Source: a bacterium (GTDB taxonomy: Bacteria; Bacteroidota; Rhodothermia; Balneolales; M1805). From it: DNA of 60,182 nt. This document shows positions 1 to 60,182 of this stretch, one piece after another. The notes under the pieces were generated by a model. That model searched no databases. It was not told where the DNA came from and worked only from the letters and a program-made list of their open reading frames with translations. The translations under genes were made by a program, and so were the position numbers. Every line of letters begins with the position of its first letter. The stretch's first letter is position 1. The DNA lies in assembly GCA_006226965.1 (NCBI GenBank), contig SBGQ01000149.1, positions 1 through 60,182 of the forward strand. The letters run 5' to 3'.

Positions 1-99
1 GTCTTTAATAACATTTTGCTCAATTTTTAGGTTTGATGGGAAGTGAAATTCAAATAATTGTACCTTTAGGCGTTTCATTTTTAAAATCGTTCAGAATTC

Positions 100-2769
100 A
101 TGAATAAAAATCGCATTGCATTGGCAATCATCAGTTTGGGCTTAACCTATTGTAGCGAACCACCACCGGTAGAAAAAGTTATTTATCAATCAGAATCGTA
201 TACACTCACAAATTATAAAGTTGAACAGGGTGATTATAAGGCTAGTGTAGTTTCACCGACTGAAATCAAATCGAATTATTTTAATGAGCCAAGAGATTTA
301 AAGTTTAAGTTCGCGATAAACGGAATCGACAATGAAATGGGCTACGGAGTTGATCATTCAGTTTTATTGTATCCGGATTTAAGTGGTAATGTTGTTTTAC
401 CGATTATTCCTTTTGGAAATCAACTCACACAATTGGAAAAGCAAGCCGATAAAACTGCGTTCTTAGAGCCCAATACTAAGGTTACGTTTCAGGTAGATTT
501 AAATCCTGTTTTTGATACCATTACCAAGTCGAAGGTGTTTAAAGGTTCGAATGAATATCAAATAAAAGGCATTTCATCTATTTCGGTTTTGGGAAGCAAG
601 TCGCCTTTGGACTGGGATTTTTCTGGAACTGAAAACCAATTAAAAGATGAAGACGGCGATGGAATTTATTCACTTACGATTACATTTAATCCCGTAAAAG
701 TTGATGGCAACTCCAGAAAATGGACATTGGAAAACTCAATTGCCAAGTACGCTGCGTTCACGTCAGATTTACCATTACTAGATGCTTTGTATAACCTTTC
801 TTTAGATGAGTTAGAAAAACTTAGAACCGATTCCGGTTTTTGGGATACCGGTGCAAAATGGTCGGGAGTTTGGACTCGCGATATGAGTTATTCAATCGTA
901 TTGGCATTAGCTTATTTAGATGCTGAAACGGCAAAAGCTTGTCTAAGAGCAAAAGTTAAAAACGACCGCATTATTCAGGATACCGGAACGGGCGGAAGCT
1001 GGCCAATTTCATCAGACAGGATGACCTGGAGTTTGGCTGCATGGGAAATTTATGCTGTTACGGGCGATACAAATTGGCTAAACGAAGCGTTTACCGTGAT
1101 TTCAAATTCTGCAGAAGACGACTTGAAAAACGTATTCTCAAACGATTCTCTCGTTTACGGTGAAACCAGTTTCGCCGATTGGAGAGAGCAGTCGTATCCA
1201 AGATGGATGCAGCCTATTGATATTTATACTTCAGAAGCTGCTGATAACGGAATGGTACATCAACATACCTATCAAATTTTAGCTGATATGGCCGAAAGTT
1301 TGGGTCAGGATTCCTTAAGCGCACGTTATCAAACCATTGCTGATTATTTGAAAGAGAATATTAATGCAACATTTTGGCAGGAAGAACAGGGGTATTATGC
1401 ACAATTTACCTACGGTTCGCCTTTCCCAAAAGTCTCGCCGCGAGCAATGGCTTTAGCTGAAATATTTGGTGTTTTATTCGATATTGCTGATGAAAACAAG
1501 AAGAAGCAAATAGTATCGTCCACACCAATAGTAGAGTTCGGTATTCCTACTATTTACCCGCAGATTCCAAATATTCCTGCGTATCACAACAATGGAATTT
1601 GGCCTTTTGTTCAGGCTTTTTGGAATTGGTCGGCAGCCAATGTTAAAAATGAAAGTGTTCTTACACAGGGCTTAGCTTCTATGTATCGTGCTTCGGCATT
1701 GTTCTTAACCAATAAAGAAAATATGCGCGCCGATAACGGTTTCGATTACCCGACCGAAATAAACTCAGACCGACAGCTTTGGAGTGTTGCCGGTAATTTG
1801 GCAATGACTTACCGCATTTTCTTCGGGATGAGATTTGAGCCGAATGGATTGCGTTTGGAGCCAGTAATTCCTCAGGCTTTTGCAGGTAAAAAAGAATTAC
1901 AGAATTTTAAATACAGAAATGCAGACTTATCGATTAAGGTAGATGGATTCGGTAGCAAGGTAGCTACTGTGAAAATTGATGGTGAGATTCAAAAAGATGC
2001 GTTTATTCCGGCTAATGTAAGCGGAACACATACCATTGAAATTACATTAGATAATCAATCATTCAATCAAGACGGAATCCATTTGGTTGAAAATTTATAT
2101 GCGTTAGAAACGCCGATTTTAAAAGAAACAAACCGCGGTTTTGAGTGGGATTCAATAAATGGTGCAGTTGCATATGAAGTTCTTCGAAACGGTTTAGCTG
2201 TTGATACGGTTGAAGTAACAAATTATCAAACCAAAAGAGAATCGGTTGTTGCAAACTGGCAAGTTCGTTCCTTGGCAAATGACCAACTCTTAAATTCTTT
2301 TTATTCTGAGCCATTGTCTAAAACCCTTCCGGCAGCAGAAATCTGGATTGAGGCCGAACGATACGGAACACGCGAACGTGTTGGCGCAACAGGTTATCGT
2401 GGTTATGGATTCTTGAAATTAGACGTTGATTCGACCAAGACATCAGATGTGAAAATGTTAGTTTACCCCAATAATGGAGGTGACTATTGGCTCGATTTCA
2501 GATATGCAAACGGGAACGGACCAATAAACACGGAGAATAAAACCGGAATTCGCTCATTGTATGTGAATGGTGAATGGATGGGAAGCAGCATATTCCCGCA
2601 GCGAGGAACCAATGAGTGGAGTAATTGGGGATTTTCAAACAGAATTAAAGCAACACTAAAAACCGGTCGCAATGAAATTGAATTGCGCTATGAATCATAC
2701 AACGCAAATATGAACGGCGAAGTAAACGGATTTTGGTTGGATGCAATGCGATTAGTGAGAAGCGAGTAA
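100..2769 (+). CDS. Lipoprotein six-hairpin glycoside hydrolase with C-terminal CBM-like domain
   Basis: The N-terminus is a lipoprotein signal with the lipidated Cys at about residue 18 (LTYC), so the enzyme should be anchored in an outer or periplasmic membrane. Residues 40-220 look like beta-sandwich modules, including an Asp-rich DEDGDG stretch typical of starch-binding-like folds. Residues about 240-600 have the WTRDMSY, GGSWP and NNGIWPF motifs and repeated helical pattern of (alpha/alpha)6 six-hairpin glycosidases (GH63/GH78/amylo-glucosidase-like). Residues about 740-889 resemble a CBM6/CBM35-type carbohydrate-binding domain (IEAERYG start, FWLDAMRLV end). Family assignment within the six-hairpin clan is uncertain and the substrate is unknown. 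It is monocistronic in the window and faces the decayed toxin gene. Confidence 0.75.
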   Translation: MNKNRIALAIISLGLTYCSEPPPVEKVIYQSESYTLTNYKVEQGDYKASVVSPTEIKSNYFNEPRDLKFKFAINGIDNEMGYGVDHSVLLYPDLSGNVVLPIIPFGNQLTQLEKQADKTAFLEPNTKVTFQVDLNPVFDTITKSKVFKGSNEYQIKGISSISVLGSKSPLDWDFSGTENQLKDEDGDGIYSLTITFNPVKVDGNSRKWTLENSIAKYAAFTSDLPLLDALYNLSLDELEKLRTDSGFWDTGAKWSGVWTRDMSYSIVLALAYLDAETAKACLRAKVKNDRIIQDTGTGGSWPISSDRMTWSLAAWEIYAVTGDTNWLNEAFTVISNSAEDDLKNVFSNDSLVYGETSFADWREQSYPRWMQPIDIYTSEAADNGMVHQHTYQILADMAESLGQDSLSARYQTIADYLKENINATFWQEEQGYYAQFTYGSPFPKVSPRAMALAEIFGVLFDIADENKKKQIVSSTPIVEFGIPTIYPQIPNIPAYHNNGIWPFVQAFWNWSAANVKNESVLTQGLASMYRASALFLTNKENMRADNGFDYPTEINSDRQLWSVAGNLAMTYRIFFGMRFEPNGLRLEPVIPQAFAGKKELQNFKYRNADLSIKVDGFGSKVATVKIDGEIQKDAFIPANVSGTHTIEITLDNQSFNQDGIHLVENLYALETPILKETNRGFEWDSINGAVAYEVLRNGLAVDTVEVTNYQTKRESVVANWQVRSLANDQLLNSFYSEPLSKTLPAAEIWIEAERYGTRERVGATGYRGYGFLKLDVDSTKTSDVKMLVYPNNGGDYWLDFRYANGNGPINTENKTGIRSLYVNGEWMGSSIFPQRGTNEWSNWGFSNRIKATLKTGRNEIELRYESYNANMNGEVNGFWLDAMRLVRSE

Positions 2770-2772
2770 TGA

Positions 2773-3031
2773 TTATTCGTAATGTGTCCACATGCGAATT
2801 ATCTTAACAATTTTTTGGTCTTCAAAGATTTGATAAACCAATCGGTGCTGGATGTTTATCCTTCTTGAATAAGCACCTGTTAAATCACCGACGAGTTTTT
2901 CGTATGGTGGATATTCCTGAAGAGGATTAATCTTTAAAATTTCTAAGATTGGCTCAGCTTTGTCTTTTAAGCCGGATGAATTTAATTTTTTTGCATCTTT
3001 TTGAGATTGTTTGGAAATGATGAATGTACAT
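2773..3031 (-). pseudogene. yoeB: Decayed YoeB/Txe-family mRNA interferase toxin
   Basis: Translating the minus strand with stop at 2773 gives a YoeB/Txe-like chain: KQSQKDAKKL, then PPYEKLVGDL, AYSRRINIQHRLVYQ and the terminal MWTHYE. The family normally starts with Met about 10 residues before the KQ motif. Here the only nearby ATG (3031-3029) is out of frame by one base with the rest, and the in-frame upstream codon at 3036-3034 is a stop. No ATG, GTG or TTG begins the correct frame, so the toxin is frameshifted close to its start. Catalytic-region residues (SRRIN, HRLVY, terminal HYE) are retained, which suggests recent decay. It lies directly downstream of a YefM-like antitoxin that also carries a nonsense codon. 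Confidence 0.72.
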
Positions 3032-3036
3032 GATTA

Positions 3037-3276
3037 TCAATCGAGTGTATTATCACAGTCTTCGATGGATGTAGTTAATCCTTCTTTTATGGATTCGATC
3101 ATTCCGGGAATTCCGGAAAGAAATAGTGTTTCCTGAATAGCTCTCCAATCAAACTCATTAATTAAAACGGCATTATTTCTTTTATCTAAGATTTGAATCG
3201 GTTGATGTGTATCTGCAATTTCATTTTTGATGTTAAAAATTTCATTTTGAAATTAAATGGCTGTAATAGTTTTCAT
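3037..3276 (-). pseudogene. yefM: Decayed YefM/Phd-family antitoxin (in-frame stop at codon 8)
   Basis: An ATG at 3276-3274 opens MKTITAI, the classic start of YefM/Phd antitoxins, but codon 8 is TAA (3255-3253) where the family has Glu in the TEFQ motif. The frame then continues without stops for 71 codons (FQNEIFN..., PIQILDKRNNAVLI, DWRAIQETL, SIEDC) to TGA at 3039-3037, with recognisable YefM content throughout. The gene is immediately upstream of the broken toxin in the usual antitoxin-first order. A single G-to-T change would create this stop. A sequencing error is possible, but the partner toxin is independently frameshifted, so joint decay is more likely. Confidence 0.7.
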
Positions 3277-3323
3277 AGTGGAACTGAAAAACATTCTTAG
3301 ATTAAGTGAAATTTAAACACACA

Positions 3324-3830
3324 TCACTTTATAACAACAGAACTCAATTTCATTAACTGCTCATTCAATAATTGAGAGTTTTCTAAACCAAATTCGGTTG
3401 TTATTTGCTTGAATTCGTGTAGCCTGATTTGAATTAGGGTTTCAATCAATTCTTTGCCGTTTTCGGTAAGAGTTAATGAAATGGCTCTCTTATCCATCGG
3501 ATGTTTGATTTTTTGAACAAGCCCTTTTTTCATTAATTCACCGATCATGGTAGTTACAGAACCCGATGTTAATACACTAGCTTCCATAATTTCAGCTGCT
3601 GTTAAGGAGTTTGGAAACTTTCGCCTTAGTGCTGCTAAAGCCTGAAACTGAGAATGTGTAATGGAATAGGCTTTACAATGTGCATTAAGCGTTTGGTCTA
3701 ACAATTGTGCACATCGCATCAGACGAAATAGAAAAGCGGTGTTTGTATCATGAAAAAGTGAATCGGGGTCACTTTGTTTCCATTCGGTAAAAAACTGTTC
3801 AACAAAATCAGGGGTAAATTTTTTTTCCAT
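3324..3830 (-). CDS. MarR family transcriptional regulator
   Basis: This 168-residue protein has the MarR winged-helix layout: an N-terminal dimerisation helix, a helix-turn-helix around residues 75-115 (LTAAEIMEASVLTSGSVTTMIGEL) and a wing with the family-typical K..MDKRAISLTLTENGKEL at about 125-145. Family members bind palindromic operators as dimers and usually repress themselves and a divergent gene until a small ligand binds. It is divergent from the cupin gene at 3901, and the 70-bp gap contains an 18-bp palindrome that is the obvious candidate operator. The ligand cannot be inferred. Confidence 0.9.
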   Translation of the reverse strand: MEKKFTPDFVEQFFTEWKQSDPDSLFHDTNTAFLFRLMRCAQLLDQTLNAHCKAYSITHSQFQALAALRRKFPNSLTAAEIMEASVLTSGSVTTMIGELMKKGLVQKIKHPMDKRAISLTLTENGKELIETLIQIRLHEFKQITTEFGLENSQLLNEQLMKLSSVVIK

Positions 3831-3859
3831 GATGAAACTATTTTGAAATTCAAATGTAA

Positions 3860-3877
3860 TATCTTGAAATCAAGATA
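3860..3877. promoter_or_regulatory. 18-bp palindrome, probable MarR operator
   Basis: TATCTTGA-AA-TCAAGATA is a perfect inverted repeat with a 2-nt centre, located between the divergent marR (start 3830) and cupin (start 3901) genes. A second, shorter imperfectly related palindrome, TTTGAA-A-TTCAAA, lies at 3842-3854. Length, spacing and TTGA/TCAA half-sites match the type of operator bound by MarR dimers, so autoregulation and control of the cupin gene are inferred. Confidence 0.65.
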
Positions 3878-3900
3878 AATTTCAAACAATAAGTTTACCG

Positions 3901-4386
3901 ATGCAAACAAAGCCTAAAAAAATTTCAAGCAAAGAAGGCGTTTTACTTTCTACCGGAAAAGATATAATGAGTATCAAGCTCAATACAACTCATACGAACG
4001 GACAATTTTCACTGGTGGAGCGATTAGTAGCTGCTCAATTTCAATCGCCGCCACAATTTCATGCTCATGAGGATACAGATTGGCTGTGTTACGTGCTAAG
4101 TGGAACGCTTCATTTTTACAACGCTGATATTGAATATGTATGTAAACAAGGAGATTGCATATATCTTCCTCGATTAACGTATTTCAGATGGGCTAATCCG
4201 TATGATGTGGATGCCAGATGTTTGATTTTTTATACACCCGGAGGATTCGAAGGTTTTTTTGAAGAAGTAGTTCCGCTAATCGGTAAAAAGACAGATCATA
4301 TCGGTGAATATGACAAAACTTTGAATGAAATTCTTGCAGTTCAGGATAGATATAAAATCATCAGAAAGCCCTTGGGCGAGCATTAA
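3901..4386 (+). CDS. Cupin domain protein
   Basis: This is a single-domain cupin of 161 residues. The first cupin motif is visible as HAHEDTDWLCYVLSGTLHF (about 55-73), giving two His and an acidic residue as likely metal ligands. The second motif region contains GDCIYLPRLTYFRWANP (about 84-100), where the usual His is not obvious. Such small cupins (quercetinase-like or storage-type) include dioxygenases, isomerases and sensors, so no reaction can be assigned. A TAAGTTTA box ends only 3 nt before the ATG, which may mean a very short or absent leader. It is probably controlled by the divergent MarR protein. Confidence 0.75.
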   Translation: MQTKPKKISSKEGVLLSTGKDIMSIKLNTTHTNGQFSLVERLVAAQFQSPPQFHAHEDTDWLCYVLSGTLHFYNADIEYVCKQGDCIYLPRLTYFRWANPYDVDARCLIFYTPGGFEGFFEEVVPLIGKKTDHIGEYDKTLNEILAVQDRYKIIRKPLGEH

Positions 4387-4387
4387 T

Positions 4388-4421
4388 AAAAAAGCCCTCG
4401 GAGCGAGGCTCAACGAGGGCT
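4388..4421 (-). terminator. Rho-independent terminator reading on the minus strand
   Basis: An 8-bp stem (AGCCCTCG at 4393-4400 with CGAGGGCT at 4414-4421) is followed, on the minus strand, by a run of six T. It sits just beyond the cupin stop but only has a T-tract for minus-strand transcription. The nearest minus-strand gene, acnA, already has its own terminator about 180 nt upstream of this one. Confidence 0.65.
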
Positions 4422-4594
4422 AATGCAAGTAGTGATAGAAGACCGCAATTTGGGCTGCGGAAAACCATCGTTTAGTTCTAAGTTTTGTTTAAATACGACG
4501 AATCGTATTCCACAAGAATGTAAATGCTGAAACGAAAAAAAGCAAGAGTCAGTACACAAATCAAATCAGACTTTTTACAGGTATCAACAAAACA
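4422..4594 (-). other. Structured intergenic stretch, possible small RNA
   Basis: Between the acnA terminator and the hairpin at 4388-4421 the minus strand holds two more hairpins. One has a 7-bp AATACGA/TCGTATT stem closing a TTCG tetraloop (4492-4509) and the other a CCGCA/TGCGG stem (4443-4460). With the terminal hairpin plus T-run this resembles a compact non-coding transcript of about 120-180 nt. No known RNA family was recognised and no convincing promoter was located. Confidence 0.3.
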
Positions 4595-4628
4595 AAAAAG
4601 GGTTAATCCTTGCGGAATAACCCTTTTT
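4595..4628. terminator. Terminator of acnA (bidirectional shape)
   Basis: AAAAAGGGTTA (4595-4605) pairs with TAACCCTTTTT (4618-4628). A-runs and T-runs flank both sides, so it can act in either direction. It starts 20 nt past the acnA stop codon, as expected for the end of that transcript. Confidence 0.8.
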
Positions 4629-4647
4629 ATTTTCAGTTTATTCAAAC

Positions 4648-7350
4648 TTAGTTTTTGAGGAATCCTCTCAACACCGTTTGTAAAATACCACCGTTGCGAT
4701 AGTAATCAACCTCAACCGGAGTGTCGATTCTACAGGTTGTTTCAAACTCGGTCTTTGCACCGCTTGCTGAAACAGCAGTTACCTTAACGGTTTCTTTTGG
4801 CTTTAAGCTGTCATCAATATGTATGTGGAAAGTTTCGGTACCATCTAGTCCTAATACAGAAGCATTTTGACCTTCTTTGAACTGTAATGGTAACACGCCC
4901 ATTCCTACTAAGTTAGAGCGGTGAATGCGCTCAAATGATTCAGCAATTACAGCTTTGATACCCAATAAGAAGGTGCCTTTTGCAGCCCAGTCACGGGATG
5001 AACCTGTTCCGTATTCTTTTCCGGCTAAAGCAATTAAGTTAGTTCCGTTTTCTTTGTATTGGATGGAAGCTTCATAAATGCTGGTTACTTCACCGGTTGG
5101 TAAGTAGGTAGTCATACCGCCTTCGGTTCCCGGAGCCATTTGGTTTTTCAAACGGATGTTTGCAAAGGTTCCGCGAGTCATAACTCGGTCGTTACCGCGA
5201 CGTGAACCGTAGGAGTTGAAATCGTCTTCAGCAACTTTGTTGTCTTGTAAGAATTTTCCGGCCGGAGAAGATTTTTTGATATTACCTGCCGGTGAAATGT
5301 GGTCAGTAGTGATAGAATCGCCCACTTTTACCAAAACTCTTGCGCTTTCAATGGCTTTGATTGGCGCTAAATCCATACCTAAATCCACAAAGAACGGTGG
5401 TTCTTGGATATATGTAGAAGCATCGTCCCAATTGAATAACTCACCGCCTGTAACAGGAATGGCATTCCATTCTTCGTTTGAATCAGCGATTCCGTTATAC
5501 ATTTTGTTGAAGATATCTGGACGAACGGCATTGTCTAAATGAGCTGCGATTTCGTCGCTTGTCGGCCAAATGTCTTTCAAATAAACAGGATTGCCTTTTT
5601 GGTCTTTACCGATTGGGTCGTTTGCTAAGTCGATATCAACTGTACCGGCAATGGCGTAAGCCACAACCAATGGAGGCGAAGCCAGGAAGTTAGCTTTTAC
5701 GTTTGCATGAATACGACCTTCGAAGTTTCTGTTTCCTGAAAGTACACCGGATACAATCAAATCGCCTTCTTTAATCGCTTTTTCAACAGCATCAGGAAGT
5801 GGACCTGAGTTACCGATACAGGTTGTACAACCGTAACCAACCAAGTTGAATCCTAATTGATCTAAGTAAGGTGTTAATCCTGCTTCATTCAAATATTCAG
5901 TAACTACGCGAGAACCCGGAGCCAAAGAAGTTTTTACGAAAGGTTTAACTCGCAAGCCTTTTTCAACTGCTTTTTTAGCTACAATACCTGCGCCCAACAT
6001 TACACTTGGGTTAGATGTGTTTGTACATGATGTGATGGCAGCAATTACAACATCACCATGGTGCATATCAACGGTAGTTCCATTTTTGTACACGCCTTTG
6101 TTTGCCAATTTATCAGCAGTTAAAGAGAAACCTTTGGTTGCTTCGGTACTTGTGAGTGACTTGTTGAATTCTGATTTAACATCTTTTAAAGCAATGCGGT
6201 CTTGCGGACGTTTTGGGCCTGCTAATGAAGGCTCAACAGTTGATAAATCCAAGAATAAGGTATCAGTGAAAACCGGATCTGTGGTTTCATCCGTACGGAA
6301 AAGACCTTGCAATTTAGTATAGCGTTCAACTAATTGAACGGTAGCTTCATCACGGCCGGTTCTTCTCATATAACGTAACGATTCATCGTCGATTGGGAAG
6401 AAGCCCATGGTTGCTCCGTATTCAGGTGCCATGTTTGCGATGGTTGCGCGGTCAGGCAAGCTCATGTTGCTGATACCATCACCATAAAACTCAACAAATT
6501 TACCTACTACGCCTTTTTTGCGAAGCATTTGAACAATAGTAAGGGTTACATCGGTTGCAGTAACGCCTTCTTTTGCTTTACCTGATAATTTGAAACCGAT
6601 TACTTCCGGCAATAACATGTAAATAGGTTGGCCAAGCATAACAGCTTCTGCTTCAATACCGCCAACACCCCAACCAACGATACCGAGACCGTTAATCATG
6701 GTTGTGTGTGAATCTGTTCCTACTAATGAATCAGGATAAGCAACTACGCTGTCGTCTTCAGGGCGGGTCCAAACGCCTTTTGCCAAATACTCTAAGTTTA
6801 CTTGGTGAACAATACCACGTCCCGGAGGAACAACACCAAAGTTATCAAACGCTTTTTGTCCCCAACGGAGGAATTCGTAACGCTCGCGGTTTCTTTCGAA
6901 TTCTTTTTTCACGTTGTGCATGAAAGCAAATTCAGAACCGAAAGTATCAACCTGAACAGAGTGGTCGATTACGAGGTCAACCGGAACAACCGGGTTAATT
7001 TTTTTAGGATCGCCGCCCAAACGTTTCATAGCAGAACGTAAAGCGGCCAAATCTACTACAGCAGGTACTCCGGTGAAATCCTGAAGAACCACACGAGCCG
7101 GTTTAAAAGGAATTTCAACATCTTCAACTTTTTGAGGATTGAAGGAAGCCACTTTCTTAACATCGGCTTCTTCAACTACATAATTATCACATTCTCTTAA
7201 AACCGCTTCTAATAAAACTTTAATGGAAAATGGGAGTTTGTGAATGCCGGGATAGCCTTGTTCTGCAAGTTTATCCAACGAATAAGCGTATGCTTTTCCG
7301 GTACCGGTATCGAATTGGACACGTGTTCCGAAGTAATCTTTTCTGCTCAT
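4648..7350 (-). CDS. acnA: Aconitate hydratase AcnA
   Basis: Aconitase interconverts citrate and isocitrate through cis-aconitate in the TCA cycle, in the cytoplasm, using a [4Fe-4S] cluster. The 900-residue length matches the AcnA/IRP1 class. The cluster ligands are visible as C442 (SCTNTSNPS) and C508/C511 ([12 protein letters not shown]). Other class features are the N-terminal [12 protein letters not shown], the [13 protein letters not shown] stretch (about 211-223) and the C-terminal swivel domain with [13 protein letters not shown] (residues about 780). It is monocistronic, with its own terminator. The 251-bp gap upstream separates it from the divergent symporter gene and shows no clear operator. 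Confidence 0.97.
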
Positions 7351-7601
7351 AGTGGAACTAAAATCAAATTTTGGTTTGGATTAAATAGTGCCCCAATATA
7401 GGGAATAAAAGCGATTTTATCAGGGTTTATGATAGGTTTAAGCTTATTTGAAAACAGAAAGAGGGTGTGCTTTTCTTACGCTTTTTTACAGCATCAGCCC
7501 AAGAGACGCTTTATTTTGAAAAACAATGTGAATTGAGGTTCTATTTTCACTGTTACCTCTTGAATGAAGCAGCGTTTCTGCAGCTGCACAAAAAGTAAAT
7601 T

Positions 7602-9032
7602 ATGTCCATTATTGATATCGCGATATTCGCAACCTATTTCCTCACTATGTTGGGAGTCGGTGTGTACTTTATGCGCAAAAACGAAAGTACAGAAGATTAT
7701 TACGTCGGCGGACGTTCGATGGGAGCTTGGCATGTAGGCATGTCGGTAGTAGCAACAGATGTAGGCGGCGGTTTTTCCATTGGGTTAGGCGGTTTGGGTT
7801 TCATGATCGGTGTTTCAGGTTCATGGATGCTGTTTACCGGATTAATCGGCGCATGGATTTCTGCTATTTTTCTGATTCCAAAAGTGAGCAAAATCGGGAG
7901 AGAAGTAAACTTGTTCACGTTTCCGCAGGTGTTTGATTATTTCTTTAATAAACGGGTTGGTCTGATTGCCGGAATTATCTCAGCAATTGGATACGTGGGA
8001 TTTACAAGTTCACAGATTTTGGCCGGAGCAAAGTTGGCATCAGCAACGTTTAACGGTTTAACATTAACAGACGGTATTTTATTGATGGGTTTAATTGCGG
8101 TGATTTATACGGTTTTGGGTGGTATAAAAGCCGTGATTTACACCGATACGATTCAATGGGCGGTGCTGATTTTCGGGTTAGTAGGTATAGGAATACCGCT
8201 TGGTTACACAGCTATCGGCGGCTGGGACTCAATCGTGCAAACCGTGGAGCCTGAAATGTTGAGCTTAACTAATATTCATTGGCAAGATTTAGTGAATTGG
8301 GCAGTAACAATTATTCCGATTTGGTTTGTCGGGATGACACTTTATCAACGTATTTATGCCTGTAAATCAGAAAAAGAAGCAAAAAAAGCTTGGTTTATTG
8401 CAGGCTTATTAGAGTACCCGATAATGGCGTTTATGGGTGTTTTATTGGGTTTATTTGCACGTGTTGCGTTTATGCAGGGTATGTTTGCCGAGTTCGGATA
8501 TACACATTTGGAAAGTTTAGATGCCGAAATGGGATTGCCGATTTTCTTAAAAACCATTTTACCGTTTGGTTTGTTGGGACTCATGCTTTCGGCGTATTTC
8601 AGCGCGATAATGTCAACCGCGGATAGTTGCCTGATGGCAGCTTCGGGAAATGTTGTAACCGACATCATTGAACGGTTTTTTAAAATCGAACCGGCAAAAT
8701 CTTTACGCTTATCGCAATGGGCGACCTTGGCAATAGGTGTATTAGCCATAATACTTGCCGCTTCCATGACAAACGTGTTGGAATTGATGCTTCTCTCCTA
8801 CGCTTTTATGGTTTCCGGATTATTTGTTCCGATAATCGGAGCCTTATACTGGAAACAATCAAGCTCGGTCGGGGCGATTTTAGCCATGATTGGCGGTGGA
8901 TTAACAACAATCAGTCTTAGTTTTTCGGGTTGGAATTTACCGCTCGGTTTAGACCCAAACGTGTTTGGGATCAGTGTGAGTTTGGTGCTTTTTGTGGGCG
9001 GAAGTTCGATTTGGGGAGATGAAGCTTGGTAA
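7602..9032 (+). CDS. Sodium:solute symporter (SSS family)
   Basis: This 476-residue polytopic membrane protein has about 12-13 predicted helices. It opens with the SSS-typical IDIAIFATYFLTMLGVGVYF and the YYVGGRSMGAWHVGMS motif following TM1. The family signature region around residues 150-190 (GLIAVIYTVLGGIKAVIYTDTIQ) and the STADSCLMAASG segment near 345 are also present. Family members import organic solutes with Na+; the specific substrate (sugar, organic acid or amino acid) cannot be read from the sequence. The M20 amidohydrolase gene starts 78 nt downstream on the same strand and may be co-transcribed, so a link between uptake and deacylation or peptide hydrolysis is possible. Confidence 0.9.
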   Translation: MSIIDIAIFATYFLTMLGVGVYFMRKNESTEDYYVGGRSMGAWHVGMSVVATDVGGGFSIGLGGLGFMIGVSGSWMLFTGLIGAWISAIFLIPKVSKIGREVNLFTFPQVFDYFFNKRVGLIAGIISAIGYVGFTSSQILAGAKLASATFNGLTLTDGILLMGLIAVIYTVLGGIKAVIYTDTIQWAVLIFGLVGIGIPLGYTAIGGWDSIVQTVEPEMLSLTNIHWQDLVNWAVTIIPIWFVGMTLYQRIYACKSEKEAKKAWFIAGLLEYPIMAFMGVLLGLFARVAFMQGMFAEFGYTHLESLDAEMGLPIFLKTILPFGLLGLMLSAYFSAIMSTADSCLMAASGNVVTDIIERFFKIEPAKSLRLSQWATLAIGVLAIILAASMTNVLELMLLSYAFMVSGLFVPIIGALYWKQSSSVGAILAMIGGGLTTISLSFSGWNLPLGLDPNVFGISVSLVLFVGGSSIWGDEAW

Positions 9033-9110
9033 CATATATGATTAAAATTTGATTGATTCCCTATTCTGCAATAAGTACTATCTGCTCATCATTTTATTAA
9101 TCGGGATTAT

Positions 9111-10229
9111 ATGCTCAACGAATTAATGACACTCCGCCATTATTTACACAAACATCCTGAGGTTTCAGGAAATGAAATTCAAACGCAGAGGTATTTGAAA
9201 AAATGGATTACAGATAAGGGGTTACAGATGAGGGAAATCGGTCGTTACGGATTGCTTATCGAACAGAAAAAGAAAGCATCGCGTAAGTTTGTTGTTCGGG
9301 TAGATTGTGATGCCTTGCCTATTCAGGAAATCAGTACAAAACCCTATACATCGGAAGTTGATGGAGTTATGCACGCCTGTGGGCACGACGGACACACCAC
9401 GAGCGGAATCGGACTTGCTCTTGAGTTAGAAAAAAATCCCATTGAAGGTATTCAAGTTGATATTATGATTCAGCCGGCGGAAGAAAACGGAGAGGGTGCA
9501 CGTTCCATTTTGGATGATGCGAATTTCGACATCAAACAATACGAATCGGTGTTGGCGTATCATAATTTACCGGGTTATCCTTTGCATGAAATCGTAACCA
9601 AATACGAGGCTTTTACTCCGGCAGTAACAACGCTCATCATCAAACTAAAAGGGAAAACTTCACATGCTGCCGAACCTGAATTTGGGTTCAATCCGGCTTT
9701 AGCGATGAGTGAAATTACCATAGAAACTCAAAAAAGAGTTAAAAACGATGTACACGATTTACTTTTGATAACTCCTGTTTATTCGGTGATGGGTTCAAAA
9801 TCGTACGGGGTTTCAGCCGGTTATGGTGAGTTGCATTTTACGGTTAGATGTTTAACCAATTCGGAACTTGATACAGCCTGTTTGTCTTTAGAAAAACTGG
9901 CTACAGAAATAGCCCAAACAAATCAGATTGAGACTGAATTCATGTTCGCAGAGACCTTCCGCTCCATCCAAAATGATGAAAAAGTTGTTCGTGCGATGGA
10001 ATTATCAGCCCAAGAAAATGGGTTTTCGTTAACTCGAAGAGATGCGCCGTTTAAATGGGGCGAAGATTTTGGGTTGTTTACCGAACAAATTCCCGGTGCC
10101 ATGTTCGGTATCGGTTCGGGTGAACATCATCCCGCTTTACACAATCCCGATTACGATTTCCCGGATGAAATTTTAGATACCGCCGTTAAACAATTGTATT
10201 CAACACTCGAGATTTTAGCTGAAAAATGA
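9111..10229 (+). CDS. M20 family amidohydrolase (M20D-like metallopeptidase)
   Basis: This cytoplasmic zinc or manganese amidohydrolase of 372 residues has the M20D motifs CGHDGH (C90, H92, H95 region), QPAEENGEGA (about 123-132, with the catalytic or ligand Glu pair) and a late ligand segment GSGEHHPALHNPDY. The central dimerisation (lid) domain spans about 175-290 with the family's GKTSHAAEPEFG. Relatives hydrolyse N-acyl amino acids, hippurate-like conjugates or aminoacylated compounds. The exact substrate is unknown. It lacks a signal peptide and follows the SSS transporter gene. Confidence 0.9.
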   Translation: MLNELMTLRHYLHKHPEVSGNEIQTQRYLKKWITDKGLQMREIGRYGLLIEQKKKASRKFVVRVDCDALPIQEISTKPYTSEVDGVMHACGHDGHTTSGIGLALELEKNPIEGIQVDIMIQPAEENGEGARSILDDANFDIKQYESVLAYHNLPGYPLHEIVTKYEAFTPAVTTLIIKLKGKTSHAAEPEFGFNPALAMSEITIETQKRVKNDVHDLLLITPVYSVMGSKSYGVSAGYGELHFTVRCLTNSELDTACLSLEKLATEIAQTNQIETEFMFAETFRSIQNDEKVVRAMELSAQENGFSLTRRDAPFKWGEDFGLFTEQIPGAMFGIGSGEHHPALHNPDYDFPDEILDTAVKQLYSTLEILAEK

Positions 10230-10232
10230 TGA

Positions 10233-10273
10233 CGATTTTCACATCAACCAAAGTATAAAAGGAAGAAAATCGT
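10233..10273. repeat. 9-bp inverted repeat downstream of the amidohydrolase gene
   Basis: ACGATTTTC (10233-10241) and GAAAATCGT (10265-10273) are perfect reverse complements separated by 23 nt. No T-run follows on the plus strand, so it is a weak terminator candidate at best and could equally be an operator for the next gene at 10354. Confidence 0.35.
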
Positions 10274-10353
10274 GCAAAAAAAGGGCAAAAAAATGATACT
10301 CTGAAAAGAATGGGTTACCTTAAGACATTGATTATCATAAAAGCGGTACAAAG

Positions 10354-11421
10354 ATGTTGGTACGTTCATTTATTCCATTATTCGTTGCCTTAATGGCATT
10401 TTCATCATGTAAAGAAGAATCTAAAACAGATTACACTATTCCAAAATTTGAACCGGCTGATGGAACGTCCTTGTTCATTTTGGGGCAATCACGAAATACT
10501 GAAATGGCAGCCTATATCGGTTCTGTGAAAAGTGACCCAACTCCTGCCGGGTTCGCCTATTACACGAATTTGAATTACGGTGTGCCAAATGTTGATATCG
10601 ATGACGCCGAAGAATTTATTAGTCAATATGGCGATGCAGTTTTGCAATTGGCTATTTGGACAGGCGGTAATTATTCGTCAACTCGCCCGGGTTATTATTT
10701 GGATGAAATAGTTAAAGGTGAAAAAGACCAAGGTATTCGTCAGTTGGCGGAAGCTGTAAAAGCATTAGAGCGTCCGGTTTTCATCCGTTTTGGTTACGAA
10801 TTTGATGGCTATCACAATGCTTATCCGCCGGAAAAGTATAAAGCCGCCTATCGTTATTTTGTTGATAAAATGCGCGGTTGGGGCGTTAAAAATGCAGCGT
10901 ATGTATGGCATTCTTGGGGTGTAACTCCTTATTACGGTTCCGATGATTTCCCGGAAGAATATCCGGCTTTGGGAGATGGTGTTTCTGCTAGCTACGATTT
11001 ATGGTATCCCGGAGATGAATATGTAGATTGGGCAGCGCTTTCGATATTCGGAACGGGATGGGGAAACCTGAATACAAATACGTCAATCCAAAGTTTTATA
11101 TCGTTAGCAAAAATGCACGGAAAACCAATTATGATTGCGGAATCTGCGGCAATAAAAACGGCATCAACTAGGGACAGAAGTTGGGTTATACCGAACGGAA
11201 CATGGTTTAACAATATGTTTTCATTATTGGAAAACAATCCTGAAATAAAGGCATTAACGTATATCAATGTAGATTGGGAAGAAAGCAGTACAACTACAAC
11301 TTGGGGTAATACGCGCATTCAGGCAGCATCAACAGGTGCACAAGAAGCTTGGTTTCAGGGTTTAAACACGTTGCAGCATTCCAGTGATGATTTGTATTCC
11401 AAACTCGGATATAAAAAATAG
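10354..11421 (+). CDS. Lipoprotein GH26-like glycosidase
   Basis: The signal peptide ends in a lipobox (AFSSC, C19), so the protein is a membrane-anchored exported lipoprotein. The 355-residue body reads as a (beta/alpha)8 GH26-like hydrolase. RFGYEFDGYHNAYP contains the likely acid/base Glu (E149), and PIMIAESAA after a beta strand contains the likely nucleophile Glu (E263); both positions follow the clan GH-A pattern at the ends of strands 4 and 7. WYPGDEYVDWAALSIFG is typical of GH26 mannanase-like enzymes. The substrate is probably a beta-linked polysaccharide, but it is not assignable here. There is no sugar transporter next to it. Confidence 0.75.
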   Translation: MLVRSFIPLFVALMAFSSCKEESKTDYTIPKFEPADGTSLFILGQSRNTEMAAYIGSVKSDPTPAGFAYYTNLNYGVPNVDIDDAEEFISQYGDAVLQLAIWTGGNYSSTRPGYYLDEIVKGEKDQGIRQLAEAVKALERPVFIRFGYEFDGYHNAYPPEKYKAAYRYFVDKMRGWGVKNAAYVWHSWGVTPYYGSDDFPEEYPALGDGVSASYDLWYPGDEYVDWAALSIFGTGWGNLNTNTSIQSFISLAKMHGKPIMIAESAAIKTASTRDRSWVIPNGTWFNNMFSLLENNPEIKALTYINVDWEESSTTTTWGNTRIQAASTGAQEAWFQGLNTLQHSSDDLYSKLGYKK

Positions 11422-11446
11422 AGTTGTTTTTTTCGTGGATGTGCTT

Positions 11447-12127
11447 TTAGAGCAAGGTATTGGGCGATTTTAATAATTCACCTAAGGTGAGAACTCCGCG
11501 TTTTTTCAGACGTTGGAGTAGTTTCATAAACAATAAAGCCGACATATACGCATCTCCTAAAGCAGTATGCCTGTTTTCAATCGGAACGGAAAATTCATCA
11601 CAAAACACATCTAACTGAAAAGATTGCGTTCCTGCAACCTGCGGCTCGAACCGTTTCGGATTCACTCGTTTCAGTAAATCCACTATGTCGAGCACCTTGT
11701 TTTGCAGCTTTAAGCCTGCAAAATGTTCAGTTAGCGCTTGTTGAATCCATTGTAAATCTAAAGAAACTGAAAACCCGACAATAACCGCATCACCCAAAAA
11801 CTCCAGAAATTGAGCCAGACCTTCACTAAGGACAACTTCATTTCCTGTGGCACCAACTTCACCGTGAATTTCAGCTTGTTTGTTGTTGGACTGAATAGGA
11901 AATCGAACGTCAAAACTTGAAGAAACCGAAATAAGTTGGTTTTGAAGCGCAATCGCTCCGATACTTATCAGAGAATCGTTTTTATTGATTCCGGTGCTTT
12001 CGCAATCTAAAATCACGAACCGCTGACTAAAAATCGATGCCTTTTTATCTGGATTAAAATTCAACCGGGCATAGGTATTCAACCGATGGTCTTCAAAAGA
12101 AATGGGTTTGCGTTTCCACCACATCAT
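11447..12127 (-). CDS. DnaQ-like 3'-5' exonuclease (DEDDh)
   Basis: This 226-residue cytoplasmic protein has the DEDDh exonuclease core of DNA polymerase III epsilon relatives. ExoI is VILDCESTGIN with D41 and E43, ExoII is VGFSVSLDLQWIQQAL, and ExoIII is RHTALGDAYMSALL with catalytic His and Asp. No polymerase-binding C-terminal tail is obvious, so it is an accessory exonuclease rather than the replicative epsilon. Its ATG lies 1 nt after the stop of the upstream cNMP/CBS/DUF294 gene, implying translational coupling. This DUF294-exonuclease pairing is a recurrent one in many bacteria. Confidence 0.85.
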   Translation of the reverse strand: MMWWKRKPISFEDHRLNTYARLNFNPDKKASIFSQRFVILDCESTGINKNDSLISIGAIALQNQLISVSSSFDVRFPIQSNNKQAEIHGEVGATGNEVVLSEGLAQFLEFLGDAVIVGFSVSLDLQWIQQALTEHFAGLKLQNKVLDIVDLLKRVNPKRFEPQVAGTQSFQLDVFCDEFSVPIENRHTALGDAYMSALLFMKLLQRLKKRGVLTLGELLKSPNTLL

Positions 12128-12128
12128 A

Positions 12129-14000
12129 TCAGTTGAAAAAAGCGGTTTGAAATCGAATCTCGATGATTTCTTGTAGTTCTTTAATCGGTCTAAACGCCTG
12201 CTTTAATTGCTGTTTTTCCAGATTGCTTAGCTCATTAATCGGAATGTAGCGACCGTTTGAATTACTTTTTAAGCCCGTTTTCGCTCTAAAAAAAAGCAGC
12301 ACTTCGTAGGCTTTTGCGGCTTCTTCGAGCAAGGCGGCAATAGATGGGTTTTCGCTTTTAACAGCTAAAAAACGGTTTACAGTAGAACTTGATTCGATAA
12401 ATCCTTTTTCAAAAGCCAATAATCGGGCGGCATCACATAAAGGCATTAAGGCTCTTTTTTTGATGTCGAACGTGTCGGCGTGGTCGCCTTCATGTTCCAA
12501 AACCATATTCTTGAAAAATCCCAAGGGCGGCGGATTTTGAAGTGCGTTTTTTGCCAGATAATTCAAAAAAATAGGCTCTCTTTGAATCTCTTTTTGAACA
12601 TGGGCCTTTAATTGATTCGTTAATTCTAATGACCCGTGTACCTGTCTGAAATCAAAAAATATGGTTGATAACATCACAGCTTTTGGGTCGGCAGCTTGAA
12701 TCCAAGAAGAAAAAATCTGCTTCCATTCGGATAACGTTTTACACCACTTGGGGTTTGTTGCCATCATATCGGCGGGACATTCATAGAAACCGCATTCGAA
12801 CAAACGAGTATTCACATGCTGAGCTAACTGTAAAAAATAAGCCTGATTACCACCGTCGGCAAAAACGAGAGCGTTGTCAACGTCGGTTCGGAGTAACTGC
12901 TCTTCTCTTCCTTCGCTTCCCAAACTCAGCCAAACGAAATCGCAACTAGTGGGATGTTCATCAACAAATTCATCAATCGCTTTTTTTGTGATGCAATCGT
13001 TGATGTGGTTCACAAAACTATTCACAAAACCGACGTCGTTCCCTTGTTCCAAATGGTGTAGAATAATCTGTTCCGTTTGATTGCGTATCTCAACAATTTC
13101 AGCCCAATCGGAACTTCTCTTTAATCGTTTGATAAGTGCTGCCGGATGGTCTTTACGCTGAACTAAAACATCGTGATCTGAAATAATACCTGCTACTTTA
13201 CTCTGCGTTGTTCCGTCTTCCGTTACAACCAAATGATGGATTCCCAAGCGTAGCATTTGGGTTTGTATTTCCGCGAGTTTGATGTCCGGCTTAACGGTGA
13301 AAACAGGTGAACTCATAATAGAATTAACCGGAATATCGGTGCTCAGGCCTTCGGCAACAACTTTATTTCGTAGGTCTTTGTCCGTAACGATACCAAGTGG
13401 AAATTCATTTGAATCTTTTATGATGATTGAGCCTACACGTTTGTTGCTCATGAGTTTAGCGGCTTCTTTTATGCTGGTTTCCAATGAACAGCAAAGAACG
13501 TGTTTTGGGTAATCGAAAAGGATTTCTTCTGTCTGATTCGATGCAAATAAAGCACCCGGTTTCCCGATTCTTACAACGGCTTGTCCGCTTGCATAACCTG
13601 AAGCGAAGTACAAGGCAAAGGATTGGTTTTCGGAAAGGCAACGTTGAAATTCATCGACGGGAATGGCGTAAACCAAAGCTTCTTCTTTGCAAATGGCAGA
13701 CATCACATAAGACTGATTACTGAGAATTGAACGAACGCCGAATGTATCACCCGATTCACAAAAATCAACCAGACGTTCTTTTCCGTTTTCGGTTCTGCGA
13801 AGTTCCACAACACCCTGCCGCATTACATAACAAAAGCCTGAATTCGGGGCATTTTCTTCGAATAAAACGGCACCCTCTTCAACATAACGGACATGAATTT
13901 TTTCCGCTAAGTGATAGCGGTTTTCTGCACTTAAAAATTGATAAGGCGGAATGTCTTTTAAGAAATAGGCGATGCGGTCCGCAATTAAATTCATAGCCAA
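12129..14000 (-). CDS. cNMP-binding/CBS/DUF294 putative nucleotidyltransferase regulator
   Basis: This is a 623-residue cytoplasmic regulatory protein with four parts. Residues about 18-135 are a cyclic-nucleotide-binding (Crp-like) beta-roll. Residues 170-290 are a CBS-domain pair that usually binds adenine nucleotides. Residues about 300-450 are a DUF294 nucleotidyltransferase-like domain with the polymerase-beta-type motif GSEGREEQ (361-368) and D373/D375 (TDVDNA). The last 150 residues are the helical DUF294_C domain. The retained G-S and D-x-D residues suggest real nucleotidyl transfer, possibly onto a protein as in GlnD/GlnE, but the target is unknown. It is coupled to the downstream exonuclease gene. 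Confidence 0.85.
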   Translation of the reverse strand: MAMNLIADRIAYFLKDIPPYQFLSAENRYHLAEKIHVRYVEEGAVLFEENAPNSGFCYVMRQGVVELRRTENGKERLVDFCESGDTFGVRSILSNQSYVMSAICKEEALVYAIPVDEFQRCLSENQSFALYFASGYASGQAVVRIGKPGALFASNQTEEILFDYPKHVLCCSLETSIKEAAKLMSNKRVGSIIIKDSNEFPLGIVTDKDLRNKVVAEGLSTDIPVNSIMSSPVFTVKPDIKLAEIQTQMLRLGIHHLVVTEDGTTQSKVAGIISDHDVLVQRKDHPAALIKRLKRSSDWAEIVEIRNQTEQIILHHLEQGNDVGFVNSFVNHINDCITKKAIDEFVDEHPTSCDFVWLSLGSEGREEQLLRTDVDNALVFADGGNQAYFLQLAQHVNTRLFECGFYECPADMMATNPKWCKTLSEWKQIFSSWIQAADPKAVMLSTIFFDFRQVHGSLELTNQLKAHVQKEIQREPIFLNYLAKNALQNPPPLGFFKNMVLEHEGDHADTFDIKKRALMPLCDAARLLAFEKGFIESSSTVNRFLAVKSENPSIAALLEEAAKAYEVLLFFRAKTGLKSNSNGRYIPINELSNLEKQQLKQAFRPIKELQEIIEIRFQTAFFN

Positions 14001-14083
14001 TAAGTTAGTCCCGCTAGGAATGTAATAAATTAGTTGATAATGGTTGAAATGATGATAAGATGAATGAATACAAAATGAATCAA

Positions 14084-14108
14084 ATGATGTGATTCTGGTT
14101 CACATCAT
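14084..14108. promoter_or_regulatory. 25-bp inverted repeat upstream of lipB
   Basis: ATGATGTGA and TCACATCAT are perfect 9-bp arms around a 7-nt centre. The half-sites TGTGA/TCACA match the Crp/Fnr recognition pattern, but the usual spacing is 6 rather than 7. It lies between the divergent cNMP/CBS gene and lipB, 33 bp before the lipB ATG. Confidence 0.45.
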
Positions 14109-14128
14109 CAAACGACAACAAAAAACTG

Positions 14129-14136
14129 TATTTTTG
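14129..14136 (+). promoter_or_regulatory. TAnnTTTG-type -7 promoter box of lipB
   Basis: TATTTTTG fits the Bacteroidota -7 consensus TAnnTTTG exactly and ends 4 nt before the lipB ATG. Transcription would then start at or very near the start codon, giving a leaderless mRNA. No clear -33 TTG was found at the usual distance, so this remains a candidate. Confidence 0.4.
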
Positions 14137-14140
14137 AGCC

Positions 14141-14863
14141 ATGAAAAAAGTACTACATGTCGATTTAGGGAAAATAGATTATCAGGCTTGTTGGGATTTG
14201 CAAAAGCAGATACAAGCTAAAATCATGCAAGAAAAAAGAGCATTTCAGAAGGGTTTAATGCAAAATGAAGATCGTTTGCCCGATGTTTTATTGTTTGTAG
14301 AACATCCGCATGTTTACACTTTGGGGAAGTCAGGCAGTGAATCGAATTTATTAGCAAATGAGGCTTTTCTAAAACAAATTGAAGCCACGTATGTGCCTAT
14401 TGATCGTGGTGGAGATATTACCTATCACGGTCCGGGTCAGCTAGTCGGTTATCCGATATTAGATTTAGACCGCTATTTCACCGACTTACATAAATATCTG
14501 CGTTATTTAGAAGAAATTATGATTCAGGTTTGTGCCGATTATGGTTTTGATGCGGGTAGAAAAGAATCGTTAACCGGAACTTGGGTTGGGGAAGAGAAAA
14601 TTTGTGCGATGGGAGTTAAATGTTCTCGTTGGGTTACACTTCACGGATTTGCCTTAAATATGAATCCCAATCTTGAGTATTTCAATTATATCGTACCCTG
14701 TGGAATAACAGACAAAGGAGTTACGAGTTTAGAAAAACTCAGCGGAAAAAAAGTGAATGAGCAGGATGTAAAAGAAAAAGTTCTCACTCACTTCTCGCGT
14801 TTATTCGAAGTAGAAATAGAGCAAATTACACTTCAAGATTTGTTATCGCGTATTCAGGAATGA
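14141..14863 (+). CDS. lipB: Octanoyltransferase LipB
   Basis: LipB transfers octanoyl from octanoyl-ACP to the lipoyl domains of 2-oxoacid dehydrogenases and GcvH, the first step of lipoate synthesis, in the cytoplasm. The family motif RGGDITYHGPGQLVGYP (89-105) is intact. The thioester-forming Cys is C187 in IVPCGI and the partner Lys is K153 in GEEKICAMG. The 240-residue length is normal, with a slightly long N-terminal region. It is monocistronic and not next to lipA; the start codon follows directly after a promoter-like box. Confidence 0.95.
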   Translation: MKKVLHVDLGKIDYQACWDLQKQIQAKIMQEKRAFQKGLMQNEDRLPDVLLFVEHPHVYTLGKSGSESNLLANEAFLKQIEATYVPIDRGGDITYHGPGQLVGYPILDLDRYFTDLHKYLRYLEEIMIQVCADYGFDAGRKESLTGTWVGEEKICAMGVKCSRWVTLHGFALNMNPNLEYFNYIVPCGITDKGVTSLEKLSGKKVNEQDVKEKVLTHFSRLFEVEIEQITLQDLLSRIQE

Positions 14864-14894
14864 TTCTGTGCAGTAACAAATAATCGGGGTTCTA

Positions 14895-15296
14895 CTATTT
14901 TTTAGTCTGGCACAGTTCGACCAAAACACCATTTGAGCTTTTTGGGTGTAAAAAAGCAACTAATTTATTATCAGCGCCTGATGTAGGTTCATCCTGTAAT
15001 AATTGAAATCCTGCTTCTTTTAAACGAATCATTTCAGCGCGAATATCTTCCACTTCGTATGCCACATGATGCATGCCTTGCCCTTTTTTTTCAATGTAAG
15101 TGGCAATAACAGAATCCGGCGCAATCGCACCAAGAAGTTCAATTTTGGATTCGCCAACTTGGAAAAAAGCAGTATCAACTTTTTGAGCTTCCACTACTTC
15201 GCGTTTGTAGCAAGTGGTATTTAATAGGGTTTCCCAGGTTTGAATAGCGTCTTCTAGATTTGAAACGGCAATGCCAATATGTTCGATGCGAATCAT
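14895..15296 (-). CDS. mce: Methylmalonyl-CoA epimerase
   Basis: This small VOC-fold metalloenzyme interconverts (R)- and (S)-methylmalonyl-CoA in propionate and branched-chain degradation. I start it at the internal Met (IRIEHIGIAVSNL), giving 133 residues, because AAAGGGA lies just upstream of that ATG and homologues begin there; the longer frame to 15335 adds 13 unlikely residues. Metal ligands of the family are visible as the His in EHIGIAV, the His in GMHHVAYEV and the Glu in GVLVELCQ. No mutase gene is in the window. Confidence 0.9.
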   Translation of the reverse strand: MIRIEHIGIAVSNLEDAIQTWETLLNTTCYKREVVEAQKVDTAFFQVGESKIELLGAIAPDSVIATYIEKKGQGMHHVAYEVEDIRAEMIRLKEAGFQLLQDEPTSGADNKLVAFLHPKSSNGVLVELCQTKK

Positions 15297-15446
15297 GTTA
15301 TTCCCTTTAAAATTTTCAATTCTACAAAAGTACAAATTGATTGGTTTTAGGAAAAGAACCGATTGATGAAGAAAAAAAATCCGCCAAAAGAACGTGGTGG
15401 ATTGAATAAATAAGGTAGTTGGACTAAAGAACTTCCTAAATAGGAA

Positions 15447-16265
15447 TCAAAAATAAACGGAATAACCCAAATTAAAACTTTGGAAAACGATGCCGTCGAA
15501 ATTAAGGCGTTCATAAAAAACACCGAATCCGGCATGCTTATAATGGTATTTAAAGCCGGTTTTCATCGTTGATGTCGGAAACAGTTCTGTTGATGTATCA
15601 TTACCGACAAGCATTCCGGCGTAATCAAAATGTAATGAAACGGGTTTTATCCAGTAATAATCACTTGTAAAACCAAAATACATACCATTGCTGCGTTTTC
15701 CGTTTACTTCGAATGCTTGATAACCGATTTGAATTGCAGCCTCAGAACGAGGAAAGTATCTCATTTTTCGTTCAATGGCGGCATGGAATTGATGCAAAGA
15801 TTTCGTTGCATATTGTTCATTCCATTGGCGATAATCTACATCAAGCCCCCAATAATCGATGCGCCATTTCGCAGCTAAAGAAAAATTTTGATCTACCTGA
15901 TCAAACAGATAATAGGAGTGGTCGAAATCTAATTGCAAAGAATACAGTTTATTACTGTCGTAACTTCTCAATCCCGTGTTGTTGTAGGATGTTGGATAAA
16001 AAGGGTAAGGATTATAGTAAGCTGAGTATTCCGAGGCGTCAAATTTTTCGAAATACAGGAGTGCAGGAAGGTTTTCAAAGAAGATTTCAAATATCCAACC
16101 CCAGCCGTCATCGTCGTCTTCAGTACTGGAGTCGGAATCGCCGGATTTTGATCCGCTGATTTTATCTTCAACTTTATCGGTTTTTGATTGGGCAACAGCG
16201 GTTGAAATAGAACCGCTGCTTAATAAAAATCCCAAAATAAATGAGCGTAACAGTAACTTTCCCAT
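15447..16265 (-). CDS. Exported hypothetical protein, probable outer-membrane beta-barrel
   Basis: The family is not recognised. A Sec signal peptide (residues 1-26, ending TAVAQ) is followed by a short, very acidic Ser/Asp linker (about 35-55) and a tryptophan-rich patch (DDGWGWIFEIFF). The remaining 200 residues alternate aromatic and polar positions as in beta-barrels (LQLDFDHSYYLF, AIQIGYQAFEV, TGFKYHYKHAGFGVFYE) and end in an aromatic Phe after YSVYF, the typical outer-membrane signature. Length and pattern fit an 8- to 10-stranded barrel. It stands alone between the epimerase and the cytochrome genes. Confidence 0.6.
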   Translation of the reverse strand: MGKLLLRSFILGFLLSSGSISTAVAQSKTDKVEDKISGSKSGDSDSSTEDDDDGWGWIFEIFFENLPALLYFEKFDASEYSAYYNPYPFYPTSYNNTGLRSYDSNKLYSLQLDFDHSYYLFDQVDQNFSLAAKWRIDYWGLDVDYRQWNEQYATKSLHQFHAAIERKMRYFPRSEAAIQIGYQAFEVNGKRSNGMYFGFTSDYYWIKPVSLHFDYAGMLVGNDTSTELFPTSTMKTGFKYHYKHAGFGVFYERLNFDGIVFQSFNLGYSVYF

Positions 16266-16336
16266 AAGTAAATTTAGTCAAATGCGAATGCACAAACGCA
16301 TTGATTTTTAGAAAGTTATGTGCGAAAGAACATTAA

Positions 16337-16993
16337 TTATTTGATGAGAAGCATTTTCCCGTTAACGCGCTGAATTCCAAAACTAGGAGAATGAGCAGTT
16401 AAGGTATATAGATAGGTTCCCGATGCTAAGCCATGTAAATCAACTGGAATTTGATTTGAACCGCTACCAAATTGTGCATTTTTAGTTAAAACAAGATTTC
16501 CTCTTATTGAATAAACCTGCAATAAAACCGTAGCTGAATTGCTCATGGAAAAGCGTATAGTAGTAGTTGGGTTAAACGGATTCGGGTAATTTCCATCGAG
16601 TGCAAAAGTAAGGGGCGTTTTGGCATCATCTTCAATTGATGTAGGAACAGAATTAGCGCCTTCATTTATCCATGTTTCGATTAATGTAATTTGTTCAGAA
16701 CTTAAAGAACCGCCTTGAGGCATTCTGCCTCCTTTTGAGGGATTCGCTTTAATTTTTTCTACTAATGGACTTAGAGCGGCATTACCCGGACTTACAATTT
16801 TGATACCATATTGGGCGCCGGTACTGTTCATTACTGCTGAATACGAGTTAAGTGTAACACCGCTTGTGCCGCCATGGCACCCCGTACAGTTGGCAGAAAA
16901 AATTGGTTGAATTTGGGATGCATAATCAACTTGTGCAAATGTGTTAGTGAATGTGATAATGCAAAAAAGTATAGCTAAGCTTATTAATTTCAT
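16337..16993 (-). CDS. T9SS-exported c-type cytochrome domain protein
   Basis: This 218-residue exported protein starts with a signal peptide (1-20). A cytochrome c domain follows, with the heme motif CTGCH (C36, C39, H40) and a probable distal Met in GGRMPQGG near residue 93, of the type seen in 'planctomycete cytochrome c' domains. The last 85 residues are a type A T9SS sorting domain (NYPNPFNPTTTIRF near 133, closing with NGKMLLIK). It should therefore leave the periplasm and sit on or outside the outer membrane. GGAGG lies 9 nt before the ATG, one of the few good Shine-Dalgarno sites here. Its electron partners are unknown. Confidence 0.85.
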   Translation of the reverse strand: MKLISLAILFCIITFTNTFAQVDYASQIQPIFSANCTGCHGGTSGVTLNSYSAVMNSTGAQYGIKIVSPGNAALSPLVEKIKANPSKGGRMPQGGSLSSEQITLIETWINEGANSVPTSIEDDAKTPLTFALDGNYPNPFNPTTTIRFSMSNSATVLLQVYSIRGNLVLTKNAQFGSGSNQIPVDLHGLASGTYLYTLTAHSPSFGIQRVNGKMLLIK

Positions 16994-17061
16994 TAGGTTG
17001 AACCTCCATTAAGTTGAGGCAGTAAATACAAAAAGTCAGAATTTGTTCCAAAAAAATTGTG

Positions 17062-17769
17062 TTAGTCCGCTAAAAAAAGAAAGGATTCGTTTTTTTTCAG
17101 CCATGCTTCGTGTTCACGATATTCAGAATCAAACTCAAGAACTTTATTCCAAAAAGATTTACTATGATTTAAATGAAATAAATGGGCTGCTTCATGAGCG
17201 TACAAATAATAGCGTATCTCAACGGGACACTTAATCAAACGATAATTAAAAGAGAGATTTTTTTTTGATGAACATGTTCCCCATTTCGTTTTTTGAGAGC
17301 GGATAAAAACACGTTCATAGCTTAATCCATTTCGCTGAGCAAACTCTCTGAACTCTCTCGGTATAATAGTTCTCGCAAAATACTGATACAAACTTGTTTT
17401 GAGTTCTGCTAAAGGTGTTTCATTGGGATTGAAAGGGATTTTGGCTATGATTTGTTCTTTTTGTTTATCCCACAGAACGGAATTGGAAGCATGAGTTATT
17501 ATCTCAAAGGGAATCCATTTTCCGCCTAGAAATAAAAAAGGTTTGCTTGCTTCTTCGGGTAATTCCGGTTGCGACTTTTTGGCAATGCGATTCAGTGTTT
17601 TATTAATCCATTCGGCATGTTCTAAAGCAAATTGAATCAATTCGTTTTCGCGAACATATAGTGGTCCGCTTACACGAATGCGCATCATATTTACAGAAAT
17701 ACGCATATTTATTTGACGAGCTTGTTTACGTAACTCAAGTTTTGGCCAATGGCCTGGAATCTGCATCAT
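17062..17769 (-). CDS. ygjP: YgjP-type M48-like metallopeptidase (DUF45)
   Basis: This cytoplasmic zinc-peptidase-like protein of 235 residues matches the YgjP/DUF45 family. It has an N-terminal beta region, then KTKWGTCSSKKNLSFNYRL (about 160-178) and the zinc site HEAAH (192-196) followed by NHSKSFWNKV. The family usually reads HELxH; the Glu and both His are kept. Function in the cell is poorly defined in all organisms. It ends the three-gene minus-strand run REC-HPt, TPR-like, ygjP, beginning 9 nt after the preceding stop. Confidence 0.85.
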   Translation of the reverse strand: MMQIPGHWPKLELRKQARQINMRISVNMMRIRVSGPLYVRENELIQFALEHAEWINKTLNRIAKKSQPELPEEASKPFLFLGGKWIPFEIITHASNSVLWDKQKEQIIAKIPFNPNETPLAELKTSLYQYFARTIIPREFREFAQRNGLSYERVFIRSQKTKWGTCSSKKNLSFNYRLIKCPVEIRYYLYAHEAAHLFHLNHSKSFWNKVLEFDSEYREHEAWLKKNESFLFLAD

Positions 17770-17778
17770 CCGATAAGA

Positions 17779-18945
17779 TTATAAATTTTCTATTGATTTC
17801 AGTTGCTCTTTAGCTCTGTCAAAATAGTCGGTGTTAGTTTTGGGGACTTTTCTCAACCATGATTTAGCAGATTTGAAATCTTGTTTGCTTATACAAATAT
17901 GCCCTAAGTAATAACAAATCGCTCCGTAATAATATCGATTTGAATATTTTTTTAAACTCATAGATGCGCGTAATGCTCGGTTAAAGAATTGTTCGGCCTG
18001 CGAGGTTTGGTGAATGCTCAAGTAAACATTGGCAATCCTGAATGCTGCGGATTCTTCAAAAAAAACATACGTATCGGATTTCATATAGGTAGAGTCATTC
18101 AATAAATTGATGGATTTTGGAAGTGCTTCAGCGGCAGATTCAGAAGAGCAGTAAATTTGAATAAGACGTTTGGCGTAAAATGGATTATTCGGGAATAATC
18201 GTACAAGCTCTTCAAATCCGTTTTCAGCTAAATCGTGCTTTTTTTCATAGTTCTCGTTTATATTCGCCAGGAAATAAAGACTTTCATATTTCAGGAAAAG
18301 ACCATTCTCTGCAACATAAGCTAATTGCGAAAGTCCTTTTTCTTTATTTCCGTCTGGTAAGGCCCAATTTATTTTTTGAAGCCAAGGATATTCTTTGGGT
18401 AAATAATCCATGTAATATTCATAAAGCCCGTCACCAAACTGAATATCAACTAAATCAGGTTGAATTTCTTTTAATGTGAGGAGCGATTCTATACCGATTC
18501 GTGCATAGTTTAAACTCTTAATCCATTCATCTCTGTTAGCATATTGCCTTGCCAAAAATCCATTAGCCAAAATTTTTAGAATTAAAGCATCAGTGTGGTA
18601 GGCGTGCTCTTGTAAAACACGAGTTGCTTCATAATCACATTTCTTAAAGTGATAGAAAAACTCTGCATCTCTCGATTCATCAATTATATTGGGGAGAATG
18701 TTCCACCAAAGTTCCAAACCTGACCAAAAATTCCAGAATGGATGTTTGGGATATTTTTCTTGATAGGGTTTTAATATAGTTCTGGCGGCAACAAATTTTA
18801 GATTATAAAGAGAATCAAGAGCAAGAGATACGCGTTGCTGAAATAAGCTGTCAGATAGTAAAACAGGTTGCGCTTTAACCGAAGTGCATAGAAAAGCACT
18901 AAACACAAAAATGAAAGCGAATAATAGAACCTTAGGTTTGTTCAC
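17779..18945 (-). CDS. Exported TPR-like hypothetical protein
   Basis: A signal peptide (1-25, ending VKAQP) precedes about 360 residues of mainly helical sequence with TPR-like spacing. The clearest repeats are at the C-terminus (AEQFFNRALRAS, then YYYGAICYYLGHICISKQDFKSAKSWLRKV), with an earlier one near residues 225-250. No catalytic motif is seen, so a periplasmic scaffold or binding role is inferred. Its start overlaps the end of the upstream REC-HPt gene by 14 nt, so the two are translationally coupled, which hints at a sensory or envelope-stress connection. Confidence 0.6.
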   Translation of the reverse strand: MNKPKVLLFAFIFVFSAFLCTSVKAQPVLLSDSLFQQRVSLALDSLYNLKFVAARTILKPYQEKYPKHPFWNFWSGLELWWNILPNIIDESRDAEFFYHFKKCDYEATRVLQEHAYHTDALILKILANGFLARQYANRDEWIKSLNYARIGIESLLTLKEIQPDLVDIQFGDGLYEYYMDYLPKEYPWLQKINWALPDGNKEKGLSQLAYVAENGLFLKYESLYFLANINENYEKKHDLAENGFEELVRLFPNNPFYAKRLIQIYCSSESAAEALPKSINLLNDSTYMKSDTYVFFEESAAFRIANVYLSIHQTSQAEQFFNRALRASMSLKKYSNRYYYGAICYYLGHICISKQDFKSAKSWLRKVPKTNTDYFDRAKEQLKSIENL

Positions 18946-19651
18946 TCATATTGTTGATTACGCCGGAAGCCAATTGTTGTGCTTCCTGTAAAAGCGGAAC
19001 TACCGATTCTGCAACTTTTGAGAGCGTTTTTACTCGAGTTGAGTCGGGTAATGTGTAATACTTGCGTACTTCTTCGACGTATTTTAGCTGATCTATCATT
19101 TTGAAAACAGGTTCAACCTTATGAACGAGAGCACGAACGTTTTCTAAATTTCCGCTTACTTCCGGGTTTTTTAATTGGTCGTGAAAATGACGTAAACTTT
19201 TTTGAAGCAGGTTGAAAAACTGGGCTTTATCAGCGTGGGTTTCAAGCAAAGGAAGAATAGAATTCAAATTAATTTTTCTATCCCCGTTTGATTGTGGGCT
19301 ACCAAGAAGCTTGATGAGTTTATTTCTGGTAAACGGTTTAATTAAGATGCCGTTAAATACTTGTTGTGCTGATGGATCGTCCTCAACGGATCGATCACCG
19401 GTAATGGCAATTAGATACTTGAAACGGTCTTTATATTGTTCAGCTTCACGAACTTTTTGTGCTAGCTCAATACCGTTTAAATCGGGCAGGTGAATATCTA
19501 CTAAAACGTAGTCGTATCTGCTTTCGGCAAGTTTTTCGAGTCCTGAGTTAGCTGTTAGTGCCCAGTCCAGTGTTGAGACATACGACTTTAAATAAAGTTG
19601 CAGTACCTTTTGATTAATAGGGTTATCATCGATAATAAGAGCAGCACTCAT
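18932..19651 (-). CDS. Response regulator receiver with C-terminal HPt-like domain
   Basis: Starting at MSAALIIDD (239 residues) removes 38 unlikely N-terminal residues from the longer frame. The receiver spans 1-120: acidic pair D8/D9, phosphoacceptor D52 (VDIHLPDLNG), T84 (ITGD) and K105 (LIKPF). Residues about 128-239 are helical and contain ALVHKVEPVFKMI with H177, the pattern of a histidine phosphotransfer domain. A REC plus HPt protein without a kinase core would act as a phosphorelay intermediate, so a separate hybrid kinase is needed. It lies upstream of and overlaps the TPR-like gene. Confidence 0.75.
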   Translation of the reverse strand: MSAALIIDDNPINQKVLQLYLKSYVSTLDWALTANSGLEKLAESRYDYVLVDIHLPDLNGIELAQKVREAEQYKDRFKYLIAITGDRSVEDDPSAQQVFNGILIKPFTRNKLIKLLGSPQSNGDRKINLNSILPLLETHADKAQFFNLLQKSLRHFHDQLKNPEVSGNLENVRALVHKVEPVFKMIDQLKYVEEVRKYYTLPDSTRVKTLSKVAESVVPLLQEAQQLASGVINNMSEQT

Positions 19652-19909
19652 AGATAGAACTAAACCGACCGTAAATTGTGAATAGAAGCTACTGTTTTTT
19701 TGAACACATTCAAATTTAGAACAAGTAAACAATAAAAATTGTTGCTCTAATATATATTTTAACAACTGAATTCACACAAATAAATCATTTTAAACTTAAA
19801 GTTTGTTTTTATTTGATTTTGAATGCTCAGTAAAAGGATTAAATCTTCACTTTACGCATATATTTTACTACTTTTCGCAAGATTTTGATTTCAAAAACCT
19901 GTCTATATC

Positions 19910-20440
19910 ATGAAAAAAACTATCGTATCTGTTGTTCTTTTATTATTTGTCTGTCAGCTTTCACAAATAAAGGCTCAATCGACCGATACATCCGCATCTA
20001 ATACAGAACAAACTACTAAGAAAACAAAGAAGCAAGGCTTTTTTGCTCGCTTATTCAATTGGGGCGGCTCAAGTAAGAAAAAAAGCGTTGAAAAAGAAGT
20101 CCCGCAGGTTGTTCAGTTAGATTATGGAAAAATGGATTTAGAAGAGCTGAATTATCGTTTTATTCAAGCTGCAATTGTCGGTGAAACTGACGATATGATT
20201 AAAATGCTTCGTTATGGCGCAAACATCAATACAACCAATTCGCAAGGCAGAACGGCTTTAATAGAAGTTGCACGTTTAGGTACATACGAAACTGCACGTT
20301 GGCTCATTGATAGAGGTGCAAGCGTGAACTACAAAGATATGTACGATGGTAATGCTCTTATTTATGCAACTCAGGCCGGCAAAAGAGAAATTGTGAATTT
20401 GCTGATTCAGAACGGCGCCCGAAAAGAGTTAGAATTCTAG
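19910..20440 (+). CDS. Exported ankyrin-repeat protein
   Basis: This 176-residue protein has a signal peptide (1-24, ending IKAQS), a low-complexity Thr/Lys linker (25-65) and about three ankyrin repeats from residue 80: DLEELNYRFIQAAIVGETDDMIKML, then the canonical GRTALIEVARLGTYETARWLIDRGASV, then GNALIYATQAGKREIVNLLIQNGA. Ankyrin repeats bind other proteins; no enzymatic domain is present. It is divergent from the REC-HPt gene and precedes the PAS protein gene by 45 nt, so a shared transcript with the latter is possible. Confidence 0.8.
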   Translation: MKKTIVSVVLLLFVCQLSQIKAQSTDTSASNTEQTTKKTKKQGFFARLFNWGGSSKKKSVEKEVPQVVQLDYGKMDLEELNYRFIQAAIVGETDDMIKMLRYGANINTTNSQGRTALIEVARLGTYETARWLIDRGASVNYKDMYDGNALIYATQAGKREIVNLLIQNGARKELEF

Positions 20441-20485
20441 GGAATGATTTTTAAGTAGTTCGGGTTTCAAGAAAAAAACAACTAT

Positions 20486-21727
20486 ATGGGGAATATGAAA
20501 ACCGATTTTTCAGAAAAACTTAGAAGTCTGGCAAAAGACTCCGCAGCATTCGAAGAGTTAGTAAAACTATTTGAAACTCTTGAAAGCGAAAACCGGCAAA
20601 AACAGGAGCATTTACAACTGCTGGAAAAAGCCATTGGTAATGATTACGATTCTATTCTAATTACCGACTTACAGTTAGATAATTCGGGTCCGAAAATAGT
20701 TTATGTGAATAATGGTTTTACAAAGTTAACCGGGTACACAAGAGAAGAAGTAATCGGCAAAACGCCGAGAATACTGCAAGGCCCGAAAACTGACAGAACT
20801 ACACTAAACAAGCTTGTGAGTGATCTTAAAGAAGGTAAATCGTTTTTTGGTCAGGCTATAAACTACCGTAAAGACGGCTCTGAGTTCATTAACCAGTGGG
20901 ATATACATCCTTTATATAATGATTCGGGTGAAATTACACATTGGGTTTCTTATCAACACGATATTACTCGCCGTAAAAATGCCGAAACGGTTTTCAACGA
21001 AACTGAAGTTGAGTTCGACAATTTAATGGAGTATTCAAAGCGGATTTTAGTTGATATTAAGCCTGATGGAACCATTATTCAGGCAAACAAAGCTTTTAGA
21101 GCATTAAGCGGATTCGAGAAAGCACAACTTGAAGAAAAAGATTTTTCAATGTTATTATCTGCGGAATCGCAATCTGTTTTTTCTGATGATTTATTGAATA
21201 GCCCATCAAAAGGTCATGCACATTTGGAGTTATTATCAGAAAACAGACAATTTATTCATGTTGAAGTTCAGGCAGAGGTACATCAATTAGACTCAGGTGA
21301 TTTTATCCGCTTAACATTTCAGAATGTGAGCATGCAGAAAAAGATACTAGAGACCTTAGAACATCGATTGTTTGCAGAAAATACCCTTATTGGAAGTAAA
21401 AACGAGTTCAGTTACGAGTTGGAGTTCGATGCAAACGATACCCCGATGTTTTCTTATTTATCTGATGGTTTTGCAAGTTTAACCGGGTTTTCAAAAACCG
21501 AATTTCTTCATTCGAAAACTATTCAAAAATTATTCGGAAACGATTTGAATCTCGTTACACATCAATGGAATCATGTAAAAAATGGTCTTGATAAAGTGGA
21601 AACCGTTCAAATAACAAAAAATGACGGTAATCAAATTCCCGTATTACACTATGCGCAGTTAAATCTTTCAGCTAAGGAAAAGGGAAAGATTCGTATTAGC
21701 GGTTCTATGGTTTTACAGGAAAATTGA
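20486..21727 (+). CDS. Multi-PAS domain protein without output domain
   Basis: This 413-residue cytoplasmic protein begins with a short coiled coil (about 15-45). A PAS domain with PAC segment follows at about 50-170 (ILITDLQLD ... YVNNGFTKLTGYTREEVIGKTPRILQGP ... HWVSYQHDITRRK), then two weaker PAS domains at about 175-290 and 300-410. The first PAS resembles LOV domains in the PRILQGP stretch, but the flavin-binding Cys of the GRNCRFLQ motif is Pro here. There is no histidine kinase, GGDEF or methyl-accepting domain, so it must signal through a partner. MGNM gives two possible starts, residue 1 or 4. Confidence 0.8.
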   Translation: MGNMKTDFSEKLRSLAKDSAAFEELVKLFETLESENRQKQEHLQLLEKAIGNDYDSILITDLQLDNSGPKIVYVNNGFTKLTGYTREEVIGKTPRILQGPKTDRTTLNKLVSDLKEGKSFFGQAINYRKDGSEFINQWDIHPLYNDSGEITHWVSYQHDITRRKNAETVFNETEVEFDNLMEYSKRILVDIKPDGTIIQANKAFRALSGFEKAQLEEKDFSMLLSAESQSVFSDDLLNSPSKGHAHLELLSENRQFIHVEVQAEVHQLDSGDFIRLTFQNVSMQKKILETLEHRLFAENTLIGSKNEFSYELEFDANDTPMFSYLSDGFASLTGFSKTEFLHSKTIQKLFGNDLNLVTHQWNHVKNGLDKVETVQITKNDGNQIPVLHYAQLNLSAKEKGKIRISGSMVLQEN

Positions 21728-21734
21728 ACCGATT

Positions 21735-22217
21735 TTAGTTGTTTCCTTCAGAATAATCGGCAATAAAGTCGTTTAATACATGCTCAAAATGAGTCATAAT
21801 ATCCCCATTGGCTTTCATTTTGCTTGTATAACCAATTCCTTTTCTTTCCCATAAGGTTACCCACATCATTTTTTCAGTCGGACGGTTTTTTACTCTAAGG
21901 TTGATTTTTTTCATAAAGCGGATGCGAATCATGTAAGCGTAACCGCTATTTGAAACCGGCGACAAGTCCAAATCGAGGATGACAGAGCCGTTGGATTTTT
22001 GTTCACTTGTAATATATGCTCCGATAGAAGCCATTTCACGTTCAATTTTACCGATAAAAGCATGTGTGTTTACACCGGCATCAACAGCTAAGCGAGAGAA
22101 CGGGATTGCACCAACATGCACATTGTTTAAGCCTCGCATAGAGTCTTTTAGATATTGTGAATAGGCTTGTTGGTGGAAACAAATCAGAATGGAAATAAAG
22201 AATAAAAGTCGTTTCAT
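21735..22217 (-). CDS. Exported hypothetical protein
   Basis: I place the start at the internal Met that opens a clean signal peptide (KRLLFFISILICFHQQAYSQ), giving 160 residues instead of 171. The mature part is a small alpha/beta domain with no recognised family: MRGLNNVHVGAIPFSRLAVDAG, then VILDLDLSPVSNSGYAYMIRIRF and a conserved-looking MMWVTLWERKGIGYTS. The shape resembles small periplasmic lipid- or protein-binding domains, but that is a guess. It converges on the PAS gene, with only 7 nt between the stops. Confidence 0.55.
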   Translation of the reverse strand: MKRLLFFISILICFHQQAYSQYLKDSMRGLNNVHVGAIPFSRLAVDAGVNTHAFIGKIEREMASIGAYITSEQKSNGSVILDLDLSPVSNSGYAYMIRIRFMKKINLRVKNRPTEKMMWVTLWERKGIGYTSKMKANGDIMTHFEHVLNDFIADYSEGNN

Positions 22218-22331
22218 GCTCAATAATCTTAAATATTGAAAAAGGTACAATTTATTTCGTGGCTTTGCAGATAGAAGTGCTTGGAATCAACTAAATTCAA
22301 CGATTGAAAAGAATCATAAAAGGAAAGCTTC

Positions 22332-22778
22332 GTGAATTTTGTCGTAAAGAAGTTTGATGAATTAAGTAGTGCTGAGTTGTATGATATACTTAAGCTTCGG
22401 CAAGATGTTTTCATAATCGAGCAGCAAAGCATTTTCGAAGATTTAGATAGAAAAGATCAAGCATGTTATCATGTTCTGGGTAAGTTGGAAAATGAAATTG
22501 TTGCGTATGCCAGAATATTGAGACCGGGTTTAAGTTATGATGAAGCCTCTGTAGGTAGAATTATTACTTCTGCATCTATTCGTGGAACGAATAAAGGGCG
22601 AGAGCTGGTTCGATTCTCTGTTGATTATTGCCGCTTTTTATATCCGGGAGAACCCATTCGGATTTCAGCACAGCAGCATTTACAATCATTCTATGGCGAA
22701 TTTGGATTTACAACAGACTCTTCTCCATATGACGATGGCGGAATCTTACATGTTGAAATGATTTTAAAAAACGATTAA
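22332..22778 (+). CDS. elaA: GNAT acetyltransferase, ElaA family
   Basis: This 148-residue single-domain acyltransferase starts at GTG with AGGAAAG a few bases upstream. ElaA features are the N-terminal LYDILKLRQDVFIIEQQSIFEDLDRKD, the middle ARILRPGLSYDEASVGRIITSASIRGTNKGRELVRF, which holds the acetyl-CoA loop, and the C-terminal QQHLQSFYGEFGF. The physiological acceptor of ElaA proteins is not established. The next gene starts 25 nt downstream on the same strand. Confidence 0.88.
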   Translation: MNFVVKKFDELSSAELYDILKLRQDVFIIEQQSIFEDLDRKDQACYHVLGKLENEIVAYARILRPGLSYDEASVGRIITSASIRGTNKGRELVRFSVDYCRFLYPGEPIRISAQQHLQSFYGEFGFTTDSSPYDDGGILHVEMILKND

Positions 22779-22803
22779 AAGCTTTAACTCAAAATTTAAT
22801 ACT

Positions 22804-23703
22804 ATGGCTATTTCCAGACGTTCATTCTTACGAATTTCAAGCGCTTCGGCTCTCGGCGTGTTGTTAACGGGCAAAGTCGCATACGCTGAAGATATTGTGC
22901 TGACAAACATCAGCGGAAACACATTTATTTATGAGAAATCAGGCGGAACGATTCTTATTCATACGAGTGCAGACGGATTGGTAATTGTAGATACTCAATT
23001 TCCACAAAGTATTGAGGGATTTCCGGCACATTTCAAATTAAGTGATTCAAAGAAAATTGATTTTTTGATTAATACGCATCATCATGGCGATCATACCGGA
23101 GGGAATCAGCTACTTGGTAAATTTGCTGATAAAATGGTTGCTCATAAACGAGTGCCTGAATTACTTACAGAATTGGCAAAGGCAAAAGGAGAAGAACCGG
23201 GTTTAATCCCAACTACTACTTTTACGGATACTTGGAAAGCTGAATTGGGTAAAGAAACCATAAAAGCCTTTCATTTTGGTCCGGCACATACAAGTGGCGA
23301 TTCTGTTATTTATTTTGAAAAAGATAATGTGGCACATGTCGGAGATTTGTGCTTTAATAAGTTACATCCGGTAATTGACAGAAGCGCCGGAGCCTCCATT
23401 CAAAATTGGACAATCGTGCTAGAGAAAATTATGAATACACTTCCCAAAGATTGTCGATTAGTATTTGGGCATTCAGGTGAAGGCTATCCGGTTACGGGAA
23501 ATGCAGATAATTTGATGTTTTTTAAATCGTACTTAACTGCATTATTAGAAGCTGCAAATAACGCTGTTAAAACAGGAAAGACAAAAGAAGAATTACAAAA
23601 ACTTCCCGTTCTTAAAGGTTTTGAAGATGTAAAGAGTCGAGGAAATCGTTTAAGTCTCCCATTTGTATTGGGCTTGGCTTACGATGAGGTGACGGGTGCA
23701 TAA
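22804..23703 (+). CDS. Tat-exported MBL-fold metallo-hydrolase
   Basis: This 299-residue metallo-beta-lactamase-fold enzyme has a twin-arginine signal peptide (SRRSFLR at 4-10, cleavage near AYAED), so it is exported folded. The binuclear zinc motif HxHxDH is H92-H94-D96-H97 (THHHGDHTGG). Further ligands are the His in GPAHTSGD, the Asp in HVGDLCFN and the His in VFGHSGEG. Family members hydrolyse esters, thioesters or lactams; the substrate is unknown. It ends just before a strong bidirectional terminator shared with the converging universal stress gene. Confidence 0.88.
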   Translation: MAISRRSFLRISSASALGVLLTGKVAYAEDIVLTNISGNTFIYEKSGGTILIHTSADGLVIVDTQFPQSIEGFPAHFKLSDSKKIDFLINTHHHGDHTGGNQLLGKFADKMVAHKRVPELLTELAKAKGEEPGLIPTTTFTDTWKAELGKETIKAFHFGPAHTSGDSVIYFEKDNVAHVGDLCFNKLHPVIDRSAGASIQNWTIVLEKIMNTLPKDCRLVFGHSGEGYPVTGNADNLMFFKSYLTALLEAANNAVKTGKTKEELQKLPVLKGFEDVKSRGNRLSLPFVLGLAYDEVTGA

Positions 23704-23709
23704 TCAAAT

Positions 23710-23738
23710 AAAAAAGGCTGCAAATTGCAGCCTTTTTT
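23710..23738. terminator. Bidirectional terminator between MBL-fold and usp genes
   Basis: GGCTGC (23716-23721) pairs with GCAGCC (23727-23732), and the stem is extended by A/T runs on both sides that give a T-tail in either direction. It separates two converging genes with stops at 23703 and 23741. Confidence 0.88.
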
Positions 23739-23740
23739 AT

Positions 23741-24715
23741 TTAAAAGTTGGGTTTGTATGTTAAAACGGGTCTTTTAGCATGTCTCACAACTGTTTCAGT
23801 GGTTGAGCCTAACAATAGATGCTCTAAACCACTACGACCGTGAGTTGTCATCACAATCATATCGGCATGGTCATTCGCATAATCCACAATTTCAAAGTGC
23901 GATGAAACACCTTTAACCACTTTTGTATAAAGTTTATACTCCTTCGACTCACTGCCGTGTTGTACAATTAGGGTATCGTAAAGCTCCAAAGATTCACGTC
24001 TTATTTTGCAAGAAATTTTACTGTTCTTCGCTAAATACTCTTCTGTTTTCTTCAAGATTACATCACGAATGGAAGTTAATTCATCCTTGTTTTTATCGCG
24101 TGTTTCGTTTTCAGCTTCAGTTCCGAACATTTCCAAAACATGTAAGAGGGTGAGTTCACCACCTAAACTATCAACCATAAAAATGGCGTAAGGTAAGCTG
24201 GCAAGTGATGTTTTAGAGCCGTCGGTTGGTACAAGTAATTTTCTAACCGGATGCTTAGGAATTTCGGGCGGTACAGTTAAAACCGGTACGGATGAAAAAC
24301 GAATAACGCGCTCGGTTATGGTTCCGTGTACCAATTGATTTTCATTTGCACCTTGTGCGCCAATCAATACTAAATCATAAGCACCTTGTTTAGCCTTTTC
24401 GATTATGGCTTCATCAACTTTCCTTTCAATCATGGAGAAGGTATTTCCACGTACGGCATCATCAAACTGGTGAGCCATGGCTTGCTCTAGTTTAATTTTC
24501 GCATCTTTTTGAAGATGTGGGTACACTTGTTTATCCATATCAAAGGGTAAGCCCAACTGTTTAATTGACTCAGATAAGTATCTGAAAGCCGGAATTACGT
24601 GTAACAAATCAACTTTTCCGCCAAACTTAAGTGCTAAATCATTAGCGTAACGATATGCGATTTCAGACCCTTTCGAAAAATCAGTCGGGACTAAAATGTT
24701 AGAAATGGTTTTCAT
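23741..24715 (-). CDS. Tandem-domain universal stress protein
   Basis: This 324-residue cytoplasmic protein has two UspA folds. Domain 1 (about 1-150) begins ISNILVPTDFSKGSEIAYRYA and contains the ATP-loop pattern LIGAQGANENQLVHGTITERV. Domain 2 (about 155-324) begins RKLLVPTDGSKTSLASL and contains MTTHGRSGLEHLLLGSTTETV. Both G-x2-G-x9-G-S/T nucleotide loops are intact, which suggests both halves bind ATP. Such proteins accumulate in starvation and stress. AAAGGAG lies 6 nt before the ATG, a strong ribosome site for this genome. Confidence 0.93.
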   Translation of the reverse strand: MKTISNILVPTDFSKGSEIAYRYANDLALKFGGKVDLLHVIPAFRYLSESIKQLGLPFDMDKQVYPHLQKDAKIKLEQAMAHQFDDAVRGNTFSMIERKVDEAIIEKAKQGAYDLVLIGAQGANENQLVHGTITERVIRFSSVPVLTVPPEIPKHPVRKLLVPTDGSKTSLASLPYAIFMVDSLGGELTLLHVLEMFGTEAENETRDKNKDELTSIRDVILKKTEEYLAKNSKISCKIRRESLELYDTLIVQHGSESKEYKLYTKVVKGVSSHFEIVDYANDHADMIVMTTHGRSGLEHLLLGSTTETVVRHAKRPVLTYKPNF

Positions 24716-24864
24716 TTTCAGCTCCTTTACTGGCTGTAATTATAGTCTAAAAATCGAAAATTATTTGATGAAAATAAAGACTGATTTGTCTGCATTGCAA
24801 TGGGGATAATATTGCAATTAAATCTATAGGTGTCCTCCCGATTTCATATTTTCAGATTGATAGA

Positions 24865-25224
24865 ATGAACCATTTAGTACAAATTAAGCGAGATATGATT
24901 TCAAAAAGCATACAAATTGATGTTGAGTTAGATGAAAATAACGTGCCACAAGAAATTAGCTGGCAAGCAGATGACTCAGGAAGCGAAAAAGCAATTGCTT
25001 GCAGAAGTATGCTTTTAGCACTTTGGGATCACAATAAAAAAGATACATTACGCTTAGATTTATGGACGAAAGATATGACTGTTGATGAAATGAAAATCTT
25101 TTTTCATCAAACCTTAGTAACTATGGCAGACACATTGGAGCGTTCTATCGCTGATGAAAGAATTGCGGGCGATATGCGTGATTTTTGCGCTTATTTCGCT
25201 GAAAAAATGGAAATAACTGAATAA
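24865..25224 (+). CDS. gldC: Gliding motility-associated protein GldC
   Basis: This 119-residue protein matches GldC along its length: IQIDVELDENNVPQEISWQADDSG near the start, the family core LRLDLWTKDMTVDEMKIFFHQTLVTMADTLE (about 58-88) and the end IADERIAGDMRDFCAYF. GldC is a small cytoplasmic protein that supports gliding motility in Flavobacterium but is not part of the T9SS core, and it also occurs in non-gliding FCB bacteria. No other gld or spr genes are here. It overlaps the downstream receiver gene by one base (TAATG). Confidence 0.85.
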   Translation: MNHLVQIKRDMISKSIQIDVELDENNVPQEISWQADDSGSEKAIACRSMLLALWDHNKKDTLRLDLWTKDMTVDEMKIFFHQTLVTMADTLERSIADERIAGDMRDFCAYFAEKMEITE

Positions 25225-25589
25225 TGTTATTAAGCTGTTTATACATAGAAGATAATATTGATAACCATTTCCTTTTTGAGTTTTATGTAAAAGGGTTGAT
25301 GAATCTTACTTGTGTAGAAAACACAGACAAAGCTGTAGCAGCTTTAAAAGACAATAGTTACGACTTGGTTTTAATTGATTTGAATTTACCGGGCTCACTT
25401 ACATCATGGGAAGTTATCGATTTTATAAAGAGCTCTTCTCAAGAAGTACCAAAAATATGGATGTTATCTGCTATGCAGCAGCGAGAGATTCAAGAGCAGT
25501 TAGATCACTATCCAGAGGTGTTTTATCTGATGAAACCTGTGAGAAAAGCAGATTTTGTAGCTAAAGTAAAAGAGACTTTTAAGCTTTGA
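25224..25589 (+). CDS. Stand-alone response regulator receiver domain
   Basis: This is a single CheY-like domain of 121 residues. It has the acidic pocket E9/D10 (LYIEDN), phosphoacceptor D52 (LVLIDLNLPGS), a Ser/Thr switch in WMLSAM and the invariant Lys in YLMKPVRKADF. There is no output domain, so it passes phosphate on or binds a partner as CheY/Spo0F do. Its ATG overlaps the gldC stop, so the two are made together; this links phospho-signalling to GldC by context only. Confidence 0.88.
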   Translation: MLLSCLYIEDNIDNHFLFEFYVKGLMNLTCVENTDKAVAALKDNSYDLVLIDLNLPGSLTSWEVIDFIKSSSQEVPKIWMLSAMQQREIQEQLDHYPEVFYLMKPVRKADFVAKVKETFKL

Positions 25590-25594
25590 GTTAT

Positions 25595-25624
25595 AAAAAA
25601 AGCCTGCATTAGCAGGCTTTTTTT
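25595..25624. terminator. Bidirectional terminator between receiver gene and surface operon
   Basis: AAAGCCTGC (25599-25607) and GCAGGCTTT (25612-25620) form a 9-bp stem with an ATTA loop and A/T runs on both sides. It terminates the plus-strand gldC unit and the long minus-strand operon that ends at 25623. Confidence 0.9.
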
Positions 25625-26915
25625 ATTCGAAATCGGTTGTTAGTTTATAACGGCTTATTCGATTGTTGCCTTTGTCTGCAACGAAAACTGTACGTCTAAA
25701 GTAGGCAACCCCGGTAGGTTGATTAAACTCTTTTGGGCCGGTTCCTCTTCCTCCAAATGAAACGGAAATGGCTTTTGTTTCGCTTGAGCCTAACGGCGGG
25801 TTTACACCTTCATTTCCGTTGAGCTGAAACAAATAAAGACTGTCTTTTGCAGCATCAGTAACAAAAATATAGTTTGTCCCATCAGCTGTAAATAAAACGT
25901 CTGTCGGGTTAGTAAACTTATAGGTGTCGTACATAAATGAATTAGCTTTGGTAGTATCCATCGCTAATAATTGAGTATTGGGCGAAAACACTAAACCGTC
26001 AACTGTTTCAACGGCAGCAATCCATAGTACACGATAAGGGATGTCGGCAGTTGGATCACTTTGAGTAATCAAAAATCCACGATCGTCAGTCATTGACTCA
26101 CGCTGTGGCGGACCAATGAAAGTAGTGATGCTGGATAGGCCTAAACCAGAGATTAAAGAAGGGTTTGTCGGATTTATGGTGCGAATTTGACGCACGTTAA
26201 TCATTTTTTCAGTAGAACCTATTCTGTTGAACTCTAAAACAATGTTATCAGGAGCTGCAATTTGACCAATAAGATTACTTGGACCAGTTCTGGTTACATA
26301 CAGTGAGTTATCAGCCAAAGTGGCTAAGCCGGTAATTTGAACTTGTTCATAGTTATCAGAACGGGAGCGATTTAATCTGCGTAATTGAGCACTTGAAGTA
26401 CTTAAAGTAGCATCAACGAACGGGAAAATTAATGTATCAACATAAACTAATTCACCAGCGCCGTTCGCGTTTCTTAGTTTGTATATAACAGGTAGGTCAT
26501 ATTTCACCAATGTATCCGGAGCAGAAGCAATAAACTCATTTGTTTCAGTCAAGATGGAATCACGTACAGATACATATACATTTAAGTTTCTATCCATAGT
26601 AACTGCGTTGGCGCCACGAAACGGGATAACCTGATATCTACGGCCTGCAAGATCCAGTACATGTAAACCGTTGTCATCAGTTACATATACAAGTTCGTCG
26701 TAACCAACAATGATATCATTTGGGTTTGAAAAACCTGTTGTCCAAAATGGTAATAATGCTGCATATCCTACCACATCATCTGCATCTCTCGGGTCTCTCT
26801 TACCAACGTCGAATATTTCATCCGTCATGGCATCCTTTTTTGAGCCGAAAAAATCACTACAGGAATTGATGCTTAATAAGCTCAGAATTACTATTAATGC
26901 TTTAATTTTGTTCAT
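25623..26915 (-). CDS. Lipoprotein with NHL-type beta-propeller
   Basis: This 430-residue lipoprotein has its lipidated Cys in SINSC near residue 19. The body reads as NHL/SMP-30-like propeller blades: FSNPNDIIVGYDELVYVTDDNGLHVLDL at about 60-90, a middle blade ending YVTRTGPSNLI, FTNPTDVLFTADGTNYIFVTDAAKDSLYLF near 335-365, and the last blade GPKEFNQPTGVAYFRRTVFVADKGNNRISRY. NHL propellers bind proteins, sugars or ligands; no enzyme site is seen. It is the last gene of the TonB-receptor/PorV-like/T9SS-cargo operon, 12 nt after the PorV-like gene, so it is probably a surface partner of that system. Confidence 0.8.
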   Translation of the reverse strand: MNKIKALIVILSLLSINSCSDFFGSKKDAMTDEIFDVGKRDPRDADDVVGYAALLPFWTTGFSNPNDIIVGYDELVYVTDDNGLHVLDLAGRRYQVIPFRGANAVTMDRNLNVYVSVRDSILTETNEFIASAPDTLVKYDLPVIYKLRNANGAGELVYVDTLIFPFVDATLSTSSAQLRRLNRSRSDNYEQVQITGLATLADNSLYVTRTGPSNLIGQIAAPDNIVLEFNRIGSTEKMINVRQIRTINPTNPSLISGLGLSSITTFIGPPQRESMTDDRGFLITQSDPTADIPYRVLWIAAVETVDGLVFSPNTQLLAMDTTKANSFMYDTYKFTNPTDVLFTADGTNYIFVTDAAKDSLYLFQLNGNEGVNPPLGSSETKAISVSFGGRGTGPKEFNQPTGVAYFRRTVFVADKGNNRISRYKLTTDFE

Positions 26916-26927
26916 CTCTGTAATTTC

Positions 26928-27944
26928 TTAAAAACCAAATTTCAATGCAAAACGGGGAATATTCCCTAGTCGCTCATAAGCTGTATAGCTCATATCAATT
27001 GCAAGTTTATACCCATTCCAATTTGTATTTAATCCAAAACCTGCACTTGGCCAGGAAACTTCCTCAACGCCGAATTCATATCCGGTTCGAATGAAAAATT
27101 TCTTTAGAAAACTAAACTCAGTTCCAAGTGCTAAGCGTTCTGCATTGTCACTAGGTTTGGTTAATTGAGCAGTAAGAAGTAGGCTCATTGACTCATTTTT
27201 CCATGCATTGTAAGCAGCGCCAATTAAGAAGTTTGTTGGCGGTGTAATGGCTTCGAAATCGGTATATGTAATCGTAGTATCTAGGCCTTCACGTGTTGTT
27301 GAGCCAGTCGGTGAACCGTCAAAACTAAAATTGTTTACACCAACGGCAAAGCGTAGGCCTGTATCACCAACTTTATAGTAGAAGCCAAAGTCGAATGCTA
27401 CAGTTTGTACCTGAACTTCTTCGATACGTTCGTCCAGTAAACGTGCAGTTAAACCATAACTAAATAAATCGGTTAAACGTTGGGATGCCGTTAGTCCTAA
27501 GGTGTAGTGCACGGTGCTGAAGGTTCGTCCAGTTCCAATTGGATTGAATTCAGTTGTTTCTTCAATTTCACCGGAGTCTAAGTATTGCAGTGAAACACCA
27601 AGTGCAATATTGTATTTCTTAAGTTGATGGACGTAGGCCATATATCCCTGATTTACTCCTACAAAGTAAGAGGTATAACTTGCCATGAATTCATTTCCCT
27701 GAATTTGAACAGCTAGAGCCGGGTTCCAATATAACGATGAAGCATCGATTGCATCAGCAACACTTGAGTTCCCCATGGATGCTGCACGCGCATCTACGGT
27801 TATTTTTGTAAACTGAAATCCGGATGTTCCTGAGCGAGCACTTCCAAAACTTGGAATTAATGCCTGAGCAGACAGGCCGGATGTAAAACCTAAAAGGATG
27901 ACTATTGATGTAATTATAAGTCTCATGTATCTATGTCTGCTCAT
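26928..27944 (-). CDS. PorV/PorQ-family outer-membrane protein (UPF0164-like)
   Basis: This is a 338-residue beta-barrel with a signal peptide; the better signal starts at Met7 (MRLIITSIVILLG, ending LSAQA). The mature N-terminus has the family signature DARAASMGNSSVADAIDASSLYWNPALAV (about 50-78), and the chain ends RFALKFGF with terminal Phe. PorV in T9SS receives cargo at the outer membrane and passes it to the sortase complex, so this paralogue may serve the T9SS cargo of the same operon. The ATG follows the TonB-receptor stop directly. The second copy, at 59103, is exactly as long (338 residues). Confidence 0.85.
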   Translation of the reverse strand: MSRHRYMRLIITSIVILLGFTSGLSAQALIPSFGSARSGTSGFQFTKITVDARAASMGNSSVADAIDASSLYWNPALAVQIQGNEFMASYTSYFVGVNQGYMAYVHQLKKYNIALGVSLQYLDSGEIEETTEFNPIGTGRTFSTVHYTLGLTASQRLTDLFSYGLTARLLDERIEEVQVQTVAFDFGFYYKVGDTGLRFAVGVNNFSFDGSPTGSTTREGLDTTITYTDFEAITPPTNFLIGAAYNAWKNESMSLLLTAQLTKPSDNAERLALGTEFSFLKKFFIRTGYEFGVEEVSWPSAGFGLNTNWNGYKLAIDMSYTAYERLGNIPRFALKFGF

Positions 27945-30887
27945 TTAAAAATTAACGGATAAACCAAACATGATATGGCGTTGTTCTAACAAGTTAGCCG
28001 GGTTTAAATAGGCTGGTAAACTATTATCTCTAGGGTCAACATATCGCGGATCGCGAACGCCGACCGGAACATCATAGCTTCTATCAGCTCGTAAAGCAAT
28101 TAAATCTGCAGCGTTAGTTGGATAGCTCGTTTTGTATGCTTTTCCGGTTACCGGATTAATAATGGCTGAGTTTTCGTTGTTAAAGATATTGTTTATATCT
28201 AATGAGAGTGTCCAACGAGTTTTCCCCCATTTAAACCATTTTTGAAAACTAACATTTGTGTAAAACCAAGCATCTCCGGATTCACTATTTCGCTTAGCAG
28301 GATCTGGGTCGCGCTCATAAATAGGACGCCAATCCAATGCACCGGATACCGGATTTGTACTATTGCCGCGAAAGATATAAGGTGTGTATCGGATACCGCT
28401 TCTCCAAACAGTTGATACGTTGGCACGCATATCATTTAAAGCGCTAATGTTAAATAAGCCAGATTTACGTGCATGCGTAAACGTCATGTTTGTTTTAATA
28501 TCCCAAGGCCGATCCCAAGCTAAAGGCGTTTCTACGTTGTTTCCAATATTGTTACCGTTTACCAAGATATTCTGAAGTGCTTCATTATTTGATGAGCTTA
28601 AACCTTCGGCTCTTGAATAGGAAACGGCTAATTGCCCCTGGAACCAATAGCTATATCTTTTGAAGTAAGTAATATCGATACCTCGAACTCTGGCATAGTC
28701 GCCATTAATACGGAATGCACGGGTTGTTTCACGGCCGGTTGCATCCGGTAAAGTGATACTTTCTGTTGTAATAAAGTCATATTTATCTCTCCAAAAAGCA
28801 GAAAAGCTTAATGCATCATCACTTGTAATTTGGTTTCTTAAACCAATTTCATAAGAAATATCTACTTCAGGATTTAGGTTTGGGTTACCTAAATCAGATA
28901 AAAATGATCTATCCTGATAAAAAGGGTCTAAACCTGCATAAACAAATGTTGGGTGCGGTACACGAGTTGAGTGACCATAGTTAAAGAATAAAACCTGATT
29001 TTCTCTAACCGGGAAAGAAACACTCAATTTTGGTAGTAGGCGCATTTTAAAGCGTGAACCAAACAGTTCGTACGTTTCCTGCATGTACATATCACGTATT
29101 TCCTGTGGAATTGGCGCATCCGGATTTGCAACTGCTTTGTCTACGTAATCGCCCGGAAACCAGTATTCCAAGCGTAAACCTATGTTTGCAATTAAGCCTT
29201 TGTATCTGATTTGATTATTTGCGAAAACGGCACCGCGTCGTGGTTCTACTTGCCAAATGTCAGATGTTTGTCCTAAACGCAAACTTTCAGAAAATTCGTT
29301 AGGTCCGATTTGAATTGGAGCCCCTACCCAAGGTCGTGTAATATCAATCCATTGATAGTCTTGAAATTTTGTTTCAAAACCAATTGTTAAACGGTTTGTT
29401 CGTTCAGCAAAAAAACGAGTATAGGTTGATTTGAGCGTAATCTCTTCGGCGTAGTGATCATGCCAAAGTGCAGCAATACCACCGTTGTTTGCAAATCCGG
29501 GACCTTGCAATACATATAAGAAATCTTGGCCAGTCTGGAATTCGTTTATAGGCGGTGTTACAATAGAATACGCATCAAATTCACCGTCAACAGAATCAGG
29601 GCGCCAATATCTGCCGTTTGCATCTGCACGAAGACGTGTAAATAAACGGCTGAATTGTACCTCATAAAACGATTTTTCGTCAAGAGTATGTGTCCATTTT
29701 ACATAGCTCAAATTAGACTTGTGCGTGTACGTATTTGCATTATCTAAATCATTACTAAAGAAAAATTGATAACCCGGACGAATGTCTGAATCGTTGCCGG
29801 TTATTTGCAGCATTCGTGTGTTTTGGTTGATTGTAAGAGAGTTTTGAGTAGAAATCTGCAACTTCATTGTTGGTTTGATTTTCCACGTTAACTTGAACAT
29901 GCCAGCCCATCTGTTATCTTGGCGAGGTGACCAAAAGTCGGAATCAATCAATGATGATTGAACATTCTCAGCAGAATTCTTGGTGAATTCATCAGTGAAC
30001 TGTGTCTGTGTGGAAACGAAGAAAGACATGGTTCCGGGTAGAACCTTATTTTCCTTCATTAAAGGACCACCGAAGTTTAATTCGTATACATCCGTAAAAA
30101 AATTCCATTTTTGGTCGAGGTTATTATCACCGAAGTTGTCACGTTTGTGAGAAACATAACCGCTGAATTTTTCACCACCGTCTTGCGTCTGTACTGCAAC
30201 AACACCAGAAGTAACGTCGCCATATTCAGCGCCGACACCACCTGTAACGACCTCAACGTTTTGGAACGAGTTAGAACCTAGGTCCAAACCGAATCCAGTT
30301 CCGGCTAAAGGGTCTTGCGCAGAAACTCCATCTACTACATAACCGGTTTCATAGGCTCTACCACCTTTGATGTATATACCAGTCGGGTCTTTTACAACAC
30401 CGGCTTGTAAACCTACAACATCATCAATTTTGCGAACTGCGGCGGCCTGAATATCTGATGCAGAAACCTGAAATGAAGAGTTTGATTTTTCAACATCAAA
30501 AATCGGTTTTTCACCGACAACAACTACTTCTTCGTCGGCAGTAAGTACCTGAACAGCCAATTCAACATTAAGAACAGTTTCTTCACCGGCTTTTACTTGA
30601 ATACCTGTGTATAACTTTCTTTCGTAACCGATATACGAGATTTCGAGAGAGTATTCTCCCGGACGAATAGCACGTATTTCGTATAAACCGTCAATATCAG
30701 TAGCGCCGCCAAAGCTGGTACCTTTTATAAGAATATTTACTCCCGGAAGAGTTTCTTTGGTTTCAGCATCGATAATTTGACCTTTAATTACACCTGTACT
30801 TTGAGCATAAAGATTTTGTAAAAAACCAAAGCAGAACAAACAAGTAAATAAAAGTAGATAGAATGGGGTCTTTAGCTTCATTTTCAT
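27945..30887 (-). CDS. TonB-dependent receptor with CarboxypepD_reg-like domain
   Basis: I start at the Met that lies 2 nt after the upstream stop (MKMKLKTPFYLLLF), giving 980 residues; a longer frame to 30923 would overlap the upstream gene. After the signal peptide, residues about 30-115 are a CarboxypepD_reg-like beta-sandwich (GVIKGQIIDAETKETLPGVNILI, ATDIDGLYEI). A plug domain follows at about 140-240 (QAGVVKDPTGIYIKGGRAYET, VEVVTGGVGAEYGDVTSGVV). The rest is a 22-strand-type barrel ending in MFGLSVNF. It should use TonB energy for uptake or for protein-complex work at the outer membrane. No TonB box was identified with confidence, and the substrate is unknown. Confidence 0.92.
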   Translation of the reverse strand: MKMKLKTPFYLLLFTCLFCFGFLQNLYAQSTGVIKGQIIDAETKETLPGVNILIKGTSFGGATDIDGLYEIRAIRPGEYSLEISYIGYERKLYTGIQVKAGEETVLNVELAVQVLTADEEVVVVGEKPIFDVEKSNSSFQVSASDIQAAAVRKIDDVVGLQAGVVKDPTGIYIKGGRAYETGYVVDGVSAQDPLAGTGFGLDLGSNSFQNVEVVTGGVGAEYGDVTSGVVAVQTQDGGEKFSGYVSHKRDNFGDNNLDQKWNFFTDVYELNFGGPLMKENKVLPGTMSFFVSTQTQFTDEFTKNSAENVQSSLIDSDFWSPRQDNRWAGMFKLTWKIKPTMKLQISTQNSLTINQNTRMLQITGNDSDIRPGYQFFFSNDLDNANTYTHKSNLSYVKWTHTLDEKSFYEVQFSRLFTRLRADANGRYWRPDSVDGEFDAYSIVTPPINEFQTGQDFLYVLQGPGFANNGGIAALWHDHYAEEITLKSTYTRFFAERTNRLTIGFETKFQDYQWIDITRPWVGAPIQIGPNEFSESLRLGQTSDIWQVEPRRGAVFANNQIRYKGLIANIGLRLEYWFPGDYVDKAVANPDAPIPQEIRDMYMQETYELFGSRFKMRLLPKLSVSFPVRENQVLFFNYGHSTRVPHPTFVYAGLDPFYQDRSFLSDLGNPNLNPEVDISYEIGLRNQITSDDALSFSAFWRDKYDFITTESITLPDATGRETTRAFRINGDYARVRGIDITYFKRYSYWFQGQLAVSYSRAEGLSSSNNEALQNILVNGNNIGNNVETPLAWDRPWDIKTNMTFTHARKSGLFNISALNDMRANVSTVWRSGIRYTPYIFRGNSTNPVSGALDWRPIYERDPDPAKRNSESGDAWFYTNVSFQKWFKWGKTRWTLSLDINNIFNNENSAIINPVTGKAYKTSYPTNAADLIALRADRSYDVPVGVRDPRYVDPRDNSLPAYLNPANLLEQRHIMFGLSVNF

Positions 30888-30889
30888 AA

Positions 30890-32485
30890 CTAATTTGATG
30901 AGAACCCTAGTTTTCCAATACATAAATCTTCAATAAGCGGTCCAAGATGATTTAAACTGCCAATTTGAACGTCGTTAAAATCCAAGGAGAAATAAATAAT
31001 ATTCTGTTCTCCGTTAATTACACAAATAACATCACTTCCGGAAAACTCCACATTTATTGCTCTCGGGAAAGATGGTACCTGATATTGGAATTTCACATTG
31101 TATAAGGCCTGAGCGCCCGCAGCCGGAATCATTGGGGCAATTCCAGATAAAGTTCTTTTAATTCTGAGTGAATCCCATGTTGCATCAGCTCCTTTAGCAT
31201 AGCGGCTGGCAGGTAATCTGAAATTTGTTGCATTAGATGGTTGGTCAAATTTACCATCATTATTGGTATCCACAGAATCGGGCAGTGGTGAAAATGATGA
31301 GAGTGGAAAAAAGTTAAAAAGAGGATCTGTTGAGTTCAATTTGCTCATTTGGATATTCGCAAAAATCTTACCGCCATTACTTCTGAATTCAGTTGTCATC
31401 TCCTGTAGGTAAGTCACATTTCTGTTTAAATCACTTGAAAACAAATAGATGAAATCCCATTTTTTAATCAGTTTTACTAAAGTTGGGTCAACAACACGAG
31501 GTAATGCAGTAGAAAGAGCCACTTTTTCACCTGTTTGAATATCACCATCGGTAATTTCTATTAAGTCGAACGTACTTAAGCCGGCTTGAATTAAAGAGCG
31601 TGTATGTAATGCTTTAATTGAGTCTTTGGTTGTTGCCACGGCATAATCATGTAAAACTAAAATTCGCGATGTTTTTCTCTTGATATAGAAAAATGCGGTA
31701 TCAATAACGGATTCTGCTCCTGCATTATCCACAGCACGAATCATTAATTGGTTATCACCATTAATATTGAATGAATCGAAGCTGAGATTGGCATTTCTAA
31801 AATTTAAGCCGTAGTAAAAGTTACCGGTAGCTGTTGCCTGAGCATCATCTGTAATATCTACGGTTACAAAGGATTCTTCGGGTGAAATACTAATCCAATT
31901 ACCTGACTGATTGAATTGAAGTTCAACGCGGTTGATGTTTGATGCTCCGTCTAAGTCAGAGACTTGCCAGCCAAAATTAAAAACACTGTATGAAGTATCA
32001 GATGGAAGTTCTGTTGCTACAAAACGGATTTCTGGAGCAGTATTTTTAATTGGAAAAATTACATTTGCGCCAACCGGATCACGTAAGCTGTCATTATCAA
32101 CTGCACGAACTCGAAATACAACGTCTGCGGTGTCTTCACCCACCGGGATTGGCAGAATAAATACACTGTCTGTTTTTAATGTGAAATTCCAATCTCCGGA
32201 ATTTGTATCGCTATTAAATGCGTACTCATATCCAATAATATAACCATCGGGATCATCGCCCCACCAGCTTACACTAATTTGTGACGATAGACGATCTGAA
32301 CCCGAACGATTCACTTCGTTTATTGTCAATTTAGTTTTAGGAGGTTTATTATCTAAACTGTTTCCGGTTAAAGACGTGTCTTTACAAGAATATAATCCGA
32401 TTGATAACACTAATAATCCCCAGATTGACCATCTGACAGAACGTTGATGCTTGGATGTAGAAGAATTGGATAAAGATGAACTCAT
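30890..32485 (-). CDS. Lipoprotein with fibronectin/Ig-like repeats
   Basis: This 531-residue lipoprotein has a rather long N-terminal region before the lipobox (SIGLYSC, Cys near 34). Residues about 45-265 contain two beta-sandwich modules: ISVSWWGDDPDGYIIGYEYAFN ... DVVFRVRAVDNDSLRDP, then FNFGWQVSDLDGASNINRVEL ... LMIRAVDNAGAE. The C-terminal half (about 270-531) is alpha/beta (KTSRILVLHDYA, WDFIYLFSSDLNR, FANIQMSKL, ENIIYFSLDF), resembling a GATase/ThuA-like Rossmann fold without visible catalytic residues. It is coupled to the downstream TonB-receptor gene (2-nt gap), so it is likely a surface accessory of that receptor. Confidence 0.7.
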   Translation of the reverse strand: MSSSLSNSSTSKHQRSVRWSIWGLLVLSIGLYSCKDTSLTGNSLDNKPPKTKLTINEVNRSGSDRLSSQISVSWWGDDPDGYIIGYEYAFNSDTNSGDWNFTLKTDSVFILPIPVGEDTADVVFRVRAVDNDSLRDPVGANVIFPIKNTAPEIRFVATELPSDTSYSVFNFGWQVSDLDGASNINRVELQFNQSGNWISISPEESFVTVDITDDAQATATGNFYYGLNFRNANLSFDSFNINGDNQLMIRAVDNAGAESVIDTAFFYIKRKTSRILVLHDYAVATTKDSIKALHTRSLIQAGLSTFDLIEITDGDIQTGEKVALSTALPRVVDPTLVKLIKKWDFIYLFSSDLNRNVTYLQEMTTEFRSNGGKIFANIQMSKLNSTDPLFNFFPLSSFSPLPDSVDTNNDGKFDQPSNATNFRLPASRYAKGADATWDSLRIKRTLSGIAPMIPAAGAQALYNVKFQYQVPSFPRAINVEFSGSDVICVINGEQNIIYFSLDFNDVQIGSLNHLGPLIEDLCIGKLGFSSN

Positions 32486-32516
32486 GTCAAGAGAACAGAA
32501 TTAAGAGAAAAAGAAA

Positions 32517-32542
32517 GGGAGAGTTCAGAAGAGAACTCTCCC
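32517..32542 (-). terminator. Intercistronic hairpin, terminator or attenuator
   Basis: GGGAGAGTTC and GAACTCTCCC form a perfect 10-bp stem with a 6-nt loop (TCTTCT on the minus strand) between two genes of the same operon. On the minus strand it is followed by a T-rich stretch (TTTCTTTTTC). It probably lowers expression of the downstream lipoprotein/TonB-receptor part relative to the two upstream cargo genes, or it protects the upstream mRNA. Confidence 0.65.
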
Positions 32543-32554
32543 ATAGTGATTGAA

Positions 32555-35251
32555 TTATTTAATCAATAACATTTTTTTCACTGCAACATGGCTGCCAGCT
32601 TCGAGGCGGTAGAAATACACACCACTTGACATTGCACTTGCATTGAATGTTGCTGAATATCTACCAGCATTCATGTTTTGATTAACCAAAGTAGCAACTT
32701 GCTGACCCAATACGTTGTAAACGGTTAAGCTTACTTTTGCATTAGTTGGAACAGAGAAGTCGATTGCAGTACTTGGGTTGAATGGGTTTGGATAGTTTTG
32801 AGCTAATTCAAACTCGTATGTTTTTCCATCAATTTCATTAGAAGTAACTGTAGCACGTTGTAATGTTACAGCACTTGTTAATGGCGTAAATATAATACCG
32901 GCATAAGTAGAAATTTGTACGGTATCTTCATTTGATACAGCAAAAACTGTCCAGTTGAGTGCTAAACTAGCGCCTGTTTCAACAGACTGATCAGCTAAAA
33001 TAGCATCGATTTCCGCAGCAGTGAACGTAGCTTTGGTTTTGAGCCCTAAACTGTCAGATGCGATTTTTGTTAATACTTCGCTATCGGTAGCAAGCTGAAG
33101 TACATAAGAAACAGTATCGCCATCTTGATCGAAAGTTGAAGTCCATTCGAAAGCATATGACTCTAAGCCTGTTAAATTAACAGTTGCATTAGCAGCAGGA
33201 TTTAATAATGAGAATGTTCTTACCGGTTTGGTCCAGTTATCGCCAGCGAAATCTTCTAATTGGCGAATCAAGAGTTTTGGATTATTAAAAGAGTAATAAA
33301 CCATTCCGATTACATAATCAAAAGATGCGCCTAAAATGGCATTTTCGTTGTAGCTATCAGAGAAGTTTCTAACGCCTGAGCCAAAGCTAGTAGATGAACT
33401 TGGATAAGAACCATCGATACGTAAACCTTCGCCGGCTTCTAATGTATCTGCTTCGGCACCACCTTGACGTGAACCGATTTCAAACTCACCAAAATCACTA
33501 GCACCGTCTGCTTGTAAGTTTACAATTTTAACATCAGCGAATTTGATGACCATACCTTCGTAAGCCTCAGGGTACATGCGAACATCTTGAGTTAATACGG
33601 AAGGAATTAAGTCTGCATAGTTAGAATTTTCACTTGATTTAGTGAATTCAACTTTTGTTAAATAGGTAACACCTGTTCCGTCGCGATCTTCAACGACTTC
33701 AGCAGCAGTTAAATTAATTACATCTCCACGTTTTAAATCTTTAACGGCTTGAATACGTGCATCTAAGAAAATACCGGACCAAGGCGCAGCTGCTTCGTGT
33801 ACAACCACTAAGCCATCGTTTGCATCAGCAACAACAGTTGCATTTATGTCTAAATTAAGTACTCCTAAACCAACAAATTGGCTGTTAGCAACAGTTGAGT
33901 CAGCAGTTTTTTGAAGTGCAACAATAGATTTAATTACAGATGCAACTAAGAAAGAACCTTTGAATTCGCCTGTTAAACCTTCAGAGTCGGTAGCTAAGAA
34001 AGCGTAAGTAACAACGTCTCCATCTGCGAATGCAGGAAATTCAAAAGAATACGTAGAGCCATTTACTTGTAATGTGCCAGCAGTTGTATCAGTTCCGTTA
34101 ACAGAATATTCAAAACTAACAGATGATAACGTTACGCCATCACCAGCAGGTAATACATCAACTGAGATAGTAACAACATCACCTGGCTCAGGAGATTCTT
34201 TAGATGTAGCGAAGTTTTCGAAAGTTGGTGGGAAACCAATGATATCTAAATCATTTGGCCAAATAAAACCATTTTCACCGTTAACGTTACGGTTATAACC
34301 AGTGAAGTTATCATTTTCATCATACAAAGGCACATTCAATACGCCATCATCCATTGGAGTCATTTTGAAGATGTATTGACCTGTAGCAATTCTACCGAAA
34401 GCATCGAAATTGTTTACAGCTGTATAACCACTAAAATTAACTTTTGCACCTGCTGGAGGAGGAGTGAATGCACCGTCAGCTTCAGTACGAATATTATAAC
34501 CGGTACGGTATGAAGTACGGTCATTACGATAACGTAAAGAAATATCGTTAGAATAAACTAAGTGCTCTGTTCCATTGTTTTTAACAACATAGTTAGGACG
34601 AGCAATTGCACCTTGTGTAAACTGAACAATAGCATCAGAAACTTTTACATAAGCGTGAGCATATTTGGTATAGTTCGCTAAGTTGATTTGAACTGTACCG
34701 TCTTCATTTAATGAGTTAAGGTCAGAAACATTTACTTCAACCGGAGCTAATAAAGCATCAAAGCGTGCTAAATCGCCAACTTCACCTTCAACTTTGTCAG
34801 TAACGTCTTCGATAGCTGTTACGTTAAATTGAGCAACATAACCAAAGAAAGTTAAGTTACCTGTAATGTCTAAGATTACACCCGGGTTTAGTTTTTCGAT
34901 TTCACCGAAGTTAGCAGCTGAACTTGGTTGAACAACCTGCATAGCCATACCATCACGACCTAAAGAAGCCGCAGTAGTATCCACAACAAACAAGTGAACA
35001 CGACCGATGGCATCTGTTGAGCTAGTGTAAGATGCAAGACCTGAGTTTCTAGGATATGAACTCAAAATAGCAGTGAATTTCACAGAAACACCATTTAATG
35101 GGTGTTTTGCTAATGAGTCTAATGTTGTTAACTCGTACGGATACGTGTTCAATTCTCTCAAATTAACAGCTTGTTGAGCAAAAAGCGTAGTGCTAGAAGC
35201 AACAACAACAGCCATAACTAAGAGAACTTTATTTAGTAACGTTTTCATCAT
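32555..35251 (-). CDS. T9SS-secreted multidomain protein with OB-fold-like domains
   Basis: This 898-residue exported protein has a signal peptide (1-25, ending LFAQQ) and a type A T9SS sorting domain in the last 80 residues (NYPNPFNPSTAIDF near 821, then VYNVLGQQVATL and closing KKMLLIK). Two regions (about 30-165 and 440-650) look like OB-fold-type domains of the sort found in secreted nucleases and DUF5689-like proteins: VSVKFTAILSSYPR, LDITGNLTFFGYVAQFNV, then VINLTAAEVVEDRDGTGVTYL. An Ig-like domain lies near 340-435 and an FnIII-like one near 690-800. No active site was found, so an adhesin or surface-structure role is likely. A 39-nt gap follows the first operon gene. Confidence 0.8.
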   Translation of the reverse strand: MMKTLLNKVLLVMAVVVASSTTLFAQQAVNLRELNTYPYELTTLDSLAKHPLNGVSVKFTAILSSYPRNSGLASYTSSTDAIGRVHLFVVDTTAASLGRDGMAMQVVQPSSAANFGEIEKLNPGVILDITGNLTFFGYVAQFNVTAIEDVTDKVEGEVGDLARFDALLAPVEVNVSDLNSLNEDGTVQINLANYTKYAHAYVKVSDAIVQFTQGAIARPNYVVKNNGTEHLVYSNDISLRYRNDRTSYRTGYNIRTEADGAFTPPPAGAKVNFSGYTAVNNFDAFGRIATGQYIFKMTPMDDGVLNVPLYDENDNFTGYNRNVNGENGFIWPNDLDIIGFPPTFENFATSKESPEPGDVVTISVDVLPAGDGVTLSSVSFEYSVNGTDTTAGTLQVNGSTYSFEFPAFADGDVVTYAFLATDSEGLTGEFKGSFLVASVIKSIVALQKTADSTVANSQFVGLGVLNLDINATVVADANDGLVVVHEAAAPWSGIFLDARIQAVKDLKRGDVINLTAAEVVEDRDGTGVTYLTKVEFTKSSENSNYADLIPSVLTQDVRMYPEAYEGMVIKFADVKIVNLQADGASDFGEFEIGSRQGGAEADTLEAGEGLRIDGSYPSSSTSFGSGVRNFSDSYNENAILGASFDYVIGMVYYSFNNPKLLIRQLEDFAGDNWTKPVRTFSLLNPAANATVNLTGLESYAFEWTSTFDQDGDTVSYVLQLATDSEVLTKIASDSLGLKTKATFTAAEIDAILADQSVETGASLALNWTVFAVSNEDTVQISTYAGIIFTPLTSAVTLQRATVTSNEIDGKTYEFELAQNYPNPFNPSTAIDFSVPTNAKVSLTVYNVLGQQVATLVNQNMNAGRYSATFNASAMSSGVYFYRLEAGSHVAVKKMLLIK

Positions 35252-35290
35252 AGATATGATTTAGTGTTTAGGTTTGGTTAGGAGTTTCTT

Positions 35291-37444
35291 TTATTTGATA
35301 ATGACAAATTTTCCACGCTGGATTTTGCCTGAGTTAAGGTCTTTGACAGTAAAGAAATAAAGACCTGTTGTTAAATTCTGTCGTGCCTCGGTTTGCAAAT
35401 TCCAAGCATATTCACCACCAGACATTTTTCTATTACTAGCTGAAAAATCATTAAACCATCTGGAATCACCAGTATAGGTTTCCGAATCGTGGTTTAATTG
35501 CGCAACAACATCACCGGATAATGTATACACTCTTATTTCAGCTTTTGACGGTAAGTTGTAGAACATGATTTTACGATTAAACTCATTTCCGCCATCCCAA
35601 GCAGCATTTACACGATATGGATTTGGATATACCCCAACTTTTTCCGTGAAATCAACATTAACCGGTGTACCGGGGAAAACCCGTACAGAGTTGGCATTTG
35701 GGCTGGTTTCAAGTGATTCTACATTTTCACCCTCGAATGAAGCGTCAAATGCGGTAACGGAGAATAAATATTGCCATCCGTTTAATAAATCGCCAACTTC
35801 GTATCTGTACCAATATTCAACACCCGGCTCATCATCAAAGGTGACAGGGGTGTTTAAGAGAACTTCGTCGAAACCATTATTGTTACCATATGAATTACCG
35901 TCTTTATCGAATTCTCGGATAACTTTTGCATTGGTAGCAATTGTTCCTTTTAAATCGTCGCCTAGTTTACTTCGATAAATTTTGTAACCCTCAAAATCCT
36001 GAATTCCACTAACGGGGTCAACAGACGATTCAGCTGCATTATCCCAATAAACAACCGCTTTGCCTGATTCGAGTTCAACTCGAATTTTAGGAGTTGAGGG
36101 GGGTTCTGGAATTAAAAATCTATCTAGAACTCCATTTCCGTTTATGTCTTCACCGGCATCTAATACACCGTTTTTATTTCGGTCTTCTCCTTCGAACGTT
36201 CGGTATGCACGTTCAACATTCTCTACAAAAAGTGATTTTGAATATGCATTGTCTTGGATGTTGTAATTCGTAACGTCTTGCAAATCATTCGGCATTAATC
36301 CGGCAACATAAGCCGTATAAACATCAATTGATTCACCTGCAGCAATTTTTCTGAATGGTCCTATAGAAACAAATGAAATATAGTTACCAACAGATGTGCG
36401 ACCATCTATGGCAAGTTTTCGTCGGATGGTGATATTTCCGTTCTGTGGATCGTTAATGGTTGAGTCCATGTTGAAAAATCTTGCCATTTTACCATAACGC
36501 TCAACGTCATCATTTGGGCGCTGGAAAACCCCGGAACCGGAACTAAATAACCAATATGCAGGGTTTACTCGCGGAACTCGTTCATTGGCAGCAGTCAATT
36601 CGTCAGCATTGTCGGGATGGAAGTTTCTCCCTTTGAAATCGGATCCTAAAATGGTTAGTCCGGCATAAGTGTTTAAACTCGGATCATCAGTTGAGCCGGC
36701 ATCAAACACATAAATAGTTTCTAAGGTGTCTATGAACCCGACGCCTAACTTGTTAAAAAAAGCAGAGCCGGTTTCAATTGTACTGTTTACGTTTCTGTTG
36801 ATAAGGTTTACGTAAAACCCTACATAAACACTATCCCAATCTACATCACTGGTGTTTGAAATTTTCCATTTTAAGATGGAGAAGTTTTCAGTAAATCCGA
36901 AATTCCAGTTGTAGCTAGTTAATTCAATGTCGGAGAAAAGTGGTTGTTCGTGTCCAAAAATCGGAATGGTTGAGGAACCTGTATTAATTGAAGTACGTCT
37001 ATCACTGAATTTCGCAATTAAATCCTGATGCGAAATAGCGTTTGGTGAGTATTGCTCAGAAGTTGTTAGTGAAGATCGTTCAAATATGGGTGTTCCGTCA
37101 TTTGTAAACTCAAATCCTGATGCACCGGTTGTAAAACCACCTGATGATGTAACCGCGGATGTAGAAACTTGTAATTGCCCGCCACCATATATGGCGCCAA
37201 TCCAAATTCCGCCTTCAAATAAGTGCTCTTGCCCTGAGTTTAGAGGAAATTGAAAACTTGGAGTTCCTGAACGTCTTGATACGTTTTGCGGGTTTCCAAC
37301 TGTTCCTACGTTTGTTATTGATAATCCGACATTACCGACGGATGATTCTTTGCGGTCGAATACTTGCTGTGCAAATGCACTTTGGTGTAAACCTATCAGA
37401 AGAGAGAAGTAGAGAGCTACTTTTTTACTGTGCGTAAAATTCAT
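35291..37444 (-). CDS. T9SS-secreted large surface protein (first gene of operon)
   Basis: This 717-residue protein has a signal peptide (1-25, ending AFAQQ) and a large unassigned N-terminal region (about 30-460) rich in beta strands. An Asp-rich EF-hand/dockerin-like segment follows (DRNKNGVLDAGEDINGNGVLD near 427-447), then an FnIII-like domain (VELESGKAVVYWDN ... FEGYKIYRSK) and a C-terminal T9SS-type domain (GVYPNPYRVNAAWDGG, IRVYTLSGDVVAQL, ending GKFVIIK). The same domain order, including the 'YPNPY'-type sorting domain, occurs in the protein at 56972. It begins the minus-strand operon; a GAAAACGCTTTT element lies about 95-106 bp upstream of the ATG. Confidence 0.8.
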   Translation of the reverse strand: MNFTHSKKVALYFSLLIGLHQSAFAQQVFDRKESSVGNVGLSITNVGTVGNPQNVSRRSGTPSFQFPLNSGQEHLFEGGIWIGAIYGGGQLQVSTSAVTSSGGFTTGASGFEFTNDGTPIFERSSLTTSEQYSPNAISHQDLIAKFSDRRTSINTGSSTIPIFGHEQPLFSDIELTSYNWNFGFTENFSILKWKISNTSDVDWDSVYVGFYVNLINRNVNSTIETGSAFFNKLGVGFIDTLETIYVFDAGSTDDPSLNTYAGLTILGSDFKGRNFHPDNADELTAANERVPRVNPAYWLFSSGSGVFQRPNDDVERYGKMARFFNMDSTINDPQNGNITIRRKLAIDGRTSVGNYISFVSIGPFRKIAAGESIDVYTAYVAGLMPNDLQDVTNYNIQDNAYSKSLFVENVERAYRTFEGEDRNKNGVLDAGEDINGNGVLDRFLIPEPPSTPKIRVELESGKAVVYWDNAAESSVDPVSGIQDFEGYKIYRSKLGDDLKGTIATNAKVIREFDKDGNSYGNNNGFDEVLLNTPVTFDDEPGVEYWYRYEVGDLLNGWQYLFSVTAFDASFEGENVESLETSPNANSVRVFPGTPVNVDFTEKVGVYPNPYRVNAAWDGGNEFNRKIMFYNLPSKAEIRVYTLSGDVVAQLNHDSETYTGDSRWFNDFSASNRKMSGGEYAWNLQTEARQNLTTGLYFFTVKDLNSGKIQRGKFVIIK

Positions 37445-37606
37445 TCAATTAAATCCTGAATCCAAAATTTTCAAGGACGAGAAAGATACCGTTATTCTCC
37501 CAATTCAAAAAATCTTAATCTTGATGTGCCTGTATTGTGAAAACGCTTTTTTACTCGATACTCAGCCAATTTTGTCGAAAATGAGCAGACATTATCATTT
37601 TGTTAA

Positions 37607-38434
37607 CTAATTAGAAGGAAATAGTAACCGAATTATTTCGGGTGTTAAGAACGGCTTAAGCTTGTTCCAAGAAAGAGTTACATCGGTTGCACCCAACACG
37701 TATGGGGCAATTTCATAGTTGTTATAATAAAAGCGGATTCCTTCACTCGTAAAGCAAAAATTTTCAGTTGGCTCAACATCGCCGGACTCAAACCAAAACC
37801 CTTGATCGTTTACAGGAATTTGTTCGTCTAATTGGCGAGTTTTGAAGAAATCAGATTTTAATTGACGGAGAAACTCAGGGTATTTTAAAGAGTCTATTAC
37901 TTCTTCGAGCATTAGCTCATTACTAAAATCATCTTTACTGATGCTAATTAATAAAACGGTGGAATTTGGGTGTGCGCCGCCAGAGTATGTATCAATTTTA
38001 CTTTGAAGCGAAATAAAACGAAGGCTATCCCAAAGCACACTTACTTCTAGATTGGAGTAAAAACTTTGCGAGGCCATATTCATGTCTTCTCGTAATTCTA
38101 GTCCTTCTTCATACTGAATTTTTTCGTGCTCCATAATTTGTTTTTCAGCATCAGCGGAAGTGATAAAATCGATATCAAATGATCCAAATCGTGTAGAATA
38201 TAACAGCTGACCGACCCATTTATCCAATTCTTCATTTTGTTTGAAAACGGGGTATTTCAAATCAATTTCATGGCAAAAACTGATTGAACAGTCACCTAAT
38301 GTTGTATCTATAGATTTTAAATCAAACGATAGAGGCGCATAGGTAATTACGGACTCATTTTTGTTCTGAGTACATGTAAATATGCCCAATAAGAAGACAA
38401 TAACTAAAAATTGATTCAGCTTACGAACGTTCAT
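37607..38434 (-). CDS. DUF3298/RsiV-like lipoprotein
   Basis: I start at the Met that opens NVRKLNQFLVIVFLLGIFTC, giving 275 residues and a proper lipobox (GIFTC, Cys near 21); the longer frame adds 15 residues inside the upstream gene. The periplasmic part has a DUF4163-like beginning (ISFCHEIDLKYPVFKQNEELDKWV) and a DUF3298 end (SKIDTYSGGAHPNSTVLLISIS, then EGIRFYYNNYEIAPYVLGATDVTLSWNKLKPFLTPE). RsiV-type proteins bind lysozyme, so a link to cell-wall stress is possible but unproven. It overlaps the M24 peptidase stop by 14 nt. Confidence 0.82.
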   Translation of the reverse strand: MNVRKLNQFLVIVFLLGIFTCTQNKNESVITYAPLSFDLKSIDTTLGDCSISFCHEIDLKYPVFKQNEELDKWVGQLLYSTRFGSFDIDFITSADAEKQIMEHEKIQYEEGLELREDMNMASQSFYSNLEVSVLWDSLRFISLQSKIDTYSGGAHPNSTVLLISISKDDFSNELMLEEVIDSLKYPEFLRQLKSDFFKTRQLDEQIPVNDQGFWFESGDVEPTENFCFTSEGIRFYYNNYEIAPYVLGATDVTLSWNKLKPFLTPEIIRLLFPSN

Positions 38435-39746
38435 GTTCAATTTCTTCGATTGTCTTTGGTACAGAAGATAAATTTTCATATCCGTTTTCAGTGGCTATGA
38501 TGTTATCTTCAATTCGAATACCGCCAATATCCATAATCGGTAGAATTCGCTCTTTAACTAAATACTTCTTGTATTTAAAATCATCAAAAGCAGGCTGAAG
38601 CAATGCAGGAATTAGATACACGCCAGGTTCAATAGTAACAACCATGCCCGGTTCGAGTTCTCTTCTTGCGCGTAGAAAACGAATTCCCGGACGATCGATA
38701 CGCTCTACACCTTTTTTATATCCGCCAACATCGTGAGTATCCAAGCCCAACATATGACCTAAACCATGTGGGAAAAACAGAGCAAAAATATTCGCATCCA
38801 TCAACTCATCCACATCCCCTTTTACAAGTCCCATTTCACGAAGTCCTTCTAAAATGAGCAGAGCTGCCATTAAGTGTAAATCTTCCATTTTTACACCGGG
38901 TTTAACAGCTTTAATACAAGCGTTGTGAGCATTTAAACAAGCTTGATATAATCCGGCTTGTGCATCGGTAAATCTGGCAGAAACAGGAAAGGTTCGAGTA
39001 ATATCACCCGCATAACCTTGATATTCCATACCCGCATCAACTAAAAATAACTCACCGGCTTTGAGCTCTGATTCTCTGCCTTGATAGTGAAGAATGGCTG
39101 CGTTTTTTCCTGCAGCATAAATGCCGTTATAAGCTTGTTCGTACACATTGTAAGGAAAACCGACACTCTCGAACATTCCTTTTATATGATATTCTTTCAT
39201 TCCGGCTTTGGCTTCACGCATGACTAAGCTGTGTGCTTCACTAGTAATTTTATTCGCCATGCGCATTTTTTCTAATTCCCACTCCGATTTGTTCACTCGG
39301 CAATCGGTTAAGGCCGGAATTAGACTTTCAGAATTGGCTTGGTAACCAAGATTTTGAATAAAGGCTGCTTGCGCATCAGTTAAACAATACACAACCTTTG
39401 GATTTTTCTTTTTTAAGTAGGTTTCAATATCGCTGTCGAAAGCAATTACATCGGGTTCGTATTGTTTTTTGTACGTTTCTTGTGGGGTGATGTAACCGTG
39501 CCAAACTGCATATTGAGTATCTCTTTGCGGGCTGAATAAGGTGTATTCACCGGTTTGAACATCAATAGCACATGCAAAATCCGGTTCTGTGACACCGGTT
39601 AGATATATGAAGTTCGATTCTTGACGAAATGGTAATTCTGTATCGGTATTGTATTTGTACCCAATTTTTCCCGATTGTAAAAAAATGACAGATGGAATGG
39701 ATTGGTCAAATAATGAAACGAGTTTTTTTCTGTGCAAGTGTAGCAT
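38421..39746 (-). CDS. pepP: M24 aminopeptidase P (Xaa-Pro aminopeptidase)
   Basis: This 441-residue cytoplasmic metallopeptidase removes N-terminal residues that precede proline. The N-terminal AMP_N domain (1-150, LPFRQESNFIYLTG, AVWHGY) is followed by the pita-bread fold. The five metal ligands are visible: D237 (DAGMEYQG), D248 (AGDITRTFP), the His of HGLGHMLGLDTHDVG, the Glu of VTIEPGVYL and the Glu of GGIRIEDN. It is coupled to the DUF3298 lipoprotein gene downstream and begins 2 nt after the HsdR_N-type gene, giving a three-gene unit. Confidence 0.92.
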   Translation of the reverse strand: MLHLHRKKLVSLFDQSIPSVIFLQSGKIGYKYNTDTELPFRQESNFIYLTGVTEPDFACAIDVQTGEYTLFSPQRDTQYAVWHGYITPQETYKKQYEPDVIAFDSDIETYLKKKNPKVVYCLTDAQAAFIQNLGYQANSESLIPALTDCRVNKSEWELEKMRMANKITSEAHSLVMREAKAGMKEYHIKGMFESVGFPYNVYEQAYNGIYAAGKNAAILHYQGRESELKAGELFLVDAGMEYQGYAGDITRTFPVSARFTDAQAGLYQACLNAHNACIKAVKPGVKMEDLHLMAALLILEGLREMGLVKGDVDELMDANIFALFFPHGLGHMLGLDTHDVGGYKKGVERIDRPGIRFLRARRELEPGMVVTIEPGVYLIPALLQPAFDDFKYKKYLVKERILPIMDIGGIRIEDNIIATENGYENLSSVPKTIEEIEHERS

Positions 39747-39748
39747 AA

Positions 39749-40663
39749 TTATAAACTTGAGCTAAAATGAACTAAGGAATCACAAATTTTTTGTGGACTA
39801 TCAAAAGGACTCATACTGATAAAAAAATCTACAGGAAGACTTCCTGTTAACCGCTTGCCTTTTTGATAAACCCAAACATGAGGGTGAATATCAGCAAAAG
39901 CTGCATCAACGTCCACATAAATCAACTGCTCATTTACGCCATTCTTGGTAACGAGAGTCCACCAAGATGATTTTCCTCTGAAGTCAGCTAAAAAAGAAGT
40001 GTGATACAGGCTATCACCTGATAAAATACTGGCATAAAAATGATTCATTTGATGATTGTCAGGCGCTTGTGAAAAAGCTCTATAACGAATCAGATTGCCG
40101 GATTTATGGTACAAATGACTTAAAAATGGAAGTAAAAGTTTTACACGTTCACGATCAATCAGCTTGCCGATAAATCCGCGCTCAATCCAATAATCAGCAT
40201 CGAGTTTAAAATCTTGATCGTGAGATTCTTGTAATGGAGCATGTGCTAAAGTCTTCCAGCCGGATTCAGTTTTTTCAAACCAAACATCATGTATGCCATT
40301 GGTAATTAGAATAAAAGGAGCTTCAATGGTTGTGTTATACACGCCGGCTTGCAGGGCTGTTTGGCTAGAAAGCTCAACCTGATTCGATTTGCACTCAATT
40401 AAAATCATAGGTTTAAACTGTTCATCGTAAACTACCAAGTCGGCTCTTAGAGTTTTATCTTGATATGCTGTTAAAACGGCTTGTTCACAGGAAATACGAG
40501 ACTTTTTGATAGCATATACATATTGCAGAGTTTCAACCCATTGCAGGCGTACAATTTCTTCGGGCCGTAAAACCAAACGCTTTTTAGTAAGCGGATTAAA
40601 AACACGTTTTTCCTGTTTTTCAAAAACGATGAGCGGATACTGATTTTGAGCTATTCCAGTCAT
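39749..40663 (-). CDS. Orphan HsdR N-terminal-type nuclease-fold protein
   Basis: This 304-residue cytoplasmic protein has the HsdR_N (PD-(D/E)xK) core in residues about 25-140: KKRLVLRPEEIVRLQWVETL, then LRADLVVYD with the metal-site Asp and PMILIECKS with the E-x-K pair, then ALQAGVYNTTIEAPFILITNG. The remaining half is unassigned. Real type I restriction subunits have a helicase motor, which is absent, and no methyltransferase or specificity gene is nearby. It is common in FCB genomes, so a DNA-repair or housekeeping role is more likely than restriction. It leads the unit with pepP. Confidence 0.8.
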   Translation of the reverse strand: MTGIAQNQYPLIVFEKQEKRVFNPLTKKRLVLRPEEIVRLQWVETLQYVYAIKKSRISCEQAVLTAYQDKTLRADLVVYDEQFKPMILIECKSNQVELSSQTALQAGVYNTTIEAPFILITNGIHDVWFEKTESGWKTLAHAPLQESHDQDFKLDADYWIERGFIGKLIDRERVKLLLPFLSHLYHKSGNLIRYRAFSQAPDNHQMNHFYASILSGDSLYHTSFLADFRGKSSWWTLVTKNGVNEQLIYVDVDAAFADIHPHVWVYQKGKRLTGSLPVDFFISMSPFDSPQKICDSLVHFSSSL

Positions 40664-40713
40664 GATTTGTTATTATATTGAGCCGAGTTTATCATCCATA
40701 ACACTAAGATAGT

Positions 40714-41130
40714 ATGCTGAGTTTAGAAGAAAAAGCAACTGCTTTACAACATACAAAGTTGTTTAAATATGCCGAAAAAACGGATTTATTGGTTTTAGCT
40801 GAACATCTACATGAAGAGTCTTATAATGAAAATGATATAATCTTTAATCAGGGAGAAGATAACGACACGGCATTTTTAGTAATTGAAGGTCGTGTGAATA
40901 TTTTCATTGATCAGATTTTGATGGCTCATTACGATTTCGGGCAGATTTTTGGCGAGCTTTCCATGTTAGATGGAAGTCCATATACGGCTTCAGCTGTTGC
41001 GGTAAATCAGGTAAAAGTGCTACGCATTCCTGCAAAAGTATTATTCCGAGCTTTTCATGAAACCGAAAATTTATCGGTAGCTATTATTAAATCTCTGTGT
41101 AAGCGTTTAAAACGCCATTTACTCGTTTAA
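40714..41130 (+). CDS. Single-domain cyclic-nucleotide-binding protein
   Basis: This 138-residue protein consists of one Crp-type beta-roll: LFKYAEKTDLLVLAEHLHEESYNENDIIFNQGEDND, then GRVNIFIDQ and the phosphate-binding cassette FGELSMLDGSPYTASAVA (about 84-101). The invariant Arg of the cassette is replaced (SPYTASA instead of PRSAT-like), so true cAMP binding is uncertain. There is no helix-turn-helix. It is divergent from the HsdR_N gene and its 3' end overlaps the converging yhdH gene by 12 nt. Confidence 0.82.
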   Translation: MLSLEEKATALQHTKLFKYAEKTDLLVLAEHLHEESYNENDIIFNQGEDNDTAFLVIEGRVNIFIDQILMAHYDFGQIFGELSMLDGSPYTASAVAVNQVKVLRIPAKVLFRAFHETENLSVAIIKSLCKRLKRHLLV

Positions 41131-42117
41131 GTGATTAATAAGCACTCTTCCGAATTGCTGACCGGATAAAATGAGATTAACTTCCTGAGCAAGTTGTTCA
41201 AGTTGAACTTCTTTTACAGTTTTCTCAGGAAAATCTACTTTCCAATCGGTAGCTAGATTTTCCCATAATTCTTTTCTTGCTTCATAGCCGATATGTCCGG
41301 AATCAATCCCAAGTAAAGAAACGCCCCTTAGAATTTGTGGAAAAACACTTGTATTTAATTCGTTTCCGGTAACATTTCCGCAAATTGCAATCACCCCTTC
41401 TTTTTCTGTTTTTTTGATAAGGTTTTCGAGCGTTTTACCGCCTACGGTATCAATAGCCCAATCGAACTGAGTGGGTAACAAGGGTTTGGGGCTTTCTACA
41501 CTGAGTTCTTCTCTACTCAAAATGGTTTTTACACCATGTTCAATTAGAAAGTCGTGCAAATGTGTTTTTCCGGTTGAAGCATGCACTCGAAAGCCTAAGT
41601 GATTTAATAACACAACTGCCCAAAGGCCGACACCTCCGGTTGCTCCCGTAACCATACAGGTAGAACCTGAATTCATCCCCATTTTTTCAGCTTTCCAAAT
41701 GGCCAAGGCAGCAGTAAATCCTGCAGTTCCCAGAATCATACTTTCTCTTAAACTGAGTCCGTCTGGTAATAGATGAACCCATTGAGCAGGAACACTAATA
41801 TATTCGCCAAATCCTCCCTGCGTATTCATTCCGATATCGTAAGAAGTGGCTATAACTGAGGTCCCGGGTTTAAATGTTCTCGATGAATCTTCAACAACAA
41901 TTCCGGATGCATCGATTCCAGGAGTGTGAGGGTAAGCGCGAGTTATGCCTTTGTGTCCTTTGGCACATAAAGCATCTTTATAATTTAAACTACTATAGTG
42001 AACGCGAATGAGAACGTCATTTTTAGGTAAATCAGAAATCGATAATTCTTTAAGTGATAAAGAATTTGTTCCGTTTCCATCACCTTCGCTTACCAATGCC
42101 TTGTATGTTAATTCCAT
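41119..42117 (-). CDS. yhdH: YhdH/YhfP-family quinone oxidoreductase (AcuI-like)
   Basis: This 332-residue zinc-free medium-chain reductase has an N-terminal GroES-like half with the family's VLIRVHYSSLNYKDALCAKGHKGITRAYPHTPGIDASG (about 34-72). A Rossmann half follows with the NADPH loop VTGATGGVGLWAVVLL (about 155-170). Characterised members (AcuI) reduce acryloyl-CoA; YhdH proteins are generally assigned as NADPH-dependent enoyl-type reductases. It is the last gene of the 11-gene minus-strand run, 9 nt after the thioesterase gene; a link to peptidoglycan metabolism is not obvious. Confidence 0.9.
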   Translation of the reverse strand: MELTYKALVSEGDGNGTNSLSLKELSISDLPKNDVLIRVHYSSLNYKDALCAKGHKGITRAYPHTPGIDASGIVVEDSSRTFKPGTSVIATSYDIGMNTQGGFGEYISVPAQWVHLLPDGLSLRESMILGTAGFTAALAIWKAEKMGMNSGSTCMVTGATGGVGLWAVVLLNHLGFRVHASTGKTHLHDFLIEHGVKTILSREELSVESPKPLLPTQFDWAIDTVGGKTLENLIKKTEKEGVIAICGNVTGNELNTSVFPQILRGVSLLGIDSGHIGYEARKELWENLATDWKVDFPEKTVKEVQLEQLAQEVNLILSGQQFGRVLINHLNE

Positions 42118-42126
42118 GAAAGGAAT

Positions 42127-42525
42127 CTATAAAAACAAGGCTTTGATTTCATCTGTTAATTCTAAGATTTTTTGTTCGCGCAAATTCATCACAACGAAGG
42201 TGATATCAGCATCAAGAACTTTGGTGTCTGTGCCTTTTAAAAAGATATCTTGATGAACAACTACGCTTTTATTTCCAATTTTTGAAGTCTGAGTTTGTAT
42301 GAGCAGTCGGTCGTTCAAAACCGCTGCTCTTCGGAAATTTACATTAATATTCACGATAACAAATCCGATGGCGTTTTTTGTAAGCCAATCGATTGTTTGT
42401 TTCGATTCGAGGTAGCTCCATCGAGCTTCTTCTAAGAATTCAAGATAGCGGGCGTTGTTTACATGTTGGTATAAATCGAGATGATAGCCTCGTACCACAA
42501 TTTCAGTTTCTGAAATTTCAGCCAT
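42127..42525 (-). CDS. Acyl-CoA thioesterase, hot-dog fold (4HBT/YbgC-like)
   Basis: This 132-residue hot-dog thioesterase has the FadM/YbgC-type motif DLYQHVNNARYLEFLEEARW (about 17-36). The Asp and the HVNNARY stretch form the catalytic site at the long helix; the FVVMNL segment ends the sheet. Such enzymes cleave medium- or long-chain acyl-CoA. It shares one base with the AmpG-like permease gene upstream and is followed by yhdH. Confidence 0.88.
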   Translation of the reverse strand: MAEISETEIVVRGYHLDLYQHVNNARYLEFLEEARWSYLESKQTIDWLTKNAIGFVIVNINVNFRRAAVLNDRLLIQTQTSKIGNKSVVVHQDIFLKGTDTKVLDADITFVVMNLREQKILELTDEIKALFL

Positions 42526-44390
42526 TATTCAGCTTCCTTTTTTCCGTAATTAGGATCTACTTTAATCAGTTTTGATACCCAGAATGCAGGTATAGTTGCA
42601 ATAAGAACCCAAATAAAAAAGTTTTCATAACCAACCAAAGATTGAATCCAACCGCTTATCATTCCCGGGAGCATCATTCCAAGTGCCATAAAACCTGTAC
42701 AGATGGCATAATGTGCAGTTTGGTGTTCGCCTTGAGCCACATATAACATATAAAGCATGTATGCGGTGAAGCCAAATCCGTAACCAAATTGTTCAAACGC
42801 AACTGCTAAATTCACCATTACAAACGATTCCGGCGTGTACACTGATAATAACCAGTAAGCGATGTTCGGGAAGTTCATTGCAATAACCATTGGCCATAGC
42901 CATTTTTTAAGTCCGTCTTTAGCTGCAAGGAATCCACCTAAAAGTCCGCCCACTGTCAGTGCCAAAATTCCGACTGTTCCATATACAAAGCCGACTTCTC
43001 CGGTTGTTAATGCCAGGCCGCCGGCTTCTTGAGCATCTAATAAAAACGGTGAAGCCAATTTTACAATCTGAGCTTCTGCAAAGCGGTAGAGCAATAAGAA
43101 ACTTAATATTAATCCGATGTCTTTTTTCTTGAAAAAGGCTCCGAATGTGGCAAAGAAATCAGCTAAAACAGAACGCCCGGTCTCGGAAATAGACTTATCT
43201 GTACTTGGTCTCGGAAGCGAGAATTTGTGATAAGCGGAAGCCAGTACAAAAATCCCCGTCAGAATGAAAAAAGTAATCGACCATGAAAAAGGGATATTCC
43301 CCGAAGTACCATTAAATGTAGCGGAACTTATTTTTTTGAGTTTTGGGTCTAATTGAATTACACCGATTGCCGCTTTTTGCCAGTTGTCTTTTGTAAAAGT
43401 GATGCGAGTTCCTTCAACCAATGAAATACTATTATCGCCATCGCTTCTTCCCAAATTTAAAACAACGGTTTCGGTTGGCTCTTGGGTTAAATGCAGATAC
43501 ACAAAACCGATATTACCGGGCTGTTTCTTAATAACTGCAATTTCTTCTTTCCCGGCAATGGCTTTAATACCTTTTTCAAGCGGAAGGACAACTATTTTTT
43601 GCCAAAGTGAGGGTTCCGACGGACCTGCTGTTTGAACCGTTGTGTTCGGATGAGTTACATCAGCCACTACAAAACCATTTTCGGCATTCCAGCTTTTAGC
43701 AAAACGCATTAAGGAATCTGTATTAGCTGAAACCTGAGTCGGAATCAAAATTTCAGATTTTGCCAGTTGAATCTCCTGACTAGTGAGCGTTGGAAGCTGT
43801 AGAGAATCCGGGTGAATAAATACCTGTTCTGCTAATTCTGTTGATGTAGAAACGGTAAAGTTAACTTCTTTTAAACCGGTTGATGTTTCGATAAATCCGG
43901 CTAATATGATGAGTAAACCTTGTCCTGTAATCATCGCCATGCGGTAAAATGTGCTTCTTATACCAACAAACCACGCCTGATTGTGGGTGTCTAAAGCATG
44001 AATGTAAAAACCGTCAGCGGCAATATCGTGTGTGGCAGAACTGAATGCAAGTAACCATAAAAAGGCTAAACTGTATTGGAAAAACGAGTCCATCGGAATG
44101 GTTAAAGCAACTCCGGCAAACCCGCCGCCAATGAGCAACTGCATGGTAATAATCCACCAGCGTTTCGTTTTCAATAAATCTACAATAGGACTCCAAAGGG
44201 GCTTAATAACCCAAGGCAAGTATAACCAACTGGTATAAAGGGCAATATCTGTGTTTGATAAACCTAAACGTTTGTACATAATAACGGAAACCGTCATCAC
44301 TACTACATAAGGCAATCCCTCTACAAAATATAATGACGGAACCCATGCCCAAGGATTCCTCTTCGATTGTGACTCTTGTGATTTACTCAT
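42525..44390 (-). CDS. AmpG-like MFS permease with large periplasmic insertion
   Basis: This polytopic protein of 621 residues starts like AmpG (VPSLYFVEGLPYVVVMTVSVIMYKRLG, then SWLYLPWVIKPLWSPIVD). AmpG imports GlcNAc-anhydro-muropeptides. Typical family members have 430-490 residues. Here residues about 168-367 form a soluble beta-rich stretch (GFVYLHLTQEPTETVVLNLG, RITFTKDNWQ) between the fifth and sixth helices, which should face the periplasm. The remaining helices resume at SITFFILTGIFVLA. Placement after GH3, serine hydrolase and D,D-dipeptidase genes supports muropeptide transport. Stop and start overlap or nearly touch on both sides. Confidence 0.8.
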   Translation of the reverse strand: MSKSQESQSKRNPWAWVPSLYFVEGLPYVVVMTVSVIMYKRLGLSNTDIALYTSWLYLPWVIKPLWSPIVDLLKTKRWWIITMQLLIGGGFAGVALTIPMDSFFQYSLAFLWLLAFSSATHDIAADGFYIHALDTHNQAWFVGIRSTFYRMAMITGQGLLIILAGFIETSTGLKEVNFTVSTSTELAEQVFIHPDSLQLPTLTSQEIQLAKSEILIPTQVSANTDSLMRFAKSWNAENGFVVADVTHPNTTVQTAGPSEPSLWQKIVVLPLEKGIKAIAGKEEIAVIKKQPGNIGFVYLHLTQEPTETVVLNLGRSDGDNSISLVEGTRITFTKDNWQKAAIGVIQLDPKLKKISSATFNGTSGNIPFSWSITFFILTGIFVLASAYHKFSLPRPSTDKSISETGRSVLADFFATFGAFFKKKDIGLILSFLLLYRFAEAQIVKLASPFLLDAQEAGGLALTTGEVGFVYGTVGILALTVGGLLGGFLAAKDGLKKWLWPMVIAMNFPNIAYWLLSVYTPESFVMVNLAVAFEQFGYGFGFTAYMLYMLYVAQGEHQTAHYAICTGFMALGMMLPGMISGWIQSLVGYENFFIWVLIATIPAFWVSKLIKVDPNYGKKEAE

Positions 44391-44391
44391 G

Positions 44392-45018
44392 CTATTTTTG
44401 TGTTATCTCCATAAAATCAATATCCAGAACAGGGTATTCCTGCCAGTTTTTGTAATCATAATGCCACCATTCCGATTCCAAAGGTTCGAATCCGTATTTC
44501 ATCATGGTTTCTTTTAAAAGAGCCCGATTCGTTAAAACTGTATCAGATAGTTCGGTGTAGGAATGGCTTGCTTGCGGCAAAAATTCATCGTAAGTGGTTG
44601 GCATCGGTAACTCGTTGCCCTGTAAATCGGTAAGTGTGAGGTCTACCGCCGCCCCGCGATTATGTCGAGAACCTGTTTTTGGGTCGGCAACAAACTCCGG
44701 GTTGGGATACACTTCCCATAATTTTCGTTGTGCTGAAAGCGGACGATAGGCATCGTAAATTTTTAAGCCTAGGCCTTTTTCTTGTAATTCTTTTGCAATC
44801 TGTATGATTGCGTCACCTGCCTGTTTTACCAAAAATGCTTTAGCATCAGGATAAATGACTTGCTGTGTAAAATTGTTCGCAGTGGCATAACGAATATCCA
44901 AAAAAACACCATCTATTTGCTCTAAATCAACAAAAGTAACTGTCGGTTGAGGCGTTTTGTTTTTTGAGCAGCTCAAAATGCTTAGGGATAATAAAATCAG
45001 GCCGAATATTTTCATCAT
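44392..45018 (-). CDS. VanX-like D-alanyl-D-alanine dipeptidase, lipoprotein
   Basis: This M15D zinc dipeptidase cleaves D-Ala-D-Ala. I choose the Met whose ATG overlaps the upstream TGA (TGATG), giving about 208 residues; the next ATG is equally possible. The signal peptide ends in a lipobox (ILSC), so it acts outside the cytoplasmic membrane. Zinc ligands and the active site appear as SRHNRGAAVDLTL (His and Asp) and SEWWHYDY (catalytic Glu and third His). DIRYATANNF and YDAYRPLSAQ are also family-typical. In this setting it probably trims muropeptide stems rather than giving vancomycin resistance, since no vanHA-type genes are nearby. Confidence 0.88.
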   Translation of the reverse strand: MMKIFGLILLSLSILSCSKNKTPQPTVTFVDLEQIDGVFLDIRYATANNFTQQVIYPDAKAFLVKQAGDAIIQIAKELQEKGLGLKIYDAYRPLSAQRKLWEVYPNPEFVADPKTGSRHNRGAAVDLTLTDLQGNELPMPTTYDEFLPQASHSYTELSDTVLTNRALLKETMMKYGFEPLESEWWHYDYKNWQEYPVLDIDFMEITQK

Positions 45019-45935
45019 CAGAACCAATATTTCTTTGGTTGAGAAGGTGAATAGGTATCTGCAGGGTTATAATGCTGATAAATAGCTTTACTTACCGCAC
45101 GAACGTAAACACTTCCGTAATCATCGTATTCGTATCCGGCTTTTTCCTGGTCGTCTGTCATTGCACAAAAAACATACGTTCCGCCTTTTGAATGAACGAC
45201 AACAACTTCCGATTTTGCCTGACTTACAGCACCTTGTTTTGATGCAGTTTGTACTTCCGGCGGAATAACAGAAAGTGCTTCACCATCCCAAAACGAACGC
45301 GTAAGCATGCGATACATTTTTTCAGAGGCTTCCGTGCTGATTACTTTGCGTTCGTATATGGATTGAACTAAATGTGCCATTTCGCGTGGTGTTGTTTGTC
45401 CCCAACCAAATTTTTCTCGGTTGGCTTCTCGCCCCGGCGTTCTGGAATTTACGCGTGTATGTTCATATCCGGCTTGCTCCAACCATTCATTGATTGCAGT
45501 GCCTGAGCCGGCTAAATCTTGTAACCACAAACTGGCCGTGTTATCGCTTAATGCAAGCATAATGAAAACCAATTTGGCAACAGGGAACGTGGCGCCTTCT
45601 TTAGCAACATTTATGAAATCGTCTTCATACGTGTATTTAGGCTCCCCTGTATAGCTTACTAACTGGCTATAACCTAATTCACCTTTTTCGATTCGGTCAA
45701 AAATTTTAACCATAATCGGAACTTTAACCATGCTTGCCGAAGTAAAAACATCATCGGCATGAATGGCTATTTCCTCTTTTCTTTCTACATGATAAACATA
45801 CACACCGGCTCTGCCTTTGAAGTTGGAAATCAAAGTCTGCAATTCTTTTTCGAGCTGTTCTTTCGGTTCAATTTGCATAGAGCAAGCGGATAGGATTAAG
45901 GCTGCAAGAGTTGAAAAGAGGAAATAGGTTTTCAT
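45018..45935 (-). CDS. Class A beta-lactamase-like serine hydrolase, lipoprotein
   Basis: The lipobox is ILSAC (Cys18). The beta-lactamase/DD-peptidase fold is shown by S68-x-x-K71 (TSASMVKVP), the SDN loop S130-D131-N132 (LALSDNTAS) and a KTG-like K233-Q-G235. The stretch TRVNSRTPG aligns with the omega loop of TEM-type enzymes and has Thr where the deacylating Glu166 should be, and no ELN follows. It is therefore unlikely to be an efficient beta-lactamase and more likely acts as a D,D-carboxypeptidase or endopeptidase on muropeptides. It is translationally coupled to the VanX-like gene. Confidence 0.82.
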   Translation of the reverse strand: MKTYFLFSTLAALILSACSMQIEPKEQLEKELQTLISNFKGRAGVYVYHVERKEEIAIHADDVFTSASMVKVPIMVKIFDRIEKGELGYSQLVSYTGEPKYTYEDDFINVAKEGATFPVAKLVFIMLALSDNTASLWLQDLAGSGTAINEWLEQAGYEHTRVNSRTPGREANREKFGWGQTTPREMAHLVQSIYERKVISTEASEKMYRMLTRSFWDGEALSVIPPEVQTASKQGAVSQAKSEVVVVHSKGGTYVFCAMTDDQEKAGYEYDDYGSVYVRAVSKAIYQHYNPADTYSPSQPKKYWF

Positions 45936-45946
45936 GACACAAAATC

Positions 45947-47053
45947 TTATTGAGCGCTCAATTTAGCCTTTAATTTCATAATTCGCTTGTAGGATTTATC
46001 AATGCGAGCTTCTGAAATTTCGCCGGAACTAACCATTTTTTTGATGATTTGAACAGTTTTTGGGACAATATCTTCATCATAAATCAAATTATTGGCAAAT
46101 TGAAGAATATCAACACCTGCTAATACTTGCAGACGAATACCTTCTTCTAAACCGTAGTTTTCAATTACGTATTTGGTTTGTGGAGATTCACCGATAATCA
46201 CACCATCGTAACCTAATTTAGTTCTTAAAACATCTGTAATTACGGTTTTAGAAAGCGATGCAGGGTATTTAGTGTCGTATTTGTTCAGGAAAACGTGAGA
46301 AACCATAATAGCATCTACATCCACATCTTTATCTTCGATGAGTTTTTTATAGGGCTCTAATTCGCTTTCGCTCCAAGAGTTAGAAATGTCAAAAAAACCT
46401 TCGTGTTTTTTACCTGTTTCACTGCCAAAACCGGGGAAATGTTTTAAAGAACTGATAACACCTGACTCGTGTAAACCTTGGATATACGCTTTTGCATGGC
46501 GATATACGGTTTCCGGATTATCAGAAAAACTTCTGAATAATTTGGCTACGATAAGACTTTGTTTGTTAACTACGAGGTCAACTGATGGCGCAAAATTGAA
46601 ATTGATACCTACATTTTTTAGTTCGCTCCCAATTGCTTTTCCGGTTGCTTTAGTATCATCAAGGTTGTCTTTTTTACCGAGTTCCAGATGCGATTTATGG
46701 TTTTTGAAACCGTATTTACCATCTAAACGCTGAACTTTTCCGCCTTCTTGGTCAACCGCAATAAATAGCGGCGCTTTCGCCAATTTTTGAAGTTCAGTTG
46801 TAAGTTTTAATACCTGTTCTTTCGATTCAATATTTCGTACAGGTGAAGCAGTAGAGTTGTCTTTTTCATATAACACTACGCCGCCAAGATGGTTTTTTTG
46901 AATGTCTCTTGCTATGATAGGATTCTTGGAAACATCAGCTCCTCGGAATCCAACCAAAAGCATTTGGCCAATTTTTTCGTCAAGGCTTTGTGCCTGAACG
47001 AGTTGAGTTGCTAGTAATAAGCAAAGTGCAACAAACATCATTTTTGATTTCAT
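45947..47053 (-). CDS. Exported GH3 NagZ-like paralogue with substituted catalytic residues
   Basis: This 368-residue protein has a signal peptide (1-22, ending VQAQS) and the GH3 barrel of NagZ beta-N-acetylhexosaminidases: FIAVDQEGGKVQRL (98-109) and KHFPGFG (204-210). Compared with the neighbour at 47094, the dyad D-T-H becomes K215-K216-H217, and the nucleophile motif S-D-D-L becomes G288-E289-S290-P291. The nucleophilic Asp and the dyad Asp are thus missing while the sugar-binding motifs remain. A binding, regulatory or altered-chemistry role is likely. GAGG precedes the ATG by a few bases. It follows the canonical GH3 gene by 40 nt. Confidence 0.85.
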   Translation of the reverse strand: MKSKMMFVALCLLLATQLVQAQSLDEKIGQMLLVGFRGADVSKNPIIARDIQKNHLGGVVLYEKDNSTASPVRNIESKEQVLKLTTELQKLAKAPLFIAVDQEGGKVQRLDGKYGFKNHKSHLELGKKDNLDDTKATGKAIGSELKNVGINFNFAPSVDLVVNKQSLIVAKLFRSFSDNPETVYRHAKAYIQGLHESGVISSLKHFPGFGSETGKKHEGFFDISNSWSESELEPYKKLIEDKDVDVDAIMVSHVFLNKYDTKYPASLSKTVITDVLRTKLGYDGVIIGESPQTKYVIENYGLEEGIRLQVLAGVDILQFANNLIYDEDIVPKTVQIIKKMVSSGEISEARIDKSYKRIMKLKAKLSAQ

Positions 47054-47093
47054 AGATCCTCAATATAATTTGGAATTGTTTTATGGTTACTGT

Positions 47094-48137
47094 CTATTGT
47101 TTTAAGTATTTGTTTTTGAAGTCTTTAATACGGAAGTAGTTGTCCTCTAAAGTCTTAATGCTTAAGTCTCCTTTGTCGATAGCACGTTTTATGATGTCTA
47201 AAACCTGTTTAGCGTCCTTAGGCTGTTTTGCAAGGTTGTTTCCCAAGCAAATCATGTTTACTCCGGCATTTAGGGCTAAAGGAATGGCTGTTTCGAGTCC
47301 GTATTTTTCAGTGATGGCGCCCATTTGAAGGTCATCGCTGATAATTAACCCTTTGAAGCCGTATTTTTCTCTTAACATCCCGGTTAATACGGTTTTGGAT
47401 AGGGTTGATGGGTGATCGGGGTCAAGGTGACGGTTAAAAATATGTGAGCTCATAACTACTTGGTCGTAGCCCGTGTTGAATAACATATCGTACGGAATTA
47501 GCTCCAAATCATTCCATGTTTCACTCACATCTGTAAAACCCAAGTGGGTATCGCCAAAAGAACTTCCATGCCCAGGGAAGTGTTTAATTCCGGCAAGAAC
47601 ATCGTATTGATTTAAGCCTTTAATGTAGGCTTCGGCATGTTCGTAAACCTTAATCGGGTCGGAAGAAAAACTGCGCTGTTTACCATGGATAATTGGGTTT
47701 TCCAGGTTGGTATCAACATCAACACAAGGAGCAAAGTTTAGATTGATACCTGCATTTGCTAATGTTTGACCAATGAGTTGACCTTCTTCGAGTGTTTCAT
47801 CCAAATTATCTAATTTGCCAAGCGTTTGGTGTGAACGTGTTGTTGGGAAACCATAATCCGCTTTTAAGCGATTTACTACACCGCCTTCTTGATCTATGCT
47901 GATAAATAAGGGGGCTTCGGAAACGGATTGTAGGTCAGCGCATAGTTTTTTTACTTGATCCGGCGATTTTATGTTGTGGACAGGTTCGTTCTGAACCATA
48001 TCCTTATCAAATAAAATGACTCCAGCTAAGCCGAATTCTTTAATTTGTTCAACTATAGAAGGGTTTTGTTCTATAGAACTACCTCTAAAGCCAAGTATTA
48101 ATGTTGATCCTACTAGTTTTTCTAATGAAATAGACAT
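47094..48137 (-). CDS. nagZ: NagZ-like beta-N-acetylhexosaminidase (GH3)
   Basis: This 347-residue protein has no signal peptide, so it is cytoplasmic. GH3/NagZ motifs are complete: FISIDQEGGVVNRL (78-91), R-SF in GKQRSFSSDP, KHFPGHG (185-191) followed by the catalytic dyad D196-T-H198, and ISDDLQM with nucleophile D268. NagZ releases GlcNAc from GlcNAc-anhMurNAc peptides after AmpG import, which fits the permease gene four genes downstream in this run. It lies directly upstream of an exported, catalytically altered paralogue. Confidence 0.9.
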   Translation of the reverse strand: MSISLEKLVGSTLILGFRGSSIEQNPSIVEQIKEFGLAGVILFDKDMVQNEPVHNIKSPDQVKKLCADLQSVSEAPLFISIDQEGGVVNRLKADYGFPTTRSHQTLGKLDNLDETLEEGQLIGQTLANAGINLNFAPCVDVDTNLENPIIHGKQRSFSSDPIKVYEHAEAYIKGLNQYDVLAGIKHFPGHGSSFGDTHLGFTDVSETWNDLELIPYDMLFNTGYDQVVMSSHIFNRHLDPDHPSTLSKTVLTGMLREKYGFKGLIISDDLQMGAITEKYGLETAIPLALNAGVNMICLGNNLAKQPKDAKQVLDIIKRAIDKGDLSIKTLEDNYFRIKDFKNKYLKQ

Positions 48138-48192
48138 GGTTCTCTTTTATTAATCCTATTCAATTGTTGTGTGTTTTATCATCAAGACATCC

Positions 48193-48789
48193 CTAAAATT
48201 CCATCCCAAAGCCAATTGAAAACGGGAAATCGGCAATTTGTTTAAATCCTACATGCTCGTAGAATCCGATTGCTGTTTCATTTCTTTTCCCGACTTCAAG
48301 ATGTAAGCCTCTCACTCCTTTGAGCTTGAGTTTGGATATAAATGTTTCTATAAGTTCTTTACCATTCCCGCCACCTTGACCTTCCGGTAAAATATCTATG
48401 TGAAGGTGTGCAGGAAAAGCCTTGTATTCCGGCTTAAAATGGTACCCTGTATGCACAATTCGCTGTAATATGGCTTGTATTCCTACCGCAGATTCCGGTG
48501 GCTTAGCTGTTCTGCTTTGTAATTCCGGCAACCATTGTTGCTCCATAAAGATTTGGAAAGCAGCAGAATCAGAAGTTCCGGTTATATAGCCCACAGGCTT
48601 TTTATCAACTACTAAAACTTGTGTTAGCTCTGGCTCAAATTGTAAATACGGAGCTAAAAAAAACTGAGCAGGTAACCATGGTTCTTCTAAAAGTGCACTT
48701 GCATCCTTACCGCTATTCGCTGTTTTCAGGCAAACATCATATAAATAGGGTAAATCCAACGGATGATATGTTCGAATAAGTGCAGCCAA
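48193..48789 (-). CDS. GNAT family N-acetyltransferase
   Basis: This 198-residue acyltransferase has the GNAT acetyl-CoA motif at HLHIDILPEGQGGGNGKELIETFI (about 127-150) and the C-terminal LHLEVGKRNETAIGFYEHVGF. Residues 1-70 (YHPLDLPYLYDVCLKTANSGKDASAL) resemble GNAT proteins related to the C-terminal domain of O-GlcNAcase-type acetyltransferases. Its position between a phosphoesterase and NagZ makes an amino sugar or muropeptide a plausible acceptor, but this is context only. Confidence 0.82.
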   Translation of the reverse strand: MAALIRTYHPLDLPYLYDVCLKTANSGKDASALLEEPWLPAQFFLAPYLQFEPELTQVLVVDKKPVGYITGTSDSAAFQIFMEQQWLPELQSRTAKPPESAVGIQAILQRIVHTGYHFKPEYKAFPAHLHIDILPEGQGGGNGKELIETFISKLKLKGVRGLHLEVGKRNETAIGFYEHVGFKQIADFPFSIGFGMEF

Positions 48790-48792
48790 TGC

Positions 48793-49839
48793 TTATTTAT
48801 GGGTTTCAGCGTTAAATAAACTGTCCTGTGTTGCTTGGAATCGACTTAATTCATCAATTCTCATTTTCTCGGTTTTGTCTTCCGGCTCAAGCTGATGTTT
48901 CCATTCAAACACCTCTCTGTGCCAGCTAACAATGTCCGAATCGTTAAGTTCTAAAACGGTATAACCGGGTTCAAATCCGAGCCAGTTTCCGCCCCACCAA
49001 GCCGCCGATGCTGCCTGCGAAGTAATGTATCGGACATCATTAAAAATGAAATCTTCCGACATGTGTGTATGCCCTTGAAGGAGTGCTTTTACATTATGTC
49101 TTTCAAGAATCAGGCGCAGTTCTTTGTTATCCTGAACCACTAAGTGATTCATGGCTTTCATGGAAAAGTCGGCATTAATTTGCCCCATGTGGTTGAAGCA
49201 GGCGTGGTGTGAAACAACGATTTTCGGTTTTCCCGGATGTTTGCCTAAATCGTAGCGTAACCAGTTTAACTGTTCTTCACCAATTCTCGCTTCGTAACTA
49301 GGTCCATCAGCGGAGTCGATTTGAAAATTGGAGTTTAAAACAGCAAAATGCCAACCTTTATGGTCGAAGCTGTAGTAAGGATTTTTCATCCCAACTCGAT
49401 CCATAATGTACTTTGTGCCTAATTCCGGGTGCGTTACAGGTACTTTTCTTCTAGCTGATAATCCCAATAAATCATGATTTCCGATACAAGGATACCAAGG
49501 CATCTTCAGTCGGTCTGAATGAGTTTTAAAGATGCGAATCTGTTCATCAAACTTGTCCAAATCTGTGTATAAGCCATCGAATGCCATATCGCCGCCCATA
49601 AGAACAAAGTCCGGTTGGGCAACAAGATTGTTGATAGAATCGATACACTTGCCATAACCAACAACGCCTTTTCTGCGTGGTGTTACATGCGGGTCGGTTA
49701 AGTGCACTATTTGAAAAGTTTTTGTATCAGACCCGGTTTTTAGGGCAGAACTTTTCTCCCAAGGAGAAAGTCCTGCGCCTAAAACTCCTAAGCCAAACTT
49801 CCTTAAAAAACTCCTGCGCGAATTGGAATTTAATTTCAT
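48793..49839 (-). CDS. Tat-exported calcineurin-like metallophosphoesterase
   Basis: This 348-residue enzyme has a twin-arginine signal (SRRSFLRKFG near residue 7). All five dinuclear-metal motifs are visible: HLTDPHVTP (about 46), GGDMAFDG, IGNHDLLG, VSHHACFNHMG and LQGHTHMSED. Such enzymes cleave phosphomonoesters or diesters in the periplasm; the substrate is unknown. In this run it could release phosphate from cell-wall or nucleotide-sugar fragments. The gap to the upstream amidase gene is 10 nt and to the downstream GNAT gene 3 nt. Confidence 0.9.
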   Translation of the reverse strand: MKLNSNSRRSFLRKFGLGVLGAGLSPWEKSSALKTGSDTKTFQIVHLTDPHVTPRRKGVVGYGKCIDSINNLVAQPDFVLMGGDMAFDGLYTDLDKFDEQIRIFKTHSDRLKMPWYPCIGNHDLLGLSARRKVPVTHPELGTKYIMDRVGMKNPYYSFDHKGWHFAVLNSNFQIDSADGPSYEARIGEEQLNWLRYDLGKHPGKPKIVVSHHACFNHMGQINADFSMKAMNHLVVQDNKELRLILERHNVKALLQGHTHMSEDFIFNDVRYITSQAASAAWWGGNWLGFEPGYTVLELNDSDIVSWHREVFEWKHQLEPEDKTEKMRIDELSRFQATQDSLFNAETHK

Positions 49840-49849
49840 GTTTCGATGC

Positions 49850-52363
49850 TTATTTCATCAAAATCATTTTTTTGGTAAGAACTACATTGTTGGCTTCTAG
49901 GCGGTAGATATACATACCCGTTGCCAAATTTGCAGCATTAAATTGAACTGTATGTGAACCGGCACTAAATGTTTGATTGGAAACAGTTGCAACTTGTTGT
50001 CCCACAGAGTTATAAACGGTTATTTTCACATTTGCCATTTCCGGTAATTCAAACTGAATGGAAGTACTCGGGTTAAATGGATTCGGATAATTCTGCTTCA
50101 ACTGAATACTAGTAGGTAGTTCAGAAAACGGATTTTCTTCATTTGAAACGGGAGTTGCATAAGCAATGGAACGAAAATCATCGAATGCGAAATAACCGGA
50201 ACTAATATCGCCGCCGCCATAGGTGAGTTGGAAGCTATCAACATAGGCACTTCCGTTAAGTACACCATCTCCGTTTACCCAAGCAACTATTGGGTCGGTT
50301 CCCAAATTCCAGGAAATTAATTTCCAACCAATCCAGTCTACAGTAAACCAAGAGCTGCCTTCTAGTTGGTTGCTTCCGTCACGAAGCATAAATCTGAATT
50401 TATTTCCCGAACCATCTCCAAACACATATGCCTGAATTGTAGATGCGGTTGTGAAGCGACGTGACTGCGGTGCGCTACTCGGGGCTAAGTATAAACGAAT
50501 AAGATTTTCCGGTGCCGCGGTATCCCATCCATAATGAACTACTAAGCTTGCCGTGCTGGAGCCGGTTTTGTTAAAAAGTGTTGTACTGCGTTCACTTGAA
50601 GTTACTTCGGTAATGATTCCAGTTGTACTACCACTTTGTTGAGGCAGCCACCACGAATCGATTGAAGCATCAAAATTATCAATTGATTGAATGCTGGAGA
50701 CGCGTTCATTGTTGGTCGTAAAATAGCCTTTACGATCTGCTCCTAGTGCGTTACCTGTAGTATCGGTTAGTGTTCCTTTTATGTGTACAAAGTATTTTGT
50801 CGAGAGTTTTAAAGAGTCTTGCGGAAAGAATGTAATTGCAGATCTACTTCCAACGGAATAAGTCTCGATAATTCCTGTTACTGAATGGTCTCCGCTTTCA
50901 CTAATTACAGATATAGTTTCGTCGGTAACACTAGTGTGATCAATTAACTCGTCAAACAAAACAGAAATGGATGGTTTTTTATCAGTGATAGTAACATTAT
51001 GTGGGTAAAGAGATACCACTTTGGGACTTGTTACATCTGGACTGCCTGTTGTAAACGCTAACGCATAATCTGTTCCGGCTTCACCATTTGCATCTCCATC
51101 GAAACCGTGTTTATAAGCCGAATTATCTGTAGCAGTTTCAGCAATTGTTAAAACATAATCTGTGTTGAATGCTAATGAATCAGTATAAATTGAAAGCGTT
51201 GAAGTGTTTATCCAATAGTATCTGAGTGCTGCATAAGGAGTAATCGAAATTGCTTGCTCAACACTTTCTTTATCCATAGCTCTGCTAAAGTTGATAAAAA
51301 TTCGTTGTGTTGGATTTACAATAGGGTTGTTGCCACCAGGATCAGTGCTCGTTATAAACGGCGGTTTTTTTGAAACCAACTGAATATTTTGAAATGTTAT
51401 TTCTTTGTTTTTTATATCGATATCGAGCGTGTCAGAATAATAATCTGGATGCGAAACAATTAATTGAGAAGTTTCATTTACTAGACTATCAATATAGAAA
51501 AAACCATTTCGTAGTTGTTCAGGATCAGAACTGTGTTTGTAGAATACTGATTGGTATGTATCTGTGGTATAGGAGCGGTTTTGTATAGAAGCTACAGCCC
51601 CGTTGAGTAATAATCCGCTTTCAGCGTCCTTAATTTCACCGGATAATATGCCAACGTCCGGACGATCTATACCGTGGTATTTTAATATTGCCCAATAAGC
51701 AGAACGGCCTTCTAGTTTTTTATAACCTTCGTTAATATTTCTTTGTTGTTGATAAGGGTTCGTGTGAAATCCAGCCTCGCTTAAGACTGAAGCCATGCTT
51801 GATTGACGATTTACATGTAGGTATGGCCAAGTGTTTGCATGATTATCAACAAGTCCTTGGTAGAAAATACGGTCAGCATAATTTCCACGTCTGCCGATTT
51901 GCATGTTTTGCGTTAAAATAGTGTCAATATAGGCTCCCATCAAACCACCGCCATGAGGTGTTTTTTCAATAGTTTGCCCACCTTGTCTCCATCCGCCATA
52001 TAGCATTAGCGTACTATTGGATGATGAACCACCGGCATCACTATGGATAGAGTAGTAAAAGTCGGCACCCAAAGAATTTGCTAAATCAGTTCGCTGAGCC
52101 AAGCTTATTATAATCTGATCATCCATTCTACTCATGTAAACAGTATCAATATCTGTTTCGGTTAGTAAGAGATCTCGAAGGTGCATTGCAACTCTGAGTG
52201 TCTTTTGGGCTTCAGAATAGTTATATAAACCCATGTTTTCTGTTTGGGAATGCCCCGGGTCTATAAATAGTGTCCAACCGCTTAATCCGGTTACTTTTTG
52301 GGCTTGAACTTGAATTTGTGTGAGAGCAAATAGGGTAATAATAGCAATAGATAATTTTCTCAT
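49850..52363 (-). CDS. T9SS-exported N-acetylmuramoyl-L-alanine amidase
   Basis: This 837-residue protein has a signal peptide (1-22). Residues about 30-230 are an Amidase_3 zinc amidase with the ligand and catalytic set H38 (DPGHSQ), E51 (YSEAQ), H107 (YSIHSDA) and E196 (SEAGFHTNP). A CarboxypepD_reg-like domain (GILSGEIKDAESGLLLNGAVA) and two SbsA-type Ig domains (NPTQRIFINFSRAMDKE, KPSISVLFDELID) follow, then a jelly-roll-like region (about 560-740). The type A T9SS sorting domain (NYPNPFNPSTSIQF near 758, ending KKMILMK) sends it across the outer membrane. It could therefore act on external peptidoglycan rather than on the cell's own sacculus. Confidence 0.9.
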   Translation of the reverse strand: MRKLSIAIITLFALTQIQVQAQKVTGLSGWTLFIDPGHSQTENMGLYNYSEAQKTLRVAMHLRDLLLTETDIDTVYMSRMDDQIIISLAQRTDLANSLGADFYYSIHSDAGGSSSNSTLMLYGGWRQGGQTIEKTPHGGGLMGAYIDTILTQNMQIGRRGNYADRIFYQGLVDNHANTWPYLHVNRQSSMASVLSEAGFHTNPYQQQRNINEGYKKLEGRSAYWAILKYHGIDRPDVGILSGEIKDAESGLLLNGAVASIQNRSYTTDTYQSVFYKHSSDPEQLRNGFFYIDSLVNETSQLIVSHPDYYSDTLDIDIKNKEITFQNIQLVSKKPPFITSTDPGGNNPIVNPTQRIFINFSRAMDKESVEQAISITPYAALRYYWINTSTLSIYTDSLAFNTDYVLTIAETATDNSAYKHGFDGDANGEAGTDYALAFTTGSPDVTSPKVVSLYPHNVTITDKKPSISVLFDELIDHTSVTDETISVISESGDHSVTGIIETYSVGSRSAITFFPQDSLKLSTKYFVHIKGTLTDTTGNALGADRKGYFTTNNERVSSIQSIDNFDASIDSWWLPQQSGSTTGIITEVTSSERSTTLFNKTGSSTASLVVHYGWDTAAPENLIRLYLAPSSAPQSRRFTTASTIQAYVFGDGSGNKFRFMLRDGSNQLEGSSWFTVDWIGWKLISWNLGTDPIVAWVNGDGVLNGSAYVDSFQLTYGGGDISSGYFAFDDFRSIAYATPVSNEENPFSELPTSIQLKQNYPNPFNPSTSIQFELPEMANVKITVYNSVGQQVATVSNQTFSAGSHTVQFNAANLATGMYIYRLEANNVVLTKKMILMK

Positions 52364-52384
52364 TTTCTAAAACCTCTTTAAATC

Positions 52385-53344
52385 TTATTCAGTTATCGTT
52401 TCAACAGCAATAAGAAACAACTTGCCCTCAGTTGGCGAGTCGAATACAATTTCTTTGCCATTAGGAGACCATGATGGATTCATTGCAAGAGGAGAAAAAT
52501 TTCCTGTTAAATTAAAAGACTTAGATCCGTCAATACTTTTTACCATGATATCGGAGCGTGTGTAGCTGTGTCCGTTGTCATCTGCTTGCATATACACAAT
52601 AAATTTCCCGTCCGGCGAGAATGATGGTCTATTTCCAGTGCCTAAATCAGTAAGTTCTTGAGTTTCAAGATTCATTACATATAGGTTTCCACCGTAAACT
52701 TCAAAAGCTGCATATTTTGCATCAGGAGAGAGTACCTCGTTTAAAAGGGGTTGTTCAAACGGTGGACGGATGATTTCAACGCCATTTAATGAGTAAAGCT
52801 TGAGTTCTTTATTCTCATAGTTTAACACCTTCGTTACAAGCTCGTTAGATGGGGCAGGAATAGCCTTTTGAAGAGTTACGTAATTCTTGTTTTCAGTAAA
52901 ACGAACATCTGAGCCTACAAAAATCGGCAAATCAGGGATTTTCGACTCAAAGTTTGTTAGTTGTTTTGTTGATTTTTCTGCAACATTTACAAGAACGACG
53001 GCATGTTTGCTTCGTTTATTTTCAACCATGGTTTCTCTTGCCAATATGAATTCTCCGTCGGGCGACCATTGAAACCCAAATCCAATTCCTGTTCGTTGCG
53101 CAAGTAAGCTCGCCGTTTTAGTTTGAGTGTCAAGTATGTATACTTGATCGTTGCCTGGAGTTGAGAAAGCAATTTGTTTCCCTGATGGAGACCATTTTGG
53201 GCGTTGTGCATTAATAATGTCAATATTAATTGCTTGTGGTTCACCGACTTTTAGAGATTGTGCATAACTAGAATTGTGTACGTACATAATGTGCATAATG
53301 ATTGCAATTATGAGCACTGTCTTATTCTTCACTGATTTAACCAT
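52385..53344 (-). CDS. TolB-like PD40 beta-propeller protein
   Basis: This 319-residue exported protein has a signal peptide (cleavage near SSYAQS). The body is built of WD40/PD40 blades: RPKWSPSGKQIAFSTPG, FGFQWSPDGEFILARE, NEVLSPDAKYAAFEVYGGNLYVMNLETQEL, NRPSFSPDGKFIVYMQ and NPSWSPNGKEIVFDSP. It resembles the propeller part of TolB without the N-terminal TolB domain. A binding role in the periplasm is likely. It is the first gene of the minus-strand run that includes the amidase (21-nt gap), and it is divergent from the TonB receptor gene at 53787. Confidence 0.82.
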   Translation of the reverse strand: MVKSVKNKTVLIIAIIMHIMYVHNSSYAQSLKVGEPQAINIDIINAQRPKWSPSGKQIAFSTPGNDQVYILDTQTKTASLLAQRTGIGFGFQWSPDGEFILARETMVENKRSKHAVVLVNVAEKSTKQLTNFESKIPDLPIFVGSDVRFTENKNYVTLQKAIPAPSNELVTKVLNYENKELKLYSLNGVEIIRPPFEQPLLNEVLSPDAKYAAFEVYGGNLYVMNLETQELTDLGTGNRPSFSPDGKFIVYMQADDNGHSYTRSDIMVKSIDGSKSFNLTGNFSPLAMNPSWSPNGKEIVFDSPTEGKLFLIAVETITE

Positions 53345-53372
53345 GTTTCGAGATTTATTAGTTGATTCAAAA

Positions 53373-53380
53373 AAGCGCTT
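53373..53380. promoter_or_regulatory. AAGCGCTT palindrome upstream of the TolB-like gene
   Basis: The 8-bp palindrome AAGCGCTT sits 29 bp before the ATG at 53344 (minus strand). It has the central CpG and A/T flanks typical of LacI-family operators. Confidence 0.4.
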
Positions 53381-53686
53381 CTAAGTATATCTAAAATTCA
53401 TCTAGAAGTTCCTATAAATTAATAATAAGCAAAAACTTGCGATTGATGCCTCGTTTAAAAAAAATCTTTTTTAACTACTGATTTTTCAAAAGTTAAGAAC
53501 AAATTAGGGGGCAAATATTAGCTTGCTTGTTATTTTTTTACAAGTCGATTTATTACGTAAAAAAAGTTATTTATATCTATTATGACCGCCTCTAAAATGC
53601 ATTAAAATGCCTTTTTCTATTTTTTTTCAAATTTATGCACATCATAATTTTTTTTTAGATATAGTTTGTTACATTACACCCAAGTA

Positions 53687-53696
53687 AAAGCGCTTT
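53687..53696. promoter_or_regulatory. AAAGCGCTTT palindrome upstream of the TonB receptor gene
   Basis: This 10-bp perfect palindrome lies 90 bp before the ATG at 53787 and shares its core with the site at 53373. With flanks it reads AAAAGCGCTTTC, close to the GAAAGCGCTTTC-type sequence bound by LacI-family regulators. Confidence 0.45.
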
Positions 53697-53786
53697 CAGT
53701 TTGCATGTTCTTGTTCGTGAGTGTTTTTTAGCTTTAGGACTTAAAATTCTGTTTATTCACACGAATAAAAATAAAAATCAGATATT

Positions 53787-56700
53787 ATGGTAAATAAGAG
53801 GTTTTTCTTCTGGTTGTTTACAACTTTATTTGTGAGTTTGTTAAGTATAAACTCATCATATGCACAAAAGGGTAAGCTTGTTGGTCAGGTTGTTGATGCA
53901 AAGACTGGTGAGCCGCTTCCTGGTGTGAATGTTTTAGTTGAGGGCACCACAATTGGTACTGCAACAGATATTGATGGATATTACACTATAATCAATATTA
54001 ATGCCGGTATCTATGCTGTTCGATTTTCATACGTTGGGTATGCTCCTTATACGGTTCAGGATGTAAGCATTAGCGTAGGCTTAACTACAGAAGTAAATGC
54101 TAAGATATCAGAAGAGGTTTTTCAGGGTGAAGAAGTAGTTGTAAGGGCTGAGCGACCTGTTGTGCAGGTGGATATGTCATCGAGTCAATCGAATCTTTCA
54201 AGTGAAGACATAAAGAATATGCCTATTACAAGTGTGACTGCTGCCGTTGGATTGCAGGCTGGTGTAGAGGGCTTGACTATTCGTGGTGGTGGTAGTGACG
54301 AAATTGCCTTTAATGTGAATGGGTTAACCATGCGTGATGAAAGAACCAATCAGCCTCTTACTAATATTTCGTTTACTTCAATATCAAATATTCAGGTACA
54401 AACTGGTGGATTTAATGCTGAGTACGGAAATATTCGATCTGGTCTGATAAATGTTACTACAAAAGAGGGTAGCAAAGATAAATATGAGGTTGATGCGCTG
54501 GTAAGATATACGCCGATACAAAAAAAGCATATTGGAGAATATCCGAATGACCCTAATTCATATTTTATTAGGCCGTTTTTAGATCCTTCGGTTGCTTGGA
54601 CTGGTACCGATAATGGGAATTGGGACCCTTGGTTAAAAAGACAATATGTAAGCTTCCCTGGTTGGTATAGAATAAGCGAAAATTTACGATTTAATAGTGA
54701 TCCGACAGATGATTTAAGTCCGGAGGCGGCTCAACAAGCATTCATGTGGCAGTATAGAAAGTCTTTCGAAATAACGAACCCTGACTATGATATTGATTTA
54801 AATATTGGCGGTCCGGTATTCGGTATTAGTAAGATGCTTGGAGACTTGCGTTTCAATTTTTCGATGCGCAAAACCCAAACAATGTATTTTATTCCGTTGG
54901 CTACTGATAGATATGAGACTAACTCGTATATGTTGAAATTGACCTCTGATGTAGCTAAGGGAATGAAACTTTCTGTTGAGGGTATGATGGGTAGTGATAA
55001 TGGTACATCGGCAAGTAATACAGGATCGACGGGTTTCTTTGTTACTTCATCAGGAATAGCATCTGATATTCAACGAACTTCATATGACGATGCGAGAACA
55101 TTCTCTGATTTTTTCTGGGCTCCTTCAACAAGATCATACTATAGTGGAGCAATTAGTTTTACACATACTCTATCACCGACCTCATTTTACGAACTTAGAT
55201 ATAGCAATGTCACAACATCATATGAGACAAACCCAGGTAAGCCAAGAGACTTGTCGCCGGTTTTTAGTGTTGGTGGAGTAGATTTTGATGAAGCCCCGTT
55301 CGGTTATTATGCATGGAGTTCTGCCGCTGTTGGCTCTGGTATGCGAATGGGTGTTGGTATGTCAACCGGGCGAGATTCTTCATTTGTATCAGTGAATACA
55401 GTGAAGATGGATTATACCAATCAAGTGAACAGATTGAACCAAGTAAAAGCTGGGTTTGAATTTGTACATACTGCATCTCAGGTTAATTATGCCAGAGTAG
55501 ATTCGAGTCTGAGTTCCGGAAATACATTCTCTAAATGGGATCAGAATCCATTAAGATTCTCTGCATATATACAAGATAAAATTGAGTTTAAGGGAATGAT
55601 CGCAAATCTTGGTGTTAGAATGGATGTATCGGCACCAAGTGGTGAATGGTACGACTTCAGCCCTTACGATGATGCACTTGGAACAAATGCTACTGGTTTA
55701 GATACAGTTCTAAATAAAAAGAGTATTAGCCCTCAGGTTAACATTAGTCCAAGACTTGGAGTAAGCTTTCCTGTTACAGTTAAAAGTAAACTTTTCTTCA
55801 ATTACGGACACTTTTATAGTATGCCTTCGCCAGAAAATCTGTACTTGGTTCGATTTGTACAGGGTAATCAAGTGCGCTTTATGGCAAATCCGAATTTAAA
55901 GTTGCCTAAAACAGTAGCTTATGAAATTGGTTTTGAGCAAGATTTATTCGATGAATATCTCATGCGTATCTCAGGGTATTACCAAGACGTTAGCCAGCAA
56001 CCTGCCAGTATTACATACATTTCAAGAAATGGTTTAGTAAACTATTCAAGTCCTGAAGCTAATTCATACAGAGATGTACGTGGTTTGGAGTTGACTTTCC
56101 AAAAAGTAAAAGGGAAATACTTTAGATTTTTGGCAAACTACACATACAGAGTATCAACAAGTGGTTTATTTAATTTTCAAACTCAATATGAGCTGCCGGC
56201 ACAACAGCGAGAGTACGAAAGAAATACAACAGCAAACAATCCATTTCGTCCTATTCCTACTCCATTTGCCAGATTGGTGTTTGATTTCTTCACTCCAAAA
56301 GATTTCGGCCCATCCTTTGCTGGTTTTAAGCCGTTTGAGTCATGGAGTTTGAATTTAATCAACTCATGGAGAGCTGGCGGATGGAGAACATGGACTGGTG
56401 GTGGTTCCGTACCAAATATTGTAAATAATGTTCAAGATGTTGATACATATAATACAGATTTACGTTTTTCGAAGGATTTGAGAATAAGCAAATCTTCTAG
56501 AATAAATTTCTATCTAGATATCTCAAATCTTTTTAATCTGAAGTATTTATCTATGTCAAATGCGGGTTTTGCTGCAGGTACAGACTTCTTGGATTATATG
56601 AGATCATTACATATGCCAGAACGCATATTAAATGATATTAGAACAGGTTATGATCAAATGCCAATCGCTGGTAATGATAGACCTGGTGTTTACAGAAAGC

Positions 56701-56954
56701 CTGGTGTGGATTTTGTTCCAATTGTAACAGTATCTGATATAAACTCTGTTACACAACCTTACGCTCGTCCACTCTATTATGACTATGTTAACGATGTCTA
56801 TTACAGATATGAGAATGGACAAATGGTTGTTGCAGATGCCAAATTTGTTGATCAGGTGTATAAAGATAAAGCGTATATAGACATGCCAAATATTAGCTTT
56901 TTGAACTTCCTTAACCCACGAACATTTCGTCTAGGCTTTAGAATCTCATTTTAA
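53787..56954 (+). CDS. TonB-dependent receptor with CarboxypepD_reg-like domain (second cassette)
   Basis: This 1055-residue receptor has a signal peptide (1-26, ending SSYAQ). Its CarboxypepD_reg-like domain (about 28-110) includes GKLVGQVVDAKTGEPLPGVNVLV and ATDIDGYYTI. The plug (about 130-230) includes AAVGLQAGVEGLTIRGGG and VQTGGFNAEYGNIRSGLINV. The long barrel ends RTFRLGFRISF. It shares the opening layout and plug wording with the receptor at 27945, so they are paralogues. The cassette continues with a T9SS-type protein 17 nt downstream and a PorV-like barrel. Substrate unknown. An AAAGCGCTTT palindrome lies upstream. Confidence 0.92.
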   Translation: MVNKRFFFWLFTTLFVSLLSINSSYAQKGKLVGQVVDAKTGEPLPGVNVLVEGTTIGTATDIDGYYTIININAGIYAVRFSYVGYAPYTVQDVSISVGLTTEVNAKISEEVFQGEEVVVRAERPVVQVDMSSSQSNLSSEDIKNMPITSVTAAVGLQAGVEGLTIRGGGSDEIAFNVNGLTMRDERTNQPLTNISFTSISNIQVQTGGFNAEYGNIRSGLINVTTKEGSKDKYEVDALVRYTPIQKKHIGEYPNDPNSYFIRPFLDPSVAWTGTDNGNWDPWLKRQYVSFPGWYRISENLRFNSDPTDDLSPEAAQQAFMWQYRKSFEITNPDYDIDLNIGGPVFGISKMLGDLRFNFSMRKTQTMYFIPLATDRYETNSYMLKLTSDVAKGMKLSVEGMMGSDNGTSASNTGSTGFFVTSSGIASDIQRTSYDDARTFSDFFWAPSTRSYYSGAISFTHTLSPTSFYELRYSNVTTSYETNPGKPRDLSPVFSVGGVDFDEAPFGYYAWSSAAVGSGMRMGVGMSTGRDSSFVSVNTVKMDYTNQVNRLNQVKAGFEFVHTASQVNYARVDSSLSSGNTFSKWDQNPLRFSAYIQDKIEFKGMIANLGVRMDVSAPSGEWYDFSPYDDALGTNATGLDTVLNKKSISPQVNISPRLGVSFPVTVKSKLFFNYGHFYSMPSPENLYLVRFVQGNQVRFMANPNLKLPKTVAYEIGFEQDLFDEYLMRISGYYQDVSQQPASITYISRNGLVNYSSPEANSYRDVRGLELTFQKVKGKYFRFLANYTYRVSTSGLFNFQTQYELPAQQREYERNTTANNPFRPIPTPFARLVFDFFTPKDFGPSFAGFKPFESWSLNLINSWRAGGWRTWTGGGSVPNIVNNVQDVDTYNTDLRFSKDLRISKSSRINFYLDISNLFNLKYLSMSNAGFAAGTDFLDYMRSLHMPERILNDIRTGYDQMPIAGNDRPGVYRKPGVDFVPIVTVSDINSVTQPYARPLYYDYVNDVYYRYENGQMVVADAKFVDQVYKDKAYIDMPNISFLNFLNPRTFRLGFRISF

Positions 56955-56971
56955 TTTTCAATCCGATACAA

Positions 56972-59089
56972 ATGAAAAGACTATACAAACTAAGTATTTA
57001 TTCGTTTTTCGTCTTATTGATGTTCATAGCCCAATCATCGGTGGCGCAAGTTGCACATAAGTGGCTTGCCCTAGGAGATTTGCAGAATTTCTATGCAAGT
57101 TTTGGTACTGAAATTGAGTTAGGCTTTATCAACAGACAACAAGCGGGACTAGCATGGCCAGGTATATATCAATTCCAAGATGCGCAAGCATCGAAGGCTA
57201 TGTGGCTGGGGGTAAAAAACTTCACAGATCAAAACGGGGTAAACTTTGATTACAAAGTTGTACACTCGGGGCCTCGAGTAAGAGCTGATGCCTATTTTTT
57301 TCCAGTAGAGTACTATTTAATCTCTAAAAAAGAAGCAACGAAGGTAAGCGTAGATGAAGTGTTGTCGGAAAGAGTTGAACAGACTGTAGATTCTGTTGAT
57401 GCAAATATTCCTGGCGATCGCATGATTTATGCAAAATTTAATACTGCAATTGGTGTTACTGTTGAGCGTAAAATTCATCAGTTTTCGCAGCAATATCATG
57501 ATGATTATCACATTATTGAAGTTACGTTAACCAATACCGGATTTACGAGTAAAGAAGAAACAAATCCATTAAATCGTACGATAAATGATTTGATTTTTTA
57601 TGAGTTTAACCGCTGGGCTCCTGTATTGCAGACTCGTTATATGATTGGTAATGCAACTGGTTGGGGTATAAACACTATGAATGACCGCCGTGGTGATGGA
57701 TTAAATAGCTCTGGTAGCCCTACAGAAAATGAATTTAAAGCTCAATATGCTTGGCAGGGTAAGTTTGCGGCTTATACACCACCGCTTCCTGATGCTGATA
57801 ACTTAGGTGCACCGATAATCGTTCCTAATACAGTAAATGGATATATGTCTGCCTCAGATACATCAGGTCGCTTGGGAGCATATCATTTTGTCGGAAAAGT
57901 TCATCTACATGCTGATAAATCTGCAACAGATAAATCTAATGATCCGAACCAACCGCTAACAATGTCAGAAATTGATTCGGATAATTCAAATACGTTCAAC
58001 AACGATCCAGAGAATAGAACTAGGATGTCAGTTGAATATGAAGAGTTTATGAATGCAGGTGTAACACCGCGTCAAGCATACCTTGTAGAACCAACCGGTG
58101 ACGCTGGTTTTATAACTCCGAAAGGTAATCCTGCCTTAGGAACAACGGGCGGTTGGAGTGCAGCTACCGGTTATGGTCCGTATACATTACAACCCGGTGA
58201 AAGTGTAACCATTGTTTATGCTGAAGCAGTAGGTGGAATTGGGCATCAGCATGCGAGAGTGGTTGGTGCTAAGTACAAAGCCGATTTATTAAATCCAGCA
58301 GTAAATAATCAAGCTGCAAATTTGGAAAAAAACACAGAGATGTTTAAAGGAAGAGATTCCTTGTTTCAAACTTTTCGTCGTGCAATTGCAAATTATAATT
58401 CGGGTTATCAGTTAAGACAAGCACCGCCTGCACCAATATCAGTAGATATTACATCGACCGGTAACGGTATTCTTATTAACTGGGATTATAATGATGCTGA
58501 TGAGAGTTTAATTGATGGTTTTGAAGTATATCGTTCACCTTATTTACCTGATTCAACAGCAAAACTTATTGCAACCCTTGATGTTGGCGACCGAGAGTTT
58601 GTTGATGGTGATGATACTCCTGCCGGTGCACCAATTAGAGGTGTGAATTACTTTTATTATGTAACCGCTGTTGGGAAGCCTGATAATACGCTAGACCCGG
58701 CATTGACACCCGCAGGTGTACTTCGAAGTTCAAGATATTTCACACAATCATATGACTACGCTCGTTTATTAAGACCACCGGGAACTTCAATGGATCAAAT
58801 ACGAATTGTTCCCAATCCATACATTGCAAAAAATGTCGATGCTTTGCGACTTGGCGTTGAAGGAGATGAAAGAATTGCATTTTTTGAAATACCAAATAAA
58901 ACGAGTATAAAAATCTACAATGAATTAGGGCAATTTATTCAAGAAATAAACGAAGAGCGGAAAGGTGATGCCTTTTGGGATTTTAGAACAGTATCCAGAC
59001 AAAGAGTAGTTAGTGGAATATATATTGCTGTTATCAAAAACCTCGAGACTGGCGAGGAAATAATCAAAAAGTTCGTAGTTCTACTTTAA
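56972..59089 (+). CDS. T9SS-type surface protein with FnIII-like domain (second cassette)
   Basis: This 705-residue protein has a signal peptide (1-26, ending SSVAQ), a large unassigned N-terminal region (about 30-480), an FnIII-like domain (VDITSTGNGILINWDYNDADE ... GFEVYRSPY, about 490-590) and a C-terminal T9SS-like sorting domain (RIVPNPYIAKNVDALRLG, IKIYNELGQFIQEI, ending IIKKFVVLL). The domain order equals that of the protein at 35291, the first gene of the other cassette. No enzymatic motif was seen. It is likely a secreted or surface-attached partner of the adjacent receptor. The following gene starts 13 nt downstream. Confidence 0.8.
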   Translation: MKRLYKLSIYSFFVLLMFIAQSSVAQVAHKWLALGDLQNFYASFGTEIELGFINRQQAGLAWPGIYQFQDAQASKAMWLGVKNFTDQNGVNFDYKVVHSGPRVRADAYFFPVEYYLISKKEATKVSVDEVLSERVEQTVDSVDANIPGDRMIYAKFNTAIGVTVERKIHQFSQQYHDDYHIIEVTLTNTGFTSKEETNPLNRTINDLIFYEFNRWAPVLQTRYMIGNATGWGINTMNDRRGDGLNSSGSPTENEFKAQYAWQGKFAAYTPPLPDADNLGAPIIVPNTVNGYMSASDTSGRLGAYHFVGKVHLHADKSATDKSNDPNQPLTMSEIDSDNSNTFNNDPENRTRMSVEYEEFMNAGVTPRQAYLVEPTGDAGFITPKGNPALGTTGGWSAATGYGPYTLQPGESVTIVYAEAVGGIGHQHARVVGAKYKADLLNPAVNNQAANLEKNTEMFKGRDSLFQTFRRAIANYNSGYQLRQAPPAPISVDITSTGNGILINWDYNDADESLIDGFEVYRSPYLPDSTAKLIATLDVGDREFVDGDDTPAGAPIRGVNYFYYVTAVGKPDNTLDPALTPAGVLRSSRYFTQSYDYARLLRPPGTSMDQIRIVPNPYIAKNVDALRLGVEGDERIAFFEIPNKTSIKIYNELGQFIQEINEERKGDAFWDFRTVSRQRVVSGIYIAVIKNLETGEEIIKKFVVLL

Positions 59090-59102
59090 TCGGAGTCGGT
59101 AA

Positions 59103-60119
59103 ATGAAAAAAAATTATCAAAAAATAGTATTTGTTCTAGCTCTGCTTATCGGCGTAACTACGCTTGCAACTGCGCAAAAAAAACGAGGTCAAACATCCTT
59201 TGGATTTATTGCAAATCCGCTAACAGCTAGAGCAGCGGGTATGAACGATGCTGTATACAGTATTGATTTAAATGCAGAGGCTATGTTTAGTAACCCGGCG
59301 ACAATGGCTCGCCAACAGTCGATGTTTAACGTCTCTGTGGGGCAGGTAGAGTTTATTGCTGATATTAACTATAGCTATGCGGCTATAAGTATAGCACCTA
59401 AAAAAGGACGCTATGGTGTTTGGGGTTTACAACTTATTTCGACAGACTATGGAGAGTTTGATGAAACAGTAATTGATAAATCAAATAATTTAAGCTACAG
59501 AGATCTTGGTACCTATAATCCAAGAGCATTTGCATTGGGCTTAAGTTATGCACGCGCAGTATCCGGACAGTTTTCATTTGGTGGATCTGTAAAATATCTA
59601 GATGTGAATTTAGTAAATGGTATTGTTGGGATTGATGGATATGAATTCGCTAGACAAAATTTTTCGGCTAACGTATTTGCATATGATTTTGGAGTACATT
59701 ATAAAACTGGATGGGAAAGTCTAGAACTCGGTTTTGCATTCAAAAACCTAGCACAAGAAGTAACTTTTCATACTGAAAGCGCTGAAATTCCGCTCACGTT
59801 TAGAATGGGCGTCTCTATGGATGTGTTTGATTTAACAGAAGTTAATAAAGATTATAACAGCTTAATAGTTTCTATAAATGCTAACAGACCTAGAGATTTT
59901 GACGAGCAAATAATTATTGGTGCTGATTATACTTACATGAAAAGATTCTCAATAAGAGCGGGTTATTTACTGCCTGCTGAAGAACAAGGCATATCATTTG
60001 GAGCAGGTTTAACTCAACCAATAAACAGAAATGGTATTGCAATAAGCGCTGATTACTCTTACACAACCTATGGAATATTTAGTGGTGTAAATAGGCTAAC
60101 TGTTCAATTTTCATTCTAG
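59103..60119 (+). CDS. PorV/PorQ-family outer-membrane protein (second cassette)
   Basis: This beta-barrel of 338 residues, the same length as its paralogue at 26928, has a signal peptide (1-24, ending ATAQK). The family N-terminal signature is TSFGFIANPLTARAAGMNDAVYSIDLNAEAMFSNPATMA (about 31-69). Barrel strands alternate polar and aromatic residues, and the chain ends RLTVQFSF with terminal Phe. PorV-like proteins carry T9SS cargo at the outer membrane, so a dedicated role for the adjacent cargo is inferred. GGAG lies a few bases before the ATG. Confidence 0.85.
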   Translation: MKKNYQKIVFVLALLIGVTTLATAQKKRGQTSFGFIANPLTARAAGMNDAVYSIDLNAEAMFSNPATMARQQSMFNVSVGQVEFIADINYSYAAISIAPKKGRYGVWGLQLISTDYGEFDETVIDKSNNLSYRDLGTYNPRAFALGLSYARAVSGQFSFGGSVKYLDVNLVNGIVGIDGYEFARQNFSANVFAYDFGVHYKTGWESLELGFAFKNLAQEVTFHTESAEIPLTFRMGVSMDVFDLTEVNKDYNSLIVSINANRPRDFDEQIIIGADYTYMKRFSIRAGYLLPAEEQGISFGAGLTQPINRNGIAISADYSYTTYGIFSGVNRLTVQFSF

Positions 60120-60142
60120 TGTATACTAACTATTTAAATATT

Positions 60143-60182
60143 ATGAAGTTAAGCATAAAACATATTTCAATAAAAATTATAG
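60143..60182 (+). CDS. Possible start of next gene, truncated by the window end
   Basis: An ATG 23 nt after the PorV-like stop opens a frame (MKLSIKHISIKII) that stays open to the window edge and begins like a signal peptide. Only 13 codons are visible. In the other cassette the gene after the PorV-like one is an NHL-propeller lipoprotein, so that is the expected product. Confidence 0.35.
   Translation, partial: MKLSIKHISIKII

Follow-up and report, generated by a model that had tools for sequence, protein, structure and literature searches.

An exported NagZ-like GH3 protein with replaced catalytic residues in a putative AmpG-type recycling cluster of Balneolales

NagZ, as described in E. 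coli, P. aeruginosa and B. subtilis (YbbD/NagZ), resembles the proteins analyzed here in its catalytic GH3 barrel, in the DQEGG, RSF and KHFPG motifs and in a peptidoglycan-recycling neighbourhood. The enzyme is cytoplasmic in E. coli and P. aeruginosa, whereas in B. subtilis it is exported and active. Rhodothermus marinus, a related organism, lacks both AmpG and a cytoplasmic NagZ and has an exported GH3 protein, RmNag3 (PMC6987092), which is linked to a beta-lactamase-like protein. Non-catalytic NagZ-like GH3 proteins are already known; the precedent is the fungal GlcNAc sensor Ngs1 of Candida albicans, a NagZ-like GH3 protein with a broken Asp-His dyad that binds GlcNAc via KH and whose hydrolase activity is undetectable (PMC5063960).

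Here, a stretch of 60,182 nucleotides from a bacterium of the order Balneolales (assembly GCA_006226965.1, contig SBGQ01000149.1; hereafter, the window) was analyzed, in which two adjacent genes encode P1, a GH3 protein predicted to be exported, and P2, a GH3 protein predicted to be cytoplasmic. In comparison with NagZ, every catalytic residue is present in P2, whereas P1 lacks the nucleophile Asp and the dyad Asp. P1 is similar to Ngs1 in its broken dyad and kept KH pocket; however, Ngs1 is fused to an acetyltransferase domain, is intracellular, acts in transcription and has lost the dyad His, whereas P1 carries PF00933 alone, would be a free exported bacterial protein and has lost the dyad Asp together with the nucleophile. 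RmNag3, in contrast to P1, is active, larger and fused to a beta-lactamase domain, and represents the periplasmic route that the lineage of P1 seems to have left.

Active sites of the two GH3 proteins

An earlier note, made from the letters of this DNA, had described two neighbouring GH3 genes, the cytoplasmic one with D196-T-H198 and S-D268-D-L and the exported one with K215-K-H217 and G-E289-S-P in their place, while DQEGG and KHFPG were kept. Both open reading frames are found there on the minus strand, and the motif numbering is exact (Table 1): DTH occupies 196-198 and SDDL 267-270 in P2, and KKH occupies 215-217, GESP 288-291, DQEGG 101 and KHFPG 204 in P1. In addition, RSFS is present at 174 in P1, and DQEGG at 82 and KHFPG at 185 in P2.

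Table 1. Coordinates of the two GH3 genes, their motifs and neighbouring genes in the window
Feature	Position	Strand	Basis
P1, exported single-domain GH3 (NagZ-like), altered active site, 368 aa	45947..47053	-	Pfam, BsNagZ alignment, AF2
P1 D101-Q-E-G-G105, GlcNAc-binding motif, kept	46739..46753	-	role from RmNag3/NagZ, PMC6987092
P1 K204-H-F-P-G208, GlcNAc-binding motif, kept	46430..46444	-	motif check
P1 K215-K-H217, replacing D-x-H catalytic dyad	46403..46411	-	motif check, alignment
P1 G288-E289-S-P, replacing S-D-D-L/M; E289 at nucleophile	46181..46192	-	motif check, alignment
P2, cytoplasmic NagZ-like GH3, intact, 347 aa	47094..48137	-	Pfam, motifs, conserved-position count
P2 D196-T-H198 dyad, intact	47544..47552	-	motif check
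P2 S267-D268-D269; D268 nucleophile, intact	47331..47339	-	motif check
AmpG-like muropeptide MFS permease, 621 aa, ~190-aa insert	42525..44390	-	TIGR00901, 163 bits, below curated 350
D-Ala-D-Ala dipeptidase (DdpX/VanX-like)	44392..45027	-	NF007557 above cut-off
Class A beta-lactamase-like serine hydrolase	45018..45935	-	Pfam/NCBIfam profile matches
GNAT acetyltransferase	48193..48789	-	Pfam
Metallophosphoesterase, found in recycling islands of relatives too	48793..49839	-	Pfam, relatives' loci
Amidase_3 N-acetylmuramoyl-L-alanine amidase with Big_5 and T9SS sorting tail	49850..52363	-	Pfam/NCBIfam, relatives' loci
PD40/TolB-like beta-propeller, conserved beside AmpG in relatives	52385..53344	-	relatives' loci

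PF00933, the sole Pfam domain of either protein, was matched over almost its full length, with 215 bits for P1 (cut-off 27) and 208 bits for P2; this whole-domain match and the TIM-barrel fold of the AF2 model place P1 in the GH3 fold family. The NCBIfam equivalog for beta-N-acetylhexosaminidase, PRK05337, gave 154.5 bits for P1 and 162.7 bits for P2 against a curated cut-off of at least 207, and since the intact P2 also falls below it, this model fits the lineage poorly. Export of P1 was called by eye and by a hydropathy rule from an N-terminal hydrophobic stretch with a VQA|QS-like end; export of the GH3 copies in other genomes was likewise judged by hydropathy, with a few start sites set by hand.

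In an alignment with B. subtilis NagZ (3bmx), the Asp-His dyad is matched by K215 and H217 of P1, and the nucleophile by E289. Asp occupies the nucleophile position in 211 and the dyad position in 213 of 218 aligned homologues (~97%), and the replacements in P1 are far beyond chance. The NagZ-type Asp nucleophile, Asp-His dyad and pocket are all found in P2. Among 66 positions with a conservation of 95% or more across 104 intact homologues, P2 differs at one; P1 differs at 11 and keeps 55, and its departures lie mostly around the active site (62, 63, 209, 215, 289, 290, 293, 295 and 296). The GlcNAc pocket of P1, with contacting residues taken from RmNag3/NagZ (PMC6987092), is kept: D101, R109, R174, F176, K204 and H205, within the DxEGG, RSF and KH motifs. 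AF2 modeling returned a confident barrel for P1 (pLDDT 92.7). The solved structures closest to it are GH3 N-acetylglucosaminidases. The best matches include the BsNagZ D318N variant crystallized with GlcNAc-MurNAc; thus, a NagZ without its nucleophile can keep its ligand. Glu at the nucleophile position is a conservative change, and leftover or different activity may be retained.

A putative recycling operon and its link with AmpG

The P1 and P2 genes belong to a same-strand run extending from the PD40/TolB-like gene to the AmpG-like permease gene, in which all gaps are at most 55 bp; from P2 through P1, the beta-lactamase-like gene and the dipeptidase gene to AmpG they are 40, 11, -10 and 1 bp. 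The cluster looks like a peptidoglycan-recycling operon. As in an AmpG-type locus, an AmpG permease (by homology) and a cytoplasmic NagZ are encoded together, and the cluster is conserved in other genera. NagZ and AmpG functions were assigned by homology, with AmpG and both GH3 proteins scoring below the NCBI curated cut-offs, and the permease is treated as AmpG-like, a putative importer of GlcNAc-anhMurNAc.

The insert of this permease spans residues ~173-365, between predicted TM5 and TM6, and would be periplasmic if the N-terminus is inside. A Pfam search of the insert gave no match; by eye it resembles a Calx-beta-like sandwich, the AF2 pLDDT of the permease being only 42.5. The AmpGs of families f2, f4 and f5 also carry the ~190-aa insert, whereas those of f3, 433-439 aa long, lack it. 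In family f2 (L264:6688-8759, L265:735-3237), a cytoplasmic GH3 gene is followed by a class A beta-lactamase-like gene, as in the window, and this pair is the split counterpart of the fused RmNag3 arrangement. Pfam also gave no match for two further window proteins, encoded at 35291-37444 (717 aa) and 56972-59089 (705 aa). The window genome, G000, encodes another exported GH3 protein, L004 (G000:C57:30553-31533), whose catalytic residues are intact and whose C-terminal stretch resembles a T9SS sorting tail; through L004, GlcNAc-ase activity outside the cell may persist.

In relatives, the island contains genes for AmpG, a TolB-like protein, an amidase, a second AMIN-amidase, NamZ, cytoplasmic NagZ, a BadF-type kinase, an HGSNAT-like protein and a metallophosphoesterase. 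This salvage island (L267:500-13100, with equivalents in genera g3, g10, g13 and g38) is patchy between and within genera, which suggests transfer or repeated loss.

To extend the comparison across the order, 129 Balneolales genomes were surveyed, in which MAG incompleteness affects the absences. Matches to the window's AmpG were found in 40 of them. Among genomes with both AmpG and cytoplasmic NagZ, the exported copy is degenerate in 13, partly altered in one (G081) and absent from 20; among AmpG-negative genomes, it is intact in 63 and truncated in one, and a further one (G052) has a degenerate copy next to an intact one. The active site is altered in all 14 exported copies of the former group, 13 of which have lost catalytic residues. 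An intact exported copy was found in G094 (64% complete), where AmpG is 41-42% identical and cytoplasmic NagZ was not found. A Fisher test on nearly these counts, with the intact AmpG-negative cell entered as 66 rather than 63, gave p ~3e-12, a value that is only descriptive because the genomes are related. The altered exported copies fall in four independent lineages, and because there are only four, the pairs/sign test (3 or 4 of 4 in the same direction; p 0.125 at best) cannot reach phylogenetic significance. NamZ presence fails to separate the two groups of genomes.

The pattern extends to individual residues. F62, H209 and M293 are invariant in 63 of 63 intact exported copies from AmpG-negative genomes, whereas genomes with both AmpG and cytoplasmic NagZ show changes at F62 and M293 in 14 of 14 exported copies, and at H209 in all but L050. 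The copy of G081 has intact catalytic residues yet carries F62Y, R109Q, H209Y and M293S; therefore, even this apparent exception has begun to diverge.

Origins of the altered exported copies

In a careful tree of 51 rows, built without the catalytic columns, P1 forms a pair with the exported protein L009 of G052 (support 99/98), and P2 groups with the cytoplasmic copies from other families (97/87). The earlier note had proposed duplication followed by conversion; as a local event this is not supported, since a P1+P2 clade, as expected from recent tandem duplication, is rejected on the careful tree (p-AU 0.0145). The same clade is not rejected on a noisier 112-row tree with long branches (p-AU 0.54). 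One common origin for the four nucleophile-altered copies was rejected as well (p-AU 3e-5, careful tree). Conversion of a hexosaminidase into a non-canonical protein, the other half of that proposal, is supported by the coordinated replacements, the recurrent losses in independent lineages, the kept pocket and the Glu of the orthologue; the note had overlooked both the operon setting and the association with AmpG plus cytoplasmic NagZ.

In L009, Glu occupies both the nucleophile position (AESPQ) and that of the dyad Asp, and the ESPQ motif is conserved between it and P1. The conservation of the E and K substitutions, which the note had named as a check, is therefore partial: Glu at the nucleophile is shared with the only orthologue found, whereas the dyad Lys is Glu there. 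The P1/L009 type is known from these two genomes, in one of which, G052, AmpG was not detected and an intact exported paralogue is present. The contig composition favours a native L009, and its being a contaminant of G052 is unsupported (tetranucleotide r 0.95 with another G052 contig).

A first contig scan with P1 alone found no relative, and a second brought up other Balneolota, Chlorobiota, Firmicutes and further homologues, in none of which the nucleophile or dyad was replaced. In a 394-genome sample of the phylum, the best matches fetched besides the window's P1 were all intact, G052 not being among the genomes listed. Beyond the order, the class was represented, among the matches listed, only by longer frames (~600 aa or more).

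Independent alterations were found in other exported copies. In L042 and L050 (genus g10), the nucleophile is E or N and the dyad Asp has become A or T; this pair, like P1, retains every pocket residue tested. Class B (L053-L057, L240-L242, L286 and L287; genera g3 and g13) is a second kind of disarmed exported GH3, in which the nucleophile Asp is kept and the dyad, DQEGG, Arg174 and His205 are lost. Intact and degenerate exported copies in g3, g10 and g13 share one site between thioredoxin-family and HD-domain genes, and are therefore one gene altered in situ. All degenerate copies are full-length open frames. Close class B pairs gave dN/dS of 0.09-0.15 and the most distant pair 0.25 (dS near saturation), compared with 0.04-0.09 for intact exported and cytoplasmic pairs, most of them with dS near saturation; for L042/L050, dS is saturated (pN 0.144, pS 0.743). 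The altered copies are thus under purifying selection where this is measurable, namely in close class B pairs; P1 has no close relative for such a measurement. Since class B has lost the pocket, GlcNAc binding cannot explain in general why disarmed copies are kept, and class B, judging from its residues, must do something else.

Possible roles of the exported protein

On balance, we lean towards reading P1 as a disarmed periplasmic NagZ, kept as a non-hydrolytic protein after recycling moved to AmpG and cytoplasmic NagZ. This reading builds on the residue changes, the kept pocket, the predicted fold, the compact cluster, the AmpG/NagZ link, the repeated loss and the purifying selection on other disarmed copies, and the disarming itself is well supported. 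An ancestral exported GH3 N-acetylglucosaminidase would have lost its nucleophile Asp and dyad Asp while retaining the barrel and the GlcNAc-binding residues. AmpG, whose principal requirement is the GlcNAc-anhMurNAc disaccharide (PMC7670621, PMC13046382), would import GlcNAc-anhMurNAc(-peptides), from which P2 would take off GlcNAc inside the cell. An active periplasmic NagZ would remove GlcNAc before import and spoil the AmpG substrate, and we propose that for this reason the exported copy would be deleted or lose catalysis; where AmpG is lacking, as in R. marinus with its exported RmNag3, it would stay intact. The pocket kept in P1 and in the g10 pair suggests that the ligand is still bound, and Ngs1 provides a demonstrated case of a GH3 protein with a broken dyad that binds GlcNAc and signals; the role of P1 is probably muropeptide or GlcNAc binding, and it may serve as an AmpG carrier, a buffer or a sensor. 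Several observations speak against this reading: the altered lineages number only four, the nearest orthologue of P1 comes from a genome in which AmpG was not detected and an intact exported paralogue is present, class B has lost the pocket, G000 itself encodes the intact L004, and the Glu of P1 is a conservative replacement.

The chemistry of P1 could instead have changed, making it a slow hydrolase, a transglycosidase or a phosphorylase: E289 would serve as a nucleophile with a longer arm, and H217, together with K215/K216, would deal with the leaving group or with an anion, for example phosphate. Glu289 is indeed a carboxylate that also occurs in L009, where both Asp positions are Glu; P1 retains H217 and the pocket, and ESPQ is conserved in both orthologues. 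However, the nucleophile position is Glu in one g10 species and Asn in its sister, as for a nucleophile that is lost and not re-used, the dyad Asp is replaced by any of K, E, A and T, and P1 has also lost the neighbouring Asp and the preceding S, so that we regard this as improbable. We give similarly little credence to relaxed redundancy, in which the exported copy, unneeded once a cytoplasmic NagZ existed, would be functionless and drifting towards loss. The 20 genomes with AmpG and cytoplasmic NagZ and no exported copy fit such drift, as does the somewhat faster evolution of degenerate than of intact copies, but the frames all remain full-length, dN/dS is low in close class B pairs, the class B clade has been maintained in two genera, and P1 keeps most of its conserved positions within a compact cluster.

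It also seems quite unlikely that P1 is a non-catalytic subunit or regulator acting through protein contact, for instance with the beta-lactamase-like protein or AmpG, and not through sugar binding. Class B, under purifying selection without dyad and pocket, indicates that some disarmed copies act without GlcNAc binding, and P1 is clustered with envelope proteins, but contact alone would not require the pocket residues that P1 and the g10 pair keep in full.

Returning to the disarmed, ligand-binding reading, a bolder form of it would have P1 found a class of periplasmic muropeptide-binding proteins that capture GlcNAc-anhMurNAc-peptides uncut and hand them to AmpG, with the gain of AmpG and cytoplasmic NagZ repeatedly forcing the change. 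We consider this hand-over doubtful; if true, an enzyme's loss of activity would have been selected by a change of transport route.

The link with AmpG-based recycling is a more interesting result than the duplication and conversion first suggested. If the favoured reading is true, the locus would represent a natural experiment: cleavage of a cell-wall sugar bond shifted from periplasm to cytoplasm, and the former enzyme was disarmed in several lineages in parallel, with its gene retained. GH3 annotations in the phylum would then have to be read with caution, as they would cover probably inactive proteins. Periplasmic NagZ activity and AmpG-based recycling would likewise be predicted to be incompatible, and the disarmed copies would point to possible soluble binding partners of AmpG.
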